Part shown: positions 1 through 64,000 of the stretch, one piece after another
Position numbering within the stretch: position 1 is the first letter of the stretch
How the letters are laid out: each line of letters opens with the position of its first letter
Origin: Paenibacillus sp. FSL R7-0204
Lineage (GTDB): Bacteria > Bacillota > Bacilli > Paenibacillales > Paenibacillaceae
Direction of reading: 5' to 3'
NCBI RefSeq assembly: GCF_038002225.1
Contig: NZ_JBBOCA010000001.1
Span: 310,001 to 374,000 of the forward strand
DNA length: 64,000 bases
Notes under the pieces: model-generated
The model's input: only the letters and a program-made list of their open reading frames with translations
What the model was told of the DNA's origin: nothing
Database searches by the model: none
Translations under genes and position numbers: made by a program

Positions 1-1
1 C

Positions 2-1939
2 GTTAAAAACTTTCATGATATGGAAGCACATTGTTCCACTCAGATGGGAATAGACGATGTAGACGGAACTTTATTGTTTAAAGAACTTGGTGCGAAAAGA
101 GTGGTTCTGTCCCGTGAGGTTAAGATTGAAACAGTAAAAGAGATCAAAAGAGTAGCTGACATCCCTTTAGAAATTTTCGTTCACGGTGCGTTATGTGTAT
201 CGTATTCGGGAAACTGTCTAATGTCAGGATTACTCGGCAATCGATGCGCAAATCGCGGAAGATGTGTGGGTTCATGCCGTAAGGAGTATGAGCTAATGGA
301 TAAGACAACAGATACCTCTTTAGGGAAAAGCTATATTCTATCTACTAAGGACTTAAACACAATCGATTACATCCATGATTTGAAAGAAATCGATTCTTTA
401 AAAATAGAGGGTAGAATGAAAGCACCTACGTATGTGGCTAATGTTGTATCCAAATATCGCATGGCCTTAGATCATAAAATCACCGAAGAAGATAAAGAAA
501 ATCTGAAAAAAACATTCAATCGGACATTTACTAAAGGATATTTGTTTCACGAAGACCGGAGAAATATTACGAACATCTCAAGACCTAATAACTTTGGTTA
601 TGAAATTGGAACCATCACCAAGATTGAGAAAGACAGGTATGAAATAACGCTTACACGTACTTTAAATCAAAACGATACCATCCGGATAAGTCATAACAAT
701 GAAGATGTTAATTTAGCGATTGCCAAACTATACGATAAAAATGGCGACTTAATCAACAAAGCAGATGATGTCTGCTATATCAAAGTCAAAGAAAAGTTGT
801 CTGTGGGAGATATAGTCTATAAAACGAAGGATTATTTCTATCACAAAGAATTAGAAGCCTCACTGGAAAAAGAATTTAAGCGGTTTGACCTGGATCTTAG
901 AGTATATGCATATCCAGATTCAAAGCTTGTCATAGAGGCGGAGGGCTTAGGCTTTAACTATTCCTATGAAAGCGAGGAAATACTAGGCGAAGCCATTAAT
1001 AATCCAACAACCAAAGACCAGGTCATCAAGCAATTCTCCAGATTAAATGATTCGATATTCGAGCTTAATCATGTCGATTATGAGGAAGGCAATGCTTTTA
1101 TTCCAGCTAAACTGTTAAATGCAGCAAGAAGAGATATTGTACTGGGCTTGTATGACTTAAAGCTTAACAGCCAGCAGAAAAGAACCAAGGCTGTGAAAGC
1201 AAAAGAAAAAATAAGCTTTGCCCCTGAACAACCATACCTTACGGCCTCTGTAACGAATCAGGAACAGTATGATGCTTGCGTGAGCTATGGAATTAAGGAA
1301 ATTTATTTTGACAATGTGGTTAGAAGAAATCAGAATGATTATGAGGAAAAAGAAGGACAGCTGCTGATCGGAGGATATGGCGGGATTCATCACTACAAAG
1401 GAACAAATCCGTTCGTTACGGACTATTCTCTAAATGTTATTAATGCTACTAGCTGCTATGAACTATATAAATTAGGTGCCAAACGAGTCACTTTATCTTA
1501 TGAAATGAATAAGAGCCAAATTGAAGATGTAATAAATGCCTATGTTGAAGAAAATGACGGCTATCCTGCGCTGGAAATGATTGTGTATGGCAAGGCTCCG
1601 TTGATATTCACCAAATATTGTCCGATGAGAAAAATGAATCAATGCAGAATTTGCAGAACGAAGAGCTATGAGTTAAAAGATGAGCAAGGAACGTTCCCTA
1701 TCCTTTCCCATGAGGATTGTACAGCGACTATTCTTAATGGGAAGACGCTTAATCTGTTGGATGAGCTGCCAAACCTCAAAGGAATCGAGGCGCTCCGATT
1801 AAACTTCACAGTTGAATCTAAAGAGCAGGTTGTGGAAGTCATTAATATGGCCTCAGGCAAATTAAATAACTCGATGAATAATGCGGCCTTCAATCAGGAA
1901 ACAGACACAAGAGGGCATTATAATAAAGAGATTGTGTAG
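2..1939 (+). CDS. U32 peptidase-family protein, RlhA-like (5' end outside window)
   Basis: The frame is open at the left edge, so the N-terminus is missing; the first visible residues (STQMG, then GAKRVVLSREV) are the core of the U32 barrel, normally about 100 residues into the protein. A cysteine-rich patch at about nt 190-300 and a second cluster at about nt 1617-1670 (CPMRKMNQCRIC) are typical of the family and may hold an Fe-S cluster. The long C-terminal part resembles the collagenase-like extension of E. coli RlhA. Known members (RlhA, TrhP) hydroxylate 23S rRNA or tRNA using prephenate-dependent chemistry rather than acting as proteases. RNA hydroxylation is therefore the best guess; the exact substrate is inference. 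Confidence 0.85.
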   Translation, partial: VKNFHDMEAHCSTQMGIDDVDGTLLFKELGAKRVVLSREVKIETVKEIKRVADIPLEIFVHGALCVSYSGNCLMSGLLGNRCANRGRCVGSCRKEYELMDKTTDTSLGKSYILSTKDLNTIDYIHDLKEIDSLKIEGRMKAPTYVANVVSKYRMALDHKITEEDKENLKKTFNRTFTKGYLFHEDRRNITNISRPNNFGYEIGTITKIEKDRYEITLTRTLNQNDTIRISHNNEDVNLAIAKLYDKNGDLINKADDVCYIKVKEKLSVGDIVYKTKDYFYHKELEASLEKEFKRFDLDLRVYAYPDSKLVIEAEGLGFNYSYESEEILGEAINNPTTKDQVIKQFSRLNDSIFELNHVDYEEGNAFIPAKLLNAARRDIVLGLYDLKLNSQQKRTKAVKAKEKISFAPEQPYLTASVTNQEQYDACVSYGIKEIYFDNVVRRNQNDYEEKEGQLLIGGYGGIHHYKGTNPFVTDYSLNVINATSCYELYKLGAKRVTLSYEMNKSQIEDVINAYVEENDGYPALEMIVYGKAPLIFTKYCPMRKMNQCRICRTKSYELKDEQGTFPILSHEDCTATILNGKTLNLLDELPNLKGIEALRLNFTVESKEQVVEVINMASGKLNNSMNNAAFNQETDTRGHYNKEIV

Positions 1940-1989
1940 TCGTGGAATTCATTAAATGTTCTAAAATCAATCATAAGGATGACCTTCAG

Positions 1990-2673
1990 ATGAAAATATT
2001 ATTAGTTGAAGATGATAAGACGATCGCGTCGGGACTGGAATATTCGCTGCAGCAAGAGGGTTATTGGACTGTTCTCTGCCATGATGCCGCTTCAGCCCGA
2101 AAGGTGCTCGCCGAAGACATCGATCAGTTCACTTTGTGCCTGTTCGATTTACAGCTTCCAGACGGAACGGGCTATGAATTATGCAAGATGGTGAAGGAAC
2201 GACGGGATATCCCGGTCATTTTCTTAACAGTGATTGATGATGAGGTCAATGTCGTGATGGGACTCGATATGGGAGCCGATGATTACATTACCAAACCTTT
2301 TCGGGTTCGTGAGCTTCTCTCCCGGATCAAGTCCGTCTTGCGGAGATACCAGAAGCTGTCCCATGCCGGAGCGGTCATCGACATTGACAATGTGCGCATC
2401 CATACGCTGGAAGGCAAAGTATATAAAAACGGTGCCGAAATTTCGCTAACCGCTCTGGAATACCGCTTATTGCTGATCTTTGGCAACCACGTTGGACAGG
2501 TCCTCACCAGGAATCAGCTCTTGGAGCAAATCTGGGACGTGGCCGGCGACTTCGTGAATGACAATACGTTAACGGTTTATATCAAAAGGCTAAGGGAAAA
2601 GCTGGAGGATAATCCAGAGCAGCCGGCTCTGATCAAAACGGTACGCGGTTTAGGCTATAAGGTTGGTGATTAG
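1990..2673 (+). CDS. OmpR-family response regulator (VncR-like)
   Basis: Receiver domain at residues 1-115 with the acidic pair ED at 7-8, phospho-acceptor D53 (LFDLQLPDG) and K102 (TKPF), followed by a winged-helix DNA-binding domain ending in TVRGLGYKV. The frame opens at a GTG at 1942, but the ATG at 1990 is preceded by AAGGA with good spacing and gives the canonical MKILLVEDD start, so it is preferred. The stop codon abuts the kinase ATG. Together with the kinase, VanZ and ABC genes downstream it probably controls a cell-envelope or antimicrobial-peptide response; the signal is unknown. Confidence 0.95.
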   Translation: MKILLVEDDKTIASGLEYSLQQEGYWTVLCHDAASARKVLAEDIDQFTLCLFDLQLPDGTGYELCKMVKERRDIPVIFLTVIDDEVNVVMGLDMGADDYITKPFRVRELLSRIKSVLRRYQKLSHAGAVIDIDNVRIHTLEGKVYKNGAEISLTALEYRLLLIFGNHVGQVLTRNQLLEQIWDVAGDFVNDNTLTVYIKRLREKLEDNPEQPALIKTVRGLGYKVGD

Positions 2674-3675
2674 ATGCTGCGCAATCGGGAAAATCAAATA
2701 TTATTACTCGTCATGGGTTCGATCAGCTTATCGGCGATCGGCATTGCTGCTTTCATTTCGTCTGTCACCGCAGCCCTGGTTATTATTGTATCCGTGCTGC
2801 TTACCGGCACAGCTGTATTATTCACAAAACGGAGATATTACGAGCTAGAGAAGCTGTCCGTCTATTTGCGGGAGATTAGCAGCGGCCTGGCCTCCCTTGA
2901 CCCTCGCGATAATCAAGAAGGTGAGCTTAGCATCTTAAAGAATGATATTTACAAGGTGACACGCATGCTCTCCGAGCATCGTTCGCTATTGCAGCGGGAT
3001 AAGCTTCAACTGACCGATGCCATCTCCGATATTTCACATCAGCTCAAAACACCGATCACCTCTATGACAGTCATGGCAGATCTGTTAAGCGCCCCTGATC
3101 TGCCTCCACTCAAAAGAACGGAGTTCACCCATCATATTCGCATTCAGCTTGAACGGATCGATTGGCTTGTTTCATCCTTATTAAAGCTAGCGAAAATGGA
3201 AGCGGGAACTATCCCGTTCAAAAAAGATCGAATACACATGAGAACCTTAATCCAAAAGGCACTGGAGCCGGTTATGATTCCGATGGATATTAAAGGACAG
3301 ACCGTTTCCATCACAGGGGATGACAACGTCTCTTTTGCCGGCGATTTCCGTTGGACTGCTGAAGCGGTTATCAATATTTTGAAAAATGGAGTGGAGCATA
3401 CACCTGAGGGCGGTGCGATTACCATCACATTTTCCGACAACGTGTTATACACGGAAATCGTTATTGCTGACAACGGAGAGGGCATTCCGAAAGAGGATTT
3501 GCCTTATATTTTCAAACGTTTTTATAAAGGAAAAAATGCAAATGAAGGAAGCATCGGTATAGGGCTTGCGATGGCTCACAGCATCATTGCAAGCCAGAAC
3601 GGCGTGATTGATGTAACGAGCGACAGCGGGAGGGGTACAGAGTTTCGGATCAAATTTTATAAGCATGTGATTTAA
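2674..3675 (+). CDS. Sensor histidine kinase (VncS-like)
   Basis: 333 residues. Two N-terminal membrane helices (about 8-32 and 33-52) with almost no extracellular loop suggest an intramembrane-sensing kinase that reads its cognate transporter rather than a free ligand. The HisKA box SHQLKTP carries the phospho-acceptor H122. The ATPase domain follows with N, G1 (DNGEGIP) and G2 (GIGLAMA) boxes. It starts immediately after the regulator stop codon, so the pair is translationally coupled. Intramembrane kinases beside FtsX-type ABC transporters are well known in Firmicutes (Bce and Vnc types); assignment to peptide sensing is inference from this. Confidence 0.95.
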   Translation: MLRNRENQILLLVMGSISLSAIGIAAFISSVTAALVIIVSVLLTGTAVLFTKRRYYELEKLSVYLREISSGLASLDPRDNQEGELSILKNDIYKVTRMLSEHRSLLQRDKLQLTDAISDISHQLKTPITSMTVMADLLSAPDLPPLKRTEFTHHIRIQLERIDWLVSSLLKLAKMEAGTIPFKKDRIHMRTLIQKALEPVMIPMDIKGQTVSITGDDNVSFAGDFRWTAEAVINILKNGVEHTPEGGAITITFSDNVLYTEIVIADNGEGIPKEDLPYIFKRFYKGKNANEGSIGIGLAMAHSIIASQNGVIDVTSDSGRGTEFRIKFYKHVI

Positions 3676-3776
3676 CAGCATTCCGTAAGTGACTGAACTG
3701 TCACCTCCAACGTCACTGTAAAGTCATTTTGGACAGTTAAAATGATATTTATCAGATGAACAATGGAGGTACAACC

Positions 3777-4715
3777 ATGCAAATGAACCAGCAACGCAAG
3801 ATTACTTTTATTATCACGATAGGCTACGCCCTGATTATTCTTTATTTTATGTTTTTTGCTTTCGGCAGAGCGGATACTGTAGATCAAACCAGTCAGTACA
3901 CCTTTATTTTTTTGCCGGACGATTTTTTTAGGGTGCCGGGTCTTTCCGATCTTCTACATCCTACACTGATGGACTTGGTGGGTATTGGAAATATTGCAGC
4001 CTTCATACCTTTGGGCATACTGTTTCCGCTGTTATACCGCACCAGCTTTGTTCGCTTCATGACAGGGTTTATCCTGTCCATTCTTGTGGTGGAGACCATC
4101 CAGGCACTAACATTCCTCGGCAGCTTTGACACGAACGACGTCATAAAGAACTCATTGGGCGCTGCTATTGGATTCGGGGCGTACCAGATTGGCTTCCGTA
4201 CAAAAAACTACTGGAGAAATATCACTGCTACGGGAATTGCCGGTGCTGTCTTAATGCTCGGCGTGTGGGGGGTCTTCGGAGTAGTTGATCAAGTGTTCAC
4301 CAAAGAGTTGGCCCCTTTTGTAGCGATAAACGAATGGGAAGATAGTACCGGAAATCGAGTAACGGGAACCAAACAGGACAGTCTTAAGATTGGCGGTCAA
4401 GACGTGACACCCCAATATAATGTGTATGGCATCGAAGGTAAAAAGAAGGAAACATATACGTATTCGCTAGGCAATAAGAGTGATCTGTATCTTAGCTTGA
4501 ATTATGGAATTCCTGATCATAAGGATTTTCAGGGCAGCCTTAAGGTTACCGTGGACGGGCATGAGCTCCTGTCTGTATCTGCAGAAGATCAGCTCCATGA
4601 GCCGGACAATAGGATCCTTCATCTCACCGGGGCTAATGAGCTTAAGATAACCATTGAGGGGAATGAAATCCTTTGGGATGTTGGATATAGAGAGATGGTA
4701 TATAACTGGAATTGA
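3777..4715 (+). CDS. VanZ-family membrane protein
   Basis: About 312 residues. The N-terminal 170 residues hold several hydrophobic helices with the VanZ pattern (LYFMFF, then GNIAAFIPLGILFPLL and the SFDTNDVIKNSLGAAIG segment). The C-terminal 130 residues are hydrophilic and probably extracytoplasmic. GGAGG at 3765-3769 places the start at the ATG at 3777 rather than 3756. VanZ proteins are linked to teicoplanin tolerance, but many homologues have no proven role. The position between the kinase and the ABC transporter genes suggests it belongs to the same envelope-stress unit. Confidence 0.85.
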   Translation: MQMNQQRKITFIITIGYALIILYFMFFAFGRADTVDQTSQYTFIFLPDDFFRVPGLSDLLHPTLMDLVGIGNIAAFIPLGILFPLLYRTSFVRFMTGFILSILVVETIQALTFLGSFDTNDVIKNSLGAAIGFGAYQIGFRTKNYWRNITATGIAGAVLMLGVWGVFGVVDQVFTKELAPFVAINEWEDSTGNRVTGTKQDSLKIGGQDVTPQYNVYGIEGKKKETYTYSLGNKSDLYLSLNYGIPDHKDFQGSLKVTVDGHELLSVSAEDQLHEPDNRILHLTGANELKITIEGNEILWDVGYREMVYNWN

Positions 4716-4739
4716 GCTTCTAGGGAAGGAGGGATGGAA

Positions 4740-5423
4740 ATGGAGATTTTAACCATTGAAAATTTGTCCAAAATATACGGCACAGGCGAATCGGCGGTGA
4801 AGGCGCTTGATGATGTTTCCTTTTCGGTCCAAAAAGGTGAATTCGTCGTAATTATCGGACCTTCCGGATCGGGGAAATCGACACTCCTTCATATGCTGGG
4901 CGGTGTGGATCGACCGACTGGCGGGAAAGTGTATGTTCAGGATACGGATATGTATACCTTGGACGAAACGCAGCTGGCCATCTTCAGACGCAGGCAAATC
5001 GGGCTGATCTACCAGTTTTTCAATCTGCTTCCCGTCCTGACTGTGGAAGAGAATATTACGCTGCCGCTCTTGCTGGATCAACAAAAGGTAGATCAAAAGC
5101 AGTTGGCTGATCTTGTGAATACGTTGAATTTGCAGCATCGATTAAACCATCTGCCGAATCAGCTATCCGGTGGACAGCAGCAGCGTGTCTCGATTGGCAG
5201 GGCGATCATCGGCAATCCTGCGATCATGCTGGCCGACGAACCCACCGGGAATCTGGACAGCAGGAATAGCAGCGAGATCGTCGATTTATTGAAAATGCTG
5301 AATAAGACCTATCATCAGACCCTGCTCGTAATCACGCATGACGAACGGATCGCCCTGCAAGCCGACAGAATCATTTCAATTGAAGATGGGAGGATTGCCA
5401 AAGACGAGGTGATAAGGCGATGA
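4740..5423 (+). CDS. ABC transporter ATP-binding protein (MacB/LolD type)
   Basis: 227 residues with Walker A GPSGSGKST at 40-48, Q-loop, signature LSGGQQQR, Walker B MLADEPT and H-loop ITHDE. The family (COG1136) powers FtsX-type permeases that export or sense peptides and lipoproteins. AAGGAGG at 4726-4732 fits the ATG at 4740 better than the one at 4734. The stop codon overlaps the permease start (ATGA), so both proteins are coupled in translation. It forms one transporter with the following gene. Confidence 0.95.
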   Translation: MEILTIENLSKIYGTGESAVKALDDVSFSVQKGEFVVIIGPSGSGKSTLLHMLGGVDRPTGGKVYVQDTDMYTLDETQLAIFRRRQIGLIYQFFNLLPVLTVEENITLPLLLDQQKVDQKQLADLVNTLNLQHRLNHLPNQLSGGQQQRVSIGRAIIGNPAIMLADEPTGNLDSRNSSEIVDLLKMLNKTYHQTLLVITHDERIALQADRIISIEDGRIAKDEVIRR

Positions 5424-8011
5424 ATATTGTCAATACATTAACCATCCGGCATCTGAAGCAGAACAAGAGACGAACACTTGTGACTATTCTTGGCGTAATT
5501 ATTTCGGTATCCATGATGACCGCTGTCATTACGCTTATTTTTTCCTTTGCGGATTTAATGATCAGACAAACGATCACAGATACAGGGGAGTGGCATGTTC
5601 AGTATCAAGATATAACCAAGGAACAGCTTGCGGCGATAAAGGGCGATGATGCAACCAAAACGGTTGCAATCACAAGAGACCTTGGGTATGCCCCATTAGA
5701 AGGGGGACAAAATTCCAATAAGCCGTACTTGTTCATTAAGGAATATGATGTGCAAGGGTTCACACAATTTCAGATTGAAATAAGCAAGGGGCGTCTTCCG
5801 CACACGGACAAGGAGGTTGTGATCTCCGAGTCTGTTGCAACAAATGGCAAAGTGAAGTACGAAATCGGCGACCGTCTAACGCTTCGCGTCGGCGACCGAT
5901 TCAAACAAGGGGGCGATCATCCCCTGGATCAGACGGAACCGCTGCGCAGGAAAGACGGCACATTGACCGAGACATTACAGCATAGCATAATTAGGGATTA
6001 TACGGTGGTAGGCTTCATTAAACGTCCGGTGTCGGAAACGGCTTGGGCCCCGGCTTATACGATCATTAGCTATGTCGATGATCATATCATCGGAGGGGAC
6101 GATCAGGTCGATGCGTCGGTGGTCTTGCAGCAGGCCAATCCGTTCTTGTTCGCACATGCGGAGAAGCTGGCTGAGAAAAACCAAATTGACACTGTCCAAT
6201 ATAATAACGATTTGCTTCGTTATTATGGCTTGTCCAGCAGCGGAGCCTCATCCAGCATGATGTTCTCATTATCGGCAATCATTATGGGGGCCATTATAAT
6301 TGGCGCGGTTGGACTCATCTATAACGCTTTTGCGATATCCGTCTCGGAACGTTCCCGCCATTTAGGGATGCTCGCGAGCGTGGGGGCGACGAAAAGGCAG
6401 AAGCGAAATTCCGTATTTTTTGAAGGTATCGTCATTGGTTTGATCAGCATTCCCATTGGCATCTTATGCGGTCTTGCCGGAATCGGAATCACCTTTTCGT
6501 TCATGAACACAATGATTGAAGGGGCATTATGGACTAGTGAAAAGCTGAGGCTTATCGTCACGCCGTTATTGCTCTTGATTACTTGTCTTGTTTCGATGCT
6601 GACGATTTTCGTTTCGGTGTATCTCCCGGCGGTTAAAGCATCCAGGGTATCTCCCATGGACGCGATTCGCCAAACCACTGACGTAAAGCTTACGGCCAAA
6701 GCAGTGAAGACGCCGAAGATCATTCGTAAGCTCTTCGGAATCGAAGCAGAAATCGGGCTGAAAAACTTAAAAAGGAACAAACGAAGATATCATGTTATTC
6801 TTTTTTCGCTTGTCATCAGCATCGTTTTGTTTTTGACGATATCGTTTTTCACGACTGGCCTGACACAATCTCTGGCATTGTCGCTGGAAGGCATCAATTA
6901 CGATATTGAAGTGTCGTCCAGTAATGGCGAAAGACTAGATGACCGGTTGATGCAATCGCTTGTATCTCTGGATGGCGTTACGGAATATAGCGTCAGTCAT
7001 GAGTTAGTCAGGAACGCTTGGGTCGATGCAGCAAGCATCGCCGACGAGTTGCAAGAGAAGGTTAAGCAGGATAAAAGTATGCTGCAAGACGGGAAATACC
7101 CTTACGAAATTAAGCTCTATGCACTGAATGATTCGAGCCTGCAAGCCTATGCCAGAGCGGCCCACGCAGATTACGAACAGCTTACGGATCTGGATCATCC
7201 CGCCGCAATCGTGATGGATACGATTCATTACAAAGATATAGATACGGGTAAATATATTCAGACGAAGTCCATATATGCGAATATCGGTCAACATATCGAG
7301 CTAACGAGTTTTTTTAATGAGAGCGGGGAAGAAACGAAGGCAAATAAAGTGATAGTTGCCGCATTGACGGATAAGGCACCGATGGGGATGAGCCCGGTAG
7401 GCGTAGGCGGGTTAAATATGATCGTGTCGGAACGCGTCATGAATCGGCTGGCAGACAGCGAGGAGCTGGCTAACGCTTCGATGTACCTCCATTTGAAAAG
7501 CACGGAATCGGTGAAAACGCAGCAGGAAATTGAAGCGATGAATGAGACCAATCTGAATGTCTACAATGTATATCAATCCAGAATAAGAGAAGAACAACAG
7601 ATTCTGCTGATGAACGTCTTTTCTTACGGTTTCATCGTATTAATCTCTGCGATTTCCGTTGCGAACATCTTCAATACGATCTCAACAGGGCTGGCTCTTC
7701 GCAAACGGGAATTTGCGATGCTGAAATCCGTAGGCGCGACGCCAAAGGGGTTTGCAAAAATGCTGAACTATGAGAGTGTTTTTTATGGGGTCAAGTCGCT
7801 CTTGTATGGTCTTCCTGTCAGTTTCGCCGTGATGGTTCTGATCTATAAAGCATTTGCGAACAAATTCAGCTATGGGTTCACCCTGCCCTGGATGAGCATT
7901 CTGTCTGTCATTGTGTGTGTATTTGTCATTGTCAGCTCTGCGGTTGTTTATTCCGGAGCTAAAATAAAAAAGGAGAATATTATTGATGCATTAAAGCAAG
8001 AGAATATATGA
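5420..8011 (+). CDS. FtsX-like ABC transporter permease
   Basis: 863 residues with two FtsX repeats. Membrane helices lie at about 17-45, then a large extracytoplasmic domain, then three helices at about 275-410, a second N-terminal-type helix at about 450-475, another large external domain and a last group of helices near 720-850. The repeated ISVSERSRHLGMLASVGATKRQ and LALRKREFAMLKSVGATP segments are the coupling helices that contact the ATPase. This architecture matches mechanotransmission transporters of the BceB/MacB kind. With the intramembrane kinase upstream it probably detects or removes an envelope-active compound. Confidence 0.92.
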   Translation: MNIVNTLTIRHLKQNKRRTLVTILGVIISVSMMTAVITLIFSFADLMIRQTITDTGEWHVQYQDITKEQLAAIKGDDATKTVAITRDLGYAPLEGGQNSNKPYLFIKEYDVQGFTQFQIEISKGRLPHTDKEVVISESVATNGKVKYEIGDRLTLRVGDRFKQGGDHPLDQTEPLRRKDGTLTETLQHSIIRDYTVVGFIKRPVSETAWAPAYTIISYVDDHIIGGDDQVDASVVLQQANPFLFAHAEKLAEKNQIDTVQYNNDLLRYYGLSSSGASSSMMFSLSAIIMGAIIIGAVGLIYNAFAISVSERSRHLGMLASVGATKRQKRNSVFFEGIVIGLISIPIGILCGLAGIGITFSFMNTMIEGALWTSEKLRLIVTPLLLLITCLVSMLTIFVSVYLPAVKASRVSPMDAIRQTTDVKLTAKAVKTPKIIRKLFGIEAEIGLKNLKRNKRRYHVILFSLVISIVLFLTISFFTTGLTQSLALSLEGINYDIEVSSSNGERLDDRLMQSLVSLDGVTEYSVSHELVRNAWVDAASIADELQEKVKQDKSMLQDGKYPYEIKLYALNDSSLQAYARAAHADYEQLTDLDHPAAIVMDTIHYKDIDTGKYIQTKSIYANIGQHIELTSFFNESGEETKANKVIVAALTDKAPMGMSPVGVGGLNMIVSERVMNRLADSEELANASMYLHLKSTESVKTQQEIEAMNETNLNVYNVYQSRIREEQQILLMNVFSYGFIVLISAISVANIFNTISTGLALRKREFAMLKSVGATPKGFAKMLNYESVFYGVKSLLYGLPVSFAVMVLIYKAFANKFSYGFTLPWMSILSVIVCVFVIVSSAVVYSGAKIKKENIIDALKQENI

Positions 8012-8035
8012 TTTTTGGCGTTTAGGAAGTTCTGT

Positions 8036-8155
8036 AAAGAAGATTTAGTATTCACACACGGTGACTACAGCCTGCCAATCCTATGGTGTATCAGAGATTG
8101 ATTATGCAAAAATAAGATTCTACCAAGTTGTAGAGCATTTGGTTTGGGCCTGATA
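8036..8155 (+). pseudogene. Remnant of APH-like phosphotransferase gene
   Basis: The sequence matches the HGD-motif region of the gene at 23302-24099 (GAAGATTTAGTATTCACACA onwards) up to 8078, then jumps about 143 bp to match its last 75 bp, including the same stop region and the ribosome-binding site of the next gene. The join shifts the frame and runs into a TGA. No start remains. It is a deletion scar, not a functional gene. Confidence 0.9.
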
Positions 8156-8177
8156 TGAACACAAGGAGGATACGGGG

Positions 8178-8618
8178 ATGAGAATGCCAAGCGACAGCGA
8201 GCTGACATTGCTACTCGAAGGAGATGAGCAACAGCTGCAGCAATTTTCTTTTGCGAACAGCGTCATCATAGATTGGAGAGAAGAGGACGAGGAGATCGTT
8301 CGATTGTTCGGTAAACAGCTTCCCGATGAAACGGTCGAGGTGACGCCTACGGACAAAGGACTGGATGTTACCTACAATGGACAAATGCATTCGATTGCGC
8401 TTACCTTTATCGGAAATGATCGTTATATCACGATTCGCGGTTTTCAGGAGCTGATCCGGGACAAATACGAAATTCGACTGTTTGAGGCCTCGTATCTTTC
8501 CGATACGCACGAATTTTTGATTTTACCGAAGCGGAAGTGGGAGGAACTAGATGCCCGTTATCCGGTGCGGAGTAGGGAGATATTCCGTGTCATCGATGAT
8601 GAGCTGGATTTTCCGTGA
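8178..8618 (+). CDS. Conserved hypothetical protein, 146 aa (copy A)
   Basis: Small acidic soluble protein without signal peptide or membrane helix. It starts at an ATG after AAGGAGG-like AAGGAGGATACGGGG. It is a paralogue of the protein at 24124-24564; the two differ at roughly a dozen positions, mostly in the first 35 residues and near the C-terminus. I do not recognise a named domain. Retention of an intact frame in both copies of a block where most other genes decayed on one side suggests selection on both. Confidence 0.8.
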   Translation: MRMPSDSELTLLLEGDEQQLQQFSFANSVIIDWREEDEEIVRLFGKQLPDETVEVTPTDKGLDVTYNGQMHSIALTFIGNDRYITIRGFQELIRDKYEIRLFEASYLSDTHEFLILPKRKWEELDARYPVRSREIFRVIDDELDFP

Positions 8619-8625
8619 TTAGAAC

Positions 8626-9390
8626 ATGATGAATTTATATGGAGCGGAGCATCACTTGATGGTGGTGTCAGATTCGATTGATGCGGAAGAGCACCGGCAT
8701 TCTTTTTTACAGGTGACGATCTCATTAACAGGCGAATTTGACATTGAGGTGGCAGGGCAAAGCTTGAGTGGTCCAGGGATCATTATCAATTCGAATGTCG
8801 TTCATCGCTTAAAAGAAGCAGGACACCCGTTGATGCTCCTTCTGATAGACAGCACCTCTGAGATGGCTGCAAGCTTTAAGCGGCTTCTGGCGGGGCAGCA
8901 GGTTCATATGTTTCCGCAAGGAATGATGAAGAGCATTCGCGAATTTGTGCGTAAAGAGTATGCTGGCGTTAAGGACCCGGACAGCTATCGTTCTTTTCTG
9001 GGACAACTCATGATGCTATTGGGCGTACAACAGGTGAATACTGCTATTGTTGATCCGAGAATAAGAGAGTGTATTCAGCTCATCAAAGATTGCACCGACT
9101 CCGAACACTCCATCAGTCAATTTGCCCGGCAATTTGGTTTATCCAACAGCAGATTGTCGCACCTCTTTAAAGAAAATACTGGCATATCGCTTAGCGGGTA
9201 CATGGTGCTGCACAAGCTGCAGAAGGCAACCTATTTCATTTTTGAGGGGCTCAGCATCACGGATGCGGCTATGGCCGCAGGATTTGACAGTCCGTCCCAT
9301 TTAGCCGCCACCAGCAAGCAATTGCTGGGAATGACGGCGAAGGGTATTCGCAAAGATAGCGTCTTTTTAAAAGTTTCTTGCCTGCATTAA
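8626..9390 (+). CDS. AraC-family transcriptional regulator
   Basis: 254 residues: an N-terminal cupin-type sensor domain (about 10-95) and a C-terminal double helix-turn-helix (about 145-250) with the typical ISQFARQFGLSNSRLSHLFKE and ITDAAMAAGFDSPSHLA segments. It begins 7 nt after the stop of the 146-aa gene with only a weak ribosome-binding site, so it may depend on upstream translation. The gene is absent from copy B of the duplicated block, where only the junction remains. Target genes are unknown; the transglutaminase gene just downstream is the nearest candidate. Confidence 0.9.
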   Translation: MMNLYGAEHHLMVVSDSIDAEEHRHSFLQVTISLTGEFDIEVAGQSLSGPGIIINSNVVHRLKEAGHPLMLLLIDSTSEMAASFKRLLAGQQVHMFPQGMMKSIREFVRKEYAGVKDPDSYRSFLGQLMMLLGVQQVNTAIVDPRIRECIQLIKDCTDSEHSISQFARQFGLSNSRLSHLFKENTGISLSGYMVLHKLQKATYFIFEGLSITDAAMAAGFDSPSHLAATSKQLLGMTAKGIRKDSVFLKVSCLH

Positions 9391-9419
9391 CCTTACAATG
9401 GGTGCAGGAGGTGTGTTCC

Positions 9420-10118
9420 ATGAGTGCATACTTGAAGGAAACCGAATTGTTGAACTATTCTCACCCGTTAATCCAGCAAATTGTTCACAGCCGCCAGTGG
9501 GATTCGATGTCCAGGAAGGACCAAATTCTCGGCATCTATAACTACGTTCGTGACGAAATCCGCTTCGGCTATAACCGGGCGGATGATATTCCGGCATCGG
9601 AAGTATTGCAGGATGGCTACGGTCAGTGTAATACAAAGGGAGTGCTGTTTATGGCGCTGCTAAGGGCTGTGGGCGTGCCATGCCGTATGCATGGATTTGC
9701 CATCGACAAGAAGCTGCAAAAGGGGGCAATGAAAGGGTGGTATTACCGATTATCCCCCCAGGAGATCATTCATAGCTGGGTTGAAGTGCTATATGAAGAT
9801 AAGTGGTTGAATATTGAGGGATTTATACTGGATGTCCCCTATTTGACCAAGCTTCAGCAAAAATTCGAACAGTGTACGGGTTCATTTTGCGGTTATGGCG
9901 TTGCGACCGATAATTTTCAAAAGCCGGAGATCTATTGGAACGAAAATGATACCTATGTGCAAAAAGAAGGCATCGTTCAGGATTTCGGGATTTACGACAG
10001 CCCCGATGCCTTCTTCACGGGTCATCCGCAAGGGCTCAGCCCGTTCAAGAAAATAATCTATAGCAGGATGGTCCGGCATCTGATGAACCGGAACGTCGAT
10101 CACATCAGGCGGGGGTAA
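9420..10118 (+). CDS. Transglutaminase-like protein
   Basis: 232 residues with the transglutaminase/protease-like core: catalytic Cys70 in GYGQCNTKG and His118 in IHSWVEV. The third position, normally Asp, falls in WLNIEGF where Glu is seen, so catalysis is uncertain. Cytoplasmic by sequence (no signal peptide). The ATG at 9420 follows GCAGGAGG; an earlier TTG overlaps the AraC gene and is unlikely. Scars of this gene occur at 24571-24605 (copy B) and, inverted and direct, at 18905-18990. COG1305 relatives act as proteases, amidases or peptide cross-linking enzymes; the substrate is unknown. Confidence 0.85.
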   Translation: MSAYLKETELLNYSHPLIQQIVHSRQWDSMSRKDQILGIYNYVRDEIRFGYNRADDIPASEVLQDGYGQCNTKGVLFMALLRAVGVPCRMHGFAIDKKLQKGAMKGWYYRLSPQEIIHSWVEVLYEDKWLNIEGFILDVPYLTKLQQKFEQCTGSFCGYGVATDNFQKPEIYWNENDTYVQKEGIVQDFGIYDSPDAFFTGHPQGLSPFKKIIYSRMVRHLMNRNVDHIRRG

Positions 10119-10216
10119 GATAAGCTAACGGTTTTAAGGACCATCCTCAATACCCGACGACTTAGCCCCGCGCCATCGTATTTGCGATCAAAGGTTAGGA
10201 GGTCCCCTCTTTTTTC

Positions 10217-10360
10217 TTAACCTACATGAGCCACAGCCCGAACCTCTACCCACTGTTCCGGAAATGCCAGGTAAGTCACCCCGATCATGCTCCCCGCCGG
10301 CCGATGCTCTCCGACATACTTTTTGAACAGTCCGATCGCGGTTTCCCCGTGCTCCTGCGC
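10217..10360 (-). pseudogene. Truncated RidA/RutC-family gene
   Basis: The sequence matches the C-terminal third of the intact RidA gene at 24927-25310, including the stop codon, with a few substitutions. At 10360/10361 it jumps about 249 bp to the control region upstream of that gene. The start codon and N-terminal two thirds are gone, so no product is expected. Confidence 0.9.
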
Positions 10361-10362
10361 CC

Positions 10363-10380
10363 CTTTACTTCAAAGTAAAG
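10363..10380. promoter_or_regulatory. Inverted repeat, likely HxlR operator (copy A)
   Basis: Perfect palindrome CTTTACTT-CA-AAGTAAAG between the RidA relic and the HxlR gene. A minus-strand TATAAT lies at 10383-10388, so a bound dimer would sit at the start of the leftward transcript. The same site is at 25322-25339, and TTACTT-TG-AAGTAA lies in front of another HxlR gene at 22449-22462. HxlR-family proteins bind such short palindromes near their own genes; binding here is inferred. Confidence 0.6.
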
Positions 10381-10406
10381 CTATTATAGACTGAGCGAAA
10401 ATAAAG

Positions 10407-10449
10407 GGATAGTACGCACAAACAAGTGGGCTACTATCCGAAAGGATAG
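10407..10449 (+). promoter_or_regulatory. Nested inverted repeats before HxlR start (copy A)
   Basis: GGATAGTA (10407-10414) is complementary to TACTATCC (10432-10439), while CTATCC (10434-10439) also pairs with GGATAG (10444-10449) across a GAAA loop. The second hairpin contains the AAAGGA ribosome-binding site of the HxlR gene. The two pairings exclude each other. This could be an RNA switch or a pair of DNA operator half-sites; the transcription start is not known. Confidence 0.45.
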
Positions 10450-10450
10450 C

Positions 10451-10792
10451 GTGAATATGGGCATTTCTGATTTGAAGGGCAAGGAGACGGTGATCCAAGA
10501 CACACCATTCGGTTATACGATGTCGGTGATCGGCGGGAAGTGGAAGATGGCGATTCTGTATCTGCTGTCCGCCAAACCCTCGATTCGGTTCAACGAAATG
10601 CAGAGACAGCTCGGAGCGGTGACTTACAAGGTTCTCAGCGCGCAGCTTAAGGAATTGGAGGCTGACGGGCTGGTGAAGCGCGTGGAGTATCCGCAGATTC
10701 CGCCCAAAGTGGAGTATTCGCTGACACCGAAAGGGCAGACCCTTCTACCTGTGTTGGAGCAGCTGTGCGAGTGGGGAGCACAGAATCGGTGA
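10451..10792 (+). CDS. HxlR-family transcriptional regulator (copy A)
   Basis: About 112 residues with the winged-helix HxlR signature (IGGKWKMAILYLL, then IRFNEMQRQLG and the wing PPKVEYSLTPKG). The protein is identical to the copy at 25410-25751; the DNA differs only at a few silent positions. Start is GTG at 10451 or ATG at 10457; AAAGGA just upstream fits either. It lacks the N-terminal redox cysteine known from YodB. Likely autoregulated through the palindrome at 10363-10380. Confidence 0.92.
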   Translation: MNMGISDLKGKETVIQDTPFGYTMSVIGGKWKMAILYLLSAKPSIRFNEMQRQLGAVTYKVLSAQLKELEADGLVKRVEYPQIPPKVEYSLTPKGQTLLPVLEQLCEWGAQNR

Positions 10793-10797
10793 GGTTC

Positions 10798-10850
10798 CTA
10801 CATTCACATTAGCGCCAAAATCATACCCATGGGCACGGGCTACCAGCTAG
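10798..10850 (-). pseudogene. Scrap of nitroreductase gene
   Basis: CATTCACATTAGCGCCAAAA is followed directly by TCATACCCATGGGCACGGGC, matching two separate parts (25755-25778 and about 25932-25958) of the intact nitroreductase region of copy B. About 150 bp are missing between them, and similarity ends after GCTACCAG. The remaining sequence up to 10933 shows nothing recognisable. Confidence 0.8.
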
Positions 10851-10933
10851 GGCTGGGGATTTCATAGACAACATAGAAGTTCCAATTTATAAAGTGTATG
10901 GAAAGGGTACCAGATTAATTAGTCCTGCCTCAT

Positions 10934-11713
10934 TCACAATTCCTGTAATGCTAGGGCTCTCACAGCAGCTTGTTTTAAAGCATCCATCAAGATCAAGTAC
11001 GGATGCGGGCCGTAACTGATGCGAGCGACGCCTAATAATGCCAGCTTCTGGAGTGGGGGTGAGTCCGAGGAAATCATAACATTAACAGGGATTGAAGACT
11101 GCTGGCATAATTTCTCGATCAGCCTCTCGTTACACAAACCCGGCACAAAAATTCCGTGAGCTCCGGCCTCTGTATAGGCATGTACCCTTTGAAGGACAGC
11201 ATCCAAGTGAGCCTCGTCATGCTCATCTGTTGGTGTCTCTAAGAAGACATCAGTTCGAGCATTAATAAAAAGGGGAATCGAAGTATGCTCAGCGGCTTCC
11301 CGCACAGCTGCGATACGCAAGGCTTGCTCATCTATGGCGTATAATCCCGGCTCATGGATCTTTTGATCTTCAAGATTGACTCCTACGGCTCCACACCCGA
11401 TGATCTTTAGCACATTGTTCTTGATCATTTCGGGAGATGATCCATAACCGCCTTCTATATCAATTGTAATGGGCAGATCTACGCTATTGCTTATCCGCTG
11501 AAGATTGGATAGAACGAGGTCGAAAGGAAGCTTCTCTCCATCCTCGTATCCATGTGCAGCAGCTACAGACCAGCTGCCGGTGGCAATGACTTGGCCCCCT
11601 GCTCCTTGAATAATTTGCGCGCTTCCTGCGTCCCAGGCATTGACAAGGACTAGCGGATTGCCGCTTCTGTGCAGATCGTGTAACTTCTGTGCCTGTTCAA
11701 GTTGATTGTTCAT
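10934..11713 (-). CDS. Isocitrate lyase / PEP mutase-family protein
   Basis: About 259 residues with the TIM-barrel pattern of the PrpB/PEP mutase superfamily: VLVNAWDAGSAQ at the N-terminus, DIEGGYG at about residue 90, the metal-site region VNLEDQ and INARTDVF. The lysine-cysteine-glycine-histidine active loop of true isocitrate lyases is not seen, so C-C or P-C lyase chemistry on an oxaloacetate-like substrate is only a family-level guess. The ATG at 11713 follows GGGGG and overlaps the end of ada by 17 nt, so the two genes are coupled. Confidence 0.85.
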   Translation of the reverse strand: MNNQLEQAQKLHDLHRSGNPLVLVNAWDAGSAQIIQGAGGQVIATGSWSVAAAHGYEDGEKLPFDLVLSNLQRISNSVDLPITIDIEGGYGSSPEMIKNNVLKIIGCGAVGVNLEDQKIHEPGLYAIDEQALRIAAVREAAEHTSIPLFINARTDVFLETPTDEHDEAHLDAVLQRVHAYTEAGAHGIFVPGLCNERLIEKLCQQSSIPVNVMISSDSPPLQKLALLGVARISYGPHPYLILMDALKQAAVRALALQEL

Positions 11714-12767
11714 TTTTTGAACCCCCGGTTTTCTCATGATTTAGCAGCCATTCTTTGCGTGCGACTCCACCGCCATACCCGCCGAGTTCACCACTGACGT
11801 TAATTACGCGATGACAGGGAATGACGATCGCCAGTTGATTGGCCCCATTCGCTTGTGCTACCGCACGATATGCGGTGGGCTTGCCAAGCGCCAGTGCGAT
11901 ATCGGCGTAAGAGCTTGTTTCGCCCGCTGGAATCTTCTGTAACTGTTCCCACACACTCTTCTGAAATGGCGATCCCATTAGATGGAGAGGGGTCTTAAAT
12001 TCGGTTAACATTCCTTCAAAATACTGGCTTAGTTCATTCTCGATAGACTGAATAGGGGTGGTCTGTCCTGGTATAATTGCCGCTTGAAGTCTTGTCCTTA
12101 ACCGTTCGACCTCACGTTCTAGACCTCGGCGATCTACGAATTCCAGGAGATATAGCTCATTGTCATCCGCTATTGCCATCATAGGGCCGAGTTGCGTGTC
12201 CAGCCAGGATGCCCTAAGAATAAGGCTATCATCTAACCGCGTAGGCGTTGCGCCCATAATGCGGGAGAAGGCGTCACGGAATCCGCTGCTGGAATCGTAG
12301 CCAGAAGCTAATTGTGTATCAATAATCTTTCCCCCCGACCGGATGCTCTTCAAGGCCAGTCCCATTCGACGGGACCTGGCATATTCAACGAATGTCATGC
12401 CAAAGCGCTTTTTAAATTGACGGCGGGCGGTCGATTCGTCAATGGATAATGCCTTGAAGTCTTGTCCCTTCCACCGCTTCTCCGGGTTTTGCTCAACGGC
12501 CTCGACCAGTAGCCGGACGATATCGGAGACATGATTCGGGTGGGACAAGGGCCGGCAGCGCTGGCATGGGCGGAAGGAGGCTAGAAGTGCCTGCTGCGCT
12601 GTCTCGTAGAACTCGCAGTTATCGTACTTTGGCTTCCTGGCTGGACAAGTAGGTCGGCAAAATACGCCGGTGGAGGTGACTCCCACATAGAAGACACCTT
12701 CATAGTCAGACTTTTTCTCGATAAGGGCTTTATAATACTCCAATTTGCGTTCCTCATTTTGAATCAT
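11697..12767 (-). CDS. ada: Bifunctional Ada: DNA alkyl-repair methyltransferase and regulator
   Basis: 356 residues arranged like E. coli Ada. The N-terminal zinc domain has Cys37, Cys41, Cys68 and Cys71 (FCRPTCPA and RPCQRC); Cys37 is the methylphosphotriester acceptor. An AraC-type helix-turn-helix follows at about 85-180. The C-terminal O6-methylguanine-DNA methyltransferase has the active IPCHRVI motif. The ATG at 12767 is preferred over the upstream in-frame codon because the zinc domain begins normally there. The protein repairs alkylated DNA and, once methylated, activates the adaptive response. B. subtilis splits these functions into AdaA and AdaB, so the fused form is notable for a Firmicute. 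Confidence 0.95.
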   Translation of the reverse strand: MIQNEERKLEYYKALIEKKSDYEGVFYVGVTSTGVFCRPTCPARKPKYDNCEFYETAQQALLASFRPCQRCRPLSHPNHVSDIVRLLVEAVEQNPEKRWKGQDFKALSIDESTARRQFKKRFGMTFVEYARSRRMGLALKSIRSGGKIIDTQLASGYDSSSGFRDAFSRIMGATPTRLDDSLILRASWLDTQLGPMMAIADDNELYLLEFVDRRGLEREVERLRTRLQAAIIPGQTTPIQSIENELSQYFEGMLTEFKTPLHLMGSPFQKSVWEQLQKIPAGETSSYADIALALGKPTAYRAVAQANGANQLAIVIPCHRVINVSGELGGYGGGVARKEWLLNHEKTGGSKNEQST

Positions 12768-12852
12768 GATCACACCTGCATGTTTCAGGATGAGTATAGT
12801 ATACCTCCTGCTAACAGCGTCCATAGCCGAAAATCAGGCACGTATTCTCTTT

Positions 12853-13671
12853 TCAAGCAAAATGCTGGGCGATATTAGTTAAATACTCTTCTTCATCCGT
12901 ATTTTCTTTCATCTGAATGAGCATCTTTGCATCCTCTCCAACAATATACCGGAATTGATTTGTACCGTCTGTGGCCGCTTGGTATATGGTTTCGGCAACG
13001 ATTTCTGGAGGGGAGGCGTAGGACGTTTGTTTTTCCATCTCACCCAATTTCGTGCGAAACGCAGCAGTAAATAGCTTGTAGTCTGTTAAATCATCATTAT
13101 AAAAGAATTCCATGGACCTTCCACCGAAGTCCGTATGAATAGCACCGGGTTCAATCAACTTTACTTTGATGTTTTGTGATGCTAATTCATAAGAGACGGA
13201 CTCAGAAAAACCCTCTACTGCAAACTTGGACGAATGATATAAAGACATCGTAGGGAAGGTCACTCTCCCACCCATAGAAGAGATGTTGATCAGCATCCCT
13301 TTTTGATTCAATCGGAAATGTGGCAGCATGGCTTTAGTCATACGGATCAGACCAAAAACGTTCACTTCAAACTGTCTTCTAATCTGCTCCTCCGTAGCGG
13401 CTTCTATCAGACCCATTGTTCCATATCCAGCATTATTGAGAAGAACATCAATAGTACCGAACCGCTCAATCGCTTCTGTTAACGCAGTTTGAATAGTATC
13501 TGATTGTTCAACATCAAGCCTTAGTATCAACACATTATCCAGTGTAATAAACTCAGTTTCTTGTTCAGGTGAACGCATCGTGGCAACTACGTTCCATCCT
13601 TTTTCAGCAAAATGCTTTGCTGTAGCTCTCCCAATGCCTGATGAAGCACCCGTGATAAAAATTGTGTTCAT
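12853..13671 (-). CDS. Short-chain dehydrogenase/reductase
   Basis: 272 residues, classical SDR: cofactor loop TGASSGIG at the N-terminus, NNAG, catalytic Ser near ISSMGG and Y-x-x-x-K in YHSSK. The length and motifs point to an NADP(H)-using oxidoreductase; the substrate is unknown. AGGAGG at 13679-13684 gives proper spacing to the ATG at 13671 rather than 13677. It lies directly downstream of a PadR regulator gene in the same direction and is probably under its control. Confidence 0.92.
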   Translation of the reverse strand: MNTIFITGASSGIGRATAKHFAEKGWNVVATMRSPEQETEFITLDNVLILRLDVEQSDTIQTALTEAIERFGTIDVLLNNAGYGTMGLIEAATEEQIRRQFEVNVFGLIRMTKAMLPHFRLNQKGMLINISSMGGRVTFPTMSLYHSSKFAVEGFSESVSYELASQNIKVKLIEPGAIHTDFGGRSMEFFYNDDLTDYKLFTAAFRTKLGEMEKQTSYASPPEIVAETIYQAATDGTNQFRYIVGEDAKMLIQMKENTDEEEYLTNIAQHFA

Positions 13672-13682
13672 ATCCATTCCTC

Positions 13683-14222
13683 CTATAAATTCTGCTCTTG
13701 CACTAACTTCTCCAGGCTTACCAATCCCTCAGCAATGGTTGTAAGTTTAGCCTTGTATTCTTCTATCCCGATTTGGATGCAGATGATCTGTGCTGGATGC
13801 ATTTCATCTTTATAAAGCGAATATTGCTCAAGTAATTGATCTAATTTGGTGTTTGATGCCTCTTGGGCTTGCTTCAACCACACAATCACCTTGTCATATC
13901 CGACGAATTCACCAAAATACAGCCTCATCATAAAATCAGATTTCCTGATGCTGTCTCCTTCTAGCGGGCCTAGTAAATAGGCGTTAAAACATTCTCTGCC
14001 TTTAGGCGTTATAGTTAGAAGATTCTTATTAGGCTTACCGTCCTGGAGCACATTTTCCTTAGTGATTAACCCCTCCTTTTCCATTCGGGCAAGAGTGGGA
14101 TAGATCGTTCCATAACTGGAACTATAGAAATTAGAGAATACATTTTCTAATGACTGTTTTATTTGGTACCCAGTCGACGCTTCTTTCATAAGTATGCCTA
14201 AAATAACATCCTGACTGTTCAA
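13683..14222 (-). CDS. PadR-family transcriptional regulator
   Basis: 179 residues: N-terminal winged helix (ILGILMKEASTGYQIKQSLE, YGTIYPTLARMEKEGLI) and the C-terminal Vir_Act helical dimerisation domain (about 95-175). PadR proteins repress neighbouring detoxification genes and release DNA when they bind a phenolic or drug-like ligand. The gene is 11 bp upstream of the SDR gene. Palindromes in the AT-rich region just upstream are candidate operators. Confidence 0.93.
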   Translation of the reverse strand: MNSQDVILGILMKEASTGYQIKQSLENVFSNFYSSSYGTIYPTLARMEKEGLITKENVLQDGKPNKNLLTITPKGRECFNAYLLGPLEGDSIRKSDFMMRLYFGEFVGYDKVIVWLKQAQEASNTKLDQLLEQYSLYKDEMHPAQIICIQIGIEEYKAKLTTIAEGLVSLEKLVQEQNL

Positions 14223-14269
14223 AATTTGGCCTCCTTATAGGTTAGGGAAATTTGTATATCACGACCACA

Positions 14270-14315
14270 ATATATCACTTAGATATATATCAAGTCAATA
14301 TATTATCATTAGATA
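14270..14315. promoter_or_regulatory. AT-rich palindromes, likely PadR operators
   Basis: ATATATC-ACTTA-GATATAT (14270-14288) and TATC-ATTA-GATA (14304-14315) lie upstream of the PadR gene, with the direct repeat TTAGATATATA in both. PadR proteins often bind two such sites at their own promoter. The role is inferred from position and symmetry. Confidence 0.5.
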
Positions 14316-14431
14316 TATAAAATTTTATTGTTTTTGGCGATCAAGGGGGGTAGCCCCAACCAACTAGTCGTGACCTATGAGACAAACGGAGGCTCGGCGA
14401 TTAGCCTTGACCCCGGCGATCGGCACGGTGA

Positions 14432-14989
14432 GTGCCGACGTTCGAGATTTACAATGCAGACGGAATAACGAAAGCAACGACACTGGAGACGGGCATGAAG
14501 GTCATCGTAACCTCGAAATCTGGAGCGAATAAGGTTACGTGCACGATAATAGTGAGTTCTCCGAATTTAGCATTGAATAGACCCGCGACGGTGGAGCAGT
14601 ACGTGCAACGCTTCGCAACTGCGGCCAAAGCTGTGGAAGGCAGCGTCATTAATGATAGCAAGTGGTGCTCCAAGTCCAGCAACCGTTGGCTGCAGATTGA
14701 TCTTGGCTCCGTGATGCAAGTGAACCAATTCATCATCAAGCACGCAGCAGAAGGCGGAGAGACGACTTCATATAACACGAAAGCGTATAATATTCAGGTC
14801 AGTAATGATGGGGCGAACTGGAACACGGTGGTTAACGTAACCAACAATAGGCTCGGTATTACGGCAGACAATATAACAGCAGTATCGGCCCGATATATTA
14901 AGCTTAACGTAACGGTACCTACACAAACCACGAATGCTGCGGCAAGAATCTATGAGTTTGAGGTATACGGACCAGGGTTTACAACCTAA
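14432..14989 (+). pseudogene. Truncated discoidin (F5/8 type C) domain protein
   Basis: The frame encodes a short Ig-like tail (FEIYNADGITKATTLETGMK, TSKSGANKVTCTIIV) and a complete F5/8 type C carbohydrate-binding domain (NLALNRPATVEQY to IYEFEVYGPG). In this group such domains sit at the C-terminus of large secreted glycosidases. Here there is no signal peptide, no catalytic domain and no clear ribosome-binding site; a TGA directly precedes the GTG. It is best read as the leftover 3' end of a larger surface-enzyme gene. Confidence 0.75.
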
Positions 14990-15025
14990 CATTGCGACGT
15001 ATGTGGATGCAGGTTTTGGATTAAA

Positions 15026-15067
15026 AGAGGGTGTCCCATAAGCCATGAAATGGCTGGGACACCCTCT
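15026..15067. terminator. Long hairpin with 12-bp stem
   Basis: AGAGGGTGTCCC pairs with GGGACACCCTCT around an inner hairpin AGCCAT-GAA-ATGGCT. There is no T-run after it on the plus strand. It could be a factor-assisted terminator or the end of a decayed mobile element; the sequence does not decide. The rest of 14990-15225 shows nothing else recognisable. Confidence 0.5.
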
Positions 15068-15225
15068 AAGTGCGGACACTCCTTTATATCTAATATTACC
15101 CTTCAATTTCGCTTGCTAGGAGGCTTTTGTTCATATAGAAATGTAACCCTTGGAGTCAAACCGTACTTTATGCTTAGATACACTACGGTGAACAACGCGT
15201 GAGAATGGCATCTAAATTGGGTTCC

Positions 15226-16023
15226 TCAATGTTCTTTGGGGCGAGAGACACGTTCCATTAGCATAGCTGCCCTGTGCCGGGGAAGAAAACGGCCCATCTG
15301 AGCGGCCAGGTGATTATTTCGCCCGTCGACGATATAACTGCTGCCTTTGTCGATCCCGCGAAATCCGGCTTGAACGACTTTCTCTGGAGTGGACAATGTG
15401 CTACCCGCCGCCATGTCCCTGTTGCCGACAGCATCGAAAAAGCCTGTATCCGTCGCACCCGGGCAAAGGGTAAGGACGCGCACCCCGCGTCCACGGGTTT
15501 CGGCCCACAACGCTTCGGAGAAAGATAACACGAAAGCCTTGGTTGCACCGTAGACAGCCGAATAGGCGCAAGGTGCAAATGCGGCCATTGAAGCCACGTT
15601 GACGACGACTCCGTCCTTGCGTTCCAGCATGCCGGGCAGAAAATGATGCGTCAGGTCGACAAGAGCCGCAGTGTTCAGCATAATTTCCGCCTGCTCGCGC
15701 TCTGGATCAATCTCCTCAAAGCGGCCATGCGTGCCAATGCCTGCGTTATTGATTAGAATATCTACCGTTAGGCCGAGCGCTGCAATGGATTCGGCCAGCT
15801 GGCGCGGGGCACCTGCTTTGGCCAAATCGCAGGGCAGGGCATAGGCCTGCACCCCATGCTTACGTTGAATTTCGCCGGCCAATGCTTGCAGCTTCTTTTC
15901 TGAGCGTGCAGCTAGTACGACATGGCAGCCTCGTGCCGCCAGCGCCCCGGCATACACTTCGCCAATTCCGGATGAAGCCCCGGTGACCACTGCCAGCTTG
16001 CCCTGATATGAATATGTATTCAT
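15226..16023 (-). CDS. Short-chain dehydrogenase/reductase
   Basis: 265 residues with TGASSGIG near residue 14, NNAG, the VNVASM serine region and Y-x-x-x-K in YGATK. Sequence pattern resembles the DltE/YqjQ-like SDR group. The ATG at 16023 is preceded by GAGGGGGG; a longer frame starts at 16062 without a better site. It lies downstream of an XRE-MmyB regulator gene in the same direction, a common pairing in which the regulator controls the reductase. Substrate unknown. Confidence 0.92.
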   Translation of the reverse strand: MNTYSYQGKLAVVTGASSGIGEVYAGALAARGCHVVLAARSEKKLQALAGEIQRKHGVQAYALPCDLAKAGAPRQLAESIAALGLTVDILINNAGIGTHGRFEEIDPEREQAEIMLNTAALVDLTHHFLPGMLERKDGVVVNVASMAAFAPCAYSAVYGATKAFVLSFSEALWAETRGRGVRVLTLCPGATDTGFFDAVGNRDMAAGSTLSTPEKVVQAGFRGIDKGSSYIVDGRNNHLAAQMGRFLPRHRAAMLMERVSRPKEH

Positions 16024-16119
16024 GACACAGCCCCCCTCGTCTTGATATCGTGTTATGATCATACCAACGATAGAAGGGGCTAACCACTGTGCCTCTTTAC
16101 TATTAACGGAACTAACAGG

Positions 16120-16980
16120 CTAAGCTTGCGGCCGCCCTTCGGCGTCTTGCTTCAGCAGGTCCGCTAGCCGCTCTTCCGTTCCCGAACCGGGTGTAGGAAC
16201 GAAGAAGCACCATTGCAGTCCCGGATTATTGTCGAGGGCCGCGCAATGGATCGTGAACGACAATTCCTGTCCGCCTGGAAGGAGATAATGGACCGGGGCA
16301 GAGCTTTTTTGCCTGATCTCATGCCACTCCCACAACCGTATGAAGTCTTCGCTATTCTGTCTAAGACGCTCATATCGTTCCATGTACATGGGGTTGTTTT
16401 TGTTGCTGTCGAAGCCTGCCCGGATTAACGCCGTCATGAAACGGGCAAATTCTTCCCAGTTGTCAAGCCTCTTGGGGTACTCCGGATCCAGAAACACCAG
16501 CGTCACCATGTTTCGTTCGCTTTCCGGCAATCGGCTGAAGTCCGCGACAACGAGCTCCGCTCCCCGATTCCAGACGATCATATCGGCAAACTCATTGGCA
16601 ATGAAAGAAGGATAACGCATTTGATCCACAAGGTTTTGCAAAAATCCGGTATCGGGTTGTTCTGAACTCCGGGTCATGCTGAAGCTGATTGAATCAGGTG
16701 CGGCCAGGTCAAATAAGTGCTTCCGCTCGTCTGCATCCAGTTGCAGCGCTTGGCTGATGTTGGACAAGATTTCCGGGGAAGGATTCCTCTCCCGGCCCTG
16801 TTCTAGCCAGGTATAATAAGTTACGCTGACATTGGCCAGATAGGCGACTTCTTCCCTTCGAAGTCCCGGAGTACGTCTTCGGCCAGGCAAGGGCTTGATT
16901 CCCGCATGTTCAGGCTGAAGCCGATGTCTGCGCGATTTGATGAATTCCCCCAGTGCGGATGAAAAATCGTGGTTCTCCAT
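16120..16980 (-). CDS. XRE regulator with MmyB-like ligand-binding domain
   Basis: 286 residues. An N-terminal helix-turn-helix (about 10-75; RREEVAYLANVSVTYYTWLE) is followed by the MmyB domain (about 105-275; FIANEFADMIVWN, YERLRQNSEDFIRLW), a PAS-like fold that binds fatty acids in MmyB of Streptomyces. Such regulators usually control an adjacent SDR or oxidoreductase, as here. Confidence in the domain call is high; the ligand is unknown. Confidence 0.92.
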   Translation of the reverse strand: MENHDFSSALGEFIKSRRHRLQPEHAGIKPLPGRRRTPGLRREEVAYLANVSVTYYTWLEQGRERNPSPEILSNISQALQLDADERKHLFDLAAPDSISFSMTRSSEQPDTGFLQNLVDQMRYPSFIANEFADMIVWNRGAELVVADFSRLPESERNMVTLVFLDPEYPKRLDNWEEFARFMTALIRAGFDSNKNNPMYMERYERLRQNSEDFIRLWEWHEIRQKSSAPVHYLLPGGQELSFTIHCAALDNNPGLQWCFFVPTPGSGTEERLADLLKQDAEGRPQA

Positions 16981-17107
16981 ACAGGCGCTGCCTCCTCTAG
17001 CGTTCCATCTTTACTGTGATATACATAGAGTATACCCGCTCAAGTAAGGTCAATGATAAGGAAAGTTTCATCCATAAACAACGGGTGTAGCTACTCTTTT
17101 ACCATCC

Positions 17108-17251
17108 GAGAAAGTGGGCAATACAAAAGTTCATAAAATTAATTTCTACATGGGGAAAGTCCCTGAAGGTGTAACAAAAATAGCTGTAGCTGTAACTCTG
17201 ACAGAGGATAATAGCACGGGATTTTCGAAGAAATTGGTCGAGACGCTCTAA
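17108..17251 (+). pseudogene. C-terminal scrap of a TerD-like protein gene
   Basis: The plus frame reads KVHKINFYMGKVPEGVTKIA and ends with a stop at 17249-17251. The segment matches the TerD/tellurium-resistance family pattern (INFYLGKVP...KIAF.V). No upstream domain or start is present, and the final strand diverges. This is a remnant of a stress-protein gene; assignment is by eye. Confidence 0.55.
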
Positions 17252-17297
17252 TTGGGGGGAGTGGCTGTCGCAGGTTTATTCAAATGACACAGACCGC

Positions 17298-17768
17298 TTA
17301 ATTTGCCGTCTTATTGACAAAATCAATCTCATTTCTGATCCCTTTATGGGCGTCATTCCACAGGCCCTTGGTCAGGCGGATGCGCAGCAGGCATGTGTTA
17401 GGGTCCTCATCGTTATTGGCTTCGTTATACCAATCGGCGAATATTGTGCGCAGCTTGGTCATCATCCCGGCATTTTTCTCGTCACATACCCAGCCCAGGT
17501 TTTCACCGATACCATCTGCCGTAAAGTTCTCGACGATGATACATACGGCGACTTCGGGGTTTTGGGCGATCTGTTGCATCTTGCCTGAGGTCGCGTAAGT
17601 GACGGTGTAGAACGCGCCGTCCTCATAATAGGCATCCACAATGCGGGCGGCGGGACGGCTTGAGCCATTGGCCCCCGGTTCCAGCGCGATGGTGGACAAA
17701 GAGATTAGGCCGTCCTTGTTCCCCACTTGTTCTTCCAGCAGCTTCATGGCTTCGTCGTATTTGCTCAT
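17298..17768 (-). CDS. Pyridoxamine 5'-phosphate oxidase-like flavoprotein
   Basis: 156 residues of the split-barrel FMN-binding fold (general stress protein 26-like): GLISLSTIA, SSRPAARIVDAYYEDGAFYTVT, then GKMQQIAQNPEVAVCI. The Arg in RPAARIVD and the strand pattern agree with FMN/F420 binding. The start at 17768 follows GGAGGGAATAT. These proteins are usually stress-related oxidoreductases of unknown substrate. The gene stands alone. Confidence 0.88.
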   Translation of the reverse strand: MSKYDEAMKLLEEQVGNKDGLISLSTIALEPGANGSSRPAARIVDAYYEDGAFYTVTYATSGKMQQIAQNPEVAVCIIVENFTADGIGENLGWVCDEKNAGMMTKLRTIFADWYNEANNDEDPNTCLLRIRLTKGLWNDAHKGIRNEIDFVNKTAN

Positions 17769-17798
17769 TATATTCCCTCCTAAAGTGTCATAAGGCAT

Positions 17799-18194
17799 AT
17801 TAACAAGTTTATCATTGTAAAGTCTTAGAGCATGTGAAGAATAATACGATAAAAAAATTAAATCGCCGCTTGAAGTTAATTTGGTTCAGCTGTTTGCATA
17901 TCAGAATGAAGAGTTTTTGGTCATCTCAGCAGAGAGCGATATTCAGGATATCGTAAGTATGCTAATGCGGAGAAATCTTAAAATTTTCATAATCTTCTTT
18001 GCAGAGGAAGTTTTATGCATTTATCTGTCTTGGTACAATTTCGAACTCGCTAGGCTGTAAACTAACGGGATACGATATTTCAATAATAAGGAAGTTCTGT
18101 TCGAAAGCCACACTAAAACGCTACTGACAAACCGCTGTCAGTAGCGTTTTAGTATACTGGATTCAGCTTAAGTAAAAAGGAGTTGCGTTCGGCA
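17799..18194. other. Intergenic relic region
   Basis: About 400 bp without a proper gene. A plus-strand segment at about 17935-17975 (GATATTCAGGATATCGTAAG) is repeated in diverged form at about 18731-18766, on the other side of the EVE gene, and both can be translated as DIQDIV-x-ML. They may be two scraps of one duplicated gene. A perfect hairpin repeat lies at 18113-18152. Confidence 0.5.
18113..18152. repeat. AACGCTACTGACA hairpin, copy 1
   Basis: Perfect 17-bp arms CTAAAACGCTACTGACA and TGTCAGTAGCGTTTTAG with a 6-nt loop. The same hairpin occurs at 45409-45446 with a different loop and, with shorter arms, at 24869-24900. Because the arm ends in TTTT on both strands it can act as a bidirectional intrinsic terminator. 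Confidence 0.8.
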
Positions 18195-18698
18195 ATGGAT
18201 ACGAAAGAAACGTTGCGTAAATTCGAGGATACGGAAAATGGAAGTCCTTCATATTGGATAGGGGTCGTCTCAGCGAACCACGCGCAGGGGGGCGTTAATG
18301 GCGGCTTTGCCCAGATGTGTCACGGTAAAGCAGCGCCGTTACGCAGGATGCAGCCTGGGGATTGGCTTGTGTATTATTCTCCCCGCATGGAGATAGGAGA
18401 AGGCGAGCCGCTGCAAGCGTTCACCGCTATTGGCCGGGTTATGGACGACCGTGTATACGAATATGCGATGTCCGCGACGTTCGTACCTTACCGCAGGAAG
18501 ATTGAATATGTTCCCTGCCAGGAGGCGAGAATCAAGGGCTTACTTGATCGGTTGGCCTTCACACGCGGCCAGCGGAATTGGGGCTACCCCTTCCGTAACG
18601 GCCACTTCGGAATAAGCCGTGAAGATTTCTTGATTATCGCGGAAGCAATGCATGTGGCCATCCCAGTGGTGATAACTGGTATGTATCAGCAGCAATAG
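18195..18698 (+). CDS. EVE domain-containing protein (UPF0310)
   Basis: 167 residues forming one EVE domain ([44 protein letters not shown]). The EVE fold is related to PUA and YTH domains and binds modified bases in RNA or DNA; bacterial members are often linked with restriction or toxin-antitoxin functions, but none is adjacent here. GGAG at 18179-18182 favours the ATG at 18195 over a TTG at 18183, though the spacing is long. Confidence 0.9.
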
Positions 18699-19026
18699 AT
18701 CATTTAATGATATCTCTGAGTCAAACTCTGTCTGATATTCAGGATATAGTAGGCATGCTAATTAGAAACAAAAGCGCAAGCCATTGGTTTGTGCTATTTG
18801 CCGTAGCTTAAGTGTAGTTCATATTTTATGATTAATGGTGCTGAATTTGAGCGGTTATTGAAGTAGGAGGTAAGGATAACATTCTACCATTTATCTTCAT
18901 ATTGCATTTCAACCCAGCTATGAATGATCTCCTGGTAGGGTGGTTCGGCATCTGATGAACCGGAACGTCGATCACATAAGGCAGGGGTAATAGATGCACT
19001 AAAGAAGACCAATAGGAGGGGAAGTC
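18699..19026. other. Intergenic region with duplicated-gene relics
   Basis: Contains the second DIQDIV-like scrap (about 18731-18766), then an inverted internal piece of the transglutaminase gene (about 18880-18937) joined to its direct 3' end (about 18938-18990). The ribosome-binding site GGAGGGG for the methyltransferase is at 19015-19021. Nothing else recognisable. Confidence 0.7.
18880..18990. pseudogene. Decayed transglutaminase relic with internal inversion
   Basis: The reverse complement of 18880-18937 matches the His-motif region of the transglutaminase gene (about 9759-9815; GAGATCATTCATAGCTGGG), while 18938-18990 matches its 3' end in direct orientation (10065-10118; GGCATCTGATGAACCGGAAC). 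The two pieces are adjacent, so the relic contains an inversion breakpoint. It is a third, non-functional copy. Confidence 0.85.
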
Positions 19027-19776
19027 ATGCAAGATCAAAAAGAAATGCTTGAGATCAACAAAGCAGGATGGGATGAAGTAGCTGATCAATATTTTGGAAT
19101 ACATGCTTTGCCGCAATATGGGCCATATGCACCTACAGAGGATGAATTGCATCTTCTAGGTGATGTTACTGGCAAGACAGTACTTGAGATAGGCTGTGGC
19201 AGTGGACACTCGCTCTTGTACATGGCAAACAGAGGCGCAGGGGATATCTGGGGAATTGATTTATCGACGACTCAGGTTAATTACGCTAAGGAACTGCTCC
19301 AGGAGAACAGATTGACCGGGAACATACAACAAATGTCTATGGAAAACATAGATGACTTGCCCAGTGAATATTTTGATATCGTATTCTCTGTTTATGCATT
19401 AGGCTGGACAGTCGATATGGCACGGACACTATCTAACATCTACAAAAGACTAAAAAACGGCGGGGTATTGGTATTTAGTTGGGAACATCCCATACAAAGC
19501 AGACTGATGTATGAGGATGACAAAATAACCTATACTCAATCCTATCATTCCGAAGGACCTTATAAGGTAACTTGGCGTGGAGTACCCGTGATCATGCACC
19601 ATCGAAAAGTCAGCACAATATTAAATGAACTTTCAAATGCTGGCTTTTTTATAGAACGGGTAATTGAAGAATCACGAGTTCCTGAGACAGACGAAAGTTC
19701 ACCGACTACATGGTATTCGGGGATGAAGGCACGTTTAAGTCCTCCAACCATTATCATCAAATGTATAAAGAAATAA
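19027..19776 (+). CDS. Class I SAM-dependent methyltransferase
   Basis: 249 residues with the Rossmann-type SAM site: motif I VLEIGCGSGHSL at about residue 57, acidic IDLS end of strand 2, and FDIVFSVYALGWTVD as motif IV. A methyltransf_11/25-like core is followed by a C-terminal cap with the VPETDESSP segment seen in ubiquinone/menaquinone-type or small-molecule methyltransferases. Start has a strong GGAGGGG site. Substrate not identifiable. Confidence 0.92.
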   Translation: MQDQKEMLEINKAGWDEVADQYFGIHALPQYGPYAPTEDELHLLGDVTGKTVLEIGCGSGHSLLYMANRGAGDIWGIDLSTTQVNYAKELLQENRLTGNIQQMSMENIDDLPSEYFDIVFSVYALGWTVDMARTLSNIYKRLKNGGVLVFSWEHPIQSRLMYEDDKITYTQSYHSEGPYKVTWRGVPVIMHHRKVSTILNELSNAGFFIERVIEESRVPETDESSPTTWYSGMKARLSPPTIIIKCIKK

Positions 19777-19936
19777 GCTAACTATTTCAATTTTATATCA
19801 ATTCAATCAACTGAATGTGAATCCATCCAAAAGTGAAATATACCCCTTTTTAGGTATGTATGTGTGGACTGGAATGTAATAAAATGTCGAAGTAAGCAAT
19901 GAGTATCTGAAAATGAAGAGGAAAGGAGTGACATAT

Positions 19937-20047
19937 ATGTTTCCACCAAGAAGCGGATTTAATAACAAAGGTGGCAGGGGACCGCTACAAATTGTAGTGA
20001 ACCTACTTGTGAACAGCGAGCAAGTGAGAACAGCGCCTGCCAAATAA
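19937..20047 (+). CDS. Candidate 36-aa small protein
   Basis: An ATG with a good AAAGGAGTG site 6-7 nt upstream opens a 36-codon frame (MFPPRSGFNNKGGRG...QVRTAPAK) that ends just before a strong intrinsic terminator at 20065-20102. The N-terminal half is rich in Gly, Pro, Asn and basic residues; the middle (PLQIVVNLLVNSEQ) is hydrophobic. I do not recognise the family. Having its own site and terminator supports a real transcript. Confidence 0.5.
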   Translation: MFPPRSGFNNKGGRGPLQIVVNLLVNSEQVRTAPAK

Positions 20048-20064
20048 GCATTCGGTACGGGAAG

Positions 20065-20104
20065 AGCTGCACCTAAGTCTTTGGACTTTCGGGCAGCTTT
20101 TTCT
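20065..20104 (+). terminator. Intrinsic terminator after the 36-aa ORF
   Basis: AGCTGC (20065-20070) pairs with GCAGCT (20093-20098), with an inner AAGTC/GACTT stem, followed by TTTTTCTT. Orientation fits transcription from the left. Confidence 0.75.
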
Positions 20105-20153
20105 TGTGGGACAACATTCATCCGATAAGTAAGAAAAAGAACAGATCTACATA

Positions 20154-20732
20154 ATGCAAGGAGTTGGAATTAATCAGATGAGCTATTACTTTCAAGTCTG
20201 CAGTTCAGAGAGCTATCAGGATAAATACATGATATTTCTATTGGAACATTACAATGAACTAAATCTGCCGTATCCTTTTTCAATCTCGCTGAGTTTTCTG
20301 GCAAGCTCTGTTCTAATGCAAAAAGAAGCTATCTTGTGCTTCAACGATGAGGATGAAGTTGTCGGGGCGATTGGTTACATTTGCGGGACTGCGGAGAACC
20401 AATACAAGGATACGCATGTGGCACAAATCCAGATTGTTTTCTTTATTGAAACGTATCGCCGAAGCCGGCTGTTCCTAGAGAGTCTGCAATTTCTGGTGCA
20501 ATATATATCACAACTACCTGAGCCTATTGTTGAGCTCCGTTTTTGGGTCCCGGTCCATCTCCGGCTGCAAAGACTTCTTACCAAGCTTGCAGAGAAAACA
20601 GCGACATGGGATACACAGCAAGGTGGGATTGATGAATATCATGCCGATTTCAAGGAATGGCAAGCATACGTAATGAAGTTCAGAAATGAAGACTATTTCA
20701 CTTCTCAGTGCTTGCTCTGTTGTGATTCTTGA
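20154..20732 (+). CDS. GNAT-like hypothetical protein (paralogue 1)
   Basis: 184-192 residues depending on the start (ATG at 20154, or 20178 which follows AAGGAG at long spacing). The pattern of strand, VVGAIGYI turn, IQIVFFIETYRRSRLF and helix resembles a degenerate GNAT acetyltransferase core in which the acetyl-CoA loop (RxxGxG/A) is replaced by RRSRLF. It is a distant paralogue of the next gene, which has PYRSSRVFIQGFRYLVQ at the same place. Function unknown. Confidence 0.7.
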   Translation: MQGVGINQMSYYFQVCSSESYQDKYMIFLLEHYNELNLPYPFSISLSFLASSVLMQKEAILCFNDEDEVVGAIGYICGTAENQYKDTHVAQIQIVFFIETYRRSRLFLESLQFLVQYISQLPEPIVELRFWVPVHLRLQRLLTKLAEKTATWDTQQGGIDEYHADFKEWQAYVMKFRNEDYFTSQCLLCCDS

Positions 20733-20774
20733 GATAGCTAAGCTCATATGAACGATTAGGAGGTGGGGCGGTTT

Positions 20775-21284
20775 ATGCTTGCCCATTACAGGAATTGTCA
20801 AAATGATGAAGATTATGCGCAGTTTACTTTATATTTTATCCGAAACCGAAAAGATTTTAACCGCCAATTCTCACTTGCGGATGCACTTGTACATGTGTTG
20901 GAATTCATCCCCAACTCCCACATTATATTAATAACGGACAAGATGGGGGCAATGATAGGTTGGGGGCATTATCGCTATCTCAATACTGAGAATGAATTTG
21001 ATCCCAAAGGTGAAATTGTTTTTGTTAATTCTGTCATTGTCCACCCCCCCTATCGCAGCAGTCGCGTATTTATTCAGGGGTTCCGCTATTTGGTACAACA
21101 AATTGTCGCAGAGAATTGTGGCGTTAACTATCTACAATTTTGCGCTCAGATCGACAACATTTATCTAAATCGACTGTACGCGAAGTTTTCCCGCGTTATT
21201 GGGCAAAGAGAAGGCTACCATGGAATTGAAAATGTCTATTCCTCGGATTTCGGACAGCTACTTCAGTATCTGAAGCTCAGTTGA
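20775..21284 (+). CDS. GNAT-like hypothetical protein (paralogue 2)
   Basis: 169 residues starting at the ATG at 20775, 9-10 nt after TAGGAGGTG. The central motif NSVIVHPPYRSSRVFIQGF lines up with motif A of GNAT acetyltransferases (V-x-P-x-x-R) but the usual glycine loop is altered. Similar to the protein encoded immediately upstream, so the two arose by tandem duplication. Its stop codon overlaps the next frame. Substrate unknown. Confidence 0.75.
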   Translation: MLAHYRNCQNDEDYAQFTLYFIRNRKDFNRQFSLADALVHVLEFIPNSHIILITDKMGAMIGWGHYRYLNTENEFDPKGEIVFVNSVIVHPPYRSSRVFIQGFRYLVQQIVAENCGVNYLQFCAQIDNIYLNRLYAKFSRVIGQREGYHGIENVYSSDFGQLLQYLKLS

Positions 21285-21613
21285 GGTATTTCCCTATCGG
21301 GCAGGTTTGTCCTGATCCGGATGCTTATGTCGACTGCTTTTCGAAAGATGCACTTGTTCTCGATGAAGGTAAAGAATGGGCAGGCAAAGCTGCTATAAAA
21401 CAATGGAGTGCCGAATATCATTTTGGAGCTAACATAACACTTGAACCCATACAGAATAAACAGCAAGGGGAAGAAAACGTAGTAGTTTTCAAGGTTGATG
21501 GGGATTTCGACAAAACCGGCCTCCCGGACCCTCTCTATTTGGATTTTTATTTTCAGATTCGCAACGATAAGATTAAGCAGCTTGCGATCCGGCTGTCTAA
21601 AGGATTGGAATAA
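21281..21613 (+). CDS. SnoaL/NTF2-like domain protein, N-terminally short
   Basis: The frame (110 residues) begins at a TTG overlapping the previous stop and quickly enters an NTF2-like fold: DAYVDCFSKDALVLDEGKEW, AAIKQWSAEYHF, then two strands. Normal members have an extra N-terminal helix that is missing here, so the gene may be truncated at 5' and possibly inactive. NTF2-like proteins include small-molecule isomerases and binding proteins. Confidence 0.6.
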   Translation: MRYFPIGQVCPDPDAYVDCFSKDALVLDEGKEWAGKAAIKQWSAEYHFGANITLEPIQNKQQGEENVVVFKVDGDFDKTGLPDPLYLDFYFQIRNDKIKQLAIRLSKGLE

Positions 21614-21656
21614 GTAGACAAAGGCTAATCAGATAAGGAACGTGAGGAACCCAAAG

Positions 21657-21944
21657 ATGATACTAAATCATGTGTTATTGAAGCTGAAGGACCGGAGACC
21701 GGAGCATATCGAGCAAGCTCAAACCGTTCTACTAGGCTTGAGAGGGAAAATAAACGTTCTTCTCGATGTTCAGGCTGAAGCTAATGTTCGCCCTGGTCTT
21801 TCAGCATACGATTTGATCCTGATCACCAAGTTTGCTTCCTTAGAAGACATGGATGAATACCTTATCCACCCGGCTCATCAGGAAGTCGCCAGGTGGATGG
21901 GTACGGTTCTGGAAACACAGGCGTCTGTCTGCTGCTCAATCTAA
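21657..21944 (+). CDS. Dabb family (stress-responsive A/B barrel) protein
   Basis: 95 residues: MILNHVLLKLKDR start, long helix, LSAYDLILITKFASLEDMDEYLIHPAHQEV, a clear Dabb ferredoxin-like dimeric barrel. Family members occur in stress responses and as small-molecule-modifying enzymes. The start at 21657 is more typical of the family than the GTG at 21642. It is in the same direction as the SnoaL-like gene 43 bp upstream. Confidence 0.88.
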   Translation: MILNHVLLKLKDRRPEHIEQAQTVLLGLRGKINVLLDVQAEANVRPGLSAYDLILITKFASLEDMDEYLIHPAHQEVARWMGTVLETQASVCCSI

Positions 21945-22075
21945 TAGAAGTTAGCTACCAATGCCTCTTCAGTCACATAACTGCGAAATATTAACAGCGC
22001 CATGTTCTTCATTAGTGAAGAGTATGGTGCTGTTTTCATTTACGTAAGGTCTTAAAAGGGTTTCATGGTTATCGA

Positions 22076-22438
22076 TCACAGTGATTTAGAATGTTCACAG
22101 ATTGTATTATTACCTGCGGTGATCCCCTCTCTTTTAAGATGGTTATCGCCAGCATCACACATTTCTTTTAATAGTGGAAGGAATGTCCGGCCATAGTCTG
22201 ATATTGAGTATTCCACTCTAATGGGAACCTCGTCTGCATATACCGCGCGATGCACTAATCCATCCTGCTGCATTTGCTTTAATTGTTCGTTTAAAACTTT
22301 ATGTGAGACGCCTTCACAAATCTTGAGTAAGTCTTTTGTACGCTTTTGCTCATATCCTAATTGATACAGAATAATGCTTTTCCATTTACCACTAATGATA
22401 TTTTGTACCACATCAAATCCTGTATTTATTGTATTCAT
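22076..22438 (-). CDS. HxlR-family transcriptional regulator
   Basis: 120 residues with the HxlR winged helix (ISGKWKSIILYQL, HKVLNEQLKQM, RVEYSISDYG). AAGGAGGATCTC directly before the ATG at 22438 marks the start; the longer frame to 22492 is unlikely. It is divergent from the nitroreductase gene at 22550, and a palindrome (22449-22462) overlaps its ribosome-binding site, suggesting autorepression and control of the reductase. No N-terminal redox cysteine; two cysteines lie elsewhere. Confidence 0.93.
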   Translation of the reverse strand: MNTINTGFDVVQNIISGKWKSIILYQLGYEQKRTKDLLKICEGVSHKVLNEQLKQMQQDGLVHRAVYADEVPIRVEYSISDYGRTFLPLLKEMCDAGDNHLKREGITAGNNTICEHSKSL

Positions 22439-22448
22439 GAGATCCTCC

Positions 22449-22462
22449 TTACTTTGAAGTAA
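22449..22462. promoter_or_regulatory. HxlR operator candidate
   Basis: TTACTT-TG-AAGTAA, a perfect 6-bp inverted repeat with 2-bp centre, overlaps the ribosome-binding site of the leftward HxlR gene and lies about 90 bp before the rightward nitroreductase gene. It shares its core with the palindromes at 10363 and 25322. Confidence 0.6.
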
Positions 22463-22549
22463 CCTAGTGACTATAAAGTGCAGTATTTTCAATTGTATAC
22501 GCTCCAGATAATATGATTATAACAAATCTAAGATATGGGAGGCGTTAAA

Positions 22550-23206
22550 ATGAGTCTGCAAGATATTATTCTAAAAAGGAAATCAGTCAGACATTATGAT
22601 CCTAACTATACGATTGAAAGAAAGGAAATACTTGATTCGATTGAACTGGCTGCCAAATCACCCAATGGAAATAACATTCAGAGTACACGTTATTTACTCA
22701 TCGAAGATAAGGAGTTGCGCGCCAAAGTTAAACCAATTGCATATAACCAGGAGCAGGTTGAAACCTCCAGCTATTTGATTTTGATCTTGGGGGATTATCG
22801 TGCTTTTCATAATGAGAATATCCATGCTATTCAAGACAAGGCTTTGGAGAAAGGTTATTTCACCCAAGAGACTAAAACGTATTTAACCAATGCAGCCATT
22901 GGTTATTATCGAAACATGTCTAATCAAGATTATTTAAAAGAGCTGGTCCGCGATGGCAGTCTGGCTGCAATGGCCTTAGTCCTTATTTTGAACGAAAAAG
23001 GTTACCAGACCATCACGATGTCAGGTTATGATAAAGCTGCTCTTTTCGAAGAGCTCAATATTCCCCAGCACTATGAAGACATTATGTTATTAAGTGTGGG
23101 CAGAGGGATTCAAGAGGGTCATTCCACTGTAAGACATGATATTGAGGATATAACGTTTATAGATAGGGTACCTTCGTTGCTACTTGGCAATGATGGGAAC
23201 CCATAA
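22550..23206 (+). CDS. Nitroreductase-family oxidoreductase
   Basis: 218 residues. The FMN-binding start KRKSVRHYDP, the segment AAKSPNGNNIQSTRYLLIED and the C-terminal VGRGIQEGH are typical. The family reduces quinones, nitroaromatics or other electrophiles with NAD(P)H. GGGAGGCG precedes the ATG at 22550. Divergent HxlR control is the same arrangement as YodB-AzoR1/YodC in B. subtilis, pointing to electrophile stress; substrate unproven. Confidence 0.92.
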   Translation: MSLQDIILKRKSVRHYDPNYTIERKEILDSIELAAKSPNGNNIQSTRYLLIEDKELRAKVKPIAYNQEQVETSSYLILILGDYRAFHNENIHAIQDKALEKGYFTQETKTYLTNAAIGYYRNMSNQDYLKELVRDGSLAAMALVLILNEKGYQTITMSGYDKAALFEELNIPQHYEDIMLLSVGRGIQEGHSTVRHDIEDITFIDRVPSLLLGNDGNP

Positions 23207-23301
23207 TTCCTGCTCTATTTTGTCTCCTGGAGCCAAATAAGTTTGCAGGAATATGCTATGTATTTTGAAACGATATTAGTTGAGCCATAGAGGTGAACGT
23301 T

Positions 23302-24099
23302 ATGAGTTTTGGAGAAAAAGATGCAGTACCCTTTGAATTCCTTGAGTTGGTTGGAGATGACGAGGCTTCATTGATTTGGGTGAATACAGCGAAGACTTAT
23401 TTTATTCAGAGTGAAAGTGGATTAAATAAGTATTTGAAAATTCAGGAAATCGGTAAAGCTGAATCTTTAGAAAGACAAGCCCAAAGGTTATTGTGGTTAT
23501 ACAATAAGTTACCTGTTCCGGAGGTTATTGATTTCGGTGTGATCGGGAATTATGAGTTTTTATTAACACTTGAATTGCCAGGTGTTGAAGCTTCCAACAA
23601 GCAATATTCTTCAAATACAGAAGAAATGATCTCTTTATTGGCACGAGGTCTTCGGAGAATTCATGAAGTTTCAATTGAAGATTGTCCTTTTGATCATTCA
23701 TTTGAACAGCTTATGAGCACTATTCAGTACAAGTTGAGTAGAGGGATTAAGTTTGATTCAACGGAGCTGCACAGAAGATTTGGTGAGGACAATGTTGAAA
23801 AGTTGCTGATTGAAGTCAACAATTATTCCCGGGAACTCAAAGAAGATTTAGTATTCACACACGGTGACTACAGCCTGCCAAACATCATCATTGCTGATGA
23901 TTCTATAAGTGGATTTATTGATCTGGGGAATTGCGGGATTGCGGACCGTTATTACGATTTGGCAGTAGCTGAGAAGAGCATTATCAGAAACTTCGGCGAG
24001 CAATGGGTCAAGTTATTTTTTTCATCCTATGGTGTATCAGAGATTGATTATGAAAAAATAAGATTCTACCAAGTTGTAGAGCATTTGGTTTGGGCCTGA
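23302..24099 (+). CDS. Aminoglycoside phosphotransferase-family protein
   Basis: 265 residues with the APH(3')-like kinase core: catalytic loop FTHGDYSLPN (HGD at 187-189) and metal site FIDLGNCGIADRYYDLA (D207). The N-terminal lobe has YLKIQEIG for the ATP-binding lysine. It resembles APH(3') enzymes but is divergent, so resistance to a given aminoglycoside cannot be claimed. A deleted copy lies at 8036-8155. The stop lies 24 bp before the 146-aa gene, with which it seems to be co-transcribed. Confidence 0.88.
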   Translation: MSFGEKDAVPFEFLELVGDDEASLIWVNTAKTYFIQSESGLNKYLKIQEIGKAESLERQAQRLLWLYNKLPVPEVIDFGVIGNYEFLLTLELPGVEASNKQYSSNTEEMISLLARGLRRIHEVSIEDCPFDHSFEQLMSTIQYKLSRGIKFDSTELHRRFGEDNVEKLLIEVNNYSRELKEDLVFTHGDYSLPNIIIADDSISGFIDLGNCGIADRYYDLAVAEKSIIRNFGEQWVKLFFSSYGVSEIDYEKIRFYQVVEHLVWA

Positions 24100-24123
24100 T
24101 ATGAACACAAGGAGGATACTGGG

Positions 24124-24564
24124 ATGAGGATGCCAAGCGACAGCGAGCTGACATTGCTATTCGAAGGAGATGGGCGACAGCTTCAACAATTTGCTTTTGC
24201 GAACAGCGTCATTGTAGATTGGGGAGAGGAGGACGAGGAGATCGTCCGCTTGTTCGGTAAACAGCTTCCCGATGAAACGGTCGAGGTGACGCCTACGGAC
24301 AAAGGACTGGATGTTACCTACAATGGACAAATGCATTCAATTGCGCTTACCTTTACCGGAAATGATCGCTATATCACGATTCGCGGCTTTCAGGAGCTGA
24401 TCCGGGACAAATACGAAATCCGGCTTTTTGAGGCCTCATATTTTTCGGATACGCACGAATTTTTGATTTTACCGAAGCAGAAGTGGGAGGAACTGGATGA
24501 CCGTTATCCGGTGCGGGTTAGGGAGATATTCCGTATCATCGATGATGAGTTGGATTTTCCGTAA
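24124..24564 (+). CDS. Conserved hypothetical protein, 146 aa (copy B)
   Basis: Paralogue of the protein at 8178-8618, with the same length and the same strong ribosome-binding site. Most differences are conservative or lie in the N-terminal 35 residues (FEGDGRQ versus LEGDEQQ). Soluble, acidic, no known domain recognised. Follows the phosphotransferase gene closely. Confidence 0.8.
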   Translation: MRMPSDSELTLLFEGDGRQLQQFAFANSVIVDWGEEDEEIVRLFGKQLPDETVEVTPTDKGLDVTYNGQMHSIALTFTGNDRYITIRGFQELIRDKYEIRLFEASYFSDTHEFLILPKQKWEELDDRYPVRVREIFRIIDDELDFP

Positions 24565-24879
24565 CTGTGCAAGTGGTTAACCAAGCTTCAGCAAGAATTC
24601 GAACAGGCTAATGCATTTCTTACACTACAAGGAAACATAGTGATTAGTGTAGCCTTCTTTGAACAATCTGAAGGTTTTGAAATCACGGAAGAACAAGCGG
24701 AGTTACTGGGAGATCTGCATTTTAGAAAGATTGATCTTTCTGACGAAATCTTCGTGATTGATGTAAATGGCTACATTGGCAACAGCACAAGAAATGAGAT
24801 TGAGTATGCTGGAAAAACGGGTAAGGCCATCCGCTACTACTCTGATGGAGAGATTCCGCAAATTCTAAAACGCTACTGA
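24565..24879 (+). pseudogene. Chimeric ORF: transglutaminase scar fused to truncated hypothetical gene
   Basis: Directly after the stop of the 146-aa gene the same frame reads KWLTKLQQEFEQ, which equals the transglutaminase segments KWL and LTKLQQKFEQ joined after loss of about 45 bp at a TTGA repeat. It then runs on as ANAFLTLQGNIVISVAFFEQ and a conserved tail (DEIFVIDVNGYIGNSTRNEIEYA, RYYSDG) typical of a family of roughly 120-aa nucleotide-hydrolase-like proteins. The N-terminus of that family is missing. Translation could start at GTG 24640 (79 residues). The last codons lie inside a hairpin repeat. Confidence 0.65.
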
Positions 24880-24905
24880 CATTACTCTGCCAGTAGCGTT
24901 GTTTA
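24869..24905. repeat. AACGCTACTG hairpin, copy 2
   Basis: AACGCTACTG (24869-24878) and CAGTAGCGTT (24891-24900) form a 10-bp stem followed by GTTTAG. It is related to the repeats at 18113 and 45409 but with a longer, altered loop. It overlaps the stop codon of the chimeric ORF and separates it from the convergent RidA gene. Confidence 0.75.
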
Positions 24906-24926
24906 GTTGAACCCTCTCTCTTTTTC

Positions 24927-25310
24927 TTAACCAACATGCGCCACAGCCCGTACCTCTACCCACTGTTCCGGGAATGCCAGGTAAGTCACCCCGATCATGC
25001 TCCCCGCCGGCCGATGCTCTCCGACATACTTTTTGAACAGTCCGATCGCGGTTTCCCCGTGCTCCTGCGCATTCGTCAGATACAGCTCCACGTAAGCCAG
25101 ATTATCCTTGGTCGCTCCGAACTCTTGTAACACGGTATCCAAATTCTTCAGCGTCTGTGTCATCTGTGCCTGAATATCGCCTGCTCCAACGAAGCTGCCC
25201 TCCGTATCATGGGAGAACTGTCCCGAGATATACAGCGTGTTGTCGACAAGGTACCCCTGCGAAATCCCGTGATCCCAGAGGGTATGGTTGTACGTTCGAA
25301 TGGTTGTCAT
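24927..25310 (-). CDS. RidA/YjgF/RutC-family protein
   Basis: 127 residues. The family core VDNTLYISGQFSHD, IQAQMTQTLKNLDTVLQEFGA and the HRPAGSMIGV substrate-site segment are present. RidA proteins deaminate reactive enamine/imine intermediates, though this one belongs to a divergent subgroup in which the anchoring arginine is in a HRPAGS context. It is divergent from the HxlR gene with a shared palindromic operator, so it is probably its target. A truncated copy lies at 10217-10360. Confidence 0.92.
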   Translation of the reverse strand: MTTIRTYNHTLWDHGISQGYLVDNTLYISGQFSHDTEGSFVGAGDIQAQMTQTLKNLDTVLQEFGATKDNLAYVELYLTNAQEHGETAIGLFKKYVGEHRPAGSMIGVTYLAFPEQWVEVRAVAHVG

Positions 25311-25321
25311 TGCTTTAGCCC

Positions 25322-25339
25322 CTTTACTTCAAAGTAAAG
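25322..25339. promoter_or_regulatory. Inverted repeat, likely HxlR operator (copy B)
   Basis: CTTTACTT-CA-AAGTAAAG, identical to 10363-10380, 12 bp before the RidA start codon, with minus-strand TATAAT (25342-25347) next to it. Binding of the neighbouring HxlR protein would block RidA transcription. Confidence 0.6.
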
Positions 25340-25409
25340 CTATTATAGACTGAGCAAAAATAAAGGGATAGTACGCACAAAGAAGTGGGCTACTATCCGA
25401 AAGGATAGC

Positions 25410-25751
25410 GTGAACATGGGCATTTCAGATTTGAAGGGCAAAGAGACGGTGATCCAAGACACACCATTCGGTTATACGATGTCGGTGATCGGCGGGAAGT
25501 GGAAGATGGCGATTCTGTATCTGCTGTCCGCCAAACCCTCGATTCGATTCAATGAAATGCAGAGACAGCTCGGAGCGGTGACTTACAAGGTTCTCAGCGC
25601 GCAGCTTAAGGAATTGGAGGCTGACGGGCTGGTGAAGCGCGTGGAGTATCCGCAGATTCCGCCCAAAGTGGAGTATTCGCTGACACCGAAAGGGCAGACC
25701 CTTCTACCTGTGTTGGAGCAGCTGTGCGAGTGGGGAGCACAGAACCGGTGA
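25410..25751 (+). CDS. HxlR-family transcriptional regulator (copy B)
   Basis: Same protein as the copy at 10451-10792, with silent differences only. In this copy the regulator sits between the divergent RidA gene and the convergent nitroreductase gene, probably the original arrangement. The nested hairpins before its start (GGATAGTA at 25366-25373, TACTATCC at 25391-25398, GGATAG at 25403-25408) are conserved. Start GTG 25410 or ATG 25416. Confidence 0.92.
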   Translation: MNMGISDLKGKETVIQDTPFGYTMSVIGGKWKMAILYLLSAKPSIRFNEMQRQLGAVTYKVLSAQLKELEADGLVKRVEYPQIPPKVEYSLTPKGQTLLPVLEQLCEWGAQNR

Positions 25752-25767
25752 GGTTCATACATTCACA

Positions 25768-26406
25768 TTAGCGCCAAAAGGTAATTTCCTCGCTACCCAG
25801 GCGCACGGACTCATGGCCCTCATCTTTGGCCTTGCCGATGGATAAGATCATGACCGGAACATACCTGTGGTCGTCCAGATCAAAGGCGCTAACGATCTGA
25901 TCACGTTCAAAGCCTGCCATCGGATTGGTGTCATACCCATGAGCACGGGCTACCAGCATCAGTTGCATCGCGAATAAACTTGCATCAATTTTGGCAATTT
26001 CGATCTTTAATTCTCTAGGTATTTGCGGATACATGCTCAGAATTTGCGCAACCTGCTTGTCGCGTATGTCTTTGGGCATTTTTCCTTGCTCCACAGCAGT
26101 ATCATAGATTTTCTCTACATATAAATCGCTCTGCGTATCTCCCAAAATGATGAGCATCGCCGCAGATGTATCATTTTGCCGCGTATTGAACTGGACCAGA
26201 GGCCGAAGCTTGTCTTTCCCTTCAGGGGAGTGAACCACGATTATACGCCATGGCTGCATATTCGCAGAAGAGGGCGCAAGGCTTGCTTCTTGAATCATAG
26301 CGTGCAGCTCTTCCTCCGAAATTTTGACGTCCTCATCGTACTGTCGTATGGAACGGCGGCCGGTTAGAATGTTGACAAAATCATTATTTTGAATAGATTC
26401 CAGCAT
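25768..26406 (-). CDS. Nitroreductase-family oxidoreductase
   Basis: 212 residues, FMN-dependent nitroreductase fold: GRRSIRQYDEDVKIS, LAPSSANMQPWRIIVV and the C-terminal SIGKAKDEGHESVR. AAGGAGTGC precedes the ATG at 26406. It is divergent from a MerR-type gene and convergent with an HxlR gene, so either could regulate it. Expected to reduce quinones or nitro compounds with NAD(P)H. Only a 50-bp scrap of the equivalent gene survives at 10798-10850. Confidence 0.93.
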   Translation of the reverse strand: MLESIQNNDFVNILTGRRSIRQYDEDVKISEEELHAMIQEASLAPSSANMQPWRIIVVHSPEGKDKLRPLVQFNTRQNDTSAAMLIILGDTQSDLYVEKIYDTAVEQGKMPKDIRDKQVAQILSMYPQIPRELKIEIAKIDASLFAMQLMLVARAHGYDTNPMAGFERDQIVSAFDLDDHRYVPVMILSIGKAKDEGHESVRLGSEEITFWR

Positions 26407-26538
26407 AAATGCACTCCTTCTGATGTAACCCATTATTTTGACAGTAGTGCTGCCCCGGGTTATCATATTTTTATTTTGAACTATGAACCTTGGTTTATAG
26501 CAAATATAAATGAATGATTGATTTAGAAGGAGCAGAAT

Positions 26539-26898
26539 ATGAGAGCGAATGAAGTTTCCAGGCTGACGGAATTACCCATATCCACCTTGCGATTCTATGA
26601 ACGTAAACAGTTGATTCCCGAACAGTTTATTTCGAGGGATGAAAATAATTACCGCGTATACGATGAAGGAGTGGTCACCTATTTGCAGGATGTGAGAATG
26701 CTACTTACTTTAGGTTTAACGATCCAGGACTTAGTTTTACTTATCAATGAGAGCTCGTATATTAAGAAGGAAGCATTGGTAAAGGAGAAAATCAAAGAAA
26801 TCCAGGAGTTAGAAGCCAAGTTGAATGCATCCCAAAAGTTTTTGGGTGATGTGCTGGAGGGCAGAGCGCATTTTCAGACCGGATGTAAATCGCAGTAA
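26539..26898 (+). CDS. MerR-family transcriptional regulator
   Basis: 119 residues: helix-turn-helix (VSRLTELPISTLRFYERKQLI), wing (NNYRVYDEGVV) and a dimerisation helix (about 78-105). Only one cysteine near the C-terminus, so metal sensing is unlikely. AGAAGGAGCAG precedes the ATG. Divergent from the nitroreductase gene, a usual place for its regulator; the intergenic region is about 130 bp. Confidence 0.93.
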   Translation: MRANEVSRLTELPISTLRFYERKQLIPEQFISRDENNYRVYDEGVVTYLQDVRMLLTLGLTIQDLVLLINESSYIKKEALVKEKIKEIQELEAKLNASQKFLGDVLEGRAHFQTGCKSQ

Positions 26899-27080
26899 TG
26901 GTGCTTATATAAACTTTAACGGCTCTGTGAATTTCATAGATTACGTCACCACAACAACGTCCGAATGTAGCGTCAGGCTACAAAGAGAGGTATGAAGCCC
27001 TTAAGATTGACTTTGGACCGGAGATAGCCGAAGATCAGGCGCTTATTTTGTATTAGCAGTATGCCCGATAAAAGCATAGT

Positions 27081-27116
27081 AAAAAGAGCCGCCACTTTTA
27101 TGTTAGTGAAGGCTCT
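27081..27116 (-). terminator. Intrinsic terminator for the DHA2 exporter gene
   Basis: On the minus strand AGAGCC(TTCACT)...(AGTGGC)GGCTCT is followed by a T-run (plus-strand A81-A84). It lies 30 bp beyond the exporter stop codon. The rest of 26899-27080 shows nothing recognisable. Confidence 0.7.
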
Positions 27117-27145
27117 ATGCTACGTAGTGAGATAAAAAATAAGTT

Positions 27146-28573
27146 TTAATGAGTCCTTTCAAGACGACGGCCATTGATAAACCAACTTGGCACCAAAACA
27201 AGAATTGTGAGAATACATTCAATCCCAAAAACCGTTTGCAAACCGGCAACAATACTGTGCGTTCTATCTTGAATCGCAGCGGGATCAGGTGAATGGTGAA
27301 GATAACGATTGGCTCTGGATGACATGATGCCGACGAACAAAGCGATGCCAATTCCCCCGGCAATCTGTTGGAGCGTATTGTAGATGGCTGTGCCGTGGGG
27401 GACCAGGTGACGCGGAAGCTGATTCATTCCTGCTGTCTGAGCCGGCATGACGACAAACGATATGCCTAAGAATAATAGGACATGATCGAACAGAACGGAG
27501 CCTCGGGTTGTATCGCTATCGATACCGGCAAACAGCCACAGTGATAGGGCGATCATGAGCAGTCCGGGCATTATGACGAATCTCGGCCCGAATTTATCGA
27601 ACAATTTTCCCGTTACAGGCATCAGTATTGCGTTCAAAATACAGCCTGGCATCAGAAGTAACCCTGTCCCGAAGGCCGTTAACTGCATCACATCCTGCAT
27701 ATAGATCGGCAGCAATGTCGTGGTGGCGAATAAAACCATCATGAGCACCACTATCAATACAGCTACCAAAGAAAAAGCGGGATACCGGAATACGGAAAGA
27801 TCAATCAAAGGCTCTTTAATTTTGAGTTGCCGCCAAATAAGTAAGAGCAAGAAGAGCCCGCCTATAGCAATCAAACTGTAACTCCCAGGACTAGCCCCGA
27901 CACCGGTCTGGCTAAAACCGTAGGTGATAAAACCAAACCCGATGGTTGACATCACAATGGATAGAAGATCGACCCGTGGTTTTGTTATTTCTGTAACATT
28001 CTTTAAATTTATGAATGCATAAATAATTGAAAACAACACGACAGGAATCACCATGTAGAACAGCCACCGCCAGTCCAAGGTATCGATAACCAAACCTGAC
28101 AAAGCCGGTCCGATGACTGGGGCGACCATGATGACAAGCCCCATGAGACCCATGGCAGCCCCCCTGCGTTCTGGAGGATAGAGGGCAAGAATTGTATTCA
28201 TCATCAGCGGAATCAATAATCCTGTCCCGCAAGCCTGAACAACCCTGCCTATCAGCAAGACTTCGAATCCAGGGGAGACTGCACACAAGCAGGTACCTGC
28301 TAAAAATAACGCCATTGCGGACATAAACATCCGGCGAGTCGTGAACCATTGCTGCAGCAATGCGGTCACCGGCACCAGTATGCCGATCATCAGCATATAA
28401 CCGGTAGATAACCATTGTATGGTTGAAGCGGTAACGTTGAACTCACGCATTAATCCGGGAAAAGTATTAGTAAGTAAATTTTCGTTAAGGAACGCAATAA
28501 ACGCACCGATGAGCAGGGCGGCTAGCATCGCCCCACTCTTCATTCTGCTTGTCTCTTGAACCTGTTCGTTCAT
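27146..28573 (-). CDS. DHA2-family MFS multidrug exporter
   Basis: 475 residues with about 14 membrane helices. Family motifs include NENLLTNTFPGLMREFNV in helix 1, WLSTGYMLMIGILVP, GRVVQACGTGLLIPL and the motif C region VAPVIGPALSGLVID. DHA2 proteins (EmrB/QacA/LmrB type) export drugs with proton antiport. The ATG at 28573 follows GGAGGTGGAAG. No regulator is adjacent; the drug range is unknown. Confidence 0.93.
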   Translation of the reverse strand: MNEQVQETSRMKSGAMLAALLIGAFIAFLNENLLTNTFPGLMREFNVTASTIQWLSTGYMLMIGILVPVTALLQQWFTTRRMFMSAMALFLAGTCLCAVSPGFEVLLIGRVVQACGTGLLIPLMMNTILALYPPERRGAAMGLMGLVIMVAPVIGPALSGLVIDTLDWRWLFYMVIPVVLFSIIYAFINLKNVTEITKPRVDLLSIVMSTIGFGFITYGFSQTGVGASPGSYSLIAIGGLFLLLLIWRQLKIKEPLIDLSVFRYPAFSLVAVLIVVLMMVLFATTTLLPIYMQDVMQLTAFGTGLLLMPGCILNAILMPVTGKLFDKFGPRFVIMPGLLMIALSLWLFAGIDSDTTRGSVLFDHVLLFLGISFVVMPAQTAGMNQLPRHLVPHGTAIYNTLQQIAGGIGIALFVGIMSSRANRYLHHSPDPAAIQDRTHSIVAGLQTVFGIECILTILVLVPSWFINGRRLERTH

Positions 28574-28628
28574 CTTCCACCTCCAGAGAATATTCATTAC
28601 CAAATCTTCACCTGTCTGATTGTGCAGA

Positions 28629-28868
28629 TTATCCTACACCATCACCTTCTAATAAGGAGTAGAAATTATCGCGGTCTTCATCATCAAATTTGCCAAGCGC
28701 CTGTACCCTGACAAATTGATGTCCGCCATACATATCGATCTCCTCACCATTACTATTGTAGAGCGCGATCATATGACCATCCCGATTCCGCTCTATATAC
28801 CCGTAACAAGCTGCCTCGGGCTCTTCCCCGAAAAAGAGTGAAAATCTGATTTTGTCCACACTATTCAT
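28629..28868 (-). CDS. Hypothetical protein, 79 aa
   Basis: A small acidic soluble protein (MNSVDKIRFSLFFGEEPEAA...) with a proper GGAAGGGAGATCTGT leader before the ATG. Mixed strand/turn composition, no membrane segment or known motif. It is upstream of the DHA2 exporter gene and may share its transcript. Confidence 0.65.
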   Translation of the reverse strand: MNSVDKIRFSLFFGEEPEAACYGYIERNRDGHMIALYNSNGEEIDMYGGHQFVRVQALGKFDDEDRDNFYSLLEGDGVG

Positions 28869-29029
28869 ACAGATCTCCCTTCCGAATTTCTCATTGATCT
28901 GAAGACTATTTTACGTGACACCGTTTCAAATGGAAAAAGCGATATCACTCTGCATACTCGGGAATCCATTCCTATTTTAATAACATAAGGGGGTCTCCCT
29001 CGCTATGCCGCTCATTCTCAAATTATTTC

Positions 29030-29058
29030 TTGACGGGACGCGATTAGGGGAGTATTAT
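29030..29058 (+). promoter_or_regulatory. Sigma-A promoter candidate for the MetE-ALDH gene
   Basis: TTGACG (29030-29035) and TATTAT (29053-29058) with a 17-bp spacer, about 135 bp before the start codon. The leader between shows no riboswitch pattern I can recognise. The remainder of the 28869-29193 gap holds nothing else identified. Confidence 0.55.
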
Positions 29059-29193
29059 ACTGTGCCGGTTCATCAATCAGAGTAAATCCGCTATCGCGAA
29101 AAGCTATGACCAATCATGCTTTTTACATATAACCTGCATTCTTTGCCCTCATGCTATACTCAGTACACTAAAAAGTTGTAAGGAGATGTAGCG

Positions 29194-31755
29194 ATGATAC
29201 CCTTTCGCAATGATCATGTAGGCAGCTTCCTGCGTCCTGCGAACTTAAGCCAGGCGCGTGAACAATATAAAGCAGGCAACATCACATATGAAGCCTTAAA
29301 AGCGGTGGAAGATCAAGAGATTATCCGGATTATTGAGAAGCAGAAGGACAATGGCGTATTCGCAGTGACGGATGGGGAATTCCGCAGAAGCTGGTGGCAT
29401 TTTGACTTTCTGGGCGGCCTAGACGGCGTAGAGCTGTATGAGGAGATCGACGGGCCCAAGTTCCATAATATGCAGACCCGTAAGGGTGGCATTCGTGTGG
29501 TGGGTAAAGTAGATTTCTCCAGCCATCCCTTTATCGGGCATTTTGAGTTTTTGCTAAAGCATGCAGGTGACGCCGTAGCGAAGCAAACCATTCCAAGTCC
29601 CAACATGCTGATCTACCGGCTGGAGCCTGGGGCTAATAGTTATAACGACCGGGAGCATTTCCTTCAAGATACGATTGCGGCGTACCAAAAAGCCATTCAA
29701 GCGTTCTATGATGCCGGATGCCGGTACCTGCAACTGGATGATACAGCATGGGCAGACCTTTTCTCAGAAGCGGGTCACGATAAGCTGCGGGCAAAGGGTC
29801 TGGAACCGGCGGAAGAGCTCAAGATCATGCAGCGCATGATTAACGAAACCTTGGCTCATAAACCGGTAGACTTAGTTGTGACGATGCACATTTGCCGGGG
29901 GAACTATAAATCCAACTACTTCTCAACCGGCGGCTATGATTACGCTTCTGAGGTCATTTTTGGCGGCTTAGACGTAGATGGCCTATTCCTGGAATTTGAT
30001 GATGAGCGTTCAGGCAGCTTCGAGCCCTTGAAATATGTGAACCGGCCGGATTTGAAAATCGTGCTGGGTCTGCTCACATCCAAAACAGGCGAACTAGAAG
30101 ATAAAGAGCATATTAAAGCCCGGATTGCCGAAGCAGCAACCTATGTGCCCCTTGAGCAGCTGTGCTTGAGCCCGCAATGCGGATTCTCCTCTACAGAGGA
30201 AGGCAATATTCTTACGGAAGAACAACAGTGGCGCAAGCTTCGTTATGTGAAGGAAATTGCCGAAGAAGTGTGGAAGTCAGACCAAGAGACCGTTGTTGTG
30301 GAGGCCTTCATTAATGGTCAGAATGTACCCTCCCTTTCGCAGTCAGCCAAAGAGAATCCGGCGAAACCGGCTGAAATCGTAGGCTATTTCCCTGTCACTA
30401 CGAAGGAACAAGCGGTGGAAGCGATTGAAGCGGCGGCAGAAGCTTTTAAAATATGGAAGAAGACCTCGATTGATGAACGTATTACCCGGATGCGTAAGGC
30501 AATAGAGAAGATTAGAGCAGCGGAGAATGAAATTGTCCATCTGCTGTCCAGAGAGCATGGCAAGCCCCTATATGATGCCCATGGTGAGATTTATGTCTCG
30601 TTAATGTGGATGGAGTTCGCTTGTAATGAAGCTGCATCCGTTCTACAGGAAGAGGTCCAGGAGCATGATCAAGGTAAAACCATCCTGTCCTATGATCCAA
30701 TGGGTGTGGTGGCAGCGATCAGTCCATGGAATTATCCGATTGCGTTATCTACGATTAAAATTGCTCCTGCCTTACTTGCGGGCAATACGATTGTGCTCAA
30801 ACCGAGTCCGTTTGCGCCACTGGCGGCGGCGAAGGTGGCAGAGCTGATCGCAGGTGAGTTCCCGGCGGGTGTCATCAATGTCGTTCATGGGGATGCGGAT
30901 GTGGGCGTTGAGCTGACGAGTAATCCTCTTGTCTCCAAAATCGCCTTCACAGGCGGAACCGCAACAGCCAAGCACATCATCAAAGCGGCTTCGGAAACGA
31001 TTAAGGATATGACGCTGGAGCTGGGCGGCAATGATGCGGCGATCTTCCTGGATAGCTTTGATGTTCAAGATGAGCGGGCCATGCGCCGGATTGTTATTTC
31101 TAACTTCCTGACGACAGGCCAGATTTGTATGATTGCCAAGCGTGTATACGTACACCGTTCTATCTATGATGCTTTTGTTGAAAAATATATCGAGGCGGCT
31201 AACCGCTGGATTCGCATCGGTGATCCCTTTGATGCCAATACGACAGTAGGTCCGGTGAATAACCTGAAGCAGAAGAATTACGTGCAGGGTCTGATTGAGG
31301 GTGCACGCCAGCGCGGAGCTAAGGTCATTCCGCTCGGCCAAATTCTGGATCAGCAGCGGTTTGAACAAGGGTATTACCTGCAGCCTACGCTTGTTCTGGA
31401 CTGCGATTACCATGATCCTATTGTGGTGGAGGAGCAGTTCGGTCCTACCGTTCCGATTCTGCCCTTTGACGATGTGGAGCAGGTGATTCATCTGCACAAT
31501 GAGAGCATCTATGGATTGACGAGCTCGGTGTGGGGGCAAGAAGAGGAGGCCATCTTGGTCGCACGTCAGCTCGAAGCGGGAACGACCATGATCAACACGG
31601 CTGCTGTGCAGGGGCTCGATGTCCGGTTCCCGTTCGGCGGCTTCAAGCAGTCCGGTATCGGCCGTGAATACGGCGCAGAGGGCATCCGTACGTATACAGA
31701 GCTGCATGTGATCAATGTTCCGAAGACACTGGATCTTCCTTATATCCCAGAGTAA
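29194..31755 (+). CDS. Fusion of MetE-like zinc methyltransferase domain and aldehyde dehydrogenase
   Basis: One uninterrupted frame of 853 residues. Residues 1-362 are a cobalamin-independent methionine synthase-like (MetE C-terminal/YxjG) barrel with the full zinc set: H232 and C234 (MHICRG), E267 (FLEFDD) and C329 (SPQCGF). Residues about 368-853 are a complete aldehyde dehydrogenase: SPWNYP at 511, K537, FTGGT at 586, general base E610 (LELGG) and nucleophile C646 (GQICM). Both active sites look intact. MetE relatives transfer methyl or alkyl groups to thiols; ALDH oxidises aldehydes. The fusion suggests a thiol-linked substrate passed from the first site to the second, which is inference. 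A clear AAGGAGATG site precedes the ATG. Confidence 0.9.
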   Translation: MIPFRNDHVGSFLRPANLSQAREQYKAGNITYEALKAVEDQEIIRIIEKQKDNGVFAVTDGEFRRSWWHFDFLGGLDGVELYEEIDGPKFHNMQTRKGGIRVVGKVDFSSHPFIGHFEFLLKHAGDAVAKQTIPSPNMLIYRLEPGANSYNDREHFLQDTIAAYQKAIQAFYDAGCRYLQLDDTAWADLFSEAGHDKLRAKGLEPAEELKIMQRMINETLAHKPVDLVVTMHICRGNYKSNYFSTGGYDYASEVIFGGLDVDGLFLEFDDERSGSFEPLKYVNRPDLKIVLGLLTSKTGELEDKEHIKARIAEAATYVPLEQLCLSPQCGFSSTEEGNILTEEQQWRKLRYVKEIAEEVWKSDQETVVVEAFINGQNVPSLSQSAKENPAKPAEIVGYFPVTTKEQAVEAIEAAAEAFKIWKKTSIDERITRMRKAIEKIRAAENEIVHLLSREHGKPLYDAHGEIYVSLMWMEFACNEAASVLQEEVQEHDQGKTILSYDPMGVVAAISPWNYPIALSTIKIAPALLAGNTIVLKPSPFAPLAAAKVAELIAGEFPAGVINVVHGDADVGVELTSNPLVSKIAFTGGTATAKHIIKAASETIKDMTLELGGNDAAIFLDSFDVQDERAMRRIVISNFLTTGQICMIAKRVYVHRSIYDAFVEKYIEAANRWIRIGDPFDANTTVGPVNNLKQKNYVQGLIEGARQRGAKVIPLGQILDQQRFEQGYYLQPTLVLDCDYHDPIVVEEQFGPTVPILPFDDVEQVIHLHNESIYGLTSSVWGQEEEAILVARQLEAGTTMINTAAVQGLDVRFPFGGFKQSGIGREYGAEGIRTYTELHVINVPKTLDLPYIPE

Positions 31756-31832
31756 ACCGGCAGTTTTTTGGAGAAACATGATATCATTAAGGAGCGGGAC
31801 TGCTCAAAGTACGGGTTTAAGGAGATAAAATC

Positions 31833-32498
31833 ATGAAGAAAAAGAAGATTGCTTGTTTACACGCCCACTATTCAAATATCCAGTATATTCAAAACGCTCT
31901 TACCTCTGATGAGTTGGAATTGGTTCATTTTGTGGATCCTGGTTTGATGAGTAGAATTACATCAGATAAAAATTTCGATGAAGGACAAGCCAAAAATAAA
32001 GTCATCGAACAAATAGAATGGATATCACAAGCAAATGTTGAGGCTATTCTTATCACATGTACTAATTATATTGCTCTTCTTGAAGAAAACCGGCTACATA
32101 CATCTATTCCTATAATAAAAATCGATGAGCCTTTCTTTAGTTCGGTCTGCAGTATTACAGAACCACAAGTTCTATTATTCACTAATCCAGCAACCGTCGC
32201 AGGGACAATGAGCAGGCTTAATGAATTTGCTTCTATCCAGGATAAGCCAATTCATATTGAGGCACGTGTCATAGAGAATACATTTGAGCTAATCATGCAA
32301 GGTAAAAATGAGCAATACGTTGAAGAATTATCAAAGTACATAAAGGGGATACTTGCATCAGAAAAAAACAAGAAAATTTCTGTTGCACAATTATCTATGG
32401 TGGAATCAGCCGTTAAAGTTGAGCAAGAGTTAAATGTAAAAATCGGGAATCCGTTGGATTCACTGATAATACATTTCGAGAGCTTGTTGCTCAACTAA
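31833..32498 (+). CDS. Asp/Glu racemase-superfamily protein
   Basis: 221 residues with the racemase-like alpha/beta fold: ILITCTNYIALLE carries one catalytic-type cysteine, but the second cysteine usual in racemases is replaced (AQLSMVES). Single-cysteine members include decarboxylases and isomerases (arylmalonate decarboxylase, maleate isomerase). TTAAGGAGATAAAATC precedes the ATG. It starts 77 bp after the MetE-ALDH fusion with no terminator between, so the two may act in one pathway. Confidence 0.75.
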   Translation: MKKKKIACLHAHYSNIQYIQNALTSDELELVHFVDPGLMSRITSDKNFDEGQAKNKVIEQIEWISQANVEAILITCTNYIALLEENRLHTSIPIIKIDEPFFSSVCSITEPQVLLFTNPATVAGTMSRLNEFASIQDKPIHIEARVIENTFELIMQGKNEQYVEELSKYIKGILASEKNKKISVAQLSMVESAVKVEQELNVKIGNPLDSLIIHFESLLLN

Positions 32499-32526
32499 CG
32501 GGCAATGTGAACATTAGGCAGACAAC

Positions 32527-32575
32527 AATAAACCGACCAAAATCCTTAGTGGACTTTGATCGGTTTATTCCGTAT
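32527..32575 (+). terminator. Intrinsic terminator
   Basis: AATAAACCGACCAAA(A)TCC pairs with GGA(C)TTTGATCGGTTTATT around TTAGT. It closes the MetE-ALDH/racemase-like transcription unit before the sigma factor gene. Confidence 0.75.
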
Positions 32576-32650
32576 TTTTCCGAAGAAAAATCGAACGAAA
32601 TATTCTTTATTCCCCAATATATAGTGTAAGACCGAAGGGAGGGGTGATGA

Positions 32651-33238
32651 ATGGAGCATCCAAAAGAATATTCTCAGCTCATTACGCTTACGCTAGCCGG
32701 CAGTCGTGAAGCATTTAGTGAGCTATATGAAGCCACGATTAGGGATGTATATCAAACCGTTCATTTCCTCGTTCGCGAAACATCTGAGGTGGATGATATC
32801 GTTCAGGAGATTTATATTCAAATGCGCAGATCTCTTGACCATTTTGACATCAGTCGTCCCTTTAGACCCTGGCTTATGGGAATAGCAGTGCGACAAATTC
32901 ATGCCTACCGGAGAAAGAGATGGACGCATCTCCGAGTTCTCAAAAAGGCAGAGCAGGTCAATTTGGTGGTGGAGCCTGAATTCACAAGTAAGATTGTCGA
33001 CAAGATCTCTAACCACTCCTTGCTTGCTAGCGTAGATAGTCTTCCGTATAAGCTGAAGCAGGTGATTATTCTGCATTATTTAAATGAATTATCGCAGGAA
33101 GAAAGTGCCGTAATCCTCGGGATTCCTCTAGGTACCGTGAAATCCCGTATTCATGCTGCACTGCGCAAGCTTCGTCAGAAGCCAGAGAATCAGACTCTTT
33201 TTAAGGGAAAGGTGGAGGATCTGCATGAATTTCAATGA
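32651..33238 (+). CDS. ECF-type RNA polymerase sigma factor
   Basis: 195 residues: sigma region 2 (AFSELYEATIRDVYQTVHFLV, VDDIVQEIYIQM) and region 4 (LSQEESAVILGIPLGTVKSRI). GAGGGGTGATGA precedes the ATG. It overlaps the anti-sigma gene by 14 nt, the standard coupling of an ECF pair. The pair is probably autoregulated, but no ECF promoter could be read with confidence upstream. Confidence 0.95.
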   Translation: MEHPKEYSQLITLTLAGSREAFSELYEATIRDVYQTVHFLVRETSEVDDIVQEIYIQMRRSLDHFDISRPFRPWLMGIAVRQIHAYRRKRWTHLRVLKKAEQVNLVVEPEFTSKIVDKISNHSLLASVDSLPYKLKQVIILHYLNELSQEESAVILGIPLGTVKSRIHAALRKLRQKPENQTLFKGKVEDLHEFQ

Positions 33239-33986
33239 AAAGCTGCGAACAGTTCTGCAGGAAGAGGCCAGAAATTTAAATGCCCCACCGGAACTGAAGG
33301 AGAGAATACTAAATCAGACCGTAACCGGACAAGGGGGAAGACGAATGAAAAAGAAGTGGATCGTAGCAGGCGTTTTGGCAGCTACTTTATTAATTCCTAC
33401 TGGAGCGTTTGCCGGATATCATTATCTGGCGGATAGCATATATGGTTCGAAAGAAGCAGCTGCTACGATTGGCCTAAGCCAGCAGAAATATGAGGAGTTA
33501 GAGGCTAAGCTGCAGAGGTTGAAGCATAATTTTAGCGAGGAAGAAGCTGCCACGGTTATGTCCTTATTGAAGGAATTAGGCGATTACAATCTACTGGCAG
33601 CAGATTCAAAGGGGAGTTTTCACATAGAACGGCTTAATGCAGAAGATCAGAAGGCTTACAAGAAATTACTGGTGGAGCTTGAACCGTATTTCAAGAAAAT
33701 GAACGAAACGGATAAATCCAAGGCAAAGGCATCTGGTACAGATCGTGGCGCTTTCTGGGATAGCTTGCTTGAGAAGGCTGAACAAAGACTCGCTAAACAG
33801 GACTATAGGGAGCTTGAACCCATAATAAATGAGTTGAAAAGCTATGATGCCAAGGTAACTGATCCAGACGGAAGTGTTCATATGGATCGCTTGTCGACAG
33901 AAGAAATACAAAAGCAAGAGAAGTTATTGGAGGCGCTCACCCCTTATGCTAATAAGCTGGACCTAATGGTTAAAAAAAGCTCTTAA
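33225..33986 (+). CDS. Membrane anti-sigma factor (DUF3600-like)
   Basis: 253 residues. A cytoplasmic N-terminus of about 43 residues (NEKLRTVLQEEARNLNAPPE) precedes one membrane helix (WIVAGVLAATLLIPTGAFAG) and an extracytoplasmic helical domain with two similar halves (EAAATIGLSQQKYEELEAKL, FHIERL and VHMDRL). The layout is that of an ECF anti-sigma factor, and the external part resembles DUF3600. The ATG at 33225 has GGAGG upstream and overlaps the sigma gene. The two repeated halves (GDYNLLAADSKGSFHIERL and SYDAKVTDPDGSVHMDRL) suggest internal duplication. Confidence 0.85.
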   Translation: MNFNEKLRTVLQEEARNLNAPPELKERILNQTVTGQGGRRMKKKWIVAGVLAATLLIPTGAFAGYHYLADSIYGSKEAAATIGLSQQKYEELEAKLQRLKHNFSEEEAATVMSLLKELGDYNLLAADSKGSFHIERLNAEDQKAYKKLLVELEPYFKKMNETDKSKAKASGTDRGAFWDSLLEKAEQRLAKQDYRELEPIINELKSYDAKVTDPDGSVHMDRLSTEEIQKQEKLLEALTPYANKLDLMVKKSS

Positions 33987-34197
33987 ACCTTACTCTCTCA
34001 GTATGACTTGAAAACCAGTCATTATGATTCAAAACTCGCAGAAGCTTTATTTACCAGCAAACTGACCATACAGCAGGGGAGGTCGGAATGGTGCATAAAT
34101 GGGCTTTTGCGAGTTTTTTGTGCTACAAAATTTCTTAGCAAAAAACTACATGAAGCCGATAGATAAAGAAGAAGAAATGAGTAGGAGAGGGATACTC

Positions 34198-37100
34198 TTG
34201 GCTAATTTTTCATGGAATCACCAAATGAAAATGAAGTACATCTTTTTATTCCTGGGGTTACTATTAGTTGTTCTATCGGGCTCACGCTTATTATGGATGG
34301 AGTTGTTTGGCGGTTTACAACAGGATTCGATAAAAAACGGGGAACTCCATTTGCGTAATTGGAATGCAGAAGACGGGCAGATTGTTTTGCTTGACGGGGA
34401 ATGGGAATTGTATTCCTCACATTGGTTCAAGGATGGCAAAAAGCAGCAGGGCTTGGCCTTGAGTGAGCCAAGGATGATTCAAGTTCCAGGGGGATGGAAT
34501 CAAGCTGTGCATCCCGGGACCTCTACTCCATATGGATTCGGCTCGTACCGCTTACGAATATATGTGAATCCGCAGCAGTATCTCAACTATAGTATTCGTG
34601 TGCCAAGTATACGCACTTCGTCGGAAGTATACGTAAACGGCCGGTTACTGGCTAAATCCGGGCGGGTAGCGGATTCGGAAGAAGCCTCTATCGCTAAGAA
34701 TCTTCCGTATTCTACGACCTTTAGGGCCGACAAAGATGGTGTAATCGAATTGGTAATTCAAGCGTCCAATTATGTGGATAGCCGGAGCGGTGGCATTGTC
34801 CGGTCTATTAAATTCGGGACAGAAGAAGCAATTACCCAGGAGATGAAACTTTCGGTATCTATGCAGGTTCTGACAACGGTTATCTTTCTGATCCATTCTG
34901 CCTATGCGTTTATATTATTTGTATTGGGTAACAAGCAGACAAAGTTGCTGTATTTCTCTTTGCTGACATTCTCTTTCACACTAAGCGGTGCGTTAAGCAG
35001 TGATGAGAAGCTGTTCCATCAAATCATTTATATCGGCAACGTATGGGATTTCCGGCTATCCAATGTAGCTTTTTTAGTTGGAGCCTATGCATTATTGGAG
35101 TGTACGAATCATCGCGAACTAGCTCTTTGGCACAGAATATATCCTGTATTTAGGGCACTGATCTTGGGGACCGCAGGGATTACGCTATTGTTGGATACCT
35201 ATCAGTTAACCAGCATCTTCCCTGTGTATAATCTGCTAGGCGGTACTGCTGGAGTCGTTGCAACGATTGCGATCTGTAGAACAGTGGTCAAGGATATGAG
35301 AGGGAATCTGTTATTGTTGTTCTCCATCCTTGCGTTGATCCATCATGTGATCTGGATGCTCTTCTGGCGGGAGGGCGGTTATAGTCTTCTCTATTATCCG
35401 TTTGATTTGATTATTTCAATGGGGTGTTTGGCCTCAGTATGGTTTAGGAATTATTTTAAAATGTACGAAAACACGAATGAGCTTGCAACAACCCTGCAAA
35501 GAATGAATGACCATAAGGATCAATTCCTGGCGAATGCTTCACATGAGTTCAAAAATCCGCTGCACAGCATGCTCAACCTATCACAATCTGTTATGAAACG
35601 GGAACAGCATGTAATGCAGGCGAGAAGCATCAAAGAGCTTGAAACTGTTTCTTCTGTAGGGCACCGGCTAACCTTGATATTAAACGATTTGATTGATGTG
35701 ATGAGCCTGCGGGAAGGCAATCCCCGTATCAGCAAAAAGGTTATACCGATCCAGCCGATCGTGACGGGAGTACTTGATATGCTGCAATTGAATGCAGAGG
35801 TGAAATCTATACAAATTACAAATCAAATTCCTGAAGATTTTCCTCTGGTCCATGCAGATGAGAACCGGATTATTCAGATCCTCTTCAATTTACTTCATAA
35901 TGCTGTGAAATACACAAATGATGGAGTTATTTTGATTTCGGCTTATGTAAACGACGGGAGGGCTTATGTCGTTGTTACTGATACCGGAATTGGAATGGAT
36001 GAGGACATGCTCAAATGCCTATTCCACCCATACGAGCAAGCCAACACAACGGAGACCATGGTTGAAGGCGGCTTCGGGTTAGGGCTGAGTATAAGCAAAC
36101 AACTGGCGGAGCTTCATGGGGGCACATTGGATGTAACCTCCATTAAAGGAGAAGGTTCGCAATTCAGCTTCTCTTTACAACTGGCAGGCTTGGAAGCGGA
36201 GGCGGAGAGTGCGCCGGCGAACTCTTTTGAACCGTTACCCATATCTGCTGTAGAAATTCAAGAACCTGTTCCAATGAACATGGGCAACGCAAATCCCCTG
36301 AGTGACGAGACACCGGCAACGTTCTTCAAGATGGATTCCGACCGTCCGGTTCTATTAATTATTGATGATGATCCTGTTAACCTTCAAGTGCTTGAAGCCA
36401 TACTGCCACCAGACGAATATGATACAACCATGGTAACCAGTGCCAGACAGGCGTTGGCTATTCTGGGTACGAAGGAATGGGATGTGGTAATCTCTGATAT
36501 CATGATGCCGATGATGTCCGGATATGAACTGACACGAAGGATTCGTGAGCGATTCACCTTCACAGAGCTTCCGGTTCTGCTTCTTACTGCAAGAAGCCAG
36601 CCACAGGATATACACAGCGGTTTCCTGGCGGGAGCAAACGATTATGTGACGAAGCCGGTAGAGGCCATAGAACTTAAATTGCGGATACAGGCGCTAACGA
36701 CGATCAAACAATCCATTCGGGAACAGCTGCGATTAGAAACTGTATGGCTGCAAGCCCAAATTAAGCCTCATTTCTTGTTTAATGCTTTGAATGCTATATC
36801 AGCATTAACGGATATTAATCTGGAGAAAATGCGTGATTTGCTTGATGAATTCACTAATTATCTGCGAAACAAATTTAAATTCCAGAACATTGCAAGTCTT
36901 GTTCCGGTTGCAGAAGAGCTGAGTTTAGTGCGTTCTTATTTATATATTGAACAAGTACGGTTTGAAGAGAGGCTGCAGGTGATTTGGGAGATTGATGATC
37001 ACAGGTGCATCAAAGTCCCGTTTCTTACGATTCAGCCTCTCGTTGAGAATGCAATTAAACATGGAATCATGAAGCGCAAGCGTGGAGGCAGCATTGTCAT

Positions 37101-37338
37101 ACGTATTTCCTGCGTGGAGACCCGGGCAGAGATCACAATTAAAGATGATGGGGTCGGAATGGATGAGGTTCAATTGCAGCGATTATTGGAAAGGCATAAA
37201 GGAAGTGATTCCGGCATCGGATTAATCAATACGGATCAGCGATTGAAGCGGCATTTCGGAACAGGCCTTCATATCACAAGCTCGCTGGATGCAGGGACAA
37301 CGGTAACTTTTCACGTTCCGCTCAGCAGTAATGAATAA
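34198..37338 (+). CDS. Hybrid sensor kinase with two kinase modules (7TMR-DISM, HisKA, receiver, LytS-type)
   Basis: 1046 residues from a TTG at 34198 that follows GGAGAGGG at good spacing (longer ATG starts at 34177 or 34099 are possible). Order: membrane helix; extracytoplasmic jelly-roll domain (7TMR-DISMED2/GH2-like; PGGWN); seven membrane helices; HisKA with H449 (ASHEFKNP) and ATPase (DTGIGMD, GFGLGLS); receiver domain with D767 (ISDIMMP) and TKPVE; then a second, LytS-type kinase with H858 (KPHFLFNALN) and its own ATPase (NAIKHG, DDGVGMD, GIGLINT). The extracellular domain likely senses a carbohydrate. The LytS-type end could phosphorylate a LytTR regulator not found nearby. Confidence 0.9.
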   Translation: MANFSWNHQMKMKYIFLFLGLLLVVLSGSRLLWMELFGGLQQDSIKNGELHLRNWNAEDGQIVLLDGEWELYSSHWFKDGKKQQGLALSEPRMIQVPGGWNQAVHPGTSTPYGFGSYRLRIYVNPQQYLNYSIRVPSIRTSSEVYVNGRLLAKSGRVADSEEASIAKNLPYSTTFRADKDGVIELVIQASNYVDSRSGGIVRSIKFGTEEAITQEMKLSVSMQVLTTVIFLIHSAYAFILFVLGNKQTKLLYFSLLTFSFTLSGALSSDEKLFHQIIYIGNVWDFRLSNVAFLVGAYALLECTNHRELALWHRIYPVFRALILGTAGITLLLDTYQLTSIFPVYNLLGGTAGVVATIAICRTVVKDMRGNLLLLFSILALIHHVIWMLFWREGGYSLLYYPFDLIISMGCLASVWFRNYFKMYENTNELATTLQRMNDHKDQFLANASHEFKNPLHSMLNLSQSVMKREQHVMQARSIKELETVSSVGHRLTLILNDLIDVMSLREGNPRISKKVIPIQPIVTGVLDMLQLNAEVKSIQITNQIPEDFPLVHADENRIIQILFNLLHNAVKYTNDGVILISAYVNDGRAYVVVTDTGIGMDEDMLKCLFHPYEQANTTETMVEGGFGLGLSISKQLAELHGGTLDVTSIKGEGSQFSFSLQLAGLEAEAESAPANSFEPLPISAVEIQEPVPMNMGNANPLSDETPATFFKMDSDRPVLLIIDDDPVNLQVLEAILPPDEYDTTMVTSARQALAILGTKEWDVVISDIMMPMMSGYELTRRIRERFTFTELPVLLLTARSQPQDIHSGFLAGANDYVTKPVEAIELKLRIQALTTIKQSIREQLRLETVWLQAQIKPHFLFNALNAISALTDINLEKMRDLLDEFTNYLRNKFKFQNIASLVPVAEELSLVRSYLYIEQVRFEERLQVIWEIDDHRCIKVPFLTIQPLVENAIKHGIMKRKRGGSIVIRISCVETRAEITIKDDGVGMDEVQLQRLLERHKGSDSGIGLINTDQRLKRHFGTGLHITSSLDAGTTVTFHVPLSSNE

Positions 37339-37364
37339 CAATGATGAGATCGGACGGAAGGATG

Positions 37365-37411
37365 AAGTGGAAACGGTACCGTCCTTTTAAAGGACGGTAC
37401 CGTTTCCACTT
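37365..37411. terminator. 47-bp near-perfect palindrome between convergent genes
   Basis: Arms of 23 bp (AAGTGGAAACGGTACCGTCC and TTT, then the complement) around a single T. It lies between the hybrid kinase gene and the leftward AarF gene, so it could terminate both transcripts, but there is no T-run directly after either arm. DNA of such length and symmetry can also form a cruciform. Confidence 0.6.
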
Positions 37412-37442
37412 GTACAGTTTAGTTTCGTACGCAGCGTTAATG

Positions 37443-39158
37443 TTATCCACGCGATCCAGACCTCGGCTTCTCCAACCGGCTACGTTCACGCATAGCGTTG
37501 ATTTGCCTCGCATGTCTTTCGTCCCGGCGGCCTTGTCTCGTTCGGAGTTGGCTCAGCATAACGAGCAGGCCCAGGGTGCCGAGTACATAAGAGACGATGG
37601 GATTCACTTCATTCCACAGGTTGACACCGGCCAGAAGTAATACTGCGCCAATGATGGTGGCAATTAACCGCTGTGTATTTTTATTCTGCGTCTCGATTAA
37701 TTTTTGCTCGAGGGAGCTCGCCAGCTTGACCCTTAAGCCTCCGCTATCCATTTTATCGATTGCAGACATGAACTTCTTGGTCGTTGGAAGGATGTCTTTG
37801 AGCATATTCTTGCCATCCTCTACAACTTTGGAGATGACACTTCCCCGCAGATCCCTCCGCACCACCTGTTCCACATAAGGCTTAACCGTCCCGACCAGAT
37901 CAAGGTCCGGGTCCAGTCCGGTACAGAGTCCGTACACGGTGCCTATGGCTTTGCCCAGGAATGTGGTATTGGCAGGTAATTGAAAAGGCTGAGAGTAGAG
38001 GAAATTGCGTAATTCCTCCACATTGTCGCCTGACGTCACAAAACTCAGGTCAAATGTATCGCCGTTGATTTGTTCGAATAATAACGTAAGGTTCCTGGAG
38101 AAGACCTCCAGATCAACATTCCGTCTTAAAAATCTTAACCGGTTCAGGGCATCGATGGCGCCGTGTGCGTCCTTCAAGTATACGGCCAGCAGGAGGGCGA
38201 CCATCTGGGTCTTCATATCTCCGGGAATTCGCCCAACCATGCCAAAATCGATCAGGGCGATGGTGCCGTCAGGCTGCACGAGCACATTGCCAGGGTGGGG
38301 GTCTGCGTGAAACAAGCCATTCAATAAAATCTGTTCCACGAACATTTCGATCAGCGATGTTGCCAGTTGGGTCCGGTCTACCCCCCAAGCCTCGAGCTTG
38401 GCGAAATCATTGATTTTGACACCGTCCATAAACTCCATGGTCAGCACCTGCGATGTAGTACAGGACCAATGGATGTGCGGAATCACGACATCCTTCCGGT
38501 GGGCTAGCTGCTGCTTGAACTCTTCGGCATTACGCCCTTCTTGCTGATAGTCGAGCTCTTCCATAATGGTGTCATGAAACTCATCGTACACGGCATCAAG
38601 ATCCATGAAGTCTGTAATCATCTTCTGGCGCTTCAATAACGAAATAGCGACCTGAATGGATTTCCAATCAATCGCGATAATGTCCTCCACCCCGGGCCGC
38701 ATCACCTTCACGGCGACTTGCTCACCTGTCCGTAAGGTGGCCCGGTGGACCTGTCCAAAGGATGCTGCTGCAATAGGAGTCTCGTTGAACTCAGCATACA
38801 TCTTGCTGATGGATACCCCGAGTTCACGCTCTACCTTCTGCTGGATCTCGGAGAAATCTACGAATTCTACAGAATCCTGCAGCTTGGACAATTCTTCAAT
38901 AACTTCCTTCGGCAGCATATCTACCTGCGCACTCACATGCTGCCCAAGCTTGATAATTAACCCGCCCATATCCATGGCGGTTGTCGTGAAATACGCTGCC
39001 TGCTTGCGGTATAAGGCTTTGGTTCTCGCTGCAAAGCGCCGCCGTGACATCAAGTACTTCAGCTTGCCCAGCCACCAGAAATCCCAGGCGAACTTGAAAA
39101 TCATCCGCATGGTTCTTCGGAACCGTACATCCTTCATTAATTTAAGGAATTCGCTCAT
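37443..39158 (-). CDS. AarF/UbiB (ABC1) family atypical kinase
   Basis: 571 residues: the KxGQ-type N-terminal motif (IIKLGQHVSAQVDMLP), A-rich loop (PIAAASFGQVHRA), VAVKVMRP lysine, catalytic LFHADPHPGN and metal site LIDFGMVG. Two C-terminal membrane helices lie at about 500-540. The family supports isoprenoid quinone synthesis or membrane-lipid homeostasis; in Firmicutes the partner pathway is menaquinone. AGGTGAG precedes the ATG. It stands alone in the minus direction. Confidence 0.93.
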   Translation of the reverse strand: MSEFLKLMKDVRFRRTMRMIFKFAWDFWWLGKLKYLMSRRRFAARTKALYRKQAAYFTTTAMDMGGLIIKLGQHVSAQVDMLPKEVIEELSKLQDSVEFVDFSEIQQKVERELGVSISKMYAEFNETPIAAASFGQVHRATLRTGEQVAVKVMRPGVEDIIAIDWKSIQVAISLLKRQKMITDFMDLDAVYDEFHDTIMEELDYQQEGRNAEEFKQQLAHRKDVVIPHIHWSCTTSQVLTMEFMDGVKINDFAKLEAWGVDRTQLATSLIEMFVEQILLNGLFHADPHPGNVLVQPDGTIALIDFGMVGRIPGDMKTQMVALLLAVYLKDAHGAIDALNRLRFLRRNVDLEVFSRNLTLLFEQINGDTFDLSFVTSGDNVEELRNFLYSQPFQLPANTTFLGKAIGTVYGLCTGLDPDLDLVGTVKPYVEQVVRRDLRGSVISKVVEDGKNMLKDILPTTKKFMSAIDKMDSGGLRVKLASSLEQKLIETQNKNTQRLIATIIGAVLLLAGVNLWNEVNPIVSYVLGTLGLLVMLSQLRTRQGRRDERHARQINAMRERSRLEKPRSGSRG

Positions 39159-39261
39159 TCTTGCTCACCTACCAGAGGTCCATTATGCTGCATCCCAAAT
39201 CTCTCCTTCTAATCATCCATGTGCCTAATTGTATGATATTTCATACCAGACAGATATACAA

Positions 39262-40572
39262 TTAAAGGCTTGGGCGGCTGGCTGCTGATGACTCAGGTTC
39301 GTCCCTGAATGCCCGGCGGCCGAGCAAGCCGACCACCAAAGCCAGCGATGTCAGAACCGCCGCCAGCAGATACAGGTTGACGATCCCGAACCGTTCGGCC
39401 AGTCCTGCCATGACCAGCAGCGAGATGCAGAACACCAGATGCAGCAGCGAGGCTTGCGCCGACAGCACCTTGGGCAGCATCTGCTTACTGGTGCTGCGCT
39501 GGATGAGGGTGCGCCGGTTAATCACCGACAGCTCCGCGAACGGTCCCATCAGCAGGACAAGGACCAGTGCTATATACGGCTGGGTATTCAGAGCATACAC
39601 CATGGTGAGCAGGCCATAGCCCGCCATACCGATGAGCATCGCCCCCAGATAACGGTTGCCGATGAGACGCACTGCCGACAGGACCAGCAGCCCGCCGCCG
39701 ACCGTTCCTGCGAAATAGGCTGCGTTAATGAAGCCCCACCATTCTTCGCCTTGCTTCAGCGCCACCTGGACGAAGGCCAGTGTGAACGCGCCGACCCAGA
39801 CCGAGCCACCAAGCATGTCGATGATGTCCATGAAGGTCAGCATCCGCAGGCGGGGCATACGCCAGATGACTTGCCAGCCTTCGGTCAAGGTCTTCCATTT
39901 CGAAGAAGAAGGTTCCGGTTCCGAGTCTGCCTTCTGTCCCTGCATCTGAGCCATTGCTTCTGCTGGCTCTCTCACTCCAAGCGTAAATGCGGCTGCTAGC
40001 CCGTAGATGGCCGCTGTCAGCAGCAGCGCCGGGCTGGGCCCAAGGAATGCGACCAATAGGCCGCTCAGTCCCCAGCCCGCAAACTGCACGACCTGATCAC
40101 TGACGCTGATCAGACCGTTGGCTTGAAGCAGCCCCTCCTCCCGCGTTACGAGCCGCGGCACCAGTGCATTACGGGCTGGAACGCTCCAGCCGTCCAGGAA
40201 GGACATGACGAAGACCAGGGCAAAGACCAGTGTGAGTGAAGCCGCCGTACTGTTAAGCTGGAGGTACAGAGCCAGCACCACAAACAGCAGGAACTGGCCT
40301 GTCTGGGAGATCAGCAGCAGTGAGGGCAGCTTGAACCGGTTGATAAGCAGCGGGGCGATGAAGCCGCTCACCATCTGGGCGGCGCTGCGCATCAGCGGCA
40401 TCAGCGCCGCCGAGACAAGCGAATCCGTCCGGTCCAGCACCAGCACCGTCAGCGCCATAATATACAGGACATCGGCGGCATTCGCCGCCGTCTGAGTTGT
40501 CCAGAGATAATAGAAGGAACGTGTTAATAACCGTGGTTTCAAGAAATTCCGGGCCTCCATTTCTGCATCCAT
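39262..40572 (-). CDS. MFS transporter (enterobactin/macrolide-efflux type)
   Basis: 436 residues with 12 predicted membrane helices and the ENTS/MefA-like motifs (FYYLWTTQTAANAADVLYIMAL, NALVPRLVTREEGLLQANGLI). A soluble loop at about 200-225 joins the halves. This subgroup exports siderophores or macrolides with proton antiport, but the substrate cannot be read from the sequence. Start ATG at 40572, or at 40560 with better spacing. Confidence 0.9.
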   Translation of the reverse strand: MDAEMEARNFLKPRLLTRSFYYLWTTQTAANAADVLYIMALTVLVLDRTDSLVSAALMPLMRSAAQMVSGFIAPLLINRFKLPSLLLISQTGQFLLFVVLALYLQLNSTAASLTLVFALVFVMSFLDGWSVPARNALVPRLVTREEGLLQANGLISVSDQVVQFAGWGLSGLLVAFLGPSPALLLTAAIYGLAAAFTLGVREPAEAMAQMQGQKADSEPEPSSSKWKTLTEGWQVIWRMPRLRMLTFMDIIDMLGGSVWVGAFTLAFVQVALKQGEEWWGFINAAYFAGTVGGGLLVLSAVRLIGNRYLGAMLIGMAGYGLLTMVYALNTQPYIALVLVLLMGPFAELSVINRRTLIQRSTSKQMLPKVLSAQASLLHLVFCISLLVMAGLAERFGIVNLYLLAAVLTSLALVVGLLGRRAFRDEPESSAASRPSL

Positions 40573-40659
40573 AACCTCAAATGTAAGATAAGGATAACAA
40601 TAATGGAAATTTCAGATTTTGACAAACCTTACTGAGGGAACATGAAGTCGTTAGATTGT

Positions 40660-41880
40660 TCATTTCATATGACGGGTCAATGCCCAGAATATCAGAGCCA
40701 GAGCACTGACCATTGCACCGAGCAGGCACACTCCATTCCAGCCCCAGTAAGCATACATGCTGGTAGATGCGATTGATCCGGTGGCGCTGCCAATCGAATA
40801 GAAGACCATATAACCGGCAGTAATTCTGCTGCGGGCTTCCGGGCGCAGATGAAGGATCATGCTCTGGTTGGTGACGTGTACGGCTTGTACGGCCAGGTCA
40901 AGAAGGATAATCCCAATGATTAACGCGAGCAGCGAATGCGGGGTATAACTGATTGGCAGCCATGAAAGAAGCAGCAGAGTCAGCGCTACGCCGGTGGTCT
41001 TTTGCCCCAAACCCCGATCGGCCAGACGGCCTGCCCGCGCTGCTGCTAACGCCCCGGTAACTCCGGCGAGACCAAACGCTCCAATCGCGGTATGTGACAG
41101 GGACAGCGGCGGAGCACTGAGGGGCAGCACCAGGGAAGTCCACAAGATACTGAACGCGGCGAAAATCAGCAGGCATAACACAGCACGGACTCGCAGCAGC
41201 CGTTCTTGTGCGAATAGCGTGAACAGTGAACGGAGAAGCTGCGGGTAGGATAAAGATTCTCTCCGGGGCTCAGACTGCGGCAGCACCCTGAACAATACAC
41301 CTGCCATGATTAACGTGAGTCCTGCGGAGACAAGGTAGACCGAACGCCAACCGGCCAGATCCGTTAACGCGCCGGCGAATGTCCGCGCCAGTAGAATACC
41401 AATGACAATTCCGCTGGTCACCACACCGACTGTGCGCCCGCGTTCGGCCGGGGCAGACAAGGTGGCTGCGAATGCAACAAGCGTCTGTGTCACTACCGCA
41501 AGCAGTCCGACCGCAGCAATGCCTATGAATAACACCATGCTGGTGGGGGCAGTACCCACGACAATCAAAGCCATCACGGATACCAGCATCTGTCCGGCAA
41601 TCAGCCGGCGCCGACCCAGCAGATCGCCCAGCGGCACCAGCAACAGTAGTCCAAGGGCGTAGCAAATCTGAGTCACTGTAATCACGATGCCGACGGAAGA
41701 ATGCGTAATCCCGAATTCGCTGGAGATCACGTCCAGTAAGGGCTGGGCGTAATAAATGTTGGCTACCGCCAGTCCGCAGGTGATGGCAAATAAGAGCGCA
41801 ACCTTACGGGTCATTAAAGATGCAGATACTGGTTCTGCTGCTACGTCATTAAATTTCGGTTCTTTCACAAAGCCCGCCAA
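40660..41880 (-). CDS. MFS transporter (DHA1-like)
   Basis: 406 residues, 12 helices. Motif A is GDLLGRRRLIAGQ; motif C lies at TSGIVIGILLARTFAG. The start is unusual: GGAGG (41890-41894) is followed by an ATG at 41884 in another frame, giving an 11-codon dead-end, while the true frame opens at TTG 41880. It is divergent from a TetR gene with two shared palindromes, so it is very probably the drug exporter controlled by that regulator. Confidence 0.92.
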   Translation of the reverse strand: MAGFVKEPKFNDVAAEPVSASLMTRKVALLFAITCGLAVANIYYAQPLLDVISSEFGITHSSVGIVITVTQICYALGLLLLVPLGDLLGRRRLIAGQMLVSVMALIVVGTAPTSMVLFIGIAAVGLLAVVTQTLVAFAATLSAPAERGRTVGVVTSGIVIGILLARTFAGALTDLAGWRSVYLVSAGLTLIMAGVLFRVLPQSEPRRESLSYPQLLRSLFTLFAQERLLRVRAVLCLLIFAAFSILWTSLVLPLSAPPLSLSHTAIGAFGLAGVTGALAAARAGRLADRGLGQKTTGVALTLLLLSWLPISYTPHSLLALIIGIILLDLAVQAVHVTNQSMILHLRPEARSRITAGYMVFYSIGSATGSIASTSMYAYWGWNGVCLLGAMVSALALIFWALTRHMK

Positions 41881-41915
41881 ACATAACGCCTCCTTCGATA
41901 TATGGATATAATAAT

Positions 41916-41929
41916 ATACTGATCGGTAT
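41916..41929. promoter_or_regulatory. TetR operator candidate 1
   Basis: ATAC-TGATCG-GTAT, an imperfect palindrome with perfect ATAC/GTAT ends and GATC centre, lies 36 bp before the exporter start codon. A related site is at 42037-42050. Confidence 0.55.
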
Positions 41930-42036
41930 GAAATAATTCCTGATTAATATACCGCTAACCAAAATTAATTGTCAAGGAGTAACTGTGTATGTTCACTCTG
42001 ATTGACAGGAGGATCTGCGGCAAATACAATCGTAAT

Positions 42037-42050
42037 ATACCATTCGATAT
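42037..42050. promoter_or_regulatory. TetR operator candidate 2
   Basis: ATACCATTCGATAT lies 17 bp before the TetR start codon and matches the complement of site 1 (ATACCGATCAGTAT) in its outer positions. It would mediate autorepression. Confidence 0.5.
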
Positions 42051-42066
42051 GAAATGAGGGAGTTCA

Positions 42067-42654
42067 ATGGCCCGGCCGCGTGAATTTGATGAGGATAAGG
42101 CGCTAGAGGCAGCGATGCATGTGTTTTGGGAAAAAGGGTTCGAGGCGGCCTCTTTAAGCGACTTAACCGCAAGAATGGGCATTCAGCGTCCAAGCCTATA
42201 CTCTGCCTTTGGAGATAAAAAAGGATTATTTGAAGCTGCCTTGCGAAAATATACAAGTTCCCATGCCGCGTATGTCCGGGGCAGTCTGCACAAGCATTCT
42301 TCGGTGAAAGAGGCATTCCGTACTTTTTTTGAAGATGTGGTGTCCAAAGAATATGAGAAAAGCCCGAGCACGGGGTGCTTCTGCATCAATTCAATGGTGG
42401 AGCTGGCTCCCCATGATGAGAAGTTCGAGATTCTGACCAGGGAACATCAGATGTACCTCTCGGTCATCTTCCAGGAAACGATTGAACGGGGTATGCAGTC
42501 AGGGGAGCTAGATGCCGGGATTAATGCCAAGAATCTGGCGCAGACACTTGTCATCTCGTTAATAGGACTTACGGTGTTCCTGAAGTCCCGTCCTGACATG
42601 GCAGTTGTTGATACTTTTGTAAAAGAGATACTTAACTTATTAACCATATCCTAA
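42067..42654 (+). CDS. TetR-family transcriptional regulator
   Basis: 195 residues: helix-turn-helix at about 10-55 (ALEAAMHVFWEKGFEAASLSDL, IQRPSLYSAFGDKKGLF) and a helical ligand-binding domain with GCFCINSMVELAP. TGAGGGAGTTCA precedes the ATG. Divergent from the MFS exporter gene; a drug-like ligand is expected to release it from the two palindromes between the genes. Confidence 0.95.
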   Translation: MARPREFDEDKALEAAMHVFWEKGFEAASLSDLTARMGIQRPSLYSAFGDKKGLFEAALRKYTSSHAAYVRGSLHKHSSVKEAFRTFFEDVVSKEYEKSPSTGCFCINSMVELAPHDEKFEILTREHQMYLSVIFQETIERGMQSGELDAGINAKNLAQTLVISLIGLTVFLKSRPDMAVVDTFVKEILNLLTIS

Positions 42655-42671
42655 TCAAAAGAGGAAAGGTG

Positions 42672-43277
42672 ATGGCCATCTTCATGGAATCAACTAAAGA
42701 GAGGGAACTCTCCTTCGATATCCGCAGAACCTTTATCTTGGGTGCCTATATGCGGGAGTGGCAGATGCCGGAATACCGGGTCATTCTGAAGAAGCCCGAA
42801 ACAGGAGCCTATGTTGAGATCTATTATTTTCCTGCAGTGGAGGGGGAAGAGATTACGAGGTTTGCAACAGTCGGGTTATCCGCGACTCACCGCCCGAATG
42901 GGCAAGCTGTGGGTACAGAGTGGGTGATGGCTCTGACCTCTGACTTAGGCGGAGAGTCTATGGACCGGATATTTACCTATCTCAGTGATCTTATCGCCCA
43001 TCATATAGAGGCTGCCGGTGATTCGCGGATACCTAGGGTTATGGAAGAGAGCCCGCTTGCCCCGGCTAACTGGACAACCACTGCTTTTCTATTGGATGAG
43101 CTGAGGGGGGAAAGTGAAGAGCTGGAGGAGATTCAGGTCGGGAGCGAGAGGGTTGAGATCCTATGGGCGCTGCCAGTCACGGCGCAGGAGGCTGCATTAA
43201 TTTTAAATGAAGGCGTGGAGGCCTTTGATTTCTACATCGAGGAGATCGAGCATTCCATTATTGATCCGCGGCGCTAG
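42672..43277 (+). CDS. Suppressor-of-fused (SUFU) domain protein
   Basis: About 201 residues without signal peptide or membrane helix. The pattern (ITRFATVGLSATHRP, VMALTSDLGGESMDRIF, PANWTTTAFLLDELRGESEELE, EILWALPVTAQEAALILNEG) fits the bacterial suppressor-of-fused fold, which often accompanies polymorphic toxins as an immunity protein. No toxin gene is adjacent. The start could be ATG 42672 or 42684; neither has ideal spacing. Convergent overlap of 4 nt with the HxlR gene. Confidence 0.75.
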   Translation: MAIFMESTKERELSFDIRRTFILGAYMREWQMPEYRVILKKPETGAYVEIYYFPAVEGEEITRFATVGLSATHRPNGQAVGTEWVMALTSDLGGESMDRIFTYLSDLIAHHIEAAGDSRIPRVMEESPLAPANWTTTAFLLDELRGESEELEEIQVGSERVEILWALPVTAQEAALILNEGVEAFDFYIEEIEHSIIDPRR

Positions 43278-43627
43278 TCAGACTCCAGTTCGCCGATACG
43301 TTCTGCGCCGTATAACTGGTTTAGATGTTCGATATGCGTGATTCCCCAATCATTCATGGCCTGCATAATGCCTGACAAGCTTCGTCCGTATTCCGTGATG
43401 GAATACTCCACCTTTGGCGGGATCTGGTGGTAAATCTCGCGGTGGACAATATTGTGGTATTCCAGCTCACGCAATTGTTGTGTGAGCATTTTCTTGGTGA
43501 TCTCAGGAATGGCTCGCTGTAATTCGCTGAATCTCATGGTTCCGTTAGAGAAGAGGCGCAGCAGAATGACGGGCTTCCATTTCCCCACGAAGATTTCTAA
43601 TGCGGACTCGAATTTGCAGTAGGTCAT
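43274..43627 (-). CDS. HxlR-family regulator with N-terminal redox cysteine
   Basis: 117 residues. Cys4 in MTYCKFESALEIFVGKWKP aligns with the conserved N-terminal cysteine of B. subtilis YodB/CatR, which senses quinones by thiol modification. The winged helix (RFSELQRAIPEITKKMLTQQ) and wing (PPKVEYSITEYG) are complete. AAGGGGG sets the start at 43627. Divergent from DoxX and quinone-oxidoreductase genes; YodB/CatR regulate a DoxX gene (catD) and quinone reductases, so a similar role is likely. Confidence 0.92.
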   Translation of the reverse strand: MTYCKFESALEIFVGKWKPVILLRLFSNGTMRFSELQRAIPEITKKMLTQQLRELEYHNIVHREIYHQIPPKVEYSITEYGRSLSGIMQAMNDWGITHIEHLNQLYGAERIGELESD

Positions 43628-43818
43628 GCCGCTGCCCCCTTGATTCACGTAAGGTATCTTTTAAGTAACTAGGTTTAATAAAAGTGTCTACTTCTCATGT
43701 GAAACCCTTCATATTATTATGCAACTAAGGTTTCTGGAGCGCAAGAAGAACCGCCTGTCCGGGTGGATGGGATGCGGATGGTGTTTGCGTGAACATATGA
43801 GAGGGAGTGACACTGTAC

Positions 43819-44187
43819 ATGAATATTGTGCTATGGGTCTTACAAATTGTTCTAGGTGCGGGGTTCTTGTATTCGGGCTGGCTGAAGGCATTTCAATTGG
43901 AATCGGCCCGGGCGGCCTGGAGCTGGGTGAATGATGTGCCGCAGGGGCTGGTTATGGGGATCGGCATCGCTGAGCTGCTGGGGATCTTAGGGTTGATTTT
44001 ACCGATGGCGCTCCGAATCCAGCCGCAGCTCACTCCGCTCGCCGCTATGGGTCTGGCTGCTGCCGCATGTTCCGGCTTGGTCTTCCATCTACTGCGGGGC
44101 GAACCGGATGTGTGGATCAACATCATCTTTATAGTGCTGGCGATCATCATTACTGTTGGGCGTTTCCGGCTGTTGCAGGGAGGTTAG
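43819..44187 (+). CDS. DoxX-like membrane protein
   Basis: 122 residues with four hydrophobic helices (IVLWVLQIVLGAGFLYSGWL, VMGIGIAELLGILGLILP, MGLAAAACSGLVFHLL, INIIFIVLAIIITVG). The GxFLxSGWLK motif is typical for DoxX. In B. subtilis the DoxX protein CatD is part of the quinone/thiol stress response. GAGGGAG at 43801-43807 fits the ATG at 43819. Confidence 0.9.
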   Translation: MNIVLWVLQIVLGAGFLYSGWLKAFQLESARAAWSWVNDVPQGLVMGIGIAELLGILGLILPMALRIQPQLTPLAAMGLAAAACSGLVFHLLRGEPDVWINIIFIVLAIIITVGRFRLLQGG

Positions 44188-44323
44188 GGGTCGTCCCTTG
44201 ACCCCGCAGTAGCACTATCATTATTTATGATACTCACCTTCTCTTCTAATCATTTTACCTGACCGCTGTAACAGCCTACACTTTGTATGAAGCCACTACA
44301 GCGTAAAACAGGAGGATATGAAG

Positions 44324-45322
44324 ATGAAGGCAATTACACTTGGACCGCAGGGTCTGCAATATACGGATCATCCGGACAAGCGTCCTGAACAGGGGCAGGT
44401 CAAGGTAAGGCTAAAGACAGCCGGACTCAACCACAGGGATTTGTTCATCATCGCGGCTGCCGCTTCTGCTACAGAAGGTGCGTCTGGTCCGATTCATCCT
44501 TGCGTGCTTGGTTCAGACGGGGCTGGCGTAATTGCAGAGACGGGTGAAGGGGTAACCGGCCTGTTTCAAGGGATGGAAGTTATCATTAATCCGTGTCTGG
44601 GCTGGGATCGGGCGGATGAGGTGCCTGTGGTTCCTGACATATTAGGGTACCCTGCAGACGGGACTTTTGCGGAATATGTCATTGTGCCAGAGCAGAATGT
44701 TGTGCCTAAGCCAGCGTATCTGTCCTGGGAAGAGGCGGGTGTGTTACCCTTAGCGGCACTCACTGCGTACCGGGCGTTATTTACCAGAGGGGACCTGAAG
44801 CAGGGCGAGCATGTGCTGATTCCTGGCATTGGCGGCGGAGTGGCTACGTTTGCCGCTCTTATGGCGGCAGCGGCTGGGGCGCAGGTTACAGTCACGTCCA
44901 GAAGTGAAGCGAAGCGTGCGCAAGCTCTGCAATTACCGGTTACACGGGTGATAGACAGCAACAGCCGTTGGCGGGAGGAGCTTCAGCATCAGCCTGTAGA
45001 CCTGATCCTGGATAGTGTAGGGCCGGCGACATTCGGGCAATACTTCGAGGTCATTAAGCCTAACGGGAAAATCGTCATGTTCGGCGCAAGCTCAGGCGAT
45101 GATCTCACCATTCCGGCAAGAGCGATATTCTTCCCGCAGCTTCAGTTGCTTGGAACGTCTATGGGCAGCCATGAAGAATTCACCGCTATGCTTCAGTTCA
45201 TGGAGCAGCATCAGATACACCCTATCCTGGATAGCGTGTATTCCTTAGCGGAGACTCCGCTTGCCCTTCAGCGGATGGAGCGCGCGGAACAGCTGGGGAA
45301 CATTGCCCTGAGAATAGGCTAA
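44324..45322 (+). CDS. Zinc-type alcohol dehydrogenase-like / quinone oxidoreductase (MDR)
   Basis: 332 residues of the medium-chain dehydrogenase fold: catalytic domain with NHRDLFIIAAA and CVLGSDGAGVI, cofactor domain with GIGGGVATFAALMA and TSRSEAKR, a pattern that favours NADPH. The structural four-cysteine zinc lobe is absent, so it is a zeta-crystallin-like reductase. GGAGG gives best spacing to ATG 44324. Downstream of the DoxX gene; likely part of the redox unit under the divergent HxlR regulator. Confidence 0.9.
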   Translation: MKAITLGPQGLQYTDHPDKRPEQGQVKVRLKTAGLNHRDLFIIAAAASATEGASGPIHPCVLGSDGAGVIAETGEGVTGLFQGMEVIINPCLGWDRADEVPVVPDILGYPADGTFAEYVIVPEQNVVPKPAYLSWEEAGVLPLAALTAYRALFTRGDLKQGEHVLIPGIGGGVATFAALMAAAAGAQVTVTSRSEAKRAQALQLPVTRVIDSNSRWREELQHQPVDLILDSVGPATFGQYFEVIKPNGKIVMFGASSGDDLTIPARAIFFPQLQLLGTSMGSHEEFTAMLQFMEQHQIHPILDSVYSLAETPLALQRMERAEQLGNIALRIG

Positions 45323-45408
45323 GGGTAAAGAGACAGGACATAGAGACGCTACTGATTCGGCCCGATAGCCTTGCGCCAGCCAAATGTGATCGGTTTTTCG
45401 TCTACAAT

Positions 45409-45450
45409 AAAAACGCTACTGACATAACGTTGTCAGTAGCGTTTTTTTAT
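45409..45450. repeat. AACGCTACTGACA hairpin, copy 3
   Basis: AAAAACGCTACTGACA (45409-45424) and TGTCAGTAGCGTTTTT (45431-45446) with a 6-nt loop and a T-run. It acts as an intrinsic terminator between the MDR gene and the VOC gene. A partial match (GACGCTACTGA) lies 60 bp upstream at 45344-45354. Confidence 0.8.
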
Positions 45451-45488
45451 CATTGGACATGTAAACATTCAAGAAAGGATGAACACTT

Positions 45489-45890
45489 ATGAATTTCGCT
45501 TCGATACGTATCATTACTGACGACATTGAGGGTCTGGTTGAATTCTATGAACAAGTGACGGGGGTGACAGCGGAACGGCCCGCTCCTGTATTTGCCGAAT
45601 TCGTAATGCCTTCATGTACACTTGCCATCGGCCACTCCAAGACAGCGCAGCTATTCGGTACTGACTCTGTAGTGGCGGCCAGTAACCGAACGGTCATTCT
45701 GGAGTTCCGCGTTGACGATGTTGAAGCGGAGTATGCACGCTTGAAGCCAACTGTTGAGGATTGGGTACAGGAGCCAACCACGATGCCGTGGGGGAACCGT
45801 TCGATGCTGTTCCGAGATCCCGACGGCAACCTGGTGAATCTTTTTCAGCCGGTGACGGAGGATGCGGTTAAACGGTTTGAGGGCAGGTAA
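45489..45890 (+). CDS. VOC (glyoxalase/bleomycin-resistance) superfamily protein
   Basis: 133 residues. Paired beta-alpha-beta-beta-beta units: FASIRIITDDIEGLVEFYEQVTG and a C-terminal FRDPDGNLVNLFQPV ending. The first metal-ligand position is not the usual histidine, so a ligand-binding or non-glyoxalase role is possible. AAGAAAGGATGAACACTT precedes the ATG. A bidirectional terminator follows. Confidence 0.9.
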   Translation: MNFASIRIITDDIEGLVEFYEQVTGVTAERPAPVFAEFVMPSCTLAIGHSKTAQLFGTDSVVAASNRTVILEFRVDDVEAEYARLKPTVEDWVQEPTTMPWGNRSMLFRDPDGNLVNLFQPVTEDAVKRFEGR

Positions 45891-45896
45891 CGAAAG

Positions 45897-45937
45897 AAAA
45901 AGCTGAAGGTCCCGACGGGTAGCCTCCAGCTTTTTTG
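45897..45937. terminator. Bidirectional intrinsic terminator
   Basis: AAAAAGCTGAAGG pairs with CCTCCAGCTTTTTT between the convergent VOC gene and the DUF6199-like gene; A-run and T-run on either side allow function in both directions. Confidence 0.8.
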
Positions 45938-45952
45938 TGCATAAAGCCATGT

Positions 45953-46501
45953 CTAGTCCCCGTAACTCTTCAGCCACGATTTCAGTGATCGGCTCATAAT
46001 CTCATATTGGCTCTGTGCATCATCGGGATGCAGCTCAATTCCCCCGGACGGGCCCAGGATAATCATATCTACACGGGTCTGGTCCTTAAAGGTAATGGTC
46101 CCGGTGTTGCTCGCTCCGAACGAATTCCCTGCATCAAAAGGTCTAAGCTCAGCATCCTGTATCATTTGGATCATTCTATTCGTTTCTTCTTCGTTTAATA
46201 CGGTGGGGTTAATCATGCCGATGCTGATTTCCTGAACCTGCCCCGAGTCCAGCTTCTCTTTGAACTGCTCTGACCAGCGGGCGTCTGCGCTGCCAGAGGA
46301 GCAGCTGGATACCATCATGATGAAACCGGCGATTACCAGGACCACACCGGTTACCCGTTCCACCCCTAAGGCCAGCCCGCTGGGCTCCGCATTCTTAAAC
46401 CTCCAGCCCAGCCGTAAATACCAGGCTACCTTAGGCCAAATGGCGATAACCAATCCAATAGCTATGATTACAGCACCCATAAATCCAGTCAAATAAATCA
46501 C
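45953..46501 (-). CDS. Membrane protein with DUF6199-like N-terminus
   Basis: 182 residues. Two N-terminal membrane helices (FMGAVIIAIGLVIAIWP and VTGVVLVIAGFIMMVSSC) flank the WYLRLGWRFKNAEPSGLAL motif known from DUF6199 and related small membrane proteins. The remaining 110 residues are hydrophilic and extracytoplasmic or cytoplasmic depending on topology, with an ordered alpha/beta look. Function unknown. Confidence 0.75.
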   Translation of the reverse strand: MIYLTGFMGAVIIAIGLVIAIWPKVAWYLRLGWRFKNAEPSGLALGVERVTGVVLVIAGFIMMVSSCSSGSADARWSEQFKEKLDSGQVQEISIGMINPTVLNEEETNRMIQMIQDAELRPFDAGNSFGASNTGTITFKDQTRVDMIILGPSGGIELHPDDAQSQYEIMSRSLKSWLKSYGD

Positions 46502-46670
46502 ATCCTATGTCGGTTCATTCATATTTACTACGGGGAAATATTCGTTCAGGTTTCTTATATAGAAATGCCATCCTGCGAAGGATGGTCTTTACCCTTTTGA
46601 AGGGAAAACGCGGCAGCTTACAGAAATAGTATATTAGACAAGAAAATCAATCCAATGAAAGGATAGGGCC

Positions 46671-46863
46671 ATGAGTAACTTCATCCAGAAGCATTGGACG
46701 GAGGAGCGTGAGCTGCCGGGGATCAATTGTATTGCTTGGGCAGATGGGGAATGAGGGCTTCATTGCCTGCACCGATGCGGGCGCCGCAAGTAGAATCAAG
46801 AAATGCCTTTGCCAGTATTCTAAAATGAACATAGAGCGGTTGGAACGAGGGGGTGAGCGGACG
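46671..46863 (+). other. Region upstream of AraC gene with short ORF
   Basis: An ATG at 46671 with a good AAAGGATAGGG site opens a 27-codon frame (MSNFIQKHWTEERELPGINC...) ending in TGA at 46752. A different frame is open from 46708 straight into the AraC gene. A single frameshift between 46708 and 46752 would fuse them. This may be a broken N-terminal extension or a short leader gene. The rest of 46502-46670 holds nothing recognised. Confidence 0.4.
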
Positions 46864-47832
46864 GTGTACGAGTGGCACAGGCAGATCCAGACTATTGTCG
46901 ATGATATGGACCAAAGCATTAAGCAGCATAACAGTGAGGCCATAACGCTGCAATCTCTTGCTGACAAGCTGGGGTATTCGGAGTTTCATACGACGAGGAA
47001 ATTCAAAGAGATATCCGGGATGCAGCTTAGGGATTACCTTCGCCACCGGAAGCTGGCTTTTGCACTGAAGGAGGTGCGGGACAGCGGCAAAAGCATCCTG
47101 GATATTGCGCTCGACTATGGATTCTCCTCCCATGAAGCCTTTACGCGCGCGTTCAAGGTGACCTATGGTGTGGCCCCAAGCGAGTACCGGAGACACCCGT
47201 ATCCTGTTGTCCTTCGTACCAAAATCAACCCGTTTGACCGCTACTTATTCGGACTAGGAGAGGTTGGCATGATTAAATCTACAGAAGAGGTTAAGATTTA
47301 TTTCGTAACCATTCCGGCGCACAAATTCCTGCACATTAAGAACTACGAGAGCAACGGGTACTGGGATTTCTGGCAGAAGCAGAGCCTGATTCCAGGGCAG
47401 GACTGCGAGACCATCACCGGCTTGCTGGATAGTATCAAGGGCAAGCTGGATGATGACGGCGGAAGCGACACGAACAGCGGCAACGGCCAGATTATGGCCT
47501 ATATGAATGACCCGGACGGCAGGCTCTGCGATTGGGGATTTCCACGTACAGAGTGCTATGGGGTGCGTCTCCCTTATGAGTATGAAGGTGAAGTCCCCGC
47601 GCAGATGCTGATGGCGGATGTCCCCGAGGCCGAGTATATCGTATTCGAGCACGGGCCATTCGATTATGAGCAGGAGAACCGCAGTGTTGAGGAACGGATG
47701 GAGCAGGCGATGGCCACTTTTGACTATACAGGCACTGGCTACTGCTTCGATCCCAGCCCCGGCCGGATCATCTACTTCTATTTCAACCCGGATCGGTACT
47801 TCAAGTATGTCCGGCCTGTTCAGAAGTCATAA
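46864..47832 (+). CDS. AraC-family regulator with GyrI-like effector domain
   Basis: 322 residues from a GTG at 46864 after GAGGGGG. An AraC double helix-turn-helix (about 25-110; LQSLADKLGYSEFHTTRKFKE, ILDIALDYGFSSHEAFTRAFK) is joined to a C-terminal GyrI-like/SOUL-type ligand-binding domain (about 145-320; YIVFEHGPFDYEQEN, IIYFYFNPDRYF). Such RobA/BmrR-like proteins bind hydrophobic drugs or metabolites. Target genes are not evident nearby. Confidence 0.9.
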   Translation: MYEWHRQIQTIVDDMDQSIKQHNSEAITLQSLADKLGYSEFHTTRKFKEISGMQLRDYLRHRKLAFALKEVRDSGKSILDIALDYGFSSHEAFTRAFKVTYGVAPSEYRRHPYPVVLRTKINPFDRYLFGLGEVGMIKSTEEVKIYFVTIPAHKFLHIKNYESNGYWDFWQKQSLIPGQDCETITGLLDSIKGKLDDDGGSDTNSGNGQIMAYMNDPDGRLCDWGFPRTECYGVRLPYEYEGEVPAQMLMADVPEAEYIVFEHGPFDYEQENRSVEERMEQAMATFDYTGTGYCFDPSPGRIIYFYFNPDRYFKYVRPVQKS

Positions 47833-47987
47833 TTGCTGCCAAGCGCCTGCTGCTCTCATAGGGTGGGTGCTTTACTGATTTCCATAGAAGAAGAGTAATG
47901 TAACTCTATGCATGACATACAGCACTGAGAACATCCATAATTTGTGATTAACTTGTAAGAGTTGATGATGAAAGGGCGATATTCCTT

Positions 47988-49193
47988 ATGGATGTAAAAA
48001 ATTCCAATACATATGGCGGCGTAGCGGCTCAGGCGCGAATAAGGTATACTCGTCCTCTGCTGCTTGCCCTAATGGCGATACTGCTGATCAGCAGCCTGAC
48101 AGCCTGCAGCGGCAACTCTTCTGCGGGCGAAACAGCAAGTCCGTCTGCACAATCAGCCAGTCCATCGGCACCTCCTGCCCGATTGGCCCAGGCAACCCCT
48201 GGAGCAACCCCGCTAACGACCAAAGCGACCGGCCAGATTTATCTGTATGGCGAATCCCATGGCGTTGCCAAGATTATGGACAAGGAATATGAAGCTTGGT
48301 CTGATTATTACCACAACAAGGGCTTGAGACACCTATTCGTGGAGCAGTCCTATTACGCTGCCGAATACTTGAACCTGTGGATGCAGTCGGACAATGATGA
48401 CATTTTGGAGGAGCTTTATCAGGATTGGGAAGGGACTCAGGGTCACATTCCCTATACGAAGACTTTTTTTCGAAAAATAAAAAGCGGATGTCCTGATACT
48501 ATTTTCCACGGAACAGATATTGGGCATGGGCGAGAGACTACTGGTAACCGGTTCTTGTCTTATCTGGCGGACCATAATCTGACCGGATCGGAGATGTATA
48601 CCTTAACAAAAGAAGTGATTCAACAGGGCTGGTTCTATTATAGAAGTCATAATGAGGTATACCGGGAGAATAAGATGACGGAGAATTTCATCCGAGAATT
48701 TGAAAAGCTGGGCAGCGAGAGCATTATGGGCATTTACGGTTCAGCGCATACCGGAGTCGACAAAATGGACATCATCACCCAATCGGTCCCTTGCATGGCG
48801 AATCAATTACATAAGTATTATGGCGGCAACCTGCATACGGAGGACATAAGCTGGATGGTTAAGGATATTGACCGTATCCGGGTGGATCACATCACCTTGC
48901 AGGGCAAGAAGTACACGGCTTCGTATTATGGGAAGCAGGATTTGAACGGGTTCAAGGATTACGCCTCCCGGGAGTTTTGGCGACTGGAGGGAGCTTATGA
49001 AGATGTCAATAAGCTGCCACTGACGGGTAATGTTCTTCCCTATGATGAATATCCGATGTTGATCGAAGAAGGACAGGTATTTGCCATCAGTTTTACTAAA
49101 ACAGACGGTTCGGTGGAAAGAGAATACTATGTGGCTAACGGTAAGCAGTGGGAGGGAAGGGATGCGACGTGGAAACTTAAGATAACGGAATGA
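47988..49193 (+). CDS. Lipoprotein with EreA/ChaN/TraB-like domain
   Basis: 401 residues. An N-terminal signal (about 22-40) ends in the lipobox SLTAC at residue 40, followed by a Ser/Pro/Ala linker, so the protein should be anchored outside the membrane. The domain has YLYGESHGVAKI, a glutamate in FVEQSY and the closing GIYGSAHTG, the E-S-H and G-x-x-H pattern of the erythromycin esterase/ChaN/TraB-like fold. The enzyme activity, if any, is unknown. Confidence 0.78.
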   Translation: MDVKNSNTYGGVAAQARIRYTRPLLLALMAILLISSLTACSGNSSAGETASPSAQSASPSAPPARLAQATPGATPLTTKATGQIYLYGESHGVAKIMDKEYEAWSDYYHNKGLRHLFVEQSYYAAEYLNLWMQSDNDDILEELYQDWEGTQGHIPYTKTFFRKIKSGCPDTIFHGTDIGHGRETTGNRFLSYLADHNLTGSEMYTLTKEVIQQGWFYYRSHNEVYRENKMTENFIREFEKLGSESIMGIYGSAHTGVDKMDIITQSVPCMANQLHKYYGGNLHTEDISWMVKDIDRIRVDHITLQGKKYTASYYGKQDLNGFKDYASREFWRLEGAYEDVNKLPLTGNVLPYDEYPMLIEEGQVFAISFTKTDGSVEREYYVANGKQWEGRDATWKLKITE

Positions 49194-49267
49194 TCTGCTG
49201 TATGTAAGCAAACCTGCGGAAATGGTATATTAGTGTAGGAGTTTCCATTTCTTAAGCGGATGGGCAG

Positions 49268-49789
49268 GTGTATCATTTGGACATGAATAGTGGAAAAGGA
49301 AAAGCTCTTATCAGGGAATTTATAACTTGGGCGGAGGAGCAGGGCTGGGAGATTAGGAGGAAGTCTGGTTCTCAGCTACATTTAGATAGCGTCATTACTT
49401 CCCGATATAAAGGACTGCCCGATGAGTATTTAGAATTTCTAAAGGTAGTTGAGACGTGCGTTGCACCGGATGAGCAAACCTGGTTTATTGGTGAGGCTGA
49501 GTTCAATCATAGCGCGGAAACCGAGTTTCGGTGGAATGAATTTGAAACGCTTAGTTTGGAGGCCGCAGCGGGTGATTCAGCCTGGCAGTCCGAGATCACG
49601 GCCTGGTGGGATCATCACTTGCCGATCGTAATGTCTGTGAAGGATGGATATTCCTTCTATGCCATCGACTTAACAACGGATAGCGGGGCTATTGTCCATG
49701 GATATGAGCCTGAATTCGAAGAGGTTGAGCAGGTAGCCGATTCGTTCGGGGAATTCCTGGCCTGGCTGATGTCGGATTCGAGTAGATAG
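49268..49789 (+). CDS. SMI1/KNR4-like hypothetical protein
   Basis: About 169-173 residues (start GTG 49268, or ATG 49283). The motif LPDEYLEFLKVV and the downstream YSFYAIDLTTDSGAIVHGYEPEFEEVEQVADSF pattern match the SMI1/KNR4 superfamily, whose bacterial members often act as immunity proteins to contact toxins. No toxin gene is adjacent. A strong terminator follows. Confidence 0.75.
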   Translation: MYHLDMNSGKGKALIREFITWAEEQGWEIRRKSGSQLHLDSVITSRYKGLPDEYLEFLKVVETCVAPDEQTWFIGEAEFNHSAETEFRWNEFETLSLEAAAGDSAWQSEITAWWDHHLPIVMSVKDGYSFYAIDLTTDSGAIVHGYEPEFEEVEQVADSFGEFLAWLMSDSSR

Positions 49790-49804
49790 ATTCTAAGATG
49801 CGAG

Positions 49805-49843
49805 AAGATCAGAACCTGAGGGAATAGGTTCTGATCTTTTTTA
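49805..49843 (+). terminator. Intrinsic terminator
   Basis: AAGATCAGAACCT and AGGTTCTGATCTT form a 13-bp stem with an 8-nt loop, followed by TTTT. It ends the SMI1-like gene transcript. Confidence 0.85.
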
Positions 49844-49981
49844 TTGATTAGGAGATTATGATTTTCGTCCGATGTGGATAAGTTGTGCATAAAGTTGGGG
49901 GTAAGTGTCTTGGAGCATCGGCAGGATGACTTTATTCTGGTTCAGTAATAGGAATGATTTCGCTGATTTCACCGAACAGCC

Positions 49982-50268
49982 GGATTTGGTCGAAAAACCG
50001 ATCACATTCGGTGCGGCAGAGGCGTGTGAGCCGGATTTGGTCGAAAAACCGATCACATCCGGTGCGGCAGAGGCGTGTGGGCCGGATAAGGTCGAAAAAC
50101 CGATCACATCCGGTGCGGCAGAGGCGTGTGGGCCGGATTTGGTCGAAAAACCGATCACATTCGGTGCGGCAGAGGCGTGTGGGCCAGATAAGGTCGAAAA
50201 ACTGATCACATCCGGTGCGGCAGAGGCGTGTGGGCCAGATAAGGTCGAAAAACTGATCACATTGGGGA
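49982..50268. repeat. 51-bp tandem repeat array (five units plus a partial sixth)
   Basis: Unit starts at 49982, 50033, 50084, 50135, 50186 and 50237, all exactly 51 bp apart. The conserved core is GGTCGAAAAACCGATCACAT followed by (T/C)CGGTGCGGCAGAGGCGTGTG. Units differ only at a few sites (TTTGG or TAAGG; ACCG or ACTG; ATTC or ATCC). Because 51 is divisible by three, long frames are open on both strands (17-residue repeat), but none has a ribosome-binding site. It lies just beyond the 3' end of the split XRE gene. Confidence 0.95.
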
Positions 50269-50310
50269 TGCCGCAGGCATTTTATGCTTGGATAGAGCTT
50301 GAGAGTTGCT

Positions 50311-50382
50311 TCAATCCTGCTCCTGGCCCCGGTCATGCTCTATTTCAACCATTTTAATAAAGTCGGAAGGGGCAATTTTTAA
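50311..50382 (-). pseudogene. 3' part of XRE regulator gene split by the IS element
   Basis: On the minus strand this reads LKIAPSDFIKMVEIEHDRGQ and ends in TGA. It continues exactly, in frame, the XRE protein that stops at the other side of the IS (KIFELCRG at 52104). Together they give an XRE protein of about 85 residues. Confidence 0.88.
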
Positions 50383-50517
50383 CCCTCAGTTGACAGAATT
50401 CTCCCATCTTCTTTAAGTGGGGGATGAATGGAAACGGTCTAATCTACATGGATTCTAACCGCCTAAGATGTTATAATCAAAGTATTCAGTCGTATCTTGG
50501 AAAGGTCAGTGAAATTA

Positions 50518-50919
50518 ATGAAATTAGACTCGAATAATCATTCAGTGTTCTCCCTTCACTTCCACCTTATTCTAGTCATCAAGTATCGTAGGAAAGTAAT
50601 TACAGATCCAATATCCGAACGTCTGAAAGAGATATTTGCATACATTCAGCCTACTTACAATGTGACTTTGCAGGAATGGAATCATGACAGGGATCACGTT
50701 CATATCCTAATGAAAACTCATCCTAATACCGACATTTCTAAATTTCTCAACGCTTATAAGAGTGCATCATCTAGGCTGATCAAGAAGGAGTTTCCTACCC
50801 TCCGAAAATCACTTTGGAAAGAGGCTTTTTGGTCACGCTCCTATTGCTTGCTTACAACGGGTGGAGCGCCAATAGACGTCATTCAAAAATACATCGAAAA
50901 CCAAGGTGTGAAAGGGTGA
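50518..50919 (+). CDS. tnpA: IS200/IS605 Y1 transposase TnpA
   Basis: 133 residues. HUH motif H60-V-H62 (DRDHVHILM) and catalytic Tyr125 (IQKYIENQG) are both present, and the length is normal. The protein cuts and rejoins single-stranded DNA at the element ends during replication. The ATG at 50518 gives the usual N-terminus (HSVFSLHFHLILVIKYRRKV). It seems intact, so the element may still move. Confidence 0.93.
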   Translation: MKLDSNNHSVFSLHFHLILVIKYRRKVITDPISERLKEIFAYIQPTYNVTLQEWNHDRDHVHILMKTHPNTDISKFLNAYKSASSRLIKKEFPTLRKSLWKEAFWSRSYCLLTTGGAPIDVIQKYIENQGVKG

Positions 50920-50925
50920 TCGCCA

Positions 50926-51998
50926 TTGCTGAAAGCCTACAAATACCGTATCTATCCAAGCCAAGGGCAACAACACTACTTCGCTAAAGTGTTCGGATGC
51001 GTTCGCTTCATCTACAATAAAATGCTTGCAGATAAAATTGAACATTACAAGCAAACGGAAACGATGCTGAGGAATACACCCGCACAATACAAAAAGGAAT
51101 TCGACTGGCTGAAAGAAGTCGATAGCCTTGCCTTAGCGAATACACAACTGAATTTAGACAAGGCTTATAAGAATTTTTTTCGGGATAAGAAAACGGGATT
51201 TCCTAAATTCAAGAGCAAGAAGACGAATAATCATAGCTTTACAACGAATAACCAAAATGGAACAGTGGCTATAGAGGATGGATATCTCAAGATTCCAAAG
51301 CTAAAAACGGGCATTAAAATCAAGCTGCACCGCCCATTCGTGGGGCTGATCAAATCATGCACGATTTCAAAAACACCAACGGGAAAGTATTATGCTTCCG
51401 TATTGGTTGAAACGGATATCGTTCAGTTGCCCAAAATGCATACGAAGATTGGCGTTGATCTTGGGCTGAAAGACTTTGCTATGACTTCAAATGGCGAAAT
51501 CCTATCCAATCCTAAATACTTGCGTACGTCTGAAAAGCGATTAGCGAAGCTGCAAAAGGATGTATCGCGGAAGAAGAAGGGAAGCATAACCGTCATAAAG
51601 CTAGGCTGAAAGTTGCCAAGCACCATGAAAAAATAGCGAATCAGCGTAAAGACTTCTTGCATAAAACGTCTGCCAAAATGATAAACGAAAACCAAGTTAT
51701 CGTGATGGAAGACTTACGTGTAAAGAATATGATGCAGAATCACAAACTTGCAAAAGCGATTAGCGAGGTATCTTGGAGTATGTTCCGTTCGATGCTTGAA
51801 TATAAGGCTCAATGGTATGGCAGAGAACTTATTATTGCCCCTAAGCACTATGCAAGCAGTCAGCTTTGCTCCTGTTGCGGTTATAAGAATGCAGAGGTGA
51901 AGAATCTTGCCTTGCGAGAGTGGACTTGTCCAGAATGTAACGTGCATCATGATCGCGATGTAAACGCTGCTCAAAACCTACTGAAACTAGCCATGTGA
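50926..51998 (+). pseudogene. tnpB: TnpB RNA-guided nuclease gene, frameshifted
   Basis: The first frame (TTG 50926 to stop 51607-51609) encodes the N-terminal domain and RuvC-I with D178 (IGVDLGLKDF). Near 51586 one C appears to be missing (GGAAGC-ATAAC where GSHN is expected), and the rest continues in another frame: RuvC-II Glu ([12 protein letters not shown]), the zinc ribbon CSCCGYKN...CPEC and RuvC-III Asp ([11 protein letters not shown]). All catalytic residues survive, so the lesion is recent or an error. AAAGGGTGAT precedes the TTG. Intact TnpB is an omega-RNA-guided nuclease related to Cas12. Confidence 0.9.
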
Positions 51999-52103
51999 TA
52001 TTGCAATGATTGGGCTAGGGACTAGCCTTTGAGCTTGGGTAAACTTGGAGCAGTAGCTTCATTGACCAAGAAGCCGCCACCTCTTAGGTGGATGGTAGTT
52101 CAC
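51960..52103 (+). ncRNA. Candidate omega-RNA at the right IS end
   Basis: In this family the guide RNA overlaps the 3' end of tnpB and runs to the right end of the element, with the guide in the flanking DNA. The segment after the tnpB stop holds GGGCTAGGGACTAGCC (stem-loop) and the CCACCT-CTT-AGGTGG hairpin just before the end. The guide would read ACCTCTGCAAAGCTCAAATA into the XRE gene. The RNA itself is inferred. Confidence 0.45.
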
Positions 52104-52289
52104 ACCTCTGCAAAGCTCAAATATTTTGGTAATGGATGGCTCGTTGCGGCCGACCTCGATCATAGAGAAATAGGAACGATCTACGTTGCATTCGTGAGCA
52201 AGGTCCTCTTGGCTCAAGCCTTGCTTGGCTCGCATCGCTTTAATGATTTTTCCGATAATTTGTTTAAGTGTGTTGGGTGTATCGTTCAA
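52104..52289 (-). pseudogene. 5' part of XRE regulator gene split by the IS element
   Basis: A helix-turn-helix protein starts at TTG 52289 (GAGG 10 nt upstream) and reads LKQIIGKIIKAMRAKQGLSQ, then EDLAHECNVDRSYFSMIEVG and KIFELCRG before entering the IS. The continuation is found at 50382-50311. In its present state the frame runs 15 residues into the IS, replacing the last part of the protein, so the DNA-binding domain might still be made. Confidence 0.88.
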
Positions 52290-52336
52290 GGAAAATACGC
52301 CTCTAATCCATTTGGAATTGTTCCAGTAACAGTTAC

Positions 52337-53191
52337 CTACACCTGCCCGGCCATTTCCAAAAACCTGGACATTGCACTGGAAAGCACGGAGTTGCGGCGG
52401 TATATCAACCATACCTCTAGCTTCCGGTATTCTTCGGGCAGGCGGTGGGAGATGATTCGGCCGGCCTCTTCTGCCTTGCGGATCGAGGACTTAGGCAGCA
52501 GCGATACGCCGAGTCCGGCAGATACTCCGTGTAGTATCATTTCCAGCGTGCCGAATTCCCGGATCTGAACCGAGTGCACCCCGCTCTCGCGCAGGAAGCG
52601 CTCCGCTTTGATGCGGTGTGTGCAACCAACGTCGAAGAACAGCATAGGCTTGTGCAGCAACTCATGCAACTCAGTTGTCCCCGGTTCAGCAATTAGCACC
52701 AGTTCCTCCTCGTATGCCGCAACATGCCCGATCTCCGGCTGGTCTATAGGTCCATAGACAAAGGCGCCATCCAGCTTATGGTCAAGCACCTTGTGCAGAA
52801 GGTCATGTGTTTCGCCTGTGATGAGCGACAGATGGACGTCGGGGTAGCGGGAATGGTAGCCGGCGATCATGGATGTGAGATGAATGACCGCAGTCGTCTC
52901 AATAGAGCCGATTCGCAGCGGGCCAGCCGGGTGCTCTGAGTATTGTGTTGATTGTACAGCCTCATCCATTAGCATCAGTATAGCATTCGCGTATTCCAGC
53001 AGATTCTCGCCCGCAGGCGTTAACGTCATTCCACGGTTGGACCGGTGAAACAGCGGGACCTTCAGCTCGGCCTCCAGGAACTGAATCCGGCTGGTCACAT
53101 TGGACTGAACATAGTTCAAGGCTTGCGCAGCCTTCGTAATCGTACCCTCACGGGCCACAGCCTGAAAAATCCTCAAATCTCCACTTTCCAT
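52337..53191 (-). CDS. LysR-family transcriptional regulator
   Basis: 284 residues: winged helix (LRIFQAVAREGTITKAAQALNYVQSNVTSRI) and the periplasmic-binding-protein-like effector domain (about 90-284), close to the CzcR/YusT-type group. AGGTGACACCGCA precedes the ATG at 53191. No divergent target gene; the gene beyond its start is a small hypothetical on the same strand. Confidence 0.93.
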   Translation of the reverse strand: MESGDLRIFQAVAREGTITKAAQALNYVQSNVTSRIQFLEAELKVPLFHRSNRGMTLTPAGENLLEYANAILMLMDEAVQSTQYSEHPAGPLRIGSIETTAVIHLTSMIAGYHSRYPDVHLSLITGETHDLLHKVLDHKLDGAFVYGPIDQPEIGHVAAYEEELVLIAEPGTTELHELLHKPMLFFDVGCTHRIKAERFLRESGVHSVQIREFGTLEMILHGVSAGLGVSLLPKSSIRKAEEAGRIISHRLPEEYRKLEVWLIYRRNSVLSSAMSRFLEMAGQV

Positions 53192-53240
53192 TGCGGTGTC
53201 ACCTTCTGTATATCATAATCTGTGATCGTTCCTTCGAATG

Positions 53241-53516
53241 CTACCACACCCCGAAGCCCGGATCATACTCCCGGACGGCCGAATTAATCGCCTCCACTAT
53301 ACGGGGAAGGTCCTCTTCCGGGTAGCCATAGTCCTCGGGCATGGCCTGCGGGTGAACAATAGCAGATACGCTGCCGGGGTACAGCTCAATCTTATGCTCT
53401 TTCATCCCAATCTCGAAAGAATCCTTGAATGTCAAACCGTCATGGACCAGAAAAAAGTACAGGTCGTGTATATCATCCTCTTCAACGATGAGCACACCTT
53501 GTTCGTTCAGCTTCAT
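53241..53516 (-). CDS. Hypothetical protein, 91 aa
   Basis: Small acidic protein (MKLNEQGVLIVEEDDIHDLY...) with a strong AGGAGGTTATCTT leader. Alternating strands and a helix, no membrane segment; the C-terminus has the repeated acidic/proline segment PEDYGYPEEDLPRIVEAIN. No family recognised. Confidence 0.7.
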   Translation of the reverse strand: MKLNEQGVLIVEEDDIHDLYFFLVHDGLTFKDSFEIGMKEHKIELYPGSVSAIVHPQAMPEDYGYPEEDLPRIVEAINSAVREYDPGFGVW

Positions 53517-53550
53517 AAGATAACCTCCTGCTCGAATAGGGTTACATCTA

Positions 53551-54555
53551 TTATATTCGATTTGTTATGAGAGAAGCTCGGTAGGACAGGGGAGTTGCCG
53601 ACTCGTATTTCTTGAAGATCTTAATGAAATAACCGGCATCGCAAAAATTCAAGTGATTGCTGATCTCGTTGATTGACCAATCCGTTGTTGCCAGCAGCTC
53701 CTTCGCCCACCCGATCTTCATGCGGGCGACATATAGGGAGAAATGCTCTCCCATCTCCCTGGTGAACAGGCGGCTGAAGTAGCTCGGGCTGATATGGCAT
53801 AGCTGTGCCAGCGATTTCAGCGAGAAATTCTCCTCCCGGTGGCTTAGCATATAGTCCAAAGCAGGCTGCAGCGTAGAACTTATGCATTCCGTCTTGTATG
53901 CGCTTCCCGAAGAGGCCGGAGTCTTGGGAGCCGAGGGCGGCTCTAGGGGCAGCGCAGACAGCCCGGGCTTCGGCTTGGACTCCTGCTGCGGGTTCAAGGC
54001 CTCATGCTGCTGGTTCCGCTCCAGCAGCTCATACTTCAGGATCGATTCCTTGACCACATAGTTGCACAAATGATAGAGCATGTCGGCGGTGGCCACGATC
54101 TCCTCATACGTCATGACGGGCAGCAGCTCATACTTGCGGGCCCGTTCCTCCGTCATGGCGTCCTGTTGCGGACGGGATACAATCTGCTCCAGATTCGGGC
54201 CGCTTCCCTCCGCCAGCCGGATCTGTCCGGCCATCAGCGCACCGATGTACTGATTATCGACAATGATAGGGATAGCAATGTCGAGAATATCGAAGTGGCA
54301 GCGGTAGATATAGGGCCGGCTCAGCCGTACAGCCTCCAGACCTCCGCGCGCGTCACATTTTTGACAATAGGGCGAGAATTCCTTGTCGCTGCGCACGGTC
54401 TGGCAGAAGGCCTGACAGCGGCTATGTGCTGTAACCGGCACGCCTTTATAATCGACCATAATGATGGCCATGCGCGTCACTAGGGACAACGATTCCTGAA
54501 GCTTGCCCCATTCATCCATATCAATGATATATTTCAAATCGAATTTAGATTGCAT
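53551..54555 (-). CDS. PocR-domain AraC-family regulator
   Basis: 334 residues. The N-terminal PocR sensory domain (about 5-160) contains a cysteine set (SRCQAFCQ, PYCQKCDARGG, YRCH) and YIGALMAGQIRL; the C-terminal AraC helix-turn-helix spans about 235-330. AAGGGTGAGCCGA sets the start at 54555. PocR domains sense small diols such as 1,2-propanediol or glycerol. Divergence from glycerol dehydrogenase and dihydroxyacetone kinase genes supports control of that pathway. Confidence 0.93.
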   Translation of the reverse strand: MQSKFDLKYIIDMDEWGKLQESLSLVTRMAIIMVDYKGVPVTAHSRCQAFCQTVRSDKEFSPYCQKCDARGGLEAVRLSRPYIYRCHFDILDIAIPIIVDNQYIGALMAGQIRLAEGSGPNLEQIVSRPQQDAMTEERARKYELLPVMTYEEIVATADMLYHLCNYVVKESILKYELLERNQQHEALNPQQESKPKPGLSALPLEPPSAPKTPASSGSAYKTECISSTLQPALDYMLSHREENFSLKSLAQLCHISPSYFSRLFTREMGEHFSLYVARMKIGWAKELLATTDWSINEISNHLNFCDAGYFIKIFKKYESATPLSYRASLITNRI

Positions 54556-54690
54556 TCGGCTCACCCTTTCCATCTACAGTCACAAGTGGGAACAAGATAA
54601 TTATAATTCAGATGCTGACAACATAATAATACTATTTTGCAGCATATTAATTCGTTTGCTTTGTCCCATGCGCCCCTCTAACCACTTGTC

Positions 54691-54696
54691 TATAAT
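54691..54696 (+). promoter_or_regulatory. -10 element of the gldA-dhaKL promoter
   Basis: TATAAT 32 bp before the gldA start codon. The preceding TTGTCC (54661-54666) is 24 bp away, too far for a normal -35 box, which suggests an activator-dependent promoter, consistent with AraC-type control. Confidence 0.5.
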
Positions 54697-54727
54697 GGGG
54701 ACATACGACTCGAGGAGGAATGAAAGA

Positions 54728-55870
54728 ATGAGAAGAACCTTTATTAGCCCGGCTAAATACACACAAGGTGAGGATGAGCTGCTTCAATTGGGATACTTCG
54801 TCAGTACTTTCGGCACATCGGCTCTGCTGATTGCGCACCCGGATGATGTGAAGCGTGTGCAGGCCAAGCTCGATGCCACCAGCAGTCAATTCGGCATTAC
54901 CCTCGTGAAGGGGGATTTCCAGGGCGAATGCTCCCGGCAGGAGATTTCCAGACTACAGGAGCTGGCCCGTGAGCACAAGTGTGCTTGTACAATCGGTCTT
55001 GGCGGAGGCAAAGCGATCGACACGGCCAAATGTGTGGCAGAAGGCGATGCGCTGATTATCGTTCCTACCATTGCGGCCACCGATGCACCCACCAGCCATT
55101 CCGCTGTGATTTACACTTCTGAAGGCGCTTTCGAGGATTATGCTTACTTCAAAGCCAGCCCTTCGGTGGTGCTGATTGATACGACTGTTATTGCGCAGGC
55201 TCCTACCCGCTTCCTGGTATCCGGGATGGGCGATGCCCTCTCCACCTACTTCGAGGCCAGAGCTACTGCGGCATCCTATTCCAATGTCAATGCGGGGCTT
55301 CCTTGCGGAGTGCATGCAGGCGTGATTACGGAGGCCAAAGGCACCAAAGCCGCGCTGGCCCTTGCCCGCTTATGCTACGATACACTGCTGGAGGATGGCG
55401 CCAAGGCCAAGCTGGCTTGTGATCAGAACGTGGTGACACCAGCGCTGGAGAATATAATCGAAACGAACATCCTGCTGTCGGGACTTGGCTTCGAGAGCAG
55501 CGGTCTGGCTGCCGCACATGCCATCCATAACGGCCTGACGGCGCTTGAAGGCACCCATCATTATTACCATGGCGAGAAGGTGGCCTTCAGCACGATTGCC
55601 CAGCTCGTTCTGGAGAACGCGCAGCAGGCAGAGATCGATCAGGTGTTGTCCTTCTGCCACTCTGTGGGCCTTCCCGTATGCCTGGCCGATATTGGTGTCG
55701 CTTCTATCTCCCATGAGGAGCTGCTGGAAGTGGCCCGCAAGGCGTGTATCCCGGAAGAGTCGATTCATTCGATGCCGTTCCCAGTTACCGCTGAAGCGGT
55801 TGCCGCTGCCATTACTGTCGCTGACAAGCTGGGCGAAGCCTTCAAGAAGAGTAAGGAGCAGCGCGTATGA
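54728..55870 (+). CDS. gldA: Glycerol dehydrogenase
   Basis: 380 residues of the iron/zinc-type dehydrogenase family. Cofactor loop GLGGGKAIDTAK near 90, metal-site residues in MGDALSTYFEA (about D169), AAHAIHNG and HGEKVAF. The enzyme oxidises glycerol to dihydroxyacetone with NAD+. GAGGAGG precedes the ATG at 54728; the longer upstream frame overlaps the promoter and is not used. The stop overlaps the kinase start (ATGA), linking the two steps of glycerol use. Confidence 0.95.
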   Translation: MRRTFISPAKYTQGEDELLQLGYFVSTFGTSALLIAHPDDVKRVQAKLDATSSQFGITLVKGDFQGECSRQEISRLQELAREHKCACTIGLGGGKAIDTAKCVAEGDALIIVPTIAATDAPTSHSAVIYTSEGAFEDYAYFKASPSVVLIDTTVIAQAPTRFLVSGMGDALSTYFEARATAASYSNVNAGLPCGVHAGVITEAKGTKAALALARLCYDTLLEDGAKAKLACDQNVVTPALENIIETNILLSGLGFESSGLAAAHAIHNGLTALEGTHHYYHGEKVAFSTIAQLVLENAQQAEIDQVLSFCHSVGLPVCLADIGVASISHEELLEVARKACIPEESIHSMPFPVTAEAVAAAITVADKLGEAFKKSKEQRV

Positions 55871-57627
55871 AAAAGATAATCAACGATCCGGCCAATCTCG
55901 TCCGTGAGATGTGCAGTGGACTGGTGATGGCTCATCCGCAGCTGACATTCGACAGCAAATACAAAATTGTCTCCAGGTCTGCGCCGAATCCTGACAAGGT
56001 AACGCTGATCAGCGGCGGGGGCAGCGGCCATGAGCCGGCGCATGCCGGGCTGGTCGGACCGGGAATGCTGGATGCCGCAGTCTGCGGCGATGTCTTCGCC
56101 TCCCCGTCACAGATTCAGGTCTATCAGGCGATCCGCAACCATACCGGCCATAAGGGCGCTCTGCTGATCATCAAGAATTACAGCGGCGATATGATGAACT
56201 TCCAGAATGCGGCTTATCTGGCGGCTGAGGACGGCCTTGCTGTGGACTATGTGAAGGTTGATGATGATATTGCAGTAGAAGACAGCCTGTATACGGTGGG
56301 ACGCCGAGGGGTTGCTGGCACGATTCTGGTGCATAAGGTTGCCGGGGCGGCTGCTGAGGCCGGACTGCCGCTGGCCGAGGTGAAGCAGGCCGCGCAGCAT
56401 GCAGCTGCTCATGTGCGCAGTCTTGGTTTTGCTTTTACTTCCTGTACCGTTCCGGCCAAGGGTACGCCTACCTTCCAGCTTCAGGAGGATGAGATGGAGT
56501 ATGGGGTCGGCATTCATGGGGAGCCGGGCATCCGCAGAGAAAAGCTGCTGACCGGCGATGAGCTGGCGGAACGTATGATCTCTGCCCTGCTGACCAGTCT
56601 GAACCTGGATCAGCCAGGCGGCGGAGAGGTGGTGGTGCTGGTCAACGGCTTCGGCGCAACGCCTCTGCAGGAGCTGTACCTGCTCAATCACTCCGTGATC
56701 CGTAGTCTGGGAGAACGGGGGATCATCATCCGCCAATCTCTTGTAGGCAACTATATGACCAGCATAGATATGGCCGGCGCTTCCATCAGCCTGATGAAGC
56801 TGGATGATGAGCTGCGCAGATGGCTTGCTGAGCCTTGCGATACTCCGGCGCTCCGGTTAACGGGTGAGCTTGCGCCGGTGCAATACGTCAGCCCGCTTCC
56901 ACAGCAGGAGGCTCAGGCTGAGGTGAGCCTGACGGCCGAGACCGATCCGGGCTTCGCTGTCCTCCGTGACGAACGGCTGCGGCTTACGAACATCATCTAT
57001 CTGGTGGATAAGATGAGCGAGATTATTATCGCGAATGAGGCTCCCTTCTGTGAGCTGGATGCTCATGCGGGTGATGGAGACTTCGGGATGAGTGTCGCCA
57101 AGGGCTTCAAGCAATTGAAGCGGGAATGGAAGGAGCTTGTGCAGCATCACTCTACGGATATCGGAAGCTTCCTTCAGGCCTGCTCTCTGATCATTATGGA
57201 GCATTGCGGCGGAGCTTCCGGTCCAATCTGGGGCTCAGCCTTCCGTTCAGCAGGCAAATATGCCATAGGCCGGACCTCGCTGAATACGCTGGAGATGGCC
57301 GGGATGCTGGACGCGGCGGCTCAGGGCATCCAGGCTACTGGTGAACGCTCCTTCGGTCGCGGGGCAGTCGTGGGTGACAAGACGCTGATCGATGCGCTGA
57401 TTCCTTGTGCCGAAGCCTGGAAGAGCAGCGCGCAGCAGCAGCTGTCCTTGAAGGAGGCCTTCGCCAGGGGGGCTGAAGCCGCTGTCACGGGGGCGGAGCG
57501 TACGAAATCCATCGTTGCGCGGATGGGCCGGGCCGGGACGGTAGGCGAGCGCAGCATCGGCTACCCGGATGCGGGCGCATTTGCCCTGGGGGTTATTTTC
57601 ACAGAGCTGTCTAATGCTGTCCAATAG
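55867..57627 (+). CDS. Dihydroxyacetone kinase, DhaK-DhaL fusion
   Basis: 586 residues. The DhaK part (1 to about 335) has GGGSGHEP at 50-57 and the substrate-binding His217 (GIHGEPG). The DhaL part (about 365-586) has the metal-binding DAHAGDGDFG at 398-407 and SGPIWGSAF. Single-chain fusion is typical of ATP-dependent enzymes, unlike PTS-dependent DhaKLM in which the parts are separate. It phosphorylates the product of the preceding glycerol dehydrogenase and feeds glycolysis. A terminator follows at 57641. Confidence 0.95.
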   Translation: MKKIINDPANLVREMCSGLVMAHPQLTFDSKYKIVSRSAPNPDKVTLISGGGSGHEPAHAGLVGPGMLDAAVCGDVFASPSQIQVYQAIRNHTGHKGALLIIKNYSGDMMNFQNAAYLAAEDGLAVDYVKVDDDIAVEDSLYTVGRRGVAGTILVHKVAGAAAEAGLPLAEVKQAAQHAAAHVRSLGFAFTSCTVPAKGTPTFQLQEDEMEYGVGIHGEPGIRREKLLTGDELAERMISALLTSLNLDQPGGGEVVVLVNGFGATPLQELYLLNHSVIRSLGERGIIIRQSLVGNYMTSIDMAGASISLMKLDDELRRWLAEPCDTPALRLTGELAPVQYVSPLPQQEAQAEVSLTAETDPGFAVLRDERLRLTNIIYLVDKMSEIIIANEAPFCELDAHAGDGDFGMSVAKGFKQLKREWKELVQHHSTDIGSFLQACSLIIMEHCGGASGPIWGSAFRSAGKYAIGRTSLNTLEMAGMLDAAAQGIQATGERSFGRGAVVGDKTLIDALIPCAEAWKSSAQQQLSLKEAFARGAEAAVTGAERTKSIVARMGRAGTVGERSIGYPDAGAFALGVIFTELSNAVQ

Positions 57628-57640
57628 ACCTTCCATGGCC

Positions 57641-57679
57641 ATAAGCCCGCCTGCCACTTCACCGTGGCGGCGGGCTTAT
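57641..57679. terminator. Intrinsic terminator
   Basis: ATAAGCCCGC pairs with GCGGGCTTAT, with an inner CCAC/GTGG stem; it closes the glycerol/DHA operon. Confidence 0.8.
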
Positions 57680-57787
57680 TCTTGTCTAATAAACGAGGAG
57701 CCTGGAACATATGCAGGGTGTGATATGATGGAAGACAATCGGCCAGGCCATTATGTGACATTCTTTGAATATGCAGGAGGGATCATC

Positions 57788-59119
57788 ATGGAATTAGAGA
57801 AGCAGGCTGATCAGCTTGAGCGGATCAGGACGAAGCTGGAGCAGGCCCTGTGCAAGGATGCGGAGTTCGCGGAATTTGGGGCTTCATCGCATCGATATAA
57901 GCTGAAAGAGAAGCTTACAGCAGGCGAGCTGGCGGACTGGGAGGCACAATATGGGATCAGGCTTCCTGAACCGTTCGCCCGGTTCTTGACAGAGATCGGG
58001 AACGGCGGGGCCGGACCGTATTACGGGATTTATCCGCTTGCACAGGCCACCTCCTATACCGAGCTTCCGGCACTCCAAGGCCGGGCGGCGCTTCATCCCG
58101 GAATGACCGCAGAGGAATGGAATCTATTGACGGAGCCTCTGACGGGGGAGCGGGACATCTCGGATGAAGAGTACGAGGAAGCGAGAAACAAGGCGCTTGG
58201 CGGAATGCTGTGTATCGGCACCCAGGGCTGCGAATATGAGATGTATCTCGTGCTGGAAGGGGAGCACCGGGGGAGGATTGTGTATACCTCGGAATTTTTC
58301 CCTGACCGCCCGTTCTTCTTCGTCTATGAAGATAACTTCCTGGACTGGTACGAGCGCTGGCTGGATGAGATTATTCTGGATTATGACAACGCATGGTTTG
58401 GCAGCCGGCTGCCGGGTGACGAGAATACGCTTATTCAGCTGTATCGGAACACTCCTGACGGGAAGCTGCAGGCCAAGGCGCTGGAGGCCATGTTCAAGTT
58501 CAAGCGAATCGCCCCGTCGACCCTGGAATTCCTGAAGCATGTGACGGAGCATAGCCCCCGGGATTCCACAACAGCCATCTCGCTGCTCTGCAAAACGTCC
58601 TTTGCGGCGGGCAGGCCCTATCTGCAGAAGCTGCTACAGTCGGATGATGCTGAGGGAGCGCTCCGCGCCTTAACCATTCTGCATACTTACGGCAAGAATG
58701 AGGACCGGACCGAATTCATTCCGCTGATCCGGCAGAGGCTTGAGAGGCTTGAAGGGATTAATGATGCGGAAACTCTGCGTTATGCCGGTTATATTCTAAA
58801 AGACTGCGATGCTGTGAACCTCCGCGATTTCGCACCCTTCCTGTGCCATACCAGCCTGGTTATGCAGACGGCTGCGATCTATGCCGTGAGAGACTGCGGG
58901 AATAAGCAGGAGAGCTGGCAGATCATTGAGCAGATGTTCCGTACCGGAGGTACAGAGGTACTGCGCAGCTCCATTTCACATTGGGACGTTATTCCACATG
59001 AGAAGCTGCTGCCTTACTATAAGGCGATATGGCCCGAATACAAAGGAAATCCTAATTTCAGGGAGAAATTCACCGCTTGCCTGCGGGAGCTGCACCTGCC
59101 GGATGATTATTTGGGCTGA
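57788..59119 (+). CDS. SMI1/KNR4 protein with HEAT-like C-terminus
   Basis: 443 residues. The N-terminal 180 residues are a SMI1/KNR4 domain (LPEPFARFLTEIGNGGAGPYYGIYPL, GTQGCEYEMYLVLEGEHRG). The remainder is all-helical with repeated L-rich pairs (ALEAMFKFKRIAPSTLEFLKH, ALRALTILHTYGKNE), like HEAT repeats. GGAGGG sets the start at 57788. Bacterial SMI1 proteins are mostly toxin-immunity proteins; with HEAT repeats a scaffold role is also possible. No toxin nearby. Confidence 0.8.
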   Translation: MELEKQADQLERIRTKLEQALCKDAEFAEFGASSHRYKLKEKLTAGELADWEAQYGIRLPEPFARFLTEIGNGGAGPYYGIYPLAQATSYTELPALQGRAALHPGMTAEEWNLLTEPLTGERDISDEEYEEARNKALGGMLCIGTQGCEYEMYLVLEGEHRGRIVYTSEFFPDRPFFFVYEDNFLDWYERWLDEIILDYDNAWFGSRLPGDENTLIQLYRNTPDGKLQAKALEAMFKFKRIAPSTLEFLKHVTEHSPRDSTTAISLLCKTSFAAGRPYLQKLLQSDDAEGALRALTILHTYGKNEDRTEFIPLIRQRLERLEGINDAETLRYAGYILKDCDAVNLRDFAPFLCHTSLVMQTAAIYAVRDCGNKQESWQIIEQMFRTGGTEVLRSSISHWDVIPHEKLLPYYKAIWPEYKGNPNFREKFTACLRELHLPDDYLG

Positions 59120-59286
59120 GCGGATGGGGGCGATCTATTCCAGATTAGATGTAGACCTCACCGCCTCATCCAACTGTTGTCTCCGAGCCTCATTTAAGCT
59201 AATACTGGTTGAAGATGGTGTATTGTACGATTAATAAGAAAAGTTAGACTATGCAAATAAAACAATATTCTAATAGGAGAATTCCC

Positions 59287-60186
59287 ATGAGACTTCGAGA
59301 TAAAGTCGTTCTCGTTACAGGCGTTACGGGCACGGCAGGAGATAAAATTGCCAGAAAATGTGTTAGCGAGGGAGCGGAGGTCAAAGGGCTTATCCGAAAT
59401 AGGGACCAGATCGCGCTATGTGAAGAGCTCGGCATTACACCCGTCATCGGAGACTTGACAGATAGAGCTGTTATCGCGGAAGCGCTTCGGAATGTGAATA
59501 TTATTATTCACGCTGCGGCGTATCTGGGGGAGGATCGGGCAACTGCCGAGGCGTCCAATGTTCAGGGGGTCCAGAGTCTGGTTGACGGTGCTGTATCTGC
59601 GGGAGTGGAGCGCTTCGTGCATATTTCTACGGTATCGGTCTATGGTCATTTTGATGGAGAGGTGGAGCTGGATGAAGCTAGAAGCCTTGCCTTCGGCCAC
59701 GGGGAGGTATACATTTCAACCAAATGTGAATCGGAACGGATCGTACAAGCTGCAAGGGCTAACGGTTTGACAAGTGTGATCCTGCGTCCTGGAGTGATCT
59801 GCTCCGAATCCAACTCGCACTGGGGCGACCGACTGATCACTAAGCTTGCTGATTCCGGGGAAGTGGACTGGATTCATCCAGAGGACTTAACGCCCTGGGT
59901 GCATGCGGACAACCTGGCTGAGATGTGTGTACTGGCAGCGACGCAGCCTGCGGCTGGGAACCAGTGCTATAACGCAATTGACGGAAATTATCCGGAAAAA
60001 GATTTTACGATGCGTATCGGTCTTGCCCTGAACAAGAAGTTCGTTATACCGGGCGGAGACCCCATAAGAACGGCGTATAGCTGCGACAAAATAAAAAACG
60101 AGCTCGGCTACAGCCCGGTCAAAACGTTCGAGGAGACCGTTGTCCGGCTGGAGCAGCAAGCTAGGGGAGAGCGAAATGTATCATAA
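59287..60186 (+). CDS. NAD-dependent epimerase/dehydratase family protein
   Basis: 299 residues, extended SDR: VLVTGVTGTAGDKIA cofactor loop, HAAAYLG, STVSVYGH and a Y-x-x-x-K in YISTKCESER. The rest follows nucleoside-sugar epimerases or 3-beta-HSD-like enzymes. AGGAG precedes the ATG at 59287. It overlaps the phosphotransferase gene by 11 nt, so the two are coupled; a shared small-molecule substrate is possible. Confidence 0.9.
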   Translation: MRLRDKVVLVTGVTGTAGDKIARKCVSEGAEVKGLIRNRDQIALCEELGITPVIGDLTDRAVIAEALRNVNIIIHAAAYLGEDRATAEASNVQGVQSLVDGAVSAGVERFVHISTVSVYGHFDGEVELDEARSLAFGHGEVYISTKCESERIVQAARANGLTSVILRPGVICSESNSHWGDRLITKLADSGEVDWIHPEDLTPWVHADNLAEMCVLAATQPAAGNQCYNAIDGNYPEKDFTMRIGLALNKKFVIPGGDPIRTAYSCDKIKNELGYSPVKTFEETVVRLEQQARGERNVS

Positions 60187-61153
60187 ACCGAAGGCCATGC
60201 GTTCCGTTCTAGATCCAAAGTATTTGGAATATTGCCTTAGTCCTCTGTACGACATTGGAGATTGGCGAGATTGCCTGTTCTGGTTACGCGGCTTGAACGA
60301 TACTTACAGAATCCGTACCGGCAGAGGCACTTATATTCTTCGGATCTACCGCCAATCGATAGCTGAAAGTGATGTTGTCTATGAATTGTCTCTCCTGACA
60401 CAGCTGGAACACCAATTAAGCGCAGTAAATACAAAGGTTTCCGTTCCCCTGCCTCAAAAGAACAGCAGCTTATATACGGTCATCGATGCGCCGGAGGGCC
60501 CGAGAGTTGCCGTGATTTACAGCTATCTGACAGGCACTGAGAACGTGCTGCATGATGAGGAATCATGTGCTTCTTTCGGAAAATCTGCTGCTGAATTGCA
60601 TGCTGCCATGGACAGGGTCTCCTTAGATTTGCCTAGACCGGATCTGGATACCTGCGCTCTGATCTCCCGGCCGCTGGACCGTATTGTGGATTATCTCGGT
60701 GAGGGACACCGCTCAGCTGCGTACCTGCGCGAGTTCGCCGGGGCATTAACGGAGCGGATCAATGCTGCTAGTCCGGGCCTGGACTGGGGCATCTGCCACG
60801 GAGATTTGCACGGGAATAACAATGCCTTCCAGGAGGGCGATACGTTCACGCATTATGATTTTGAATGGGCGGCACAAGGTTGGCGAGCCTACGACTTGGC
60901 CCAGGTCCGGCACAGAAAACGTCTGCCGCAGGAGAAGAAGGAACCGCTGTGGCAGGCGTTAATGTCGGGCTACCGCTCGGTCAGAGACTTCTCCGAACAA
61001 GATGAATCTGCAATTGATCTGTTTATGATTGCCCGCCGGTTGTGGGTGATGGGACTTGATGTCGAGTTCATCAGTGACAGCGGCGCGCTGGATTACACGG
61101 AAGACTGGCTGGAGGATTTCATTAGTGAGTTCCGCTCTTATGATATAGTGTGA
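60176..61153 (+). CDS. APH/CotS-type phosphotransferase
   Basis: 325 residues. Kinase core with YILRIYR lysine site, catalytic CHGDLHGNNN and metal site HYDFEWAAQGWRAYDLAQ. The sequence is nearer to homoserine kinase/CotS-like members than to known aminoglycoside kinases. GGGGAGAG precedes the ATG at 60176, inside the end of the epimerase gene. Confidence 0.88.
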   Translation: MYHKPKAMRSVLDPKYLEYCLSPLYDIGDWRDCLFWLRGLNDTYRIRTGRGTYILRIYRQSIAESDVVYELSLLTQLEHQLSAVNTKVSVPLPQKNSSLYTVIDAPEGPRVAVIYSYLTGTENVLHDEESCASFGKSAAELHAAMDRVSLDLPRPDLDTCALISRPLDRIVDYLGEGHRSAAYLREFAGALTERINAASPGLDWGICHGDLHGNNNAFQEGDTFTHYDFEWAAQGWRAYDLAQVRHRKRLPQEKKEPLWQALMSGYRSVRDFSEQDESAIDLFMIARRLWVMGLDVEFISDSGALDYTEDWLEDFISEFRSYDIV

Positions 61154-61177
61154 TGATCCATGAGGAGGAGGACGGGG

Positions 61178-61729
61178 ATGTACACCATCTATAAGCATTG
61201 TCCTGTCTTTAAAAATGAACAGATCACCCTGCGGCCTGTGCAAGAGGAGGATGTTGCAGGTCTGCTCAACTGTTACGGGGATCAGAAGGCGGTACCCTTA
61301 TTCAACGCGGATAATTGTAACGGCGATACATTCTACTATCCCACAGCGGAGCGGATGAAGCAGGCGCTTGATTTCTGGAGGTACAGCTATGACACGGAGC
61401 AGTTTGTCCGCATGACGATCATCTGGAATCCTACTAACGAGATCATCGGAACGGTGGAGATGTTTAACCGCGGGGAGGCTCCCGGCTATGGGGTGCATGG
61501 CGTTTTGCGCGTAGATGTGATGAGCGTATATGAGCAGGAAGAGGTGCTGAGTGCTGTCCTGGAGCTGGCGCAGGAGTATTTCTACCATGCATTCGATGTG
61601 GAATGGATCATGACCAAAGCCATCGGCGCTGCGGTAGAGCGCAGGGCTGTTCTTACAGGGCAGGGGTATATTCCGCTCAAGGAGTTCGAGCTGTCGGATT
61701 ATTATGGCCGCGTAAAAAAGGAGCTCTAG
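61178..61729 (+). CDS. GNAT-family N-acetyltransferase
   Basis: 183 residues of the RimJ/RimL-like group: ITLRPVQEEDVAGLLNCYGD start, NEIIGTVEMFNR strand, GVLRVDVMSVYEQEEVLSAVLELA and a GQGYIP end. The normal acetyl-CoA loop (R-x-x-G-x-G) is replaced by YEQEEVL, so binding may be weak or altered. Strong GAGGAGGAGGACGGGG leader. Follows the phosphotransferase gene by 24 bp. Confidence 0.8.
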   Translation: MYTIYKHCPVFKNEQITLRPVQEEDVAGLLNCYGDQKAVPLFNADNCNGDTFYYPTAERMKQALDFWRYSYDTEQFVRMTIIWNPTNEIIGTVEMFNRGEAPGYGVHGVLRVDVMSVYEQEEVLSAVLELAQEYFYHAFDVEWIMTKAIGAAVERRAVLTGQGYIPLKEFELSDYYGRVKKEL

Positions 61730-61855
61730 TGCCGATTACCCTCCGCTAGGCAAGATGCTGTTAAAAGCCCACTCCAGCTGGGCATCCGCCCAGGCATCTT
61801 CTCCGCGAATGCATATGATGATTATGCCTAATGAAGCGAAAGAGGAGCGATGGAT

Positions 61856-62266
61856 ATGGGATTTATACCAGTGCCGGGAGGCGGCGGAGGATTTCCGGGG
61901 ATACCGGGATTTCCGGGTGGACCAGGCTTGCCGGGAGGGCCGGGGATTCCAGGGATACCAGGCGGAGGGCCTGGGGGATTTCCGGGGACGCCCGGGGGTG
62001 CGCCGGGAGGAGTAGCCGCACCGACGGCGCCACCGCCGCAATTCGTACCGCAAGCACCAGCGGTCACGGCTTATGCGGTTGACCCCGGGGGCATTAGAGG
62101 ATGCCTGTTCCGCAACACTTATATCTGGCTGAACAATGGTGAGCAGTTCTGGTTCTACCCGGTATTCGTGGGCCGTAATTCGGTCGCAGGCTTCAGATGG
62201 AATGGCTTCTTCTGGGGATACTACGGCGTTGATTTGAACCGGGTTAGCTCGTTCACCTGCTTCTAG
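61856..62266 (+). CDS. Short collagen-like Gly-Pro protein
   Basis: About 136 residues. Residues 5-50 are Gly-Pro triplets of the GxP type (GGFPGIPGFPGGPGLPGGP), then a Pro/Ala hinge and a C-terminal aromatic domain (RGCLFRNTYIWLNNGEQFWF, GRNSVAGFRWNGF, final SSFTCF) with two cysteines near its ends. That C-terminal domain occurs in small Bacillales surface or spore proteins. GAGGAG gives best spacing to the ATG at 61856. No signal peptide, so spore coat assembly is a reasonable guess. Confidence 0.75.
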   Translation: MGFIPVPGGGGGFPGIPGFPGGPGLPGGPGIPGIPGGGPGGFPGTPGGAPGGVAAPTAPPPQFVPQAPAVTAYAVDPGGIRGCLFRNTYIWLNNGEQFWFYPVFVGRNSVAGFRWNGFFWGYYGVDLNRVSSFTCF

Positions 62267-62342
62267 CCTGGCTGCATCTCCCTGTTTGGCGTACCGTGAC
62301 TTGGTTAAGTATAGATCAAGATCACGGACAGGGAGGTGTACT

Positions 62343-62609
62343 ATGGACAACCTGTGGATGGCATTCGTCTACCCTGGCAGCTTCTTGAGTCTGCTGGGGG
62401 TAGTGTTACTGATTATTGGTTATCAGCGGCGGCGCACAGGCCGGCGTACCCGTCTGGAGAGTGTGGCCCAGCCGGGTACGCCGGCACCGGGTGGACCCGG
62501 CACAGCATCGTTCCAGCGGGAGGTACGGTATTCGCTGATGGGAGGCATTCTGCTTGGAATCGGACTGCTTCTGTTCGCTGGACTGGGCATTACTTCACTG
62601 TTCAGCTAG
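62343..62609 (+). CDS. Small membrane protein, 88 aa
   Basis: Two hydrophobic helices (FVYPGSFLSLLGVVLLIIGY and SLMGGILLGIGLLLFAGLGI) flank a basic, Gly/Pro-rich loop (RRRTGRRTRLESVAQPG). GGGAGGTGTACT precedes the ATG at 62343. No family recognised. Confidence 0.75.
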   Translation: MDNLWMAFVYPGSFLSLLGVVLLIIGYQRRRTGRRTRLESVAQPGTPAPGGPGTASFQREVRYSLMGGILLGIGLLLFAGLGITSLFS

Positions 62610-62631
62610 GACAAGCCTTAACTTAGCACGC

Positions 62632-64000
62632 TTATAAGAGCAGCCGGGCCAGCCGGTGAATCCCCTGCTCAATCAAGTTCTCATCCACCTTGGCAAATCC
62701 CAGCACCCAACCCTTCCTGCGGCTCTTAAGGCAGTAATGGGCAAGCGGATATACCCGGATTCCCTGCTCCAGGGCTAACCGGGTCACGGCTTCCTCGTCG
62801 CAGTCTGGCTCCGCCTCAAGGAATACATGCAGCCCCGTCTCTGCTCCGCTCAGGATGAACCGCTCCCCTAGACCACTGGACGTTATCGCCTTGGTGATGG
62901 CTTCATGTCTGCGGCGGTACACATTGCGGACTCTGCGCATATGGCGCATGAAATGACCCTTCTGGATGAAGTGTACTAAAGTGAGCTGATCCATCACCGG
63001 AAGGTGGCGGTAGGTCAGCTCCTGTATACGCGCCAACTGGGCAATGGCCCGTGCCGGGCCGATAATCGCCGAGATGCGTATGGCCGGGGCGATCATTTTG
63101 GAGAAGCTCATCAGATACAGGGTATTATTCGGCGCCTGGCTATAGAGCGTGGGCAGCGGGTCGCCACGGTAGCGGAATTCACTGTCATAGCCATCTTCTA
63201 TAATCCATAGCTGGTCCTGCACAGCCTGATGCAGCAACTGCTGCCTGCGCGGCTCTGACATCACGGAGCCTATGGCGCACTGGTGCGAAGGGGTCACGAA
63301 GATGAGCCGGGATTCGGGGTGGATCTGGTCAACCACAAGACCCTGCCCGTCTACAGGCACAGATGCTACGCGCATCCGCCGGTAATTCATCGCCATCCAG
63401 GCCGCAGGGAAGCCGGGATCTTCCACAGAGACGGTATCTCCTTCCGTGAGCAGGGATTGGGCAATCAGGTCAAGGCTGTGCTGCGCTCCTGAGGTCAACA
63501 GAATCTGATCGGGCTCAACCCATATGCCCCGCTCAAGCAGCAAGTAACGCTGAATCTGTTCCCTGAGCGGCAGGAGACCGTACGGATTGCCGTAGGACCA
63601 ATCGGATAATTCCATTGCAGCGGAGGCGTGAAGCAGCGATTGCCGCCATTGATTCTGGAAGGTCCTGTCCACATAAGGCTCATGGGGGGTGAAATCAATT
63701 TCCACCCCTTGAGGCTGATGGCCTCCGAACCAGTCCTGCAGCTGATCTACCGCTGAGTTCAGCAGGGGAAGCGATGGAGGAACGGGTCCTTCTGGTATGA
63801 TCTCCCGGGTTGTCTGGGTGACAGGGTTCCAATGGCTTACCCGTGTTCCGCCCCGCCGGGAGGTTACGGTATACCCTCTGCTGAGCAGCTCCTCGTAGAC
63901 GAGCTGCACCGTGGAGCGTGATACCCCGAGCTGCTCGGCGAGCTCACGGGAAGGGAGCAGCAGCTCGCCCGGCGCCCAGATGCCTTGTGTAATATTATGA
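62632..64000 (-). CDS. MocR/PdxR-type GntR regulator with aminotransferase domain (start beyond window)
   Basis: The frame is open to the right window edge. The visible N-terminus is part of a GntR winged helix (LLPSRELAEQLGVSRSTVQL, YEELLSRGY). A fold-type I aminotransferase domain follows with the PLP lysine segment LMSFSKMIAPAIRI, IEDGYDSEFRY and LTSGAQHSLDLIAQ. These regulators bind PLP and control vitamin B6 or amino-acid genes. Its target may be to the right of the window. Confidence 0.93.
   Translation of the reverse strand, partial: HNITQGIWAPGELLLPSRELAEQLGVSRSTVQLVYEELLSRGYTVTSRRGGTRVSHWNPVTQTTREIIPEGPVPPSLPLLNSAVDQLQDWFGGHQPQGVEIDFTPHEPYVDRTFQNQWRQSLLHASAAMELSDWSYGNPYGLLPLREQIQRYLLLERGIWVEPDQILLTSGAQHSLDLIAQSLLTEGDTVSVEDPGFPAAWMAMNYRRMRVASVPVDGQGLVVDQIHPESRLIFVTPSHQCAIGSVMSEPRRQQLLHQAVQDQLWIIEDGYDSEFRYRGDPLPTLYSQAPNNTLYLMSFSKMIAPAIRISAIIGPARAIAQLARIQELTYRHLPVMDQLTLVHFIQKGHFMRHMRRVRNVYRRRHEAITKAITSSGLGERFILSGAETGLHVFLEAEPDCDEEAVTRLALEQGIRVYPLAHYCLKSRRKGWVLGFAKVDENLIEQGIHRLARLLL

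Follow-up and report, generated by a model that had tools for sequence, protein, structure and literature searches.

Recent Fusion of a YxjG/YxjH-Type Methyltransferase-Like Gene with an Aldehyde Dehydrogenase Gene in a Small Clade of Paenibacillus

The Fused Gene and Its Neighbors

The window, that is, the whole stretch of 64,000 nucleotides of Paenibacillus sp. FSL R7-0204 which was analyzed, carries on its forward strand a gene of 853 codons plus stop (29194–31755). It starts with ATG, has no internal stop, and is preceded by a ribosome-binding site recognized by its sequence, AAGGAG (29180–29185, +), which ends 8 nt 5′ of the ATG; an uninterrupted single frame with such a site had already been recorded in a first-pass annotation. 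The product is composed of a YxjG/YxjH-type zinc homocysteine-methyltransferase-like domain (residues 1–360; 29194–30273, +), a junction of 15 nt (residues 361–365; 30274–30288, +), and an aldehyde dehydrogenase (ALDH) domain (residues 366–853; 30289–31752, +).

The first half was assigned from PRK06520, 1ypx_A, and an alignment with the organism's own MetE. In detail, PRK06520 (NCBIfam) matches residues 3–360 with 473.5 bits, above its cut-off of 313, and Meth_synt_2 (Pfam) matches residues 152–335 (49 bits vs. a cut-off of 21). The equivalog cut-off of PRK06233 (NCBIfam) is missed (417.5 vs. 576 bits). By sequence, the nearest solved structure is 1ypx_A (457 bits). The folate-binding N-terminal domain PF08267, which is present in the separate MetE of this genome, gave no Pfam match in the fusion. 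The YxjG and YxjH proteins of Bacillus subtilis are presumably members of PRK06520, and we take the first half to be a methionine-synthase-like zinc methyltransferase of this type.

The second half matches Aldedh (PF00171) over residues 385–838 (466 bits vs. a cut-off of 23), and its nearest solved structure, again by sequence, is 8yen_A (315 bits). Among the 25 of 51 NCBIfam matches listed, it stays under the cut-off of every ALDH model. For instance, both the betaine-aldehyde dehydrogenase model TIGR01804 (349.7 vs. 668.6 bits) and the succinate-semialdehyde dehydrogenase model TIGR01780 (357.1 vs. 646.35 bits) are missed. We take this half to be an aldehyde dehydrogenase by family.

Residues H232, C234, E267, and C329 of the first half align with the zinc ligands (H, C, E, and C) of the MetE encoded in this genome and are invariant in the 30–31 rows which have a letter at these positions (alignment A2, 42 rows). 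Likewise, the ALDH catalytic residues N513, K536, E609, and C645 are invariant in the 25 rows of A2 which have a letter there. The first-pass annotation had named the zinc set correctly, but its ALDH pair E610/C646 is in fact E609/C645.

An Asp/Glu-racemase-like gene (31833–32498, +; PF01177 with 28 bits, under the cut-off of 31) follows 77 nt downstream. It adjoins the fusion in five of the six fused genomes described below (not in G067). Ten split loci, of which three span 5.5 kb only, were compared, and the gene did not appear in any of them; it probably lies outside the unit of the fusion. On the opposite strand, positions 27146–28603 encode an efflux permease of the DHA2-type MFS (EmrB subfamily, 334 bits vs. 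a cut-off of 230), which scores 446 bits with the LmrB lincomycin-efflux model, below its cut-off of 800. A nitroreductase family gene and a divergent MerR-family regulator are located side by side at 25768–26898.

Distribution of Fused and Split Genes

In the search of the genus, the uninterrupted 853-codon frame was present in 6 of 100 genomes, this genome included, and the five other fused genes are 94–98% identical to that of the window. The six genomes share the same frame and the same junction, which refutes a sequencing or assembly artefact; nothing was found in favor of such an artefact, and this explanation is practically excluded. The first-pass proposal of a genuine single-chain fusion of the two families is therefore upheld.

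The search of the family covered 394 genomes, of which 73 gave matches with E values of 1e-135 or below; two candidates were scored per genome, so that some loci may be missed. Among these 73 genomes, 6 carry the fusion, 51 have adjacent split pairs, and in 16 there is a single half or the halves are not linked; the same tandem order, fused or split, is thus found in 57. Seventeen of the split pairs appear as one match which spans two genes and contains stops, whereas 33 appear as two adjacent matches on the same strand. In the remaining pair (genome G217, locus L118), the first half was unscored in the search and the two-gene junction was read directly. The sequence of the junction was read in 38 of the 51 pairs, and the ALDH frame of the other 13 has at most 608 codons, too short for a fusion. 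Further fusions were considered in G183, G214, G220, and G221, which have open frames of 882–935 codons, and were rejected when reading of the junction showed stops. Two separate genes in relatives had been named in the first-pass annotation as evidence against the fusion; they do exist in these 51 genomes of the family, but the six genomes remain fused. The tandem order is kept across several genera although the flanking genes change. Paenibacillus sp. SZ31 (L053) has, besides the split pair, another ALDH of this family about 4 kb downstream.

The nearest split genomes (G043, G078, and G083) show how the two genes may have been joined. In these, the stop of the first gene is followed by a ribosome site, an ATG, and an ALDH starting with MTIQADQETV. 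The fused genes run from EVW(K/E) directly into (A/S)(D/E)Q, and their junction is 42 or 43 nt shorter (15 nt in the window vs. 57–58 nt). Judging from these junctions, the fusion most likely arose by the loss of about 42 nt which held the stop, the ribosome site, and the ALDH start.

Outside the family, 398 genomes drawn from the class were searched with two candidates scored per genome; 41 had a match, and no linked halves were listed. The fusion is real and of recent date, and in the genomes searched it is restricted to a single small clade.

The two halves also occur apart. Genome G233 keeps the first half with its promoter and has no ALDH match in 8 kb, and G194 keeps the first half with only the first 45 ALDH residues present in 4.5 kb. 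Conversely, G227 has the ALDH, and the 12 kb which were read there do not contain the first half. The ALDH of G232 seems to be frameshifted, perhaps through an assembly fault. In other genera, ALDHs of 68–72% identity have no first-half gene within the stretch of the locus examined, and their neighbors vary. Either half is found alone and either has been lost, which is an indication that the link between them is not obligate.

Phylogeny and Selection

In the DNA tree, which was built from 61 rows (48 of them different) with the junction left out, the six fused rows form one clade (support 100/99) nested among the split pairs, with one change of state. The fusion therefore most likely arose once. 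In the protein tree, 15 first halves of the pair type form one clade (98 SH-aLRT) among the stand-alone ones, with P0121 inside it.

Synonymous divergence (dS) among the six fused genes reaches 0.38. In the 15 pairs among them, dN/dS is 0.03–0.14 for residues 1–360 and 0.045–0.15 for residues 373–853. These low values indicate that both halves have been under purifying selection since the fusion. The 12 junction codons give ratios of up to 1.09, with too few changes to judge.

Promoter Region and Methionine Signals

A conserved block of 73 bp upstream of the fusion gene (29090–29162, +) ends in an extended −10 element, TGCTATACT, with TATACT at 29155–29160. It is conserved in fused and split pairs and aligns free of gaps in 21 distinct upstream sequences (28 loci), under a score limit which left out low-scoring loci, for instance those of Saccharibacillus; the sequence further upstream differs. 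L152 is the only stand-alone relative which reaches this limit over the whole block. The core of the promoter has a single occurrence in this genome.

Within the block, 63 nt before the −10, lies a decayed methionine-box-like site of 17 nt, TATCGCGAAAAGCTATG (29092–29108, +), with three mismatches to TATAGYTNNNARCTATA. By itself, this site is at chance level, being equalled in 49 of 500 shuffles. Thus, the argument for a methionine box in the window is one of homology and spacing, and control of the CmhR/MtaR kind may be lost here.

A box which has no mismatch to the relaxed pattern and precedes an extended −10 by exactly 63 nt is found in the stand-alone relatives L152 (TATAGCTAAAAGCTATA) and L153 (TATAGTTTAAAGCTATA) and in L160 (TATAGTTTAAAACTATA), a Priestia plasmid gene which is 55% identical and placed directly after a LysR gene. 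The box of L026 reads TATAGTTTTAAGCTATA, and an extended −10 was not found after it. None of the 500 shuffles in each of these four loci matched the quality of the box. The boxes of L024, L025, and L026 are without TGNTANACT downstream, unlike those of L152, L153, and L160. Regarding the split pairs, the box of L039 (one mismatch) was equalled by 1 of 500 shuffles and that of L036 (two mismatches) by 6. At the −63 position, most split pairs of Paenibacillus have one or two mismatches, the fused clade three (G084 four), and the Saccharibacillus group three to seven. None of the regions upstream of ALDH genes has a box with fewer than three mismatches.

Sixteen relatives outside the pairs were examined for both the box and a SAM riboswitch. 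Six of them (L152, L153, L160, L026, L024, and L025) have the box with at most one mismatch, in two (one from Listeria and one from Priestia) the SAM riboswitch takes its place, and eight (L018–L023, L027, and L002, the paralog in this genome) have neither. The Rfam scan gave no match in the window or in five pair loci. A guanidine-I riboswitch is located just 3′ of one stand-alone relative of the first half, in a different genome of the genus (L020:2738–2836).

In Streptococcus pneumoniae, the CmhR consensus box TATAGTTTSAAACTATA (S = G, C, or A), a verified activator site, activates metEF, folD, and others (PMC5359408). The L160 site fits this consensus. In the genome of the window, a LysR protein 52% identical to the one adjacent to L160 is encoded directly beside the first-half paralog, and no other protein of this genome matches the LysR of L160 with an E value of 1e-20 or below. 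Boxes with one mismatch occur at three genomic sites, fewer than in the control with the reversed pattern (three vs. four per strand), and no regulon was drawn from them.

Based on these comparisons, we infer that the promoter of the fusion derives from one under methionine control. The methionine box lies in a promoter block shared with stand-alone relatives, and for the first half this points to methionine synthesis and not to epoxide or coenzyme M chemistry. Hence the epoxyalkane/coenzyme M or bacillithiol chemistry suggested in the first-pass annotation is disfavored. Epoxyalkane:coenzyme M transferase shares the zinc-bound thiolate fold with the relatives of MetE. An enzyme of that kind would join an electrophile to a thiol, and the ALDH would clear the resulting aldehyde. 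We consider this very improbable. Only the zinc fold which they share speaks for it; the redox-sensitive cysteine of B. subtilis YxjG, which is thiolated under allicin and HOCl stress (PMC6943732), bears on reactivity and not on function. On the contrary, the family which matches best is the methionine-synthase-like PRK06520, and signals of the methionine type (the box in six and the SAM riboswitch in two of the 16 relatives, with neither in eight) point elsewhere.

Origin and Possible Function of the Fusion

The explanation which we consider probable is that the bifunctional protein resulted from one recent in-frame deletion between long-standing tandem genes, with halves more likely linked by a shared physiology than by an obligate two-step reaction. 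A single in-frame deletion would have joined the tandem methyltransferase and ALDH genes. As predicted from its domains, the first half, which is without the folate-binding domain, would convert homocysteine to methionine with the help of a methyl donor. The second half would be a common type of aldehyde dehydrogenase dependent on NAD(P), presumably under the same promoter. In the fused chain both active sites are retained at a ratio of 1:1, and a channel between the halves has probably not been created. The genome carries a full-length MetE and a MetH besides the fusion, so that the need for one more methionine synthase is not obvious, which counts against this explanation.

The conserved tandem order suggests a shared physiology, such as a common transcription unit, whereas the losses, together with the occurrence of each half by itself, speak against an obligate succession of reactions. 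The interpretation of the first-pass annotation is supported in part, its two-step route without release being hypothetical: the conserved adjacency favors some functional link, but not an obligate one, as the halves are separable in G233, G194, and G227. The adjacency in 57 genomes could nevertheless reflect a tighter link than we propose.

Such a link would exist if both halves catalyzed consecutive steps of one pathway, with the ALDH forming or using up a product of the methyltransferase, for instance if the ALDH oxidized an aldehyde to the acid which methylates homocysteine. This is rather unlikely in our opinion. The same order in 57 of the 73 genomes despite varying flanks, and the maintenance of the fusion over a dS of about 0.35 with neither half decayed, speak for it. 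Yet each half is solitary in other genera, the first half persists without an ALDH in G233 and beside a remnant of 45 ALDH residues in G194, and by general chemistry the transfer of a methyl group to a thiol yields by itself no aldehyde. A version with betaine is further weakened, because in the alignment I521 of the fusion stands opposite the tryptophan of 4-trimethylaminobutyraldehyde dehydrogenase, to which we attribute an active-site role. Quite unlikely is the more specific case of a dedicated folate-independent unit of methionine salvage, in which an acid formed by the ALDH would itself be the methyl donor for homocysteine, or would release it, and the fusion would be one bifunctional enzyme.

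The join may also have been neutral, with unrelated genes of one transcription unit fused by a harmless deletion. The almost zero-length linker left by one deletion, the restriction to one clade, and the separability of the halves in other lineages are all in agreement with this, but the tandem order is conserved in several genera while the flanks change, and a neutral join is unlikely.

When the preferred explanation of a deletion between linked genes is set against known systems, the YxjG/YxjH family (PRK06520; 1ypx) is similar to the first half in its single C-terminal-type MetE domain, its H/C/E/C zinc set, the absence of the folate domain, and the methionine-type control signals of several relatives. 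It differs in that the relatives examined stand alone. The separate ALDH genes of Paenibacillus, Saccharibacillus, Lysinibacillus, Alicyclobacillus, and others (PF00171, about 490–500 aa) are 62–94% identical to the second half among the matches listed and keep the catalytic residues in the 25 aligned rows; they have their own start codon and, outside the pair, no constant neighbor was seen.

The four families of core methionine synthases are, we assume, those named MesA–D. As described in PMC7005905 and PMC7857596, these folate-independent enzymes (four families in the latter) are likewise relatives of MetE without folate-binding domains, and they are likened here by description. In a term search, PMC7857596 does not mention YxjG, YxjH, Bacillus, or PRK06520, and PMC7005905 does not mention YxjG proteins. 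Direct donors, betaine or DMSP, are reported for another methionine synthase family, that of Phaeobacter Bmt (PMC12366255), and in Lactobacillus paracasei yxjH is cotranscribed with luxS and has a methionine T-box upstream (PMC6004538).

In the open-access literature searched, experimental proof of the methyl donor of YxjG/YxjH was not found, nor was a description of the present pairing, in line with the first-pass remark that it is undescribed. The case is a new fusion of already known families and of modest interest. The ALDH partner, which accompanies and is even fused to one branch of YxjG/YxjH, is a concrete clue to the donor or the metabolic setting of these proteins, and the fusion itself is a clear example of two genes becoming joined, captured among very closely related species.

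Other Two-Domain Proteins and Distant Homologs

In the protein searches, full-length fusions of Paenibacillus were found neither among the best 120 of 221 matches to the whole protein nor among the best 120 of 132 matches to residues 290–480. The six known fusions are missing from these matches, and close relatives may therefore be left out of the collection. In a further search, first-half proteins of 61–83% identity, many from other Bacillales, rank below those of Paenibacillus among the 120 matches listed.

Two other proteins have both Pfam domains. P0062 (864 aa) is apparently frameshifted in its middle, and P0085 has the domains in the opposite order. A wider link suggested by these proteins was not accepted as evidence, as six actinobacterial records with the P0062-type ALDH have no first-half gene within about 6 kb. 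The ALDH P0038 and the first-half protein P0137, each 79% identical, are located on contigs 15965 long and are perhaps a further, more distant pair.
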